Positions 1 through 33,895 of a DNA stretch of 33,895 nucleotides are shown here, in pieces (positions within the stretch are counted from its first letter, which is position 1; each line of letters begins with the position of its first letter). The notes below the pieces were generated by a model. It saw nothing but the letters and a program-made list of their open reading frames with translations, did no database searches and was not told the origin of the DNA. The DNA lies in contig SGZB01000011.1 of the NCBI GenBank assembly GCA_004321735.1, positions 1 through 33,895 on the forward strand, read 5' to 3'. Both the position numbers and the translations under genes were made by a program. This stretch comes from Flavobacteriales bacterium (GTDB taxonomy: Bacteria > Bacteroidota > Bacteroidia > Flavobacteriales > Flavobacteriaceae).

Positions 1-1
1 T

Positions 2-268
2 AAACTAAAAGATGATTTTGTTTGGCATAGTCATAAAAATGAAGATGAACTTTTTATGGTATTTAAAGGAACACTTTTAATTGATTTTAGAGATGGTAGA
101 ACGGTTGAGATTAAAGAAGGTGAAATTTTAATTATTCCAAAAGGTGTTGAGCACAGACCTCACACTAATGGAGAAATTGTATTCAATCTATTATTTGAGC
201 CAAATACAACTCAACACACTGGTGATCTTGAAACTGAGATGACCGTAAAAAAATTAGAATGGATTTAG
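2..268 (+). CDS. Cupin domain protein (5' end outside window)
   Basis: The reading frame is open to the left edge, so only the last 88 residues are seen. Both cupin motifs are present. Motif 1 has HSH, a Glu five residues later and a Gly closing the strand (WHSHKNEDELFMVFKG). Motif 2 is GEILIIPKGVEH, with PxG and the third His. The two His of motif 1, the Glu and the motif 2 His would bind a metal in a small double-stranded beta-helix. It resembles the short single-domain cupin_2 proteins of about 110-120 residues. These have very varied roles (isomerases, dioxygenases, sugar binding), and nothing here decides the substrate. An internal ATG at 56 lies between the motif 1 metal ligands and its closing Gly, so it is not the true start. 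A strong hairpin follows the stop codon directly. Confidence 0.85.
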   Translation, partial: KLKDDFVWHSHKNEDELFMVFKGTLLIDFRDGRTVEIKEGEILIIPKGVEHRPHTNGEIVFNLLFEPNTTQHTGDLETEMTVKKLEWI

Positions 269-306
269 AAAATAAAAACCCACTCATCAAAGTGGGTTTT
301 TATTTT
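269..306. terminator. Bidirectional intrinsic terminator
   Basis: A perfect 16-bp inverted repeat (arms 269-284 and 291-306) surrounds the loop CATCAA. The core is ACCCACT/AGTGGGT, with A-runs on one side and T-runs on the other. Read on plus it ends the cupin gene. Read on minus it starts two bases after the discriminator base of tRNA-Val and would end that transcript. Confidence 0.9.
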
Positions 307-307
307 G

Positions 308-382
308 TGGGCGCTGAGGGATTCGAACCCCCGACCCCTTGGGTGTAAACCAAGTGCTCTGAACCAACTGAGCTAAGCGCCC
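308..382 (-). tRNA. tRNA-Val (anticodon TAC)
   Basis: Read on the minus strand, the 75-nt cloverleaf has a 7-bp acceptor stem (GGGCGCT/AGCGCCC), D arm GCTC/GAGC, anticodon stem CTTGG/CCAAG with loop TTTACAC, a five-base variable loop, and a T arm closing TTCGAAT. The anticodon TAC is at 345-347 on plus, which decodes GUA and, by wobble, other Val codons. The discriminator is A at 308. CCA is not encoded, so it must be added after transcription. The gene has its own -7 promoter box 10 nt upstream and a hairpin terminator directly downstream, so it looks monocistronic. Confidence 0.97.
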
Positions 383-392
383 AAAAGAGCGA

Positions 393-400
393 CAAATATA
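393..400 (-). promoter_or_regulatory. -7 promoter box of tRNA-Val
   Basis: Read on minus, the sequence is TATATTTG, an exact match to the Bacteroidota primary sigma -7 box TAnnTTTG. It ends 10 nt before the tRNA 5' end. The initiator tRNA gene near 32.7 kb has the same octamer at the same distance. No convincing -33 TTG is seen in the short gap to folC. Confidence 0.75.
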
Positions 401-420
401 ACACAAATTTGTTAAGATAT

Positions 421-1629
421 TTAAGCTAAAATTTCAGAAATTAAGTATATGCTTCCAATGACAAAAACAACATCATTCTTTGAGGAATCATTCATAGCTT
501 GAACAAGAGCATTCTTAGATTTATTAAATGATTTAAAATTTAATTTATTTTGACGTGCTCTCTCTAAAATTTTCTCAATATTCATTGCTCTTTCACTATC
601 TAAATTACAGAAATAATAAATATAATTTTTGGGTAATAAATCAACGATTTTCAATTGATCAATCTTATCTAGAGTTCCAAATACTATTCTAATTTGATTT
701 TTATATTCTTTGATTTGACCTAATATTTCTTTAATACCGTCAACATTATGAGCTATGTCAATAATAACGTTCGGATTGTATGATATTATATCCCACCTTC
801 CATAAAATCGTGTATTTTTTTTAACATTTTTAACTCCTTTTTTAACTAATTGATAATCAATTTGAATATCATTTAATATTGATATTGCTTTGAGAGCTAC
901 ACTAATATTTTTTCTTTGATACATTCCTTTCAGATCAGAATCGTAATTTACTTCATTCGAAGAACCAACTAAATACATTTTTGTAAGTCTATCATCACAT
1001 GTCTTTTGAAAAAACCTTATTAAATTTTTTCTATTTTCTCCAATAACTAAAGGAATACCAGTTTTAATTATTCCAGCCTTTTCAGTGGCTATACTTAAAA
1101 GAGTATTTCCAAGAAATTTTTTATGATCATATCCAATATTCGTTATACAAGAAACAATTGGATTGCAAATATTTGTGGCATCTAGCCTACCACCGAGTCC
1201 AACCTCAAGAATAACATAATCAGTTTTATTTTTAGAGAAATAACAAACACTCATTGAAAATAATATTTCAAAAAATGAAATTTTATTTTCTGTAAAATAC
1301 TTTTTGTGTTTACTAATGAATTCTGAAAAGAAGTCTTTAGAAATATAAACTTCATTAATTTTTATTCTTTCTCTAACATCTAATATATGTGGAGAGCTAA
1401 AAACACCAATATTTTTACCGTGTTCTTGTAGTATTGAAGAGATAATATTTGAAGTTGAACCTTTTCCGTTAGTTCCTCCTATGTGTATTATTTTAAGTTT
1501 TTTTTCTGGGTTTTTTAGATAATTAAAAAGGTCATAAACTTTTTTAAGAGTAAGTTTATAACCTTTATAATCTTTGTTAAATGAAATTGGTATTTCATTT
1601 AACCATTTCAATGCATTTTTATAATTCAT
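421..1629 (-). CDS. folC: Folylpolyglutamate synthase / dihydrofolate synthase
   Basis: A 402-residue Mur-ligase-family ATP-dependent enzyme of the cytosol. It joins glutamate to dihydropteroate and/or extends the glutamate tail of folates. Seen in order: the P-loop IHIGGTNGKGSTSN near residue 50, the substrate-loop pattern SSPHILDVRERIKIN, LEVGLGGRLDATN, NIGYDHKKFLGNT followed by IATEKAGI, FYGRWDII, and IIDIAHN opening the C-terminal domain. The chosen ATG at 1629 gives MNYKNALKWLNEIP, the usual FolC N-terminus. The frame continues 93 nt upstream only inside the nhaD coding region. The ATG uses the last base of the nhaD TAA stop (TAATG), so translation is probably coupled. Whether it has one or both activities cannot be told from sequence. 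Confidence 0.95.
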   Translation of the reverse strand: MNYKNALKWLNEIPISFNKDYKGYKLTLKKVYDLFNYLKNPEKKLKIIHIGGTNGKGSTSNIISSILQEHGKNIGVFSSPHILDVRERIKINEVYISKDFFSEFISKHKKYFTENKISFFEILFSMSVCYFSKNKTDYVILEVGLGGRLDATNICNPIVSCITNIGYDHKKFLGNTLLSIATEKAGIIKTGIPLVIGENRKNLIRFFQKTCDDRLTKMYLVGSSNEVNYDSDLKGMYQRKNISVALKAISILNDIQIDYQLVKKGVKNVKKNTRFYGRWDIISYNPNVIIDIAHNVDGIKEILGQIKEYKNQIRIVFGTLDKIDQLKIVDLLPKNYIYYFCNLDSERAMNIEKILERARQNKLNFKSFNKSKNALVQAMNDSSKNDVVFVIGSIYLISEILA

Positions 1630-2957
1630 TACATGAGAACATAATCTCTCAATAATATAAATACTAAGAATCCAGCCAAGTATCCAACAAATGCAAGGAA
1701 TGCTATTTTTTTCAAGTACCACATAAAATCAATTTTCTCCATACCCATGGCTACAACACCTGCTGCAGACCCAATGATTACCATGCTTCCTCCAGTACCA
1801 GCAGCATATGCAATACCATGCCATAATGGATTATCTATTGCTTCACCAAACATTCCCATTGATGCAGCAACAAGCGGAACATTGTCAATAGCAGCTGAAA
1901 GAAAACCAAGAACAAAAACTACAATATCAAGTCCACCAAATAATACCCAATCGACGTTTTCAAATGTAGAAACTAGCCATTGACCAACTCCAAAAACAAT
2001 CCCTAATGCTTCAAGAGCACCAACAGCCATCAAAATTCCGAGGAAAAATAATATACTAGGCATTTCAATTTTTGCGAGTGCGTGATGTATTGGACTATGG
2101 TGTCCATCGGATGGTCCAGCTAATTTAGCGTTAAATGATTCAGCGATAATTGAAACTACTGCTAGTGATAGCATCATACCAACATAAGGTGGGAGATCTG
2201 TAATGATTTTAAAAATAGGAACAAAAACTATTGAAGATAAACCAATAATTAAAATTTTGGATCCAAATGGATTTTCAGTATCATTTGTTTTTGGTGGCTG
2301 TATTTCACCCTGAAAGACTTTGTACTTTGAAGCGATAAACGTAGGTAGAATCATACAAACTAACGAAGGGACAATTAAAAACTTAATCAAAGCTCCAATG
2401 GATACTTTATTTCCAATCCATAACATAGTTGTTGTAATATCTCCAATTGGTGACCAAGCTCCACCTGCATTAGCTGCTACTATTATCATACCTGCATACC
2501 ATAGTTTAAGATTCTTATCTGTCACAAGTTTTTGAAGAATTGTAATTAAAACAATTGTTGCAGTCAAATTATCAATGATAGCAGAAAGCACAAATGCTAA
2601 TGAACATATTATCCATAATATTTTTACTTTACTCTTAGTTTTAATAAGTCTTTTAATTGTAGCAAATCCGTTAAAAAAGTCAATTGTTTCAACTATGGTC
2701 ATTGCACCAATCAAGAAAACTAAGATTTCAGCAGTATGGCCTAAAAAATAATTTAAAACATACTTTAGTTTTTCTGGGATAAGTTCTTTGTTTTTTGTAT
2801 CAATTTCAAAAACAGTTAAGTCAAAATAAGAAATCAAACCCCACATAACTGCCATCATTATCAAGGCAGGAATTAATTTGTCTAATTTTAATGTATGTTC
2901 AAAAGCTATAGCTAAATAACCAAGAACAAATACAACTAGAATAATAGTTTCAATCAT
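1629..2957 (-). CDS. nhaD: NhaD-type Na+/H+ antiporter
   Basis: A 442-residue integral inner-membrane protein with roughly a dozen hydrophobic segments, of the ArsB/NhaD ion-transporter superfamily. It should exchange cytosolic Na+ (or Li+) for protons, for pH and sodium homeostasis. Two conserved half-site motifs are visible, each with an Asp-Asn pair: SAIIDNLTATIVLITIL near residues 125-140, and SAAIDNVPLVAASMGMF in the C-terminal half. AGGAWSPIGDITTTMLW is also typical of the family. A hydrophilic stretch near residue 285 contains HHSPIHH and probably lies in a loop. It starts at ATG 2957 and shares one base with folC. The sodium antiporter fits a marine lifestyle. Confidence 0.93.
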   Translation of the reverse strand: MIETIILVVFVLGYLAIAFEHTLKLDKLIPALIMMAVMWGLISYFDLTVFEIDTKNKELIPEKLKYVLNYFLGHTAEILVFLIGAMTIVETIDFFNGFATIKRLIKTKSKVKILWIICSLAFVLSAIIDNLTATIVLITILQKLVTDKNLKLWYAGMIIVAANAGGAWSPIGDITTTMLWIGNKVSIGALIKFLIVPSLVCMILPTFIASKYKVFQGEIQPPKTNDTENPFGSKILIIGLSSIVFVPIFKIITDLPPYVGMMLSLAVVSIIAESFNAKLAGPSDGHHSPIHHALAKIEMPSILFFLGILMAVGALEALGIVFGVGQWLVSTFENVDWVLFGGLDIVVFVLGFLSAAIDNVPLVAASMGMFGEAIDNPLWHGIAYAAGTGGSMVIIGSAAGVVAMGMEKIDFMWYLKKIAFLAFVGYLAGFLVFILLRDYVLM

Positions 2958-3123
2958 ATCTAAAAATCTTCAATTATAGTACCAAAATATGTATAATTTG
3001 TAAAATTACATGGCATTTTTTGAAAGATTGATATTAATTTAAAATATTGGTGTTAATTGTATGGTATTTGCAAAAAATGATAGATGAATGTTTACTTTTA
3101 CGAATTCCTAAACTAACTTTTAT

Positions 3124-6100
3124 ATGATCAAAGAACAAGGCCTATACAGTCCATTGAATGAACGCGAAAATTGTGGAGCTGGATTTATATGTAGTTTAAC
3201 CGGAAAAAAAACAAATAAAATAATTCATGACGCCCTTAATATTCTTGTGAGATTAGAACATAGAGGAGCAGTAAGTTCAGACGGAAGAACTGGTGATGGC
3301 GCTGGAATATTGATAGAAATTCCTCATGATTACTTTGCAAGTGAGTGTGAATTTGATTTACCTAGTTCAGGAAAGTATGCTGTTGGTATGGTTTTTTTAC
3401 CAGCAAAAATAAATCAACTAAATTTTTGTATCCAATCATTTGAAAGTGAAATTAAAAGACAAAGTTTAAAAGTTTTAGGATGGCGTAATGTTCCCATTAA
3501 CTCTAAAGTTGTAGGTGAGATTGCTTCTAAGTCTCAACCTGTAATTAAGCAAGTTTTTATTAGTAGTGAAGATGAAAATATTCAAGAAAAAGAATTAAAC
3601 ACTAAGATTTATGTCGCGAGAAAAATTAGTGAAAACAGTATTTATCAGTCAGAGTTGTCACAAAAGAATTACTACTATTTTTCAAGTCTACATACAAGGA
3701 CATTAATATACAAAGGACTATTAATGCCTGAAGATATTGAAAGATTTTACACTGATTTAAGCAACCCTAAATTAGTTACCAGACTTGCTTTGGTTCATCA
3801 ACGATTTTCCACAAATACATTTCCTACTTGGGATTTAGCCCAACCATTCAGGTACATGTGTCACAATGGTGAAATCAATACTTTAAAGGGCAACATTAGC
3901 AGAATGACAGCCCGTGAGGAATTAATTAATTGTGACTTCATTGAAAAAAGTGATATTGAAAAATTATTTCCAATAATTTTAGAAGGTAAATCAGATTCAG
4001 CATCAATGGATATGGTTGTTGAACTTCTAATTATGACAGGAAGATCTCTGCCTGAAATTATGATGATGCTCGTGCCCGAAGCTTGGGAGAAACATAATTC
4101 AATGTCCTCTAAAAAGAAATCATTTTATGAATTCAATAGCTGCATCATGGAACCGTGGGATGGGCCCGCATCAATTCCTTTCACAGATGGAAATTATATC
4201 GGTGCATTGTTAGATAGAAATGGTCTTCGACCATCAAGATATTCAGTAACGAAAGATGGTTATGTAATTATGTCATCCGAAACTGGAGTAGTTAATGTTG
4301 ATCCAAAAAATATTGAAAGCCATGGACGTCTTGAGCCTGGAAAGATGTTTTTAGTTGACATGAATCAAGGGAGAATTATTAAAGATGATGAAGTTAAATC
4401 TGAAGTAACCTCAAAATATCCTTATCAAAAATGGGTTAAGGATAACATCCTTCCTCTTTCAAAAATACCCTACACTGGAAATAAAACACCAGCAGAAGAG
4501 ATTGATTTTGAGACAAGGTTAAGAATTTTTGGATATACTCAAGAAGATTTTAAAACAGTAATACTTCCAATGTGCGTAAACGCAAAAGAAGCAATTGGAT
4601 CAATGGGTTCTGACACCCCGCTAGCTGTTTTATCAAATAAACCTCAATTATTATATAACTATTTCAAACAACTTTTTGCACAAGTAACCAATCCTCCATT
4701 GGATGGTATTAGAGAAGAAATTGTAACTGATACAAGCCTGGCTGTGGGAAGTGATTTTAATATTTTTAATATTAATGAAAAGCATGCCAAAAAATTAAAA
4801 ATCAATAATCCTATAATTTCAAATGAGGATCTTGATAAAATTAAATTTGTGAAGCACAAGGATTTTAAATCATTTACTATTCCAGCACTGTATGATTTAA
4901 ATAAAGGTCACAATGGTATTGAGCAATCCCTTGAAAAAATAGTTAATGAAATTGAGAAAAAAGTTGATAATGATTATAATATTATAATTCTTACTGATAG
5001 AAATGTTTCAAATAAGAAAGCTCCTATACCTATGCTTTTAGCTTGCTCTACAGTCCATCACTATCTAATCAAGAAGAAAAAAAGATCAAAATTTGGGATT
5101 ATAATTGAATCAGCTGAACCAAGAGAACCACACCATTTTTCAATGTTATTTGGTTATGGAGCAAGTGCTATTAATCCTTATTTAGTAAATGAAATAATTA
5201 CATACCACCACAAAAAAGGCATTATTAGTGGAATCACTAGAAATAAAGCTATATCTAATTACAATAAAGCAATTGCCAAGGGTATTTTAAAAGTGATGAA
5301 TAAAATTGGTATTTCTACACTTAATTCATATAGAGGATCACAAATTTTTGAAGCACTCGGACTTAGAAAAAAATTCGTTGATAAATATTTTAACAATACG
5401 CCATCAAGAATTGAAGGAGTTGGATTATATGTTTTAGAAAAAGAAATTTCAGAACGACTAAATACTGCATTTAATTCAGATCTTGATATCAATAAACTTG
5501 AGATGGGTGGAGAGTATAGATGGAGAAGAAATGGTGAAAAACACATGTTAAATCCTACTACAATTTCAAAACTTCAACAAGCTGTGAGGTCAGAAAAATA
5601 TGAAACTTATAAAGTGTATTCTGATCAGATTAATAAACAAAACGAACAACTAATGACCATTAGAGGTTTATTCAAATTTGTTGAACTTGACCCAATTAAC
5701 ATTGATGAAGTTGAACCTTGGACAGAAATTGTAAAAAGATTTAAAACAGGAGCCATGTCATATGGTTCAATTAGCAAAGAAGCTCACGAAAATCTAGCCG
5801 TTGCAATGAATAGAATTGGTGGAAAAAGTAATTCTGGAGAAGGAGGTGAAGATCCAGAAAGATTCAAAAAAGATAAAAACGGTGATTCAAGAAATAGTTC
5901 AATCAAACAAGTTGCATCAGGAAGATTTGGAGTTAGTTCGTATTATTTGACAAATGCTAATGAAATTCAAATCAAAATGGCTCAAGGTGCTAAGCCTGGT
6001 GAAGGGGGTCAATTGCCAGGACCAAAAGTTAATCCATTGATCGCTAAGGTTAGAAACTCAACCCCTTACGTTGGATTAATTTCACCCCCACCACATCACG

Positions 6101-7623
6101 ATATTTACTCAATTGAAGATTTAGCTCAATTGATATATGATTTAAAAAATGCTAACAGAAGTGCAAGAATTAATGTTAAACTTGTTTCTAAGGTAGGAGT
6201 TGGGACCATTGCTGCTGGTGTAGCAAAAGCAAAAGCAGATGTCATTCTCATTTCTGGTTTTGATGGAGGAACTGGAGCTTCACCACTAACATCTTTAAAA
6301 CATGCTGGACTCCCCTGGGAATTAGGAATTGCTGAAGCTCAGCAAACATTAGTTTTAAATGATTTGAGGGGGAGAGTAGTAATAGAATGTGATGGTCAAA
6401 TGAAAACAGGTCGAGATGTTGCAATAGCTTGCCTTCTTGGAGCAGAAGAATTTGGATTCTCAACTGCACCCTTAGTTGCATCTGGTTGTATAATGATGAG
6501 AGCTTGTCATCTAAACACATGCCCAGTTGGAATTGCTACGCAAGATCCTGAACTAAGAAAAAACTTCAAGGGTAAGCCTGAACATGTAATTAATTTCATG
6601 TATTTCGTAGCCCAAGAATTAAGAGAAATTATGGCTAGTCTCGGATTCAGAACCATAGATGAAATGGTTGGTCAAAGTCAAAAGCTGAATATGAAGGATG
6701 CTGTATCTCATTATAAATTCAAAGGAATAGATTTATCAAAAATTCTGTACAAACCTAATGTAAATGAATCTGTATCAATTAGAAAAACAATAGATCAGAA
6801 TCATAATTTAGATAATGTACTAGACTTTAAAATCTATGAGGAAGCTAAACTGTCTATTGAGAAAAAAATTAAAATGAACTTAGATTTTAATATTAAGAAT
6901 ACTGACAGGACAGTAGGAGCTATTATCAGTAATGAAATTTCTAAAATTCATGGAGAAAAAGGACTTCCTAAAGATACACTGACATTAAACTTCAAAGGAT
7001 CAGCAGGTCAGAGTTTTGGAGCTTTCTCAGCTAGAGGCTTAAAACTTGTAGTTGAGGGTAACACAAATGATTATTTTGGTAAAGGTCTTTCGGGTGCAAC
7101 TATAGTTGTAAAAATTCCAAAAGAGTCAACTTTTGAATCAGACAAAAATATAATTACTGGAAATGTCACATTGTATGGCGCTACTAGTGGTGAAGCATAT
7201 GTTAATGGAATTGCAGGTGAAAGATTTTGTGTAAGAAATTCTGGAGCTACTGCAGTTGTTGAGGGAGTTGGAGATCATGGGTGTGAATATATGACAGGTG
7301 GAGTTGCACTTGTTTTAGGAAAAATTGGAAGAAATTTTGCCGCTGGCATGAGTGGAGGAATTGCTTATATTCTAAATGAGGATTTAAATAAAAATCATTT
7401 TAATTATGAAATGATAGAACTAGAAACACCAGACAATCAAGATATTGATTTGATTAAATCATTGGTTGAAAAACATTTTTCTAACACATCTAGTCAGATT
7501 GCAGAAAAAATTATTAAAAATTGGAAGGCTTATAAAGATAAATTTATAAAAGTAATGCCAACTGAATATAAGTTAGCTTTAGAAAAATTAGCAAAAGAAA
7601 AAATTGACCAAATAATTAACTAG
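3124..7623 (+). CDS. gltB: Glutamate synthase (NADPH-type), large alpha subunit
   Basis: At 1499 residues it has full GOGAT length. It hydrolyses glutamine and passes the ammonia through a tunnel to 2-oxoglutarate, giving glutamate. An N-terminal class II amidotransferase domain has its nucleophile at Cys17 (ENCGAGFI), implying removal of a 16-residue propeptide. The glutaminase core shows [10 protein letters not shown] and [12 protein letters not shown]. The FMN domain shows [22 protein letters not shown] and [11 protein letters not shown]. Cys1122, Cys1128 and Cys1133 ([15 protein letters not shown]) are the 3Fe-4S ligands. The C-terminal beta-helix has the repeated Gly motifs of the GXGXG domain (for example [11 protein letters not shown] and AGMSGGIAY). 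gltD follows after one base. No truncation or missing residue is seen. Confidence 0.98.
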
Positions 7624-7624
7624 C

Positions 7625-9085
7625 ATGGGTAAATTAAAAGGTTTTGTTGAATATGATAGAACAGATGAAAAATACTTATCTGTTACAGAAAGATTAAAAA
7701 ACTATAAAGAATTTACTATTACACCAGATCAATCTGAAATGGTAAAGCAAGGAGGTAGATGTATGGATTGTGGTGTTCCATTTTGCCACTCAGGATGTCC
7801 ACTCGGAAATTTAATTCCAGATTTCAATGACGCTGTATTCAGAAAAGAATGGAAAATGGCGCTTGACATTCTGCATTCAACAAATAACTTCCCTGAATTT
7901 ACTGGAAGATTATGTCCTGCGCCATGTGAAGCTGCCTGTGTATTAGGATTAATTAATCCTCCAGTCTCAATTGAGATGATTGAAAAATATATTGTTGAAA
8001 GAGGTTTTGAAGAAGGGTGGATAAAAGCAAAAGTTACCTCAAAGAGAACAAATAAAAAAATTGCTGTAGTTGGATCAGGACCAGCTGGATTGGCAGCTGC
8101 TCAACAATTAAATAGTGTAGGTCATAGAGTTGAGGTTTTTGAAAGGGACAATAAAATTGGTGGACTTTTGAGGTATGGCATTCCAGATTTTAAACTTGAA
8201 AAATCAATCATTGATAGAAGACTAAAAATTTTAGAAGAAGAAGGTATAATTTTTCACACCTCTAGAGAAGTTGGAACAGACATTTCTGTTTCTGAACTAG
8301 AAAAAGAATTTGATATTATTTTATTGACTGGTGGAGCTACAATCAGAAGAAAATTACCAATCAAGGGGCACGATTTAAAAGGTGTGGTTCAAGCTATGGA
8401 CTTCCTAAAACATCAAAATGAAGTTATAGACTTAAAAATTGATCAACAGAAAAATTATTCTGCAACATCAAAGAATGTAATTGTTATTGGAGGAGGAGAT
8501 ACAGGGTCTGACTGTATAGGAACATCTAACAGACACAAGGCAAAATCTGTAACTAACTTTGAAATTTTAGATAAACCATCAACTGAAAGAACTGAAGAAA
8601 ACCCATGGCCCTACTGGCCTTTTACTCTTAAGACTAGTTCATCACATGAAGAAGGTATTGATAGAAAATGGTCAATTATGACAAAAGAATTCATTGGTGA
8701 TGAAAACAAAAATCTAACTGGAATAAAGACCGTAGCTGTTGATTGGAAAAAAGATGGTGATAGCAGAAAGTTAATTGAAATCGAAGACTCTGAAAAAGTT
8801 TGGCCATGTGAATTGGCATTATTAGCTCTAGGTTTTACAGGTCCTGAGCAAGATTTGTTTTCAAGTTTAAATATTGAATTAGATCATACGATGAAGCCAG
8901 TAACTGAAAATTATAAAACAACAAATCCAAAGGTTTTTGCAGCAGGAGATTTAAGAAGAGGCCAGTCATTAATTGTATGGGCTATATCGGAAGGAAGAGA
9001 AGCTGCCTACCACATTGACAAGCAGTTGATGGGAAATACAAATCTTCCATCAAAAATTGATGGAGATTTACCATCAATTAAATAA
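7625..9085 (+). CDS. gltD: Glutamate synthase, small beta subunit
   Basis: A 486-residue partner of GltB. It takes electrons from NAD(P)H through FAD and iron-sulfur clusters to the FMN of the large subunit. The N-terminal ferredoxin-like part has two Cys clusters: CMDCGVPFCHSGCP and CPAPCEAACV. A first Rossmann motif, VVGSGPAGLAAAQQL, binds FAD. A second, VIGGGDTGSDC, binds NAD(P)H. The end has the FAD motif FAAGDLRRGQSLIVWA. The ATG lies one base after the gltB stop, so the two subunits are made from one operon. The last 12 bases overlap the end of the convergent porin gene. Confidence 0.97.
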   Translation: MGKLKGFVEYDRTDEKYLSVTERLKNYKEFTITPDQSEMVKQGGRCMDCGVPFCHSGCPLGNLIPDFNDAVFRKEWKMALDILHSTNNFPEFTGRLCPAPCEAACVLGLINPPVSIEMIEKYIVERGFEEGWIKAKVTSKRTNKKIAVVGSGPAGLAAAQQLNSVGHRVEVFERDNKIGGLLRYGIPDFKLEKSIIDRRLKILEEEGIIFHTSREVGTDISVSELEKEFDIILLTGGATIRRKLPIKGHDLKGVVQAMDFLKHQNEVIDLKIDQQKNYSATSKNVIVIGGGDTGSDCIGTSNRHKAKSVTNFEILDKPSTERTEENPWPYWPFTLKTSSSHEEGIDRKWSIMTKEFIGDENKNLTGIKTVAVDWKKDGDSRKLIEIEDSEKVWPCELALLALGFTGPEQDLFSSLNIELDHTMKPVTENYKTTNPKVFAAGDLRRGQSLIVWAISEGREAAYHIDKQLMGNTNLPSKIDGDLPSIK

Positions 9086-10954
9086 ATTCCAATTTAATCC
9101 AAATCTAAAGCTAGTATCCCTGTAGGGGTTAGTTGGTGTTGAGAAATACTTATTTCCAGTTAAACTAGAGTTAATGTGCTCAAAAATGAAAAACAATCTA
9201 GTTTGTCTAATTTTCGCATTAAGAAAAAAATCAATAATTGGGTATCCTCCTATTTTGATTTCATTTTGTACATGAAAAGTTGAAATAAGGGGATTGTACT
9301 CACTTGAGTAAAATTTTGAAAAGTATTTTGCAGTAAAACCTGTTTGAATATCTAATACATTTCTGAAAATTTTTTCTTCAAGATAAATTGATGATCTGGC
9401 TATAAAATCTGGTAAATTCAATACTTCTTTGACTTGATTTACCTTCTGAACTAGTAATGTATTATCTAGATTAAATTTTCCAAAACTAAAATTCTTATTG
9501 ACTTTGATCTTTGATATTTTAATTTCATTTGATGATACTTTTAATTTAGGAACAAAGTCATAATCAATATCTTTTCTTGTATCTATATAAAAATAATTTG
9601 ATATTGATGATAATGTCAACTCAAAAAGATCAAGAAATCTATTTGAAAAATTGATTTTAAGGGAATTATTATTTATCAACTTATTTTGATTATTCCAACC
9701 AACTAAATCATAAGAACTCTTGTAATAGTCATAAATAATACCTGGATGTGTTTCAACAGATGATAACTGAACAAACAAATTATTGATATTTTTAAATTTT
9801 AAAGAGAATAAGTATTTATTTCCTACTCGATCACCATTCATTTTTTTATCAATAGTTGCGGAAAAACTTAATGATTTAGTATTGTGAGATAGTTCGGCAA
9901 ATATCAAATTTGAATTATTTTTAATTTTTGAGTCTGTAGAATTAATTTCAAAAAATTCATAATTGAATCTTTTCAAACCGAACTTTATATTATCAAGCAA
10001 TAAAGATTTGGAATTAAGAAAAAATCTCGCGCTTGAAGTTCTAAATTTAAAACTATCGTTTATGGAATTTGAGCTTGTGCTTGGACCATAATATTCAGGA
10101 TTTATAATAGCTTGACTGTATGAATTATTTACAGTGGTGTAGTGAAAATCAAAACCTAAATTAAATTTATTCTTCCCTGCAAAATTAAAGTGATTTTCAG
10201 AATAAAATTCTCTCTTAAAAAATAGATTTTTTGCATCATCAAATTTTACATTTAATTTTGATTTCTCATTATATAATGGGTCTCCAGATTCAAAATTTTC
10301 TAAAGCAGTTTCAGTCAAACCTCCATTTTCTTTTTTTTCTAATTGTTGCGACAGGTAAAATGTTTTTGAATTAAATTTTTCAGAATTATAATTATATGTA
10401 AATCTAAAATGTTTTGATCCTGATAATGAGTTTTGATATTTCCCCAAAGAGCGTAATGCTTTGAATTCCAATGAAAAATTTAATTTTCTATTAATGTTTG
10501 TTGTAAATAAAGCATTTGTAAGTTGACCCTGAGAAAAAACTGTTTTAAATAAAAGTTCAGTGACTGGGTAAGCAACTTCATAAAATTGAACCTCACTTTT
10601 ATTGGTTAACAAAATATTATTTGCATTGTAGCCAAATGATAGTAAATTATTTTTTGAAGGATTGTATGTTAATTGATTATAAATTTGTCCAACATTATTG
10701 AGTTTTACTAACTCAAAATCATCTTTTCTTATATAATTGAACTTGTAAAATTTTTTTATTGTCAGTGAAGTATCGATATATGAAGTGTCATTTTCTATTG
10801 TAAACCTTTTTAACTTATTTACATCAAACTTAAATTTATCTATTGATAAGGAATCGCCAATATTAGAAATTGTTTTATTTAAAAAACCACCTCCAGTTTG
10901 TGAATACACAAATGAAAAAGAGAGAAATGCTAGTAGAATAAGAATTTTTCTCAA
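9074..10954 (-). CDS. Putative outer-membrane porin (Porin_10-like)
   Basis: A 626-residue secreted beta-strand-rich protein. The N-terminus, RKILILLAFLSFSFVYSQ, is a signal peptide with cleavage likely before QTGGGF. The conserved opening of the flavobacterial 'putative porin' family is recognisable: FNYIRKDDF near residue 75, NNVGQIYNQLTYNP, VAYPVTELLFKTVFSQGQ and LRSLGKYQN. The rest is alternating aromatic/polar strands expected of an outer-membrane barrel, ending in LNWNLFN. Its substrate is unknown. Start: a TAA stop lies two codons upstream and no ATG precedes the signal peptide, so the start is TTG at 10952-10954. It lies convergent to gltD and divergent from rnhB, as I recall from other flavobacterial genomes. 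Confidence 0.85.
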   Translation of the reverse strand: MRKILILLAFLSFSFVYSQTGGGFLNKTISNIGDSLSIDKFKFDVNKLKRFTIENDTSYIDTSLTIKKFYKFNYIRKDDFELVKLNNVGQIYNQLTYNPSKNNLLSFGYNANNILLTNKSEVQFYEVAYPVTELLFKTVFSQGQLTNALFTTNINRKLNFSLEFKALRSLGKYQNSLSGSKHFRFTYNYNSEKFNSKTFYLSQQLEKKENGGLTETALENFESGDPLYNEKSKLNVKFDDAKNLFFKREFYSENHFNFAGKNKFNLGFDFHYTTVNNSYSQAIINPEYYGPSTSSNSINDSFKFRTSSARFFLNSKSLLLDNIKFGLKRFNYEFFEINSTDSKIKNNSNLIFAELSHNTKSLSFSATIDKKMNGDRVGNKYLFSLKFKNINNLFVQLSSVETHPGIIYDYYKSSYDLVGWNNQNKLINNNSLKINFSNRFLDLFELTLSSISNYFYIDTRKDIDYDFVPKLKVSSNEIKISKIKVNKNFSFGKFNLDNTLLVQKVNQVKEVLNLPDFIARSSIYLEEKIFRNVLDIQTGFTAKYFSKFYSSEYNPLISTFHVQNEIKIGGYPIIDFFLNAKIRQTRLFFIFEHINSSLTGNKYFSTPTNPYRDTSFRFGLNWNLFN

Positions 10955-10988
10955 AACTTAAGATTTAAACAATTAATATATTTAATAG

Positions 10989-10996
10989 CAAATTTA
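10989..10996 (-). promoter_or_regulatory. -7 promoter box of the putative porin gene
   Basis: Read on minus, the sequence is TAAATTTG, matching TAnnTTTG exactly. It lies 34 nt upstream of the TTG start codon, giving a leader of about 28-30 nt. The -33 region would fall at the start of the divergent rnhB gene, and no clear TTG is seen there. AT-rich sequence makes chance matches likely. Confidence 0.4.
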
Positions 10997-11007
10997 AGCA
11001 ATGATGC

Positions 11008-11604
11008 ATGATTAAAAGTTATAATGAAAAAAAATTGATATGTGGGATTGATGAAGCTGGAAGAGGTGCATTAGCTGGACCAGTAACTATTTCAGCAGTG
11101 ATTTTACCAAAATCATATCATAATGAAAAGATTAAAGACTCTAAAAGACTATCTAAAAAAAAGAGATTAGAGTTGTTTAATGAAATAGTAAATGTTGCTA
11201 TTGACTTCTCCATTGTAAATATTGATGTACAAATAATTGATGAAACAAATATATTAGAATCAACTTTTTTAGGGATGAATCAATGCATTAATGAATTAAA
11301 AATCCTTCCTGATATTTATTTAATTGATGGAAATAAATTCAAATCTGAAAAAAAAATAAATTATAAATGTGTTGTAGGAGGCGATAATATTTATCAATCC
11401 ATTGCAGCCGCATCAATCCTAGCGAAAGTAAGCAGAGATATGAAGATGAAAAATCTAAACTATTTTTATCCAAAATTCAGCTTTAATGAACATAAGGGCT
11501 ATGGAACAAAAAAGCATATTCTAGCAATAAATAAATATGGATTATCACCAATTCATAGATTATCTTTTAAATTAAAAGGAAAACAGTTGTCTCTTAAAAT
11601 TTGA
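11008..11604 (+). CDS. rnhB: Ribonuclease HII
   Basis: A 198-residue cytosolic endonuclease that nicks RNA in RNA-DNA hybrids and at single ribonucleotides in DNA. The type 2 RNase H signature is clear: ICGIDEAGRGALAGPV holds the paired Asp-Glu metal ligands, DSKRLSKKKR follows, then the third acid in YLIDGNKF, and the last Asp in AAASILAKVSRD. EHKGYGTKKH near the C-terminus is also conserved. The ATG gives a normal short N-terminus; two nearby upstream ATG triplets are out of frame. A lipoprotein gene follows 19 nt downstream and is probably co-transcribed. Confidence 0.97.
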   Translation: MIKSYNEKKLICGIDEAGRGALAGPVTISAVILPKSYHNEKIKDSKRLSKKKRLELFNEIVNVAIDFSIVNIDVQIIDETNILESTFLGMNQCINELKILPDIYLIDGNKFKSEKKINYKCVVGGDNIYQSIAAASILAKVSRDMKMKNLNYFYPKFSFNEHKGYGTKKHILAINKYGLSPIHRLSFKLKGKQLSLKI

Positions 11605-11623
11605 GTTTATAATTTTACTTTGA

Positions 11624-13927
11624 ATGAAAAGAATCATTTTACTTTTTTTATTATGTTTTTCATGTCAAAATAACAAAGAGGATTTTAATTTAAATGTAAT
11701 ACCAGATAATCCGCTATACTTTATATCTATTGATTCTTACGATGACCTAAATTATAATGAAATAAGTTTTATAGATGATATATTAGATATCAATATTGCT
11801 AATGATAGTTTACTTGATTCATCAAGTGAAATCAGCTACAGTATCCATAAAATTGGTAAAGACAACTATGGAAAATTAATTTCATTCAATAATTCCAAAA
11901 AGATTTTTTTAAACAAATCAAAAGACTCATCATTATATGAAAACAAAAAAATCTACAATTTAAAACTTGATGAGTTGGAATATTATTATTTAAATAAAAA
12001 CAATAAACATATTTTTTCTGATAATATTATTTTATTAGAAAATTATATTAGAAATGCTAGTTTTAAAAGTAATTCTGAATCAAAAAACTTTTACAGACTT
12101 TTAGAATCTAAATCTGAAAATCTTTCTCTACTTGTATCTCAAAACTTTAAAAATCTAGATTTTAATGGTATTTCTATTAATATCGAAGAAATTTCAGATT
12201 GGGTGAATTTTGAATTTGATATTTCGAATAATGAAATTGCAATAATTGGAACATCAATTTTTGATAATAAATCAAATAGAATTATTAATCTTTTTAGAAA
12301 CAATAAACCTAAAAAATCTAATATTATTGAAATAATTCCTCAGAGAATTGAATCCATAAAATCAATAAGTTTTGATTATAATAATTTTCAAAATAATCTT
12401 AATAACAATTTTAATAATACTCAATACAACTTAGAACTCGACTCTTTTTACAGTAATATTAATGAACTAGTATATTATAATGAAAGTGGAGAATCAGTTC
12501 TTTTAATAGACAAAATCGATGAAGAAATTCTGTTTGATCTCAAATCAAAGAAAGAGAAGGTCTACAGAAATTTTGAAATATTTAAGTTAGATGAACAAAT
12601 CAGCGATTTAAGTAATCTTAAAGAATTTGATTTTATAAAGGATCTTAAATATTATTCAGTTATTGAATCCAACCTTATCTTATCAACTAATATAGGTCCA
12701 ATTGAAGAAATAATCTTTGAATATAAAAGTGGAAATAACCTTATATATGAAGAAAAATTTATTGAATTTAATAAAAGTATACCAACTAAGAATTCTTCGT
12801 ATGAACTTTTTAAAATTAATAACCCAGATGAAAAAATGCCCTTTTGGTTTAAGACAATCAATGCTAGAGATTCCATCAATTATGTAACATACTTTTCAAA
12901 AACCTTAAGCAAAGAGTCAGAAAAAAAAATAGAATTAATTTTTAATAGATCGTTTGATAGTAAAATAATATCTGCACCTAATCTTGTTAATAATTACAGA
13001 ACAGGGAACAATAATATCATTTTTCAAGATGAAAATTTAGAAGTTAAATTATTAGATTCTGATGGAAACATGCTTTGGAAAAAAAAATTAGACAAGAGAA
13101 TTATAAGTGAAATATTTCAAGTTGATACGTATAAAAATAAAAGATTACAATTCTTATTTGCTACAACAAATGAAATTATTCTAATGGATATTAAAGGAAA
13201 TATTGTTTATTCTTTAAAATTTAGAGAAAATAATGCCGTAAAGTTTTTATCAAAATTTGATTATGATAATAATAAAAACTATAGGTATTTGATTGTTACT
13301 GAAAATGAAACTAGAATGATAGATTCCAAATTTAAAACCGTTAAAGGATTTAAAGCAAAACATGATAAGAATATTAGTGAACCCTATAAACATATCAGAG
13401 TTTCAAATAGAGATTATATTGTTGGTAAAAATTCAAATGGTAAAGTCTCTATTTTGAATAGAAGAGGTGCTGATAGAATTAAATTAGCTAAAGATTTAAC
13501 TTTTAGCAGTCATTTACATGAATATGAAAATGGAATGATTGGACTACTTTCCTCTAATGAACTCATTAAAATTAATCTTTCAGGAAAAATTTCAAGAGAC
13601 TACAGTTCAAATAAAGAAAATCAAATAAATGCCAATAATAAAACTATTGTTTCATATAATGACAATAAAATGACAATTAATGGTCTTTCATATGACTTAC
13701 CTTTTGCTACTTACGATAACTTATCAATTTTCAAAACACAGAACAAGTCCTACTACTCTATTATTGATCAAGAAAATAATAAAGTTTACTTGTATGATGA
13801 TTCGGGTTTAATTGATGGATTTCCGTTATTTACTAGTTCAAATATTGATATTAACGAATATGGCAACAAAAAATTTATAACATTTCTAGGCGATAGTTCA
13901 GAATTAGTTCTCTATTCAATCAACTAA
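11624..13927 (+). CDS. Lipoprotein of unknown function, C-terminal propeller-like repeats
   Basis: 767 residues. The N-terminus MKRIILLFLLCFSCQ is a lipoprotein signal with a relaxed lipobox, cleaved before Cys14. The protein is rich in Asn, Ser, Lys and Ile and has few Cys. Residues of about 20-450 form a mixed alpha/beta region I cannot place. From about 460 to the end, short beta repeats carry 'x-D-x-x-G-x' turns (LLDSDGNMLWKKKL, ILMDIKGNIVYSL, SILNRRGADRIKL, YLYDDSGLIDGFPLF), like blades of a PQQ-type beta-propeller. No catalytic motif is visible. Position next to rnhB suggests the conserved but uncharacterised envelope protein found there in Flavobacteriia (from memory, not checked). The last 12 bases overlap the end of lipB. 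Confidence 0.8.
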   Translation: MKRIILLFLLCFSCQNNKEDFNLNVIPDNPLYFISIDSYDDLNYNEISFIDDILDINIANDSLLDSSSEISYSIHKIGKDNYGKLISFNNSKKIFLNKSKDSSLYENKKIYNLKLDELEYYYLNKNNKHIFSDNIILLENYIRNASFKSNSESKNFYRLLESKSENLSLLVSQNFKNLDFNGISINIEEISDWVNFEFDISNNEIAIIGTSIFDNKSNRIINLFRNNKPKKSNIIEIIPQRIESIKSISFDYNNFQNNLNNNFNNTQYNLELDSFYSNINELVYYNESGESVLLIDKIDEEILFDLKSKKEKVYRNFEIFKLDEQISDLSNLKEFDFIKDLKYYSVIESNLILSTNIGPIEEIIFEYKSGNNLIYEEKFIEFNKSIPTKNSSYELFKINNPDEKMPFWFKTINARDSINYVTYFSKTLSKESEKKIELIFNRSFDSKIISAPNLVNNYRTGNNNIIFQDENLEVKLLDSDGNMLWKKKLDKRIISEIFQVDTYKNKRLQFLFATTNEIILMDIKGNIVYSLKFRENNAVKFLSKFDYDNNKNYRYLIVTENETRMIDSKFKTVKGFKAKHDKNISEPYKHIRVSNRDYIVGKNSNGKVSILNRRGADRIKLAKDLTFSSHLHEYENGMIGLLSSNELIKINLSGKISRDYSSNKENQINANNKTIVSYNDNKMTINGLSYDLPFATYDNLSIFKTQNKSYYSIIDQENNKVYLYDDSGLIDGFPLFTSSNIDINEYGNKKFITFLGDSSELVLYSIN

Positions 13928-14626
13928 AATTGAATTAAATATCTCCAAAAAATTTTTTGTAAATATTTTCGAAACACTTTCCAATGAGATTGATTCTTGA
14001 ATCTCATTTTTTATAGATGTAACATTTCTATTTTCTAAGCCACATGGTACAATTCCATTAAAAAATTCAAGATCACAATTAACATTTAATGCTAAGCCAT
14101 GCATTGTTACCCATCGACTAACTTTCACACCCATAGCACATATTTTTCTTTCAGATTTTTTACCTACATCTAACCAAACACCTGTTTTATTAGGGTTTTT
14201 TGATGAATGTATATTTAAATCTTTCAAAGTATTTATTACAACTAATTCTAAAAATCTTAAATATTTATGTATGTCAGTAAAAAAATTTTCTAAGTCTAGA
14301 ATAGGATAAATAACTAGCTGGCCTGGTCCATGATAAGTTATATCACCACCTCTGGAAGTTTCATGAAATTGAATATTTTTTGCTTTTAGTTCGCTTTTAG
14401 AGTATAATAAATTTTCACTGTTTCCACTTTTCCCTAATGTATATACATGATCATGTTCAACAATTACCAAATAGTTTGGAGTGAGTTTATTTAAATTATT
14501 TTTTCTATTAAAAAGTTTAATATCAATAATTTCTTTTTGAAGTTTTTTCTGTAAATCAACGCACTTCGAATAATCGATATTACCTAAACTTAAAATCTTT
14601 ACTTGATTGTTTTTTTTATACTCCAT
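13916..14626 (-). CDS. lipB: Octanoyl-[ACP]:protein N-octanoyltransferase
   Basis: A 236-residue cytosolic enzyme that moves octanoate from acyl carrier protein to the lipoyl domains of 2-oxoacid dehydrogenases and the glycine cleavage H protein, the first step of lipoate synthesis. It contains EHDHVYTLGKSG, the signature SRGGDITYHGPGQLVIYPI, the catalytic Lys168 in CAMGVKVSRW, HGLALNVN, and the nucleophile Cys195 in GIVPCGLENR. Length is normal for the family. The start is ATG 14626. No lipA is in the window. Confidence 0.96.
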   Translation of the reverse strand: MEYKKNNQVKILSLGNIDYSKCVDLQKKLQKEIIDIKLFNRKNNLNKLTPNYLVIVEHDHVYTLGKSGNSENLLYSKSELKAKNIQFHETSRGGDITYHGPGQLVIYPILDLENFFTDIHKYLRFLELVVINTLKDLNIHSSKNPNKTGVWLDVGKKSERKICAMGVKVSRWVTMHGLALNVNCDLEFFNGIVPCGLENRNVTSIKNEIQESISLESVSKIFTKNFLEIFNSILVD

Positions 14627-14677
14627 TAATTCTATGTAAAATTAAAAAATTGATAAGTATTGTAAATGTTATATCGC

Positions 14678-14685
14678 TATATTTG
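14678..14685 (+). promoter_or_regulatory. -7 promoter box of lysS
   Basis: TATATTTG is an exact TAnnTTTG match and the same octamer as in front of both tRNA genes. Only 8 nt separate it from the lysS ATG, so the mRNA would have an extremely short or absent 5' leader. TTG triplets at 14650 and 14660 are not at the ideal -33 distance. Confidence 0.6.
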
Positions 14686-14693
14686 AAAAACAT

Positions 14694-16388
14694 ATGGCAA
14701 ATCTTTCAGAACAAGAGATAATTAGAAGAGAGAAACTTGAGAAGATTAGAGAATTAGGTATTAATCCCTATCCCGCCGATTTGTATCCAGTAACTCATTT
14801 ATCAGAGCAAATAAAATCCAATTTTATTGAAAATGAAAAGGTTGTAATTGCCGGAAGGTTAATGTCTAGAAGAATTCAAGGTAAAGCAAGCTTTGCTGAA
14901 TTATTAGACAGTAAAGGAAAAATACAAGTATATTTTAACAGAGATGAAATTTGTCCAGAAGAAGACAAAATGAAATATAATGAGCTTTACAAGAAGCTCT
15001 TAGATATTGGAGATTTCATAGGTATTGAAGGTGAATTATTTACAACCCAAGTGGGAGAAAAAACAGTTTTGGTAAAAGATTTTAAACTGCTTTCAAAATC
15101 AATTAGACCCTTGCCGCTACCAAAGACTGATTCTGAAGGTAACATATATGATGAGTTTAACGATCCTGAACAGAGATACAGAATGAGGTATGTTGATTTA
15201 ATAGTAAATCAACATGTTAAGGAAACATTTATTAAGAGGAGTAAGATTGTTTCATCAATAAGAGAATTTTTGCTTGACTTGAATTATCTAGAGGTTGAAA
15301 CCCCCATATTACAACCTATACCTGGTGGGGCAGCTGCAAAACCATTTATAACTCATCATAATGCACTTAATATCCCTCTTTATATGCGAATTGCAAATGA
15401 ACTTTATCTAAAGAGATTAATTGTTGGGGGATTTGATGGAGTATTTGAATTTGCAAAAGATTTTCGTAATGAAGGAATGGATAGAACACATAATCCTGAG
15501 TTTACTAATCTTGAATTTTATGTAGCATACAAAGATTACAATTGGATGATGAACACTACAGAAAAATTACTTGAAAAAGTTGCTGTAGATTTATACGGTC
15601 ATAGTAAAGTAAATTACGGTAATAACACAATTGAGTTTAAAGGTCCTTACAAGAAAATTAGCATATTAGATTCAATTAAAGAAAACACAGGATTTGACTT
15701 GAGTAATTCCAGCGAGGAGGAAACATTTAAAATTGCTAAAGAACTGGGGGTTGAAATTGATGAAACAATGGGCAAGGGTAAAATTATTGATGAAATTTTT
15801 GGTGATAAATGCGAATCAAAGTATATACAACCAACCTTCATTATTGATTATCCTAAAGAAATGAGCCCATTAACAAAGGAACATAGAACTAATCCTGAAT
15901 TGACTGAAAGGTTTGAACTATTAATTAATGGAAGTGAAATAGCAAATTCCTATTCTGAATTAAATGACCCAATAGATCAACTTAATAGATTCGAGGATCA
16001 ATTGAAACTTTCGGAAAAAGGTGATGAAGAAGCAATGTTCATAGATCATGATTTTGTGAAATCCCTTGAATATGGTATGCCGCCAACCTCAGGAATTGGA
16101 ATTGGAATTGACAGGTTAGTTATGTTATTAACAAATAATAGATCAATTCAAGAAGTTTTATTTTTCCCGCAGATGAAGCCGATAATAAAACAACCGGAAT
16201 TGAGTGAAGATGCAAAATCAGTTTTTGAAATATTAAAAGAATTTGAAAGAATTGATTTATCGATTTTAAAAGAAAAATCCCAGCTCAGTAATAAAAAATG
16301 GGATAAATCAATAAAAGAACTTAACTCTAAATCAATTGCTAAGGTCGTAAAAGGTTCAAATGGAAAGCTAGAAGTTTTTCTTAATTAA
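14694..16388 (+). CDS. lysS: Lysyl-tRNA synthetase, class II
   Basis: 564 residues. It charges tRNA-Lys in the cytosol. The N-terminal OB-fold anticodon-binding domain includes VIAGRLMSRRIQGKASFAEL. The class II catalytic core shows motif 1 around the conserved Pro in VETPILQPIPGGAAA, motif 2 (FEFAKDFRNEGMDRTHNPEF), and motif 3 (GIGIGIDRLVMLLTNN). About 65 residues follow the core end MKPIIKQPE; this C-terminal extension is usual in Bacteroidota LysRS, which is why the protein exceeds the roughly 500 residues of the E. coli enzyme. A perfect -7 box ends 8 nt before the ATG. Confidence 0.97.
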   Translation: MANLSEQEIIRREKLEKIRELGINPYPADLYPVTHLSEQIKSNFIENEKVVIAGRLMSRRIQGKASFAELLDSKGKIQVYFNRDEICPEEDKMKYNELYKKLLDIGDFIGIEGELFTTQVGEKTVLVKDFKLLSKSIRPLPLPKTDSEGNIYDEFNDPEQRYRMRYVDLIVNQHVKETFIKRSKIVSSIREFLLDLNYLEVETPILQPIPGGAAAKPFITHHNALNIPLYMRIANELYLKRLIVGGFDGVFEFAKDFRNEGMDRTHNPEFTNLEFYVAYKDYNWMMNTTEKLLEKVAVDLYGHSKVNYGNNTIEFKGPYKKISILDSIKENTGFDLSNSSEEETFKIAKELGVEIDETMGKGKIIDEIFGDKCESKYIQPTFIIDYPKEMSPLTKEHRTNPELTERFELLINGSEIANSYSELNDPIDQLNRFEDQLKLSEKGDEEAMFIDHDFVKSLEYGMPPTSGIGIGIDRLVMLLTNNRSIQEVLFFPQMKPIIKQPELSEDAKSVFEILKEFERIDLSILKEKSQLSNKKWDKSIKELNSKSIAKVVKGSNGKLEVFLN

Positions 16389-16444
16389 TATATTTATTTG
16401 ACAGTTTTCCTTACATTTAAAAATTACAACTATTTTTTATAAAT

Positions 16445-18901
16445 ATGAGAAATTATTCAATATTTAAAACTAGTATCACAGTAATTGCTATGCTAGTGAG
16501 TTTTTCAACTTTTTCACAAAAAAAAGATGACTCAAAAAAGGATACTAAAAAAGAGAAGACCTATAGTGACATAATTACAGATAAAGCTGTTACTGATAAT
16601 GGTTTATTCGATGTTCACAAAATTGATGATAAATATTTTTATGAAATAAACGACAGTCTATTAGGAAGAGACATGATGATGGTTACAAGGGTTGTAAAAA
16701 TGGCCACTGAACTTCCACTGAGCCGTCATAAGATGAGTGAACAAGTTTTAAAATGGGAAAAGTTTGACAACAATATTCTACTAAAGCAAGCATCTTATTC
16801 AAAGTTTGCTAATGATTCATTACCAATTAGTATAGCCGTATCAAACTCAAACTTTGAACCTATTATTGCAAGCTTTAAGATTTCTGTAAAAAACAAGGAT
16901 AAAAACTCATATGTAATTGATGTAACTAGCCTTTACAAAAACGATGTAAAAATGTTTGGCTTTCCTCAGTCAACAAGAAAAACATATAAGATTTCTAGTT
17001 TAGACTCTAAGCTTTCATTTATTGAATCTATTAGAAGTTTTCCGTTGAACATTGAAACTAAACATATAAAAACTTATAAATCTTCAGATTCTAGAAATGG
17101 CCAAATTTCTATGGTTTTAAATAATTCAATGGTCCTTTTACCTAAAGAACCTATGAGAAGAAGATATTTTGATGAAAGAGTAGGATGGTTTACAAGTTCA
17201 CAAACTGACTATGGAATTGATAATCAAGAAGCTGAAACCGTAAGGTATCTGGATAGATGGAGATTGGAGGTAAAAGATGAGGATATTGAAAAATTTAAAA
17301 GTGGTGAATTAGTTGAACCAAAAAAACCAATTATCTATTACCTTGATCCTGCTACACCTAAAAAATGGAGAAAGTATTTAAAAGATGGTATTGAGGATTG
17401 GAATGTTGCTTTTGAAGCTGCTGGTTTTAAAAATGCTGTAATTGTAAAATATCCACCTACAAAAGAAGAGGATCCTGATTGGAGCCCTGAGGATGTTAGG
17501 TACTCAACTGTAAGATATCTAGCATCTCCGACACTTAATGCTAATGGACCACATGTTAGTGATCCTAGATCTGGAGAAATTATAGAATCTGATATCAATT
17601 GGTATCATAATGTAATGAAGCTTTTAAGAAATTGGTATTTTGTTCAAACTGCAGCTGTAAATCCAGATGCTAGAGGAGTCGAATTTAAAAATGAAGTTAT
17701 GGGAGAACTTATAAGATTTGTTTCGTCTCATGAGTTTGGTCATACTATTGGACTGCCTCATAACATGGGAAGCAGTAGTGCATATCCAGTGGATTCTTTG
17801 AGATCTGCAACTTTTACAAAAAAATATGGAACTGCCCCTTCAATAATGGATTATGCAAGATTTAATTATGTTGCTCAGCCTGGTGACGAAGGTGTGGCAT
17901 TAATGCCTTCCGACTGGGATACTCCTAATGTTGGTGTGTATGATATATATGCTGTCAAGTGGGGTTATAAACCAATTTTGGATGTTACACATGAGGAAGA
18001 AAAATCTATCCTTCAAAGCTGGATTACTGAAAAAGCAGATGATTTAAAGTATCGTTTTGGAAGCGCAGGAATTGATCCAAGTTCACAAACTGAAGATCTT
18101 GGAGATAACGCTGTCAAAGCCAGTGAATATGGAATTGCTAACCTAAAGAGGATTATGCCTAATCTTATTGAATGGACAACTGAAGATGGTGAAACTTATG
18201 ACGAGCTTGAGTATATGTACAATCAAGTTCTTGGCCAATTTAGAAGGTACATGGGACATGTAGCCAATAATATAGGAGGTGTATATCAATATTATAAAAC
18301 AGCAGATCAGGACGGTGCTGTATATACTCATGTAAGTAAAGAACACCAAAAAGCATGTGTCAATTTTCTAAATAATCACTTATTCAATACTCCTTACTGG
18401 ATGATTGAAAAAGACATTTTAAACAAAATTGAGTTTGCTGGAATGACCAATAGAATAAGAACAGTTCAATCTAGTTATTTAAATAACATATTAGATTTCG
18501 GGAAAATGGCAAGAATGATAGAAAATGAAGCCTTAAACGGAAACAATGCATATACTCTTGAAAACTTTATGAATGATGTTAAAAATGGAATATGGTCAGA
18601 ATTAAGAAATGGAAAGAAAATTGATGTTTATAGAAGAAATCTTCAAAGAACCTACATCCAGAGATTAGGGTATATAATGGCAAATGAACAACCTAGAAGA
18701 CAAGGGTCTTTTTGGGCTAATTATACAACACCAGTTAATGTAGCTGTTTCAGATATTAGATCATCAACTTTAGGAACACTTTTAAATTTAAGAAAAGAAC
18801 TTTCTAAATCTGTGAAGAAATATTCTGATCAAAACACTAAAAATCATTTAAACTACTGTATTGGATTAATAAACAATGCTTTAAATCCTAAATCATCTTA
18901 G
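16445..18901 (+). CDS. Secreted zinc-dependent metalloprotease (DUF5117/DUF4953 type)
   Basis: 818 residues. The N-terminus has a signal peptide ending near TFSQ, followed by a Lys/Asp-rich linker. The metzincin-type zinc site HEFGHTIGLPH begins at His429, with Glu430 as the catalytic base and His433 and His439 as further ligands. SIMDYARFNY, about 45 residues later, could be the Met-turn. Upstream, DERVGWFTSSQTDYG and RWRLEV are typical of this long bacteroidotal family, which carries DUF5118, DUF5117 and DUF4953 domains. It probably degrades peptides in the periplasm or outside the cell; the substrate is unknown. It lies 56 nt after lysS. The end overlaps the convergent glucosaminidase gene by 4 bases. 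Confidence 0.88.
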   Translation: MRNYSIFKTSITVIAMLVSFSTFSQKKDDSKKDTKKEKTYSDIITDKAVTDNGLFDVHKIDDKYFYEINDSLLGRDMMMVTRVVKMATELPLSRHKMSEQVLKWEKFDNNILLKQASYSKFANDSLPISIAVSNSNFEPIIASFKISVKNKDKNSYVIDVTSLYKNDVKMFGFPQSTRKTYKISSLDSKLSFIESIRSFPLNIETKHIKTYKSSDSRNGQISMVLNNSMVLLPKEPMRRRYFDERVGWFTSSQTDYGIDNQEAETVRYLDRWRLEVKDEDIEKFKSGELVEPKKPIIYYLDPATPKKWRKYLKDGIEDWNVAFEAAGFKNAVIVKYPPTKEEDPDWSPEDVRYSTVRYLASPTLNANGPHVSDPRSGEIIESDINWYHNVMKLLRNWYFVQTAAVNPDARGVEFKNEVMGELIRFVSSHEFGHTIGLPHNMGSSSAYPVDSLRSATFTKKYGTAPSIMDYARFNYVAQPGDEGVALMPSDWDTPNVGVYDIYAVKWGYKPILDVTHEEEKSILQSWITEKADDLKYRFGSAGIDPSSQTEDLGDNAVKASEYGIANLKRIMPNLIEWTTEDGETYDELEYMYNQVLGQFRRYMGHVANNIGGVYQYYKTADQDGAVYTHVSKEHQKACVNFLNNHLFNTPYWMIEKDILNKIEFAGMTNRIRTVQSSYLNNILDFGKMARMIENEALNGNNAYTLENFMNDVKNGIWSELRNGKKIDVYRRNLQRTYIQRLGYIMANEQPRRQGSFWANYTTPVNVAVSDIRSSTLGTLLNLRKELSKSVKKYSDQNTKNHLNYCIGLINNALNPKSS

Positions 18902-19674
18902 ATTTTTAGTTTTTGACCAATACTAATATTATTTGATTTTAAATTATTTTTTTTAATCAACTCATCAACAGACACTTTATACTTTTTTGCAATAGAGTAT
19001 AAAGTGTCTCCTTTTTTTACAACATATTGATTTTTTTCTGCTTTGTTGTTTTTTTTCTTAACCTTTTTTAACGGCTTCTTTGATCCGTCAAACTTCCATA
19101 AGTCATATTTTTCTATAATATCAATTAGTTTTTCGGCGTATCTAGGATCAGTTGCATATCCAGCCTTTTTTAATCCATGCGACCATTTAATATAATTTTT
19201 TATAGAATATCTGAATAAAAAAGAATATCTACCTCTTGTAGTAAGAAACTCAGAGTGATCTATGTAGCTTTGTAGTGGATTTTTATATTTTCGAAAACAT
19301 TCATTTTTTTCATCGTCATCATGAAAAATTTTTTTACCTCTCCAGTCTTGATGACATTTTATCCCAAAATGATTATTTGCATTTATAGCTAAAGTGCTAG
19401 CTCCTGCTCCTGATTCCAAAAGTCCTTGCGCCAAAGTTATACTTGCAGGTATTTTATATTTTTTCATTTGACTTACAGCCAAATCAGAATAGGTTCTTAT
19501 GTACCATTTTTTTCTTTCCTCTGAGGATAGATTATTAAGGAATCTTTTTAATTGTTCTGTTTTTGTTGATTTATTTTTAACTATTGACTTTTTTACATTA
19601 TACCTAGCTAAGTTGCATGACGAATTAATAAATAACACTAAAAAGATGAAAACAAGGCTTGATTTATTATTCAT
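18898..19674 (-). CDS. Glucosaminidase (GH73-like) with LysM domain, lipoprotein
   Basis: 258 residues. The N-terminus MNNKSSLVFIFLVLFINSSC looks like a lipoprotein signal, with Cys20 as the lipidation site. The mannosyl-glycoprotein endo-beta-N-acetylglucosaminidase-like domain covers about residues 60-200: IPASITLAQGLLESGAG carries the expected catalytic Glu, followed by NNHFGIKCH, RGRYSFLF and WSHGLKKAGYATDPRYA. After a Lys-rich linker, one LysM repeat (YVVKKGDTLYSIAKKYKVS to the end) binds peptidoglycan. The likely role is cell-wall remodelling in the periplasm. Convergent with the metalloprotease gene (4-base overlap). Confidence 0.92.
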   Translation of the reverse strand: MNNKSSLVFIFLVLFINSSCNLARYNVKKSIVKNKSTKTEQLKRFLNNLSSEERKKWYIRTYSDLAVSQMKKYKIPASITLAQGLLESGAGASTLAINANNHFGIKCHQDWRGKKIFHDDDEKNECFRKYKNPLQSYIDHSEFLTTRGRYSFLFRYSIKNYIKWSHGLKKAGYATDPRYAEKLIDIIEKYDLWKFDGSKKPLKKVKKKNNKAEKNQYVVKKGDTLYSIAKKYKVSVDELIKKNNLKSNNISIGQKLKI

Positions 19675-19748
19675 TAATTACATAAAATTATTGATTAGTT
19701 TGTAATAATTAATTTTTTGGTAGGCATAATTATTGTAAATTAAATATT

Positions 19749-20258
19749 ATGAAGAAGATTTTATTCCTTTTTGTATTTATTTTCATTTCATGCTCTTCAG
19801 TGAGAGTAGTTACAGATTATGACTCATCAGCAAATTTTGATAGCTACAACTCATTTGCATTTTCTAAACAAGAAATTAATAAACTTGAAATCTCAGATAT
19901 TGATAAAAAAAGAATTTTATCATCAATTGAACAGATCATGAATTTGAAAGGTTATAATTTTTCTAATAGCCCTGATTTAATTGTGAATATTTCAACTAAA
20001 TCTAGAGAGGACATATATGTCAACAGGTTTAATGATAATTACTTTTATGGTTGGGGTCCCTACTCATATTCACAATCATACCGACCTTCAAGTAGAGTCG
20101 TTGGTCTGTTATATATTGATGTTGTGGATAGTAAAAATGGAAATCTTATATGGCAAGGTAATGGATCAGGCTCCTTATACTCGAGTAAGTATTCAAGAGA
20201 TGAGTTAATTACCAACTTTGTTAATAAGGTACTTGAATCTTTCCCAGCTAAATCATAA
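19749..20258 (+). CDS. DUF4136 family lipoprotein
   Basis: 169 residues. A short hydrophobic N-terminus ends in FISCSS, a lipoprotein signal with Cys15 as the modified residue. The body matches the DUF4136 pattern: VRVVTDYDSSANFDSYNSFA near the mature N-terminus, an IDKKRILSSIEQIMNLKGY helix, PDLIVNI, GLLYIDVVDSKNGNLIWQG, and a terminal helix. These are small envelope lipoproteins of unknown function. It stands alone between divergent and convergent neighbours, and its last 6 bases overlap the end of alaS. Confidence 0.9.
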   Translation: MKKILFLFVFIFISCSSVRVVTDYDSSANFDSYNSFAFSKQEINKLEISDIDKKRILSSIEQIMNLKGYNFSNSPDLIVNISTKSREDIYVNRFNDNYFYGWGPYSYSQSYRPSSRVVGLLYIDVVDSKNGNLIWQGNGSGSLYSSKYSRDELITNFVNKVLESFPAKS

Positions 20259-22859
20259 ATATTTTTTACAAATATTTTTCAATTCATCAGAATCAATATT
20301 AAGATTTCCAGATCCTGATGCAAAATTCTGTTGACCTCCTCCACCTCCATCAATTCTTTTACATATTTCTTTAACAATCGTAGAGGCATCTAATTCGTGT
20401 AAAGAATTAAGATTTTTAGACATATTACAAACCAGATAAGTTTTATTATTAGATCTACATTTTAATAAAATAAATGCATCTTCAATATTTCTAATCAATG
20501 AGAAACTGAGTGATTTTAAGTTATCAGAATCGAAATCGTTAATATCTGAAACTAAAAGATTTACTCCATTAAAATTCTCAACATTTTCAATTAGATCATC
20601 TGTTAGGGAACTAACTATCTTTGATTGATAATTTTTAATATTTTTTTCAAGCTTTTTATTACTTTGATTTAATGATAAAACACTCTCATAAATCTTAGAA
20701 TTTGTGGAAACAAGCTCACCTATTCTATTTAATTCTGTACTGTGGTCAGATAATAGCTTTAATGCATTATTCCCAGTAAGAGCTTCAATTCTTCTAATTC
20801 CAGATGCAACAGAGCTTTCGGAAATAATCTTAAATAACCTAATAGATGATGTGTTTTTCACATGTGTTCCTCCGCACAATTCATAGGAATTTCCAAACTT
20901 TACCGTTCTTACTACATCTCCATATTTTTCACCAAATAAGGCAATTACACCATTTTTTAAAGCATTGGTATATTTTTCAGTTCTATTTTCTTCTAAGTTT
21001 AACGATTGATCTATTATATCATTTACAAAATCTTCAATCTTAACAATTTCATTCTTTTCAATTTTTTTAAAGTGAGAAAAATCAAATCTTAAGCCAGTAT
21101 CTGAAACCATTGATCCTCTCTGTTCAACATGCTCACCAAGTACTTCTCGAAGTGCTTGATGTAATAAATGGGTAGCTGAATGATTAGATGAAGTTTGTTT
21201 TCTTTTTTTATTATCAACAACGAGTTCAATTTTAGAACTTAATATATTTTCAAAAGAACATTCATGAACGATATCATCATTTTCTTTTCTGGTATTGAAT
21301 ACTTCAATTTTTTTATTATCGTTAATTATAATTTCACCCGAATCTCCAATTTGTCCACCACCTTCAGGATAAAAAGGTGTACTAGATGACACAATTTCTA
21401 ATTTCTTAATATTTTTATTTTCAACAGTTCTAAATTTTATTATTTCAGAGCTTAAGCTTAGATTATCATAACCTTCAAAAATGCTTGACTTAATATCACC
21501 AAATTCAGTCCAATCAGATATTTGATTTAGTGATGAACTTCTTGATCTTTTTCTTTGTTCTTCTAAAAATAAATTGAAATCTGACTGATCAAATGTTCTG
21601 TTATGTTCACTAAGGATCAGTTCTGTTAGGTCAGCAGGAAATCCATATGTGTCATATAATTCAAAAACATCTTTTGCATCAATCTGCTTTGAGTTGTTCT
21701 CATTAATTATAATATTTAATCTACTAATACCTTGTGACAAAGTTCTTAAAAATGACTTTTCTTCCTGTTCAATTATAGACTGAATATGAGACTTTTGCTT
21801 ATTTATTTCATTAAAAGAATCTTTAAACTGATTTGATAAAACATTTACTAACTTAAAAATAAAAGGTTTCTCAATATTTAAAAAAGTGTAAGCATATCTT
21901 ATCGCTCTCCTTAAAATTCTTCTAACGACATAACCTGCACCTGTATTTGAGGGTATTTGACCATCAGCAATACAAAAAGAAACTGCTCTAAGGTGGTCAG
22001 CAATAACCCTTATGGCAATATCTGATTTTTCATCAGATCCGTAAGAAATTCCTGACATTTTTTCAATTTCAAGAATAATTGGTTTAAAAATATCCGTATC
22101 ATAGTTAGATTCTTTTTTTTGAATAACTCTCGCTAATCTTTCAAAGCCCATTCCTGTATCTATATGTTTTTCTGGCAAAGACTCTAAAGTTCCATCAGAT
22201 TTTCTATTAAATTGTATGAAAACTAAATTCCATAGTTCGATTACTTGTGGATGATCTTTATTTACTAAATCAACAGCACTTAATTTTAGTTTTTCCTCAT
22301 CAGTTCTGAGGTCCACATGAATTTCTGAGCAGGGTCCACAAGGTCCAGTATCACCCATTTCCCAAAAGTTATCTTTTTTGTTTCCTGAGATTATCCTTGA
22401 TTCATCAATAATTTCTGACCAATATTTTTCAGCTTCATTATCTTTTTGTAAACCATCTTCAGAAGAACCTTCAAAAATTGTTACATAAAGATCATCAGGA
22501 CTAATTTTGTATTCGTTAGTTAAAATTTCCCAACTCCATTTAATTATTTCATTTTTGAAATAATCACCAAAGCTCCAATTCCCAAGCATTTCAAACATAG
22601 TGTGATGGTAATGATCAATCCCAACTTCATCGAGATCATTATGTTTTCCAGAGACTCTTAAGCATTTTTGAGAATTTACTACCCTTTTTCCAACATTAGA
22701 TTCACCACCTAAAAAAATACTTTTGAACTGATTCATCCCAGCATTAGAAAACATTAATGAAGGATCATTTTTTGAAACAATAGGTGAAGACTTTATAAAA
22801 TTGTGAGACTTATTTTTAAAAAAATCTATGAATATATTTCTAATAGTATTTGAATCCAT
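20253..22859 (-). CDS. alaS: Alanyl-tRNA synthetase
   Basis: 868 residues, normal length. The class II catalytic core includes MFEMLGNWSFGDYF and GDTGPCGPCSEIHVD. The editing domain, which removes mischarged Ser and Gly, has all zinc ligands: HSATH (His560, His564) and CGGTH (Cys662, His666). The C-Ala domain ends with RIDGGGGGQQNFASGSG. A coiled-coil-like stretch around residue 740 precedes it. Divergent from the M23 peptidase gene; the 84-nt gap between them must hold both promoters, but no exact TAnnTTTG box is seen in it. Confidence 0.98.
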   Translation of the reverse strand: MDSNTIRNIFIDFFKNKSHNFIKSSPIVSKNDPSLMFSNAGMNQFKSIFLGGESNVGKRVVNSQKCLRVSGKHNDLDEVGIDHYHHTMFEMLGNWSFGDYFKNEIIKWSWEILTNEYKISPDDLYVTIFEGSSEDGLQKDNEAEKYWSEIIDESRIISGNKKDNFWEMGDTGPCGPCSEIHVDLRTDEEKLKLSAVDLVNKDHPQVIELWNLVFIQFNRKSDGTLESLPEKHIDTGMGFERLARVIQKKESNYDTDIFKPIILEIEKMSGISYGSDEKSDIAIRVIADHLRAVSFCIADGQIPSNTGAGYVVRRILRRAIRYAYTFLNIEKPFIFKLVNVLSNQFKDSFNEINKQKSHIQSIIEQEEKSFLRTLSQGISRLNIIINENNSKQIDAKDVFELYDTYGFPADLTELILSEHNRTFDQSDFNLFLEEQRKRSRSSSLNQISDWTEFGDIKSSIFEGYDNLSLSSEIIKFRTVENKNIKKLEIVSSSTPFYPEGGGQIGDSGEIIINDNKKIEVFNTRKENDDIVHECSFENILSSKIELVVDNKKRKQTSSNHSATHLLHQALREVLGEHVEQRGSMVSDTGLRFDFSHFKKIEKNEIVKIEDFVNDIIDQSLNLEENRTEKYTNALKNGVIALFGEKYGDVVRTVKFGNSYELCGGTHVKNTSSIRLFKIISESSVASGIRRIEALTGNNALKLLSDHSTELNRIGELVSTNSKIYESVLSLNQSNKKLEKNIKNYQSKIVSSLTDDLIENVENFNGVNLLVSDINDFDSDNLKSLSFSLIRNIEDAFILLKCRSNNKTYLVCNMSKNLNSLHELDASTIVKEICKRIDGGGGGQQNFASGSGNLNIDSDELKNICKKYL

Positions 22860-22943
22860 TATTATCTGTAAACTTAAAATAGAATCTTTATATTTACAAA
22901 GAAAGAAATAAATATCGAGTACTCAATCAAAAGATTTTTTTTT

Positions 22944-23921
22944 ATGAGTAAATCAAAATATTATTACGATAAAAAGTCATTATCATATAAAGAATTAAAG
23001 CTTTCTAAAAAAGCTAAGTTTATTAATACATTTGCTTTTCTATTCTCTTCTTTTTTCTTTGGAGCTCTGATATTATTTGTTCTAATTAGCACACCTCATT
23101 TAAATACTCCAACAGAATTGACCCAAGAAAGAGAGTTAAATAATTATAAAATTCAGATGGATGTATTGAACAATAGGCTTGAACAACTTGAGGCGGTTCT
23201 TGCAGATTTAGAATCTAGAGATAATAATATTTATAGAGTATTATTCGAAGCCAATCCTATTGATTCAGATGTTAGAAAGGCTGGATTTGGAGGTATCAAT
23301 CGTTACTCTGATTTAGAAGGCTATGATAACTCTAGAATCATAATTGAGACAACTAAGAAAATTGACATACTAACAAAACAACTTGTTATTCAATCAAAAT
23401 CACTAGATGAAATTGAAAAGCTTGCACAAAATAAACAATTACTTCTCGCGGCTATGCCTTCAATCCAACCAATTAAAAATGATGATTTAACAAGATTAGC
23501 ATCTGGTTTTGGAATGAGAACTGATCCATTTGATAAATCTCGAAAAATGCACAGTGGTATGGATTTCTCAGCTCCGAGAGGTACACCTGTTTATGCTGCC
23601 AGTAACGGAAAAGTAGTTAGAGCAGATAGCAGATCGTCTGGATATGGAAAACACATAAGAATTGATCATGGTTTTGGATACCTAACTCTTTATGGTCACC
23701 TAGATTCATATAATGTAAGAAGAGATCAAAAAGTAAAAAAGGGGGACATAATAGGTTACGTCGGAAATACTGGACGATCTAAAGGTTTTCACTTGCATTA
23801 TGAAGTGCATAAGGACGGAAAAAGAGTTAATCCTGTTAATTATTTTTACAGCAATCTCAGTCCAGAGGAATTTGATGAAATTTTAAGAATTTCAAGTCAA
23901 GAAAACCAATCATTAGATTAA
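22944..23921 (+). CDS. M23 family (LytM-type) murein endopeptidase, membrane-anchored
   Basis: 325 residues. A basic cytosolic N-terminus is followed by one transmembrane segment (about residues 27-50), a coiled coil (about 60-95), and a C-terminal M23 domain from about residue 180. The zinc site is complete: MHSGMD (His and Asp ligands), YLTLYGH, and the HxH of FHLHYEVH, so the enzyme should be active, unlike EnvC/NlpD-type activators. It likely cuts peptidoglycan cross-links in the periplasm. The TAA stop shares its last A with the ATG of the MerR-type gene (TAATG), so translation is coupled. This gene order beside alaS is common in Flavobacteriia in my recollection. Confidence 0.93.
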   Translation: MSKSKYYYDKKSLSYKELKLSKKAKFINTFAFLFSSFFFGALILFVLISTPHLNTPTELTQERELNNYKIQMDVLNNRLEQLEAVLADLESRDNNIYRVLFEANPIDSDVRKAGFGGINRYSDLEGYDNSRIIIETTKKIDILTKQLVIQSKSLDEIEKLAQNKQLLLAAMPSIQPIKNDDLTRLASGFGMRTDPFDKSRKMHSGMDFSAPRGTPVYAASNGKVVRADSRSSGYGKHIRIDHGFGYLTLYGHLDSYNVRRDQKVKKGDIIGYVGNTGRSKGFHLHYEVHKDGKRVNPVNYFYSNLSPEEFDEILRISSQENQSLD

Positions 23922-24238
23922 TGAAAATTAATCTAAAAGAAAAGTTATTTTACAATATTGGTGAAGTTGCCGAGGCATTCAATGTTAATCCCTCCCTCAT
24001 TAGATATTGGGAAAAAGAATTTGAAATCCTAAATCCAAAAAAAACACTTAAAGGAACTAGAAAGTACAATTCAGTTGATATCAATAACTTAAAATTGATT
24101 TACAACCTTTTAAAAAATAGAGGGTTTACTATTGAGGGTGCAAAAGAAAAAATAAAATCAGAATCAAAAAAAATTGAAATTGTAGAGAAGCTTGAAAGAA
24201 TTAAAGCTCAATTGATTTTAATTGAAAAAGAGATCTAA
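23921..24238 (+). CDS. MerR family transcriptional regulator
   Basis: 105 residues. The winged-helix HTH occupies about residues 9-80: FYNIGEVAEAFNVNPSLIRYW carries the recognition helix, then GTRKYNSVDINNLKLIYNLL and RGFTIEGAKEKI. A short helix follows, long enough for dimerisation, but there is no effector domain and no metal-binding Cys. The target is unknown. Coupling to the M23 peptidase suggests an envelope or growth-related role. It abuts the end of der with no spacer. Confidence 0.93.
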   Translation: MKINLKEKLFYNIGEVAEAFNVNPSLIRYWEKEFEILNPKKTLKGTRKYNSVDINNLKLIYNLLKNRGFTIEGAKEKIKSESKKIEIVEKLERIKAQLILIEKEI

Positions 24239-25543
24239 TTATTTTTTTCTAAAATATATTTTTATTGGGACGCTAGTAAAACCATAAAGTGATCTCATTT
24301 TATTTTCAATAAATCTTTTATATGGATCCTTTATGTATTGAGGAAGATTTGCAAAAAAGACAAATTGCGGATAATGTCCAGGAATTTGATTGATATATTT
24401 AATTTTTATTCTTTTACCCTTAACAGAGGGTGGTGGAGTTGATTCTATAATCGGAAGTAAATCGTTATTTAATTTACTTGTTTTAATTTTTTTAGATCTT
24501 GTTTTATAAGTATCAATTGATAACTCTAGTGACTTAAAAATTCTTTGTTTAGTTAGGCAAGAAATAAAAACAATATGAACATCAACAAATGGCTCAATTT
24601 CTTTTTTAATTTTTTCTGTAATTATTTTAGATGAATTAGTTTCCTTGTCAACTAAATCCCATTTATTTACAAGGATGATTATTCCTTTGTTTCTCCTATG
24701 GGCTAACCAAAAAATATTTTTTATTTGAGAATCAAATCCTCTTGTAGCATCCATTATCAAAAGACATACATCACAATTTTCAATTGATCTAATTGATCTA
24801 ACTACACTGTAAAATTCTAAATCTGAGTCAATTTTAGATTTTTTTCTAATTCCAGCTGTGTCAATGATTTTAAAATTAAAATCAAATTTATTGTATACAG
24901 TATCAATGCTATCCCTAGTGGTTCCCGGTTCATTTTTTACAATATTTCTCTCCTCACCAATTAAAGTATTTATATATGAAGATTTACCAGCGTTTGGACG
25001 TCCAACTACTGAAAATGACGGAAGGTCATCTGAAATAAAATCTGATTTGTTGTTTATGTCTTCAACTAATTTATCAAGTAGATCACCTGTTCCACTTCCA
25101 TTAATTGCAGAAATTGCAAATAATGTATCAAAGCCTAGGTTGTAAAATTCTAACGAATCATTTATCAATTTGTTTTTATCAGCTTTATTTACTGCAACAA
25201 TTACTGGCTTATCAGTCTTTCGGAGTAATTTAGATATTTCCTTATCAGAAGAATTATTAGATTCATTTACATCTACAACAAAGATTATTTTATCACATTC
25301 ATCAAGAGCCAAAATCACCTGCTTGTCTATTTCAGATTCATATTTGTCATCCCCTCCACTTACATAACCTCCGGTATCAATTATTGTAAAATTTTTACCA
25401 TTCCAGTCAGATGACGAATAATGCCTGTCCCTTGTAACACCACTGGTAGGATCAACAATTGCAGAATTGCTTTTAGCCAACCTATTGAACAAAGTTGACT
25501 TTCCAACATTTGGTCTACCTACTATTGCAACTATTGTATTCAT
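24239..25543 (-). CDS. der: Ribosome-assembly GTPase Der (EngA)
   Basis: 434 residues with two tandem GTPase domains and a C-terminal KH-like domain, the hallmark of Der, needed for 50S subunit maturation. First G domain: VGRPNVGKSTLFNRL (G1), GVTRDRH (G2), DTGG (G3), NKAD (G4). Second: VGRPNAGKSSYINTL, GTTRDSI, DTAG, NKWD. The C-terminal part has PPPSVKGKRIKIKYINQ and PQFVFFANLP. The start ATG is at 25543, 35 nt after the era stop, so era and der probably form one operon. Confidence 0.98.
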   Translation of the reverse strand: MNTIVAIVGRPNVGKSTLFNRLAKSNSAIVDPTSGVTRDRHYSSSDWNGKNFTIIDTGGYVSGGDDKYESEIDKQVILALDECDKIIFVVDVNESNNSSDKEISKLLRKTDKPVIVAVNKADKNKLINDSLEFYNLGFDTLFAISAINGSGTGDLLDKLVEDINNKSDFISDDLPSFSVVGRPNAGKSSYINTLIGEERNIVKNEPGTTRDSIDTVYNKFDFNFKIIDTAGIRKKSKIDSDLEFYSVVRSIRSIENCDVCLLIMDATRGFDSQIKNIFWLAHRRNKGIIILVNKWDLVDKETNSSKIITEKIKKEIEPFVDVHIVFISCLTKQRIFKSLELSIDTYKTRSKKIKTSKLNNDLLPIIESTPPPSVKGKRIKIKYINQIPGHYPQFVFFANLPQYIKDPYKRFIENKMRSLYGFTSVPIKIYFRKK

Positions 25544-25578
25544 TATAATTGTTGCAAATCTAATGTTTTAGAGCAATA

Positions 25579-26469
25579 TTAACCTAAGTCGTAACCAAAA
25601 CGTTTAAGATGTTTATCCTCAGATTTCCAGTTTTTTAAAACCTTTACTTTTAAATCTATAAAAACTTTCTTTTGAAAGAACTGCTCAAGATCAGTACGCG
25701 CTTTTGTTCCAATTATTTTTAAATTGTTGCCCTTATGCCCAATTAAAATTCCTTTTTGGGATGATCTTTCTACATATATCTGAGATTCGATTTTGATTAT
25801 TTTTGATGAAGGCTTGAAACTAGTAGTTTCAACTTCAACTGAATATGGGATTTCCTTGTCATAATGATTTAAAATTTTTTCCCTAATTATTTCATTAACA
25901 AAAAAACGTTCAGATTTATCAGTTATTTGATCTTTTGAGAAATAGGGATTTCCCTCAGGTGATAGTTCAATAATTTTATCTAATAAATTATCTAGATTAA
26001 AAGGATTAGTAATAGAAATTGGGAAAATAAATTCACTTTTAAAGATAGAGCCAAATTTCACAACAATTTGATCTAAAATAGTATTATCAATTAAGTCAAT
26101 CTTATTCAAGACTATTAAAATGGGGATTTTGAGAGATTTAATCTTATAAATAAGATCATTATCAAAATAATCGTCTTTACTTGAATCAATAACTAACAAA
26201 ATAACGTCTGCATCTGAATAAGAACCACTAACAAACTTCATCATAGATTTGTGAAGTTTATTTTTTGGGGTTATTATTCCTGGAAGATCAGAAAAAACAA
26301 GCTGGTAATGATCATCATTAAGTATACTAAATATTCTATGACGAGTGGTTTGAGCCTTTGGAGAAATTATTGAAATTTTTCTACCCATAAAATAATTTAC
26401 TAGTGAGGACTTTCCGACATTAGGCTTTCCTATAATATTAATGAATGAAGATTTATGAGTTTTTTTCAC
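25579..26469 (-). CDS. era: GTPase Era
   Basis: A KH-domain GTPase that binds the 3' end of 16S rRNA in 30S assembly. G1 is IIGKPNVGKSS, the switch region SPKAQTTRHRI, G3 SDLPG and G4 LNKID; the C-terminal KH domain includes SSQKGILIGHKGNNLKIIG. No ATG lies at the start. I chose the GTG at 26467-26469, which gives MKKTHKSSFINIIG and lines up with the usual SHKAGFVNIIG-type N-terminus (296 aa). A TTG three codons further upstream, at 26478, is the alternative (299 aa). Der follows 35 nt downstream. The gene is divergent from the sugar cassette. Confidence 0.95.
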   Translation of the reverse strand: MKKTHKSSFINIIGKPNVGKSSLVNYFMGRKISIISPKAQTTRHRIFSILNDDHYQLVFSDLPGIITPKNKLHKSMMKFVSGSYSDADVILLVIDSSKDDYFDNDLIYKIKSLKIPILIVLNKIDLIDNTILDQIVVKFGSIFKSEFIFPISITNPFNLDNLLDKIIELSPEGNPYFSKDQITDKSERFFVNEIIREKILNHYDKEIPYSVEVETTSFKPSSKIIKIESQIYVERSSQKGILIGHKGNNLKIIGTKARTDLEQFFQKKVFIDLKVKVLKNWKSEDKHLKRFGYDLG

Positions 26470-26478
26470 GTAATACAA

Positions 26479-26768
26479 TGAATGATGTAAAATTAAAACA
26501 TATAATTATTAAGACTGTGTAAAGTTTAAAATTTATATTTTTTTATGAGAGAAATAACTATACAATACTACAACATTTTGATACTGTATAGGTTAAATAA
26601 TAAAATCTTATGAGGAAAATATAGTAATTAGATATTTATCATTACTCAACAATATGTAAAGGTTTTTTAAAAAAAAAACTGGATATAATGAATTAAATTT
26701 AAGTGTATTGCAAACAACTAACATCATTAACAGTAAACACGCACTATAAATTAAAAAAGATACCATAT
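26479..26768. other. Long AT-rich intergenic region upstream of the sugar cassette
   Basis: This is the longest stretch without a gene in the window, about 290 bp, between divergent era and the phosphorylase gene. I see no RNA gene and no convincing ORF. It holds an imperfect inverted repeat (26558-26591) and a run GGTTTTTTAAAAAAAAAACT near 26661-26680 that could be bent DNA. No exact TAnnTTTG box could be assigned on the plus strand. It should carry the promoters of both flanking units. Confidence 0.6.
26558..26591. promoter_or_regulatory. Imperfect inverted repeat, candidate operator
   Basis: Arms CTATACAATA (26558-26567) and TACTGTATAG (26582-26591) pair at 9 of 10 positions across a 14-nt spacer. 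The half-site centres are about 24 bp apart, a little over two helical turns, which suits a dimeric regulator. It lies about 180 nt before the phosphorylase ATG and about 90 nt from the era start. The role is inferred only from position and symmetry. Confidence 0.35.
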
Positions 26769-29700
26769 ATGGATAACAAAATCTTTTTTGGGAAAACTGA
26801 ATCCTATCTAAGGGATAAAGATGTAAGTGGTAAAGAAATTTCAATTAAAGGAGAAAACTTTTATAAAATTGAAAATCTGGATTCAATGAAGCCATTTTTT
26901 ATGAGCATAGTAAGCCCATATAATCATTGGCTTTTTATATCGAGTAATGGTTCATTATCAGCTGGAAGAAAAAATTCAAACAATGCATTATTTCCGTACT
27001 ACACAGATGATAAAATAACAGAACTTCAGGATGTTACTGGGAACAAAACAATTATTAAAATTTCATATGAAGATAAGCTTTCGTTGTGGGAGCCATTTTC
27101 TTTAAGGCACTACGGTCTTTATGATATAGAAAGAAATTTATATAAAAACTTAAAAGGGAATAAAGTAATCTTTGAAGAAATTAATAATTCTCTTGGACTA
27201 GTTTATAAATACCAATGGTCTTCATGTGATGAATTTGGATTTGTTAAGAAATCTAGTTTAACAAACAATAATGATAAATCAGTTCAGATTGAATTATTAG
27301 ACGGAATACAAAATATTTTGCCATGGGGAGTTGATGAATCACTTCAAAATTCTACTAGTAACTTGGTAGATGCGTACAAAAGGAATGAGCTTGAAAAATT
27401 TTCTAAAATTGGAATTTATGCATTGAGCGCGATAATAGTTGATAAAGCTGAGCCAAGTGAAGCTCTAAAAGCGAATATTGCTTGGTCAACAGGATTTGAT
27501 AAATGTAAAATTTTGATATCATCTCTTCAATTAGATAATTTCAGGAAGAATTTTGACATTTCTCAAGAGGAAGATGTTAAAGCTGAAAAAGGTGCCTATT
27601 TTATAAATTCTGATTTTGAATTGAGCTCTAATCAAAAAAAGACTTGGCATATTGCTTGTGACGTAAATAAATCTTCATCTGAAATAATAAAACTTAAAAA
27701 TACCCTCACAAAACAGAAAAATATTTCTGATAAATTAGATAATTGTGTAGAAAAAGCATCAGACGACCTATTAAAATTAGTTGGATCGTCAGATGGTTTG
27801 CAAACTTCGAATAGAAGATTAAGAAACATCCGTCATTTCTCAAATACTCTTTTCAATATTATGAGAGGTGGAATATTTGATGATCATTATAATATTGAAA
27901 AATCAGATTTTAGTGAGTATGTTAAGAGATCAAATAAAAAAGTCTATTCAAAAAAGAAGGATTTAATTAATAATCTTCCTGATAATTTTGATATTAAAAA
28001 GCTAAGATTTTTATGTGAAAGTGATGATGATAAGAATTTTATAAGACTCTGTTACGAGTACTTACCTTTGAAGTTTAGCAGAAGACACGGGGATCCAAGT
28101 AGACCTTGGAACAAATTTTCTATCAATACAAGAAATGAAATTGATAACTCAAAAATTCTTGATTATCAGGGAAATTGGAGAGATATTTTTCAAAACTGGG
28201 AAGCTTTAGCTTACTCATATCCAGAATTCATTGAGGGAATGATTTGTAAATTTTTAAATTCAACAACTTTTGATGGATATAACCCGTACCGAGTTACCAA
28301 ATATGGTTTTGATTGGGAAACTATTGAGCCTGATAATCCTTGGACATATATTGGGTATTGGGGTGATCATCAAATAATTTATTTACTGAAGTTCTTAGAA
28401 TTTATTGAAGATTATTACCCTGGAAAAATTAAAAAATATTTAGATCATGATTTTTTTGTTTATGCAAATGTTCCTTATAGAATAAAAAGTCATGACGAAA
28501 TTTTAAAAGATCCAAAAAATACAATTGATTTTGATCATGAATGTGAAGAAAAAATTCTTAGAAGAAGAGAAAGATTTGGAATCGATGGAGCTCTACTCAG
28601 AGATGAAAACTACTTTATTATTAAAGTCAATTTTATTGAGAAAATCTTAGCAACGACACTAGCAAAAATTTCAAACTTTATACCAGAAGCTGGTATTTGG
28701 ATGAACACTCAACGACCTGAATGGAATGATGCAAATAATGCTTTAGTAGGGAATGGTGTTTCAATGGTTACTTTATACTACTTAAGAAGATTCCTGGAAT
28801 ATTTTAAAAATATAATTGATAAGTATATTCTATCTGAATACGATTTGTCCTCAGAATTAAAAAATTATTTTGATCAAGTCTATAATTCATTGAAAACTAA
28901 TGAAAATCTAACTAGTAGCTCTATCAATGACGGTGACAGAAAAACTATTTTAGACCTGTTGGGAACAGCAGCCAGTTCTTATAGAAATTCAATTTATAAA
29001 AATGGTTTTTCAGGTGAAAGAAGCCTAATTAACAAAAAAGATTTACTTGATTTTACTGAAATAGCTATAAAATTCCTAGATCATTCAATTAAAGCAAATA
29101 AAAGAGCTGACGGATTATATCACGCCTATAATTTAATCACACTTGATGACAATTCAGTAAAAATCTCTTATTTACCTGAAATGCTTGAAGGTCAAGTTGC
29201 AATTTTGAGTTCGAAAGCATTAAATACTGAAGAAAATTTAAATGTATTAAATAGTTTGAGAGGAAGTAAATTATTTAGACCTGATCAATACAGCTATTTA
29301 TTATATCCTAATAAAAATCTTCCGGGATTTTTAGAAAAAAACAATATTCAAAAAGAAGATGTTTTAAAATCTAAATTATTAACAGATCTTTTAAATGATG
29401 ATAATAGACAAATTATCGTTAAAGATTGTGAAGATGGATATCATTTCAATGGCTCATTCAACAATATAAATTCATTAATTGATGCTTTAAAAAATCTTCC
29501 TGAAAAATATAGCGACACAATTAAAAAGGAAAGAAATTTTATTTATGATTTATTCGAAAAAGTTTTCGATCATAAATCTTTTACCGGGAGGTCGGGAACT
29601 TTTTATGGCTATGAGGGTCTAGGTTCAATCTACTGGCATATGGTCTCTAAACTAAAATTAGCAGTTTATGAAGTAACAAATAAAGCTATTATTTCAAATA

Positions 29701-30233
29701 GTAATGATAAAGTCGTGGGTCAATTATTTGATCATTATTTTGAAATTAATGAAGGTATTGGAGTAAACAAGTCGCCTGATTTATATGGTGCTTTTCCGAC
29801 TGATCCTTATTCTCATACACCATTTGGAAGGGGAGCACAACAGCCTGGAATGACCGGTCAAGTAAAGGAAGATATTATAAGCAGATTCGGTGAGCTAGGT
29901 GTCAGAGTTAAAGAGGGTAAAATTTCATTTGATACAACAATTTTGAGAAAAGATGAATTTATAAATGACAAGAGTAAGTTTAAATATGTTGATTATAACA
30001 ACAATATTCAACATGTTGAATTAGAAGAAAAATCACTAGGATTTAGTATTTGCCAAGTGCCAGTAATTTATCATCTATCAAATAAAGCTGAAACAGTAAT
30101 TTCATTTTCAAATGGAGAAAAAAATAAAATTAATGGAAATGAAATTGATCAAATTAATAGTAAAAAAATATTTGAAAGAACAAACGAAATACAAAGGATT
30201 GATGTATTAACACCAAATAAGAAAAATAAATGA
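26769..30233 (+). CDS. GH149/GH94-like glycoside phosphorylase, probable beta-1,3-glucan phosphorylase
   Basis: 1154 residues, no signal peptide, so cytosolic. Layout fits the GH94-GH149 fold: an N-terminal beta-sandwich (FFGKTESYLRDK, FISSNGSLSAGRKN), a helical linker, an (alpha/alpha)6 barrel and a C-terminal jelly roll. The barrel carries IGYWGDHQI and RPEWNDANNALVGNG, where Asp654 aligns with the general acid of the GH94 'DWND' motif. GRSGTFYGYEGLGSIYWHM later in the chain is a likely phosphate-site region. Length and overall pattern agree with bacterial GH149 beta-1,3-glucan phosphorylases, which release glucose-1-phosphate; 1,2-beta-oligoglucan phosphorylase (GH94) is the main alternative. 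Start: ATG 26769; a GTG at 26703 would add 22 unlikely residues. Its TGA overlaps the next ATG by four bases (ATGA). Confidence 0.7.
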   Translation: MDNKIFFGKTESYLRDKDVSGKEISIKGENFYKIENLDSMKPFFMSIVSPYNHWLFISSNGSLSAGRKNSNNALFPYYTDDKITELQDVTGNKTIIKISYEDKLSLWEPFSLRHYGLYDIERNLYKNLKGNKVIFEEINNSLGLVYKYQWSSCDEFGFVKKSSLTNNNDKSVQIELLDGIQNILPWGVDESLQNSTSNLVDAYKRNELEKFSKIGIYALSAIIVDKAEPSEALKANIAWSTGFDKCKILISSLQLDNFRKNFDISQEEDVKAEKGAYFINSDFELSSNQKKTWHIACDVNKSSSEIIKLKNTLTKQKNISDKLDNCVEKASDDLLKLVGSSDGLQTSNRRLRNIRHFSNTLFNIMRGGIFDDHYNIEKSDFSEYVKRSNKKVYSKKKDLINNLPDNFDIKKLRFLCESDDDKNFIRLCYEYLPLKFSRRHGDPSRPWNKFSINTRNEIDNSKILDYQGNWRDIFQNWEALAYSYPEFIEGMICKFLNSTTFDGYNPYRVTKYGFDWETIEPDNPWTYIGYWGDHQIIYLLKFLEFIEDYYPGKIKKYLDHDFFVYANVPYRIKSHDEILKDPKNTIDFDHECEEKILRRRERFGIDGALLRDENYFIIKVNFIEKILATTLAKISNFIPEAGIWMNTQRPEWNDANNALVGNGVSMVTLYYLRRFLEYFKNIIDKYILSEYDLSSELKNYFDQVYNSLKTNENLTSSSINDGDRKTILDLLGTAASSYRNSIYKNGFSGERSLINKKDLLDFTEIAIKFLDHSIKANKRADGLYHAYNLITLDDNSVKISYLPEMLEGQVAILSSKALNTEENLNVLNSLRGSKLFRPDQYSYLLYPNKNLPGFLEKNNIQKEDVLKSKLLTDLLNDDNRQIIVKDCEDGYHFNGSFNNINSLIDALKNLPEKYSDTIKKERNFIYDLFEKVFDHKSFTGRSGTFYGYEGLGSIYWHMVSKLKLAVYEVTNKAIISNSNDKVVGQLFDHYFEINEGIGVNKSPDLYGAFPTDPYSHTPFGRGAQQPGMTGQVKEDIISRFGELGVRVKEGKISFDTTILRKDEFINDKSKFKYVDYNNNIQHVELEEKSLGFSICQVPVIYHLSNKAETVISFSNGEKNKINGNEIDQINSKKIFERTNEIQRIDVLTPNKKNK

Positions 30234-31222
30234 AGAAATTGATTGTTTTTACTTCTCTAATATTTGCTTTACTTGCAGAAAGCCCTGAGTTAAATAAGGT
30301 TGAAATTCAAAACAATAAATTAAATGTTAATGGTACTGAATATTTTATAAAAGGTATCTGTTATGATCCTGTACCCATTGGAAAAACAAAAAGAAATTTT
30401 AGTACTATTGACAAAGATTTATTGTTGATGCAAGAAGCTGGCATTAACACAATAAGAGTTTACTCTCCGATAGATGAACTCGCTATTTTGAATAAAATTG
30501 ATAAAGCAGGAATTAAAGTAATTACAAGTTTTGGTTATAATCAAAATGGATATTATGACATTTTAAGCGGAACATATATCGATTATATAAATAAATATAA
30601 AGATCATAATGCAATACTGCTCTGGGAGTTAGGTAATGAATATAATTATCATCCTGAGTGGTTTAATATGAATATTGACAATTGGTATTTAACAATGAAT
30701 AATGCTGCAAAAAAAATTAAACAGATTGATAAAAATCATCCTGTTTCAACAGCACATGGCGAAATTCCTAATAAAAAAGCCAGGGAAATGGTATCAAATA
30801 TAGATATGTGGGGGATTAATGTTTACAGATGGGATGATCCAACTCCTGTAATTGAAGAGTGGGAAAAAGTAAGTGATTTGCCACTTTATTTTTCTGAAAT
30901 TGGAAGTGATAGCTATATGACAAAAGATTATAATGAATTTAAAAAAGGAATAAATGAAGATGCGCAAGCAGCAGCCAATCACAACATAATCAAAAATGTT
31001 TTCAGAATGAAAGATAGATTAACTGGGCTTGTAATTTTTCAGTTTGTTGATGGGTTATGGAAAGCAGGTAATCCTGAAAAACAAGATATTGGTGGTTGGG
31101 CACCTAATAGTATTGGAGTTCCTTATGATGGAAGCCCAAATGAAGAATTTTGGGGAATTGTGGATATAAATAGAAACAAAAAGAAAACATTTGAAGTAAT
31201 CAAGAAGTTTTTCAACAATTAA
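30230..31222 (+). CDS. Exported clan GH-A glycoside hydrolase, probable beta-glucanase
   Basis: 330 residues. The N-terminus MKKLIVFTSLIFALLAES looks like a signal peptide, so the enzyme is probably periplasmic. A single TIM barrel follows: VNGTEYFIKGICYDP opens it, AGINTIRVYSPIDE gives the beta-2/beta-3 region, LLWELGNEYNY holds the acid/base Glu137, WGINVYRWDD follows, and LYFSEIGSD holds the nucleophile Glu223. Both acids mark a retaining clan GH-A enzyme. The opening resembles GH2 TIM barrels and GH72 glucanosyltransferases; I cannot fix the family. Trp-rich segments near the C-terminus could line sugar subsites. It is translationally coupled to the phosphorylase and followed after 2 nt by the transporter, so trimming of the same glycan is the likely role. 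Confidence 0.7.
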   Translation: MKKLIVFTSLIFALLAESPELNKVEIQNNKLNVNGTEYFIKGICYDPVPIGKTKRNFSTIDKDLLLMQEAGINTIRVYSPIDELAILNKIDKAGIKVITSFGYNQNGYYDILSGTYIDYINKYKDHNAILLWELGNEYNYHPEWFNMNIDNWYLTMNNAAKKIKQIDKNHPVSTAHGEIPNKKAREMVSNIDMWGINVYRWDDPTPVIEEWEKVSDLPLYFSEIGSDSYMTKDYNEFKKGINEDAQAAANHNIIKNVFRMKDRLTGLVIFQFVDGLWKAGNPEKQDIGGWAPNSIGVPYDGSPNEEFWGIVDINRNKKKTFEVIKKFFNN

Positions 31223-31224
31223 AA

Positions 31225-32616
31225 ATGAAATCAAAAGTTACCAACTTAGAAAAAATTGCTTTTGGATTTGGAATGTTAGCAAATCAAATGTTCCCTGCTG
31301 CACTGGGTATTTTTATTATTGTATTAATTCAAGACTTGGGATTTGCTGCAATTATGTGGGGTATATTACAATTTGCTCCACGACTATTTGATGCGATTAC
31401 AGACCCTCTGATGGGTTTCATATCTGATAATACTAAATCAAAATGGGGACGTAGAAGGCAGTATGTATTAATTGGTGGAATATTAATGGGTATATCATAC
31501 ATTGCTATGTGGCAGATTTATGCAGAAAACGGTTTAACATACAATTTTGTTTATTTCCTACTGTGGTCACTAGTCTTTTATCTTGGTTTAACAATATTTA
31601 GTGTTCCTTATGTTGCAATGGGCTATGAAATGAGTGATGATTTTCATGAAAGAACTCAAATCATGGCAATTGCACAGTTTATTGGACAGTGGGCCTGGGT
31701 AATTGCACCATGGTTTTGGATAATTCTGTATGACCCAGAGATTTATCCTCAAGGTGCTGATCAGGGTGTTAGAGAATTATCTATTTGGGTAGCTATTGCC
31801 TGCACTCTTTTTGCTATTGCTCCAGCAATATTTATTAGAAGCAAATCAACAATAGATAGATCAGACTTAGTTCCAATCAATACAGCAAATATTGGAAATA
31901 GTATTAAAAATATTTTTATCACTGCTTTTGGGGCTTTTAAGATTAAACCTTTTAGAAGAATAGCAATTGCTACTTTTCTGGTATTTAATTCTTTTCAAGT
32001 AATTGCTCCATTTACTTTTTTAATAATAGTTCATTATCTATTTGGCAGTGATACAACAGCTGCAGGATATTGGCCAGCTCTTCATGGTTCAATTGGTGCA
32101 CTTATTACTTCATTTTTTGTGATACCACTCATTACTTTTATCTCGAGAAAAATAGGAAAAAAGAAAGCATTTATAATATCTCAGTTAGTTTCAGTTATAG
32201 GTTATGTTTTATTTTGGTTTTTATTTATTCCAGGTAAACCTTACATGTTCTTATACGCTTTACCTTTCCATTCTTTTGGTATAGGTAGCTTATTTACAAT
32301 TATGATGTCAATGACAGCTGATATTTGTGACTTGGATGAGCTTGAAAATGGAACTAGAAGAGAAGGTGTTCTAGGTGCAGTTTATTGGTGGATGGTAAAA
32401 TTAGGGTTCGGAGTTGCAGGTCTTCTAAGTGGATTAACTTTACAATTTGTCGGCTTTGATGCAGAAAATGTAACTGAATTTGCAATTGATGGAATGAGAA
32501 TGTTTTATACAGTTATCCCAATCATAGGAATTTTTATAGCAATCTACTTAATGAAAGATTACGAGATTAATGAGAAAAGAGCTAATGAAATAAAGAAATT
32601 ATTAAATAAAAAATAA
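31225..32616 (+). CDS. GPH-family (MelB-like) sugar:cation symporter
   Basis: 463 residues with about 12 transmembrane helices and no signal peptide, in the inner membrane. The MFS_2/GPH hallmarks are present: RLFDAITDPLMGFISDNT and KWGRRRQYVLIGG in the loop between helices 2 and 3, VPYVAMGYEMSDDFHERT near helix 4, and MTADICDLDELENGTRREG in the C-terminal half. Members carry glycosides, pentosides or hexuronides with Na+ or H+. It is last in the cassette with the phosphorylase and the exported glycosidase, so the cargo is probably a short beta-gluco-oligosaccharide. The cation cannot be told from sequence, though Na+ would suit a marine cell. Confidence 0.9.
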   Translation: MKSKVTNLEKIAFGFGMLANQMFPAALGIFIIVLIQDLGFAAIMWGILQFAPRLFDAITDPLMGFISDNTKSKWGRRRQYVLIGGILMGISYIAMWQIYAENGLTYNFVYFLLWSLVFYLGLTIFSVPYVAMGYEMSDDFHERTQIMAIAQFIGQWAWVIAPWFWIILYDPEIYPQGADQGVRELSIWVAIACTLFAIAPAIFIRSKSTIDRSDLVPINTANIGNSIKNIFITAFGAFKIKPFRRIAIATFLVFNSFQVIAPFTFLIIVHYLFGSDTTAAGYWPALHGSIGALITSFFVIPLITFISRKIGKKKAFIISQLVSVIGYVLFWFLFIPGKPYMFLYALPFHSFGIGSLFTIMMSMTADICDLDELENGTRREGVLGAVYWWMVKLGFGVAGLLSGLTLQFVGFDAENVTEFAIDGMRMFYTVIPIIGIFIAIYLMKDYEINEKRANEIKKLLNKK

Positions 32617-32670
32617 TATGTCGTATAGAGAAGAAAGCTTATTCTAAAGAACAGATTTAAAAATTTATTT

Positions 32671-32678
32671 TATATTTG
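32671..32678 (+). promoter_or_regulatory. -7 promoter box of initiator tRNA gene
   Basis: TATATTTG is an exact TAnnTTTG match, ending 10 nt before the tRNA 5' end, with the same octamer and spacing as for tRNA-Val. It implies independent transcription from the upstream sugar cassette. Confidence 0.75.
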
Positions 32679-32688
32679 CCATCCACAT

Positions 32689-32761
<73 letters not shown>

Positions 32762-32771
32762 CTAAAACAAT

Positions 32772-32812
32772 AAAACGGTTATACTTTTTTTAAAGTGTAG
32801 CCGTTTTTTTTT
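32772..32812 (+). terminator. Intrinsic terminator after initiator tRNA
   Basis: Arms 32772-32784 and 32795-32807 form a 13-bp stem around AACGGTTATAC/GTGTAGCCGTT, including two G-U pairs in RNA, with an A/T-rich 10-nt loop and a run of T to 32812. It starts 10 nt after the tRNA. Confidence 0.85.
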
Positions 32813-32830
32813 AATATAGATCATTTAATT

Positions 32831-32838
32831 CAAATTTG
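32831..32838 (+). promoter_or_regulatory. Possible -7 box of the S9 peptidase gene
   Basis: CAAATTTG matches TAnnTTTG at all but the first base and lies 37 nt before the ATG, similar to the porin gene spacing. It lies directly after the tRNA terminator, where a promoter is needed. A chance match cannot be excluded. Confidence 0.3.
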
Positions 32839-32875
32839 TAACTTACTAATAATTAAAATCTTAAGAAACTATGCT

Positions 32876-33895
32876 ATGAAAAATTTTCTTTCATCTTTAT
32901 TTGTTATATGTATATTATATGCTCAAAGTCAAGAAAAGAATAGACTTTCACTAGAACATTATAAAAATTATGAGTGGACTTCAAATCCAAAACTTTCACC
33001 AGATGGCGAGCAAATACTTTACTCAAGAACATGGATTAATCTTGTTGATGATAAACGAGAAACCGACCTATGGATTATGAATAATGATGGTTCAACCAAC
33101 AGATTTTTTATGAATGGATCTAATGGAAAATGGTCTCCAAATGAAAATAAAATTGCTTTTACTAAAAAAGGTGAACCTAATGGTACGCAAATTTTTGTAA
33201 AATATCTTGGTGTTGAAGGTGATCCTACTCAAATTACAAAGTTAGAAAAATCACCATCTAATATAGAATGGTCTCCCGATGGTAAATATATTGCATTTTT
33301 AATGCATGTTTCATCTGATCCGGCTTTAAAACCAATTGGAGTTCCGAATCGCCCAAAAGGTGCTAAATGGACTGAAGCTCCTAATGTAATAGATCAAGTT
33401 GATTATAGTCAGGATCGAGTAGGTTTTCTTGAAAGGGGATTTAGTCAATTATTTATTGTTCCAGCTGATGGAGGAACTGCAAGACAAATTACATTTGGAG
33501 AATATGACGATGTTTCTGGAGGAATTACATGGACAAGAGACAGTAAAAAAATAATCTTTAGCAGCTATCAGAAACCCGAAGCCGAATATGCAAGAGGACA
33601 ATCAAACCTTTATTCAGTTGATATAAATAATTTAGAAATTAATGAATTGACAACTAGAGAAGGAACAGAGTCATCTCCTAAAGTTTCGCCTGACGGAACT
33701 AAGGTTGCATTTATAGGCTCTACATGGTCTAAAAACTTTTACAATGACCGTAAAATGTATGTAATGAATATTGATGGCTCAGATTTAGAATGCGTTACAT
33801 CTAGTTTAGATCAAACACCTAGCTCTGCTTTTTGGTCAAGTAACAGCTCAGGAGTATATTTTAATGTAAGAGAATATGGTCAAAGCAATGTATAT
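32876..33895 (+). CDS. S9-type (prolyl oligopeptidase family) peptidase, N-terminal part, cut by window end
   Basis: 340 residues are seen and the frame runs off the right edge. A signal peptide (MKNFLSSLFVICILYAQSQ) precedes LEHYKNYEWTSNPKLSPDG. Repeated WD40/PD40 blades follow, each with the 'SPDG' type turn: LSPDGEQILYSR, WSPNENKIAFTK, WSPDGKYIAFL, WTRDSKKIIFSS, VSPDGTKVAFIG. This is the N-terminal beta-propeller of exported S9 dipeptidyl/oligopeptidases; the Ser-Asp-His hydrolase domain would lie beyond the window, so activity is inferred. A TolB-like propeller protein is the alternative. A second ATG 5 nt upstream is out of frame. Confidence 0.85.
   Translation, partial: MKNFLSSLFVICILYAQSQEKNRLSLEHYKNYEWTSNPKLSPDGEQILYSRTWINLVDDKRETDLWIMNNDGSTNRFFMNGSNGKWSPNENKIAFTKKGEPNGTQIFVKYLGVEGDPTQITKLEKSPSNIEWSPDGKYIAFLMHVSSDPALKPIGVPNRPKGAKWTEAPNVIDQVDYSQDRVGFLERGFSQLFIVPADGGTARQITFGEYDDVSGGITWTRDSKKIIFSSYQKPEAEYARGQSNLYSVDINNLEINELTTREGTESSPKVSPDGTKVAFIGSTWSKNFYNDRKMYVMNIDGSDLECVTSSLDQTPSSAFWSSNSSGVYFNVREYGQSNVY

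Follow-up and report, generated by a model that had tools for sequence, protein, structure and literature searches.

Laminarin ranks among the largest marine carbon flows, and by textbook reasoning phosphorolysis saves a cell one ATP per glucose compared with hydrolysis. The closest described enzymes are the GH149 phosphorylases Pro_7066 (PDB 6hq6/6hq8) and EgP1 (Kuhaudomlarp et al.; PMC5827456, PMC6771811, PMC6484121), of which Pro_7066 is described as phosphorolysing β-1,3-oligosaccharides of DP ≥2 (PMC6484121). GH149 genes of Bacteroidetes are reported mostly from polysaccharide utilisation loci (PULs), in agreement with the sequence-only reading from which this study started, and the same source also reports CAZyme clusters lacking susCD (PMC5827456). 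Marine Flavobacteriia are described as carrying laminarin PUL variant B, or 'variant 1' (PMC6298971, PMC6246565, PMC10108472), and one such variant 1 PUL lacking susCD is reported in the NS4 MAG W_MB115 (PMC10108472). The window analysed here is the whole 33,895-nucleotide stretch of DNA, which is the entire contig C3 of its source MAG (assembly 1.15 Mb, 77.7% complete). We consider it probable that three of its genes (Table 1) are the core that remains of a cluster for using laminarin (β-1,3-glucan). The bacterium, a streamlined marine member of the Flavobacteriaceae, would have lost both GH17 genes and would take up its substrate via a SusC/SusD pair on another contig, C5.

Table 1. Features of the window discussed in the text
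Feature	Position	Strand	Description
Porin_10 gene	9074-10954		In window
der (EngA)	24239..25543	-	Adjoins era; TIGR03594 497.1 bits
era	25579..26478	-	Near border of insertion site; GTPase Era by sequence and neighbour der
ORF1	26769..30233	+	GH149 phosphorylase, β-1,3-glucan as likely substrate; 1154 aa; predicted cytosolic
GH17-tail-like 3' end of GH149 gene	30198..30233	+	Putative deletion scar
ORF2 ('GHA')	30230..31222	+	Predicted exported clan GH-A glycosidase; 330 aa
ORF3	31225..32616	+	MFS_2/GPH-type sugar:cation symporter; 463 aa
Nine-codon stub MSYREESLF and stop	32618..32647	+	Putative start of lost second GH17
tRNA-Met (CAT)	32689..32762	+	Far border of insertion site; ARAGORN
S9-type peptidase-like gene	32876..33895	+	DPPIV_N/PD40; continues past contig end

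ORF1 and ORF2 overlap by 4 nt, and ORF2 and ORF3 are 2 nt apart, exactly as first read. The open frame of ORF1 begins at a GTG (26703), and the ATG chosen here agrees with the starts in relatives. Its sole NCBIfam match was the GH149 equivalog NF058639 (E 0; 1739.8 bits against a cut-off of 1150), covering the protein over its full length (residues 16-1147 on profile positions 2-1132 of 1134); Pfam gave no match, and the top PDB sequence match was 6hq6 (E 0). GH94 and GH161 were rejected, with E-values of 1.6e-13 for the GH161 chain 9qqk and 2.4e-13 for 9h8v, named as a cellobiose phosphorylase, so that the initial 'GH149/GH94-like' label narrows to GH149. Aligned to the active-site residues given for Pro_7066 (PMC6771811), ORF1 keeps those of clan GH-Q: R471 and D472, W652, N653 and D654, and the phosphate histidine H957. 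Family and motifs together make β-1,3-glucan oligosaccharides the likely substrate, in line with the earlier guess of a laminarin-type glucan, and the gene set as a whole is consistent with import followed by phosphorolysis in the cytosol.

ORF3 scored 199.9 bits against Pfam MFS_2, well above the cut-off, and its top NCBIfam match was TIGR00792 (GPH) at 171.4 bits, under the cut-off of 231.35; we therefore regard it as GPH-like and do not class it as a member of TIGR00792, which leaves the original designation of GPH symporter standing only in this looser sense. It carries no C-terminal GH17 domain of the kind fused to the symporter in some relatives (e.g. MFS-GH17 in L005). Against one congener, dN/dS was ~0.07 for ORF1, 0.11 for ORF2 and 0.10 for ORF3; the values for der and era were 0.07 and 0.16. 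All are rough because dS was close to saturation; on these ratios, ORF1, ORF2 and ORF3 are under constraint.

ORF2 had been read as an exported clan GH-A glycosidase, and the GH-A barrel is borne out by Pfam and by fold matches, with GH72 and GH158 as candidate families. Pfam placed it at similar scores in GH72 (29.6 bits, cut-off 25.9; partial, profile positions 8-267 of 314) and in the GH2 TIM barrel (GH2_C; 29.2 bits, cut-off 21). Among 22 relatives, GH72 was matched at E ≤0.01 in 18 and the PF02836 barrel in all. GH2 was rejected because its other domains, the N-terminal sugar-binding and Ig-like domains (PF02837 and PF00703), were matched neither in ORF2 nor in the family listing of the 22 relatives. 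Two glutamates, E137 and E223, were invariant across 22 alignment rows, E223 also being kept in the truncated row. An AlphaFold2 model (pLDDT 82.6) is a barrel whose top fold matches are to GH158 and GH2; the best of them, 9p26 (GH158), reached E 1.8e-15 but a TM of only 0.59 at 20% identity, and a profile match to 9oro, in the comparison with GH158, reached E 5.8e-12 over 138 columns. Export and glycosidase activity of ORF2 are predictions.

Loci of the same genus show what the cassette once held. Gene order is GH149-GH17-GHA-GPH-GH17 in congeners G107 and G100, and GH149-GH17-GHA-GH30 in G102, where the contig then ends. A secreted GH17 thus separates the counterparts of ORF1 and ORF2 in three genomes, and a second follows the symporter in two; the window has neither. 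The first GH17 of G107 has 6fcg as its best PDB match (E 9e-161). A search of the wider genome, as the sequence-only reading had proposed, recovered SusC/SusD (on C5) and, of the GH16, GH30 and two GH17 genes of laminarin PUL variant B, a single GH16 in the 77.7%-complete assembly, on contig C32 and only ~27% identical to the GH16s of GH149 loci. The GH17 profile found nothing in the source assembly and matched 3 of 23 congeners, the other GH149 carriers, which served as positive control; a PF00332 search was uninformative, its controls being silent. GH30 was likewise not found in the assembly, with matches in the control genomes. At this level of completeness, missing GH17 or GH30 genes may therefore sit in the unassembled part.

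The sequence-only reading also noted that no SusC/SusD pair accompanies the genes, and this holds for the entire contig. A Pfam scan of 17 of the 21 window ORFs of ≥100 aa gave no SusC/D family match, reference SusC/SusD proteins matched no window ORF, and the genome's eight PF00593 and three PF07980 matches all lay on contigs other than C3, the PF00593 listing not being exhaustive because the SusC proteins of C5 and C50 escaped it. The pairing of SusC/SusD with neighbouring CAZymes that marks a PUL is thus not found on C3. Such absences would suit a stand-alone scavenger, which takes only short laminari-oligosaccharides released by others and admits them through a porin, the C5 pair serving another glycan. 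The loss of both GH17 genes, the lack of GH30 in the assembly and a Porin_10 gene in the window favour such a lifestyle, and scavenging has been proposed for type I GH149 clusters of Proteobacteria without an outer-membrane transporter (PMC5827456). Against it stands contig C5, whose SusD and SusC are 74% and 62-64% identical, respectively, to those upstream of GH149 in two relatives (L006/L007). Downstream of the C5 pair lie a PKD protein and a 289-aa protein, and upstream a Y_Y_Y/LuxR-type regulator, all homologous to proteins of GH149 loci. The best PDB match of the C5 SusD is 6gcz (E 5e-66), which is GMSusD, described as a binder of branched laminarin (PMC11351036). The pair is therefore probably of laminarin type and, as far as homology can link the two contigs, may work with the cassette on C3. 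Of the two options first offered, scavenging or an outer-membrane step encoded elsewhere, these likenesses favour the latter, and we consider pure scavenging rather unlikely.

The losses themselves have left traces. With the C-terminus of the first GH17 of G107 as query, tblastn matched 10 of 11 residues at 30198-30230, weak on its own (E 0.5). The last 42 nt of ORF1 gave a gapped alignment score of 29 with the 3' end of that GH17 gene, against ≤18 in 1000 shuffles; an ungapped, misregistered count over the same 42 nt gave 18/42 to the GH17 tail and 22/42 to the GH149 tail. Because the 11-codon match alone is weak and the ungapped count favours the GH149 tail, it is the gapped alignment that suggests that the last ~11 codons of ORF1 derive from the lost secreted GH17 gene. 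Behind ORF3, the short stub sits at the position of the intact GH17 start in G107 (21/30 nt identical), and the N-terminal heads of GH17 in relatives read MS[FYLIH]R; we infer that it is the beginning of the lost second GH17 gene. The evidence comes from a single MAG contig, and congener G102 has the same region on two contigs (C4, C58), so collapsed or misjoined strain variants might have produced both gaps, the true locus being the five-gene cassette of the congeners. This we regard as improbable, since there are two separate deletions on one contig with reading frames kept at each: at the first, the stop codon of GH17 still overlaps ORF2 through ATGA, and at the second a translated stub persists. 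In addition, the GH17 search of the assembly came up empty. That the cassette runs in reverse or recycles the cell's own glucan, and not algal laminarin, is highly improbable, for although phosphorolysis is reported to be reversible in vitro (PMC5827456), the cassette genes of relatives stand among exported laminarinases, SusC/D and symporters.

Judged from the congener loci and the scars, the cassette is a worn-down laminarin cluster and was not minimal originally; the three genes first described as a minimal cassette are real, and it is the minimality that gives way to a reduced remnant. Its site is recognisable in the genus: era is conserved in congeners, and in all six GH149-negative congeners inspected the same tRNA-Met adjoins it across a gap of 80-123 nt, which the cassette occupies in the window. 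In the congener G108, which lacks GH149, a homologue of the S9-type peptidase (76% identical over 340 aa) lies directly past era and tRNA-Met. Direct repeats shared by the two flanking spacers reached 10 nt at most, equal to shuffles, and no attachment repeat was found. In the tree, the genus groups beside SAR86 genomes (SH-aLRT 99), where branches are long and composition deviates, and we draw no conclusion from this placement; a literature search on SAR86, laminarin and horizontal gene transfer found no paper.

On the reading of a worn-down laminarin cluster, an ancestral set of GH149, secreted GH17, GHA, symporter and second GH17, with GH30 following GHA in one relative, would have inserted between era and tRNA-Met. 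Both GH17 genes would later have disappeared from the lineage of the window; the first would have gone through a deletion at a short stretch of shared sequence, its tail staying behind on GH149. In the living cell, the C5 SusC/SusD would bind extracellular laminarin or its fragments and move them through the outer membrane; the predicted exported enzyme ORF2 would work in the periplasm on the glucan or its oligosaccharides; ORF3 would carry short β-1,3-gluco-oligosaccharides into the cytosol; and ORF1 would phosphorolyse them stepwise to glucose-1-phosphate and finally glucose. The locus would then exemplify, dated by its scars, how a streamlined bacterium strips a laminarin cluster gene by gene and retains the phosphorylase, the symporter and one exported GH-A enzyme.

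The retained enzyme is widespread beside GH149. An ORF2-profile match lay near GH149 in all 49 well-flanked loci, and at most about 8 kb away in each of the 25 GH149-positive genomes among 80 searched. The short form of ORF2 otherwise tracks GH149, the exception being G055 (86% complete), which has it (332 bits) with no GH149 found; cultured Flavobacteriaceae with the short form include Formosa algae and Algibacter luteus (loci L052 and L076). Among 80 loci, the 330-aa form occurred in 19, a ~1050-aa protein (c6) in 38 and a ~434-aa form in five, never two of them in one locus (Fisher 1.5e-8). In c6, a GH2-type TIM barrel is the sole Pfam match, and the ORF2 profile matches the first ~370 residues of this protein. 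A fourth barrel (c14, ~439 aa, six loci) accompanies c6 in L008 and the short form in L014 and L066, which counts against full exclusivity of ORF2-type barrels. The remaining 18 of the 80 loci have none of the three forms; most are short contigs, and the three that are well flanked all carry c14. GH30 was present in 10 of 19 loci with the short GHA and in 46 of 61 without (P 0.08), so a positive association was not found, and in L012 GHA and GH30 are joined in one ORF. Pfam-checked SusC/D pairs fell within the fetched stretch in 19 of the 80 loci, and in 16 of 49 with >9 kb on both sides, counts that are incomplete because c6-type loci reach the edge of the stretch near c6, leaving pairs further upstream unseen. 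Tentatively, and as one possibility, ORF2 may belong to an unrecognised GH-A family that is the constant partner of GH149, comes in three sizes (330, ~434 and ~1050 aa) that exclude one another, performs a β-glucan step indispensable to the phosphorolytic route and outlasts all other exported glycosidases when laminarinases are lost. The locus in any case highlights an uncharacterised GH-A enzyme in constant company with GH149.

Compared with known systems, ORF1 shares with Pro_7066 and EgP1 full-length homology and the RD, WND and His motifs, and adds a short C-terminal tail resembling that of GH17. The cassette has the same order of GH149 and MFS transporter as described for variant B or 'variant 1' PULs, whose GH17 site is the same in congeners; unlike them it lacks GH17, GH30, GH16 and SusC/D, bears deletion scars and has its probable uptake genes on another contig. 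The susCD-less GH149 clusters reported from Bacteroidetes, and types I and II from Proteobacteria, likewise combine a phosphorylase with an inner-membrane transporter (PMC5827456), but there GH3/GH30 and GH16/GH17 or ABC transporters are part of the cluster, whereas the window keeps only the GH-A enzyme. A laminarin pathway split across the genome is also described for Maribacter, in an account that gives GH16_3, GH3 and an ABC transporter in place of GH17 and GH30 and in which GH149 goes unmentioned (PMC11345257). In the laminarin PULs described for Muricauda (PMC13188888), a 'GH2 β-glycosidase' (GH-A) accompanies GH149 as ORF2 does; it is probably the ~1050-aa relative of ORF2, which is itself a 330-aa stand-alone barrel. 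SusCD-less GH149 clusters are thus already published, and what is new here are the deletion traces, the division of the locus between contigs and the constant presence of ORF2 as an uncharacterised companion.

The three-gene cassette is real and constrained, and can already be described as a predicted laminari-oligosaccharide cassette with two visible gene losses and its likely uptake genes elsewhere. The genes lie where the sequence-only reading had placed them, the first two overlapping by 4 nt and the third starting after a gap of 2 nt. That reading called the first GH149/GH94-like, and the NCBIfam equivalog model settles it as GH149 (1739.8 vs 1150 bits); the reference GH149 enzyme Pro_7066 (PDB 6hq6) matched this protein end to end, with the RD, WND and His residues all retained in the alignment. 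The second protein, the putative exported clan GH-A glycosidase (GHA), has a hydrophobic N-terminal stretch, and its E137 and E223 are invariant among its relatives (22 rows, one ending after the second glutamate). Naming the third gene a GPH symporter held in part: it is MFS_2 and GPH-like, but its TIGR00792 score falls under the cut-off. The host assembly, of which the window is contig C3, comprises 1.15 Mb and is 77.7% complete; counting it, GH149 occurs in 34 of 100 genomes from its family and in 4 of 23 from its genus.

Coordinates of the cassette, its borders and features of related loci
Feature	Record	Position	Strand
Outlying hypothetical protease of Met-zincin type (Pfam DUF5117/DUF5118)	Window	16445-18901	
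der	Window	24239-25543	-
era	Window	25579-26478	-
GH149 phosphorylase gene	Window	26769-30233	+
GHA gene	Window	30230-31222	+
MFS_2/GPH-type symporter gene	Window	31225-32616	+
tRNA-Met	Window	32689-32762	+
Single open frame (866 aa) covering a GHA homologue and GH30	L012	14584-17184	
GHA homologue, 39% identity, secretion-sorting tail	L202 (genome G055)	9461-10639	
Fuller cassette	L015	9986-21748	
Fuller cassette	L016	9986-21747	
Fuller cassette	L023	648-13716	
SusC/SusD pair flanked by sulfatase-like genes	L163 (own contig C50)	11807-19485	

Both proposed deletion scars involve GH17, a secreted laminarinase-type gene. The order in congeners G107 and G100 is GH149 - GH17 - GHA - symporter - GH17 (the G100 contig starting within GH149), and in G102 it is GH149 - GH17 - GHA - GH30, then the contig end. 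The window GH149 resembles that of G107 through ...RIDV and thereafter the end of the G107 GH17 (window ...IDVLTPNKKNK vs G107 GH17 ...MIDVLTPNKINK), and this resemblance extends to the stop codon, which overlaps the GHA start; GATGT is present at the junction in both parent genes. The protein match of this tail covers 10 of 11 residues, with an E of 0.5 taken alone; at the nucleotide level, aligning the final 42 nt with the GH17 3' end scores 29, and 1000 letter shuffles never exceed 18. None of the GH17 tails of 14 other loci reads like it. At the other end, an ATG one base past the symporter stop opens MSYREESLF, followed by a stop, at the position where the intact G107 GH17 begins MSFRED (21/30 nt identical). 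Neither GH17, which a profile finds in 3/23 genus genomes, nor GH30 was found elsewhere in the own assembly.

Since era and tRNA-Met adjoin in the six GH149-negative congeners inspected and have the cassette between them in the window and G107, the cassette is an accessory block inserted between these two genes. A clear era match (E <= 1e-50) was obtained in 16/23 genus genomes, 13 of which gave no GH149 match; in six of these 13 (G101, G105, G106, G108, G115 and G116) tRNA-Met lies 80-123 nt from era, in every case with no cassette between. Beyond the cassette, tRNA-Met keeps the same relative position in the window, G107 and G100; era/der adjoin it in G107 and G102 as in the window, and the gene after tRNA-Met in G108 is homologous to the S9-type peptidase gene of the window. 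A repeat search found no attachment-like repeat at the insertion site. Fuller cassettes (GH149-GH17-GHA-GH30-GPH-GH17) in three Schleiferiaceae/Cryomorphaceae loci (L015, L016, L023) lie directly upstream of era-der, the window's neighbours, in opposite orientation, reflecting either a recurrent insertion site or coincidence. Two SAR86 records, L039 and L070, read GH149-GH17-GHA-GPH, the order of G107 and G100, with the second GH17 in L070 too; the GH149 tree joins them to the genus as its sister group (SH-aLRT 99), on long branches, and transfer between phyla is possible. In G102, era is present together with the 5' portion of GH149 on each of two contigs, C4 and C58 (L153 and L155), which probably represent two strains in one bin.

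The part most worth testing is the companion enzyme, GHA. Its AlphaFold2 model (22-row alignment) reached a pLDDT of 82.6 and a pTM of 0.84, with residues 295-310 below 50; Foldseek placed GH158 at the top (E 1.8e-15, TM 0.59), followed closely by GH2 enzymes, whose TM reached 0.70 among the 50 matches listed. A close form (over 300 bits) was present in 13 of 80 genomes searched with the GHA profile; 12 of the 13 also have GH149, at most ~3.3 kb away from it (hypergeometric P 9e-7). All 25 GH149-positive genomes had a profile match no further than ~8 kb from a GH149 gene, although the match was weak in three (<= 36.6 bits; G032, G047, G056); none was listed for the second GH149 of G050. Since 30/55 GH149-negative genomes also matched, mostly weakly, adjacency and not presence alone is the signal. 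In a set limited to the 80 top-ranking of at least 584 relatives, all 49 loci flanked by over 9 kb in each direction contained a match (short form 12, ~1050-aa form 32, ~434-aa form 2, the ~439-aa barrel c14 3); within these 80 the first three forms never co-occur, whereas c14 does occur with others. A crude pattern found a lipobox-like motif in 11/22 relatives, the window protein lacking one. In G055, which carries the homologue in L202, no GH149 was found, and a GH5-CBM6 protein is encoded ~6 kb from that homologue.

The own genome has three SusD matches, two on contig C50 and one on C5. The C5 SusC and SusD are 62-64% and 74% identical, respectively, to counterparts upstream of GH149 in L006 and L007; they are followed by a PKD protein and a 289-aa protein at the contig edge. 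GH149 loci contain homologues of both, as well as regulators of the type encoded on the opposite side of the C5 pair. The best PDB match of the C5 SusD is 6gcz (E 5e-66), further matches including 9sje/9sjj and 7kv1-7kv4; in the available text of PMC11351036, 6GCZ is GMSusD, a binder of branched laminarin, and 7KV3 is BtSGBP-A with laminarihexaose. As the SusC/D and GH149 halves are contiguous in L006/L007 and era, not SusC/D, precedes the window GH149, the own genome has the two halves split, at least for GH149. Sulfatase-like genes flank one C50 pair, which points to another glycan; this second locus in a small genome is probably for a sulphated one.

Neither a GH17 deletion from a GH149 cassette nor GHA as a family was described in the open literature searched, most subscription journals being outside its scope. 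In the portions available of the sources cited here, Bacteroidetes GH149 genes lie mostly within PULs or CAZyme clusters without susCD, with GH3/GH30_1 and GH17/GH16 as common partners (PMC5827456), and an NS4 MAG has a variant 1 laminarin PUL without susCD (PMC10108472). Dispersed laminarin genes are reported in Maribacter (PMC11345257), an MFS-GH17 fusion in Formosa (PMC6246565) and a GH2-annotated enzyme alongside GH149 in Muricauda (PMC13188888). 'GH149-GH0' gene strings have also been recorded (PMC10108472), and we infer that their GH0 may be the GHA family.
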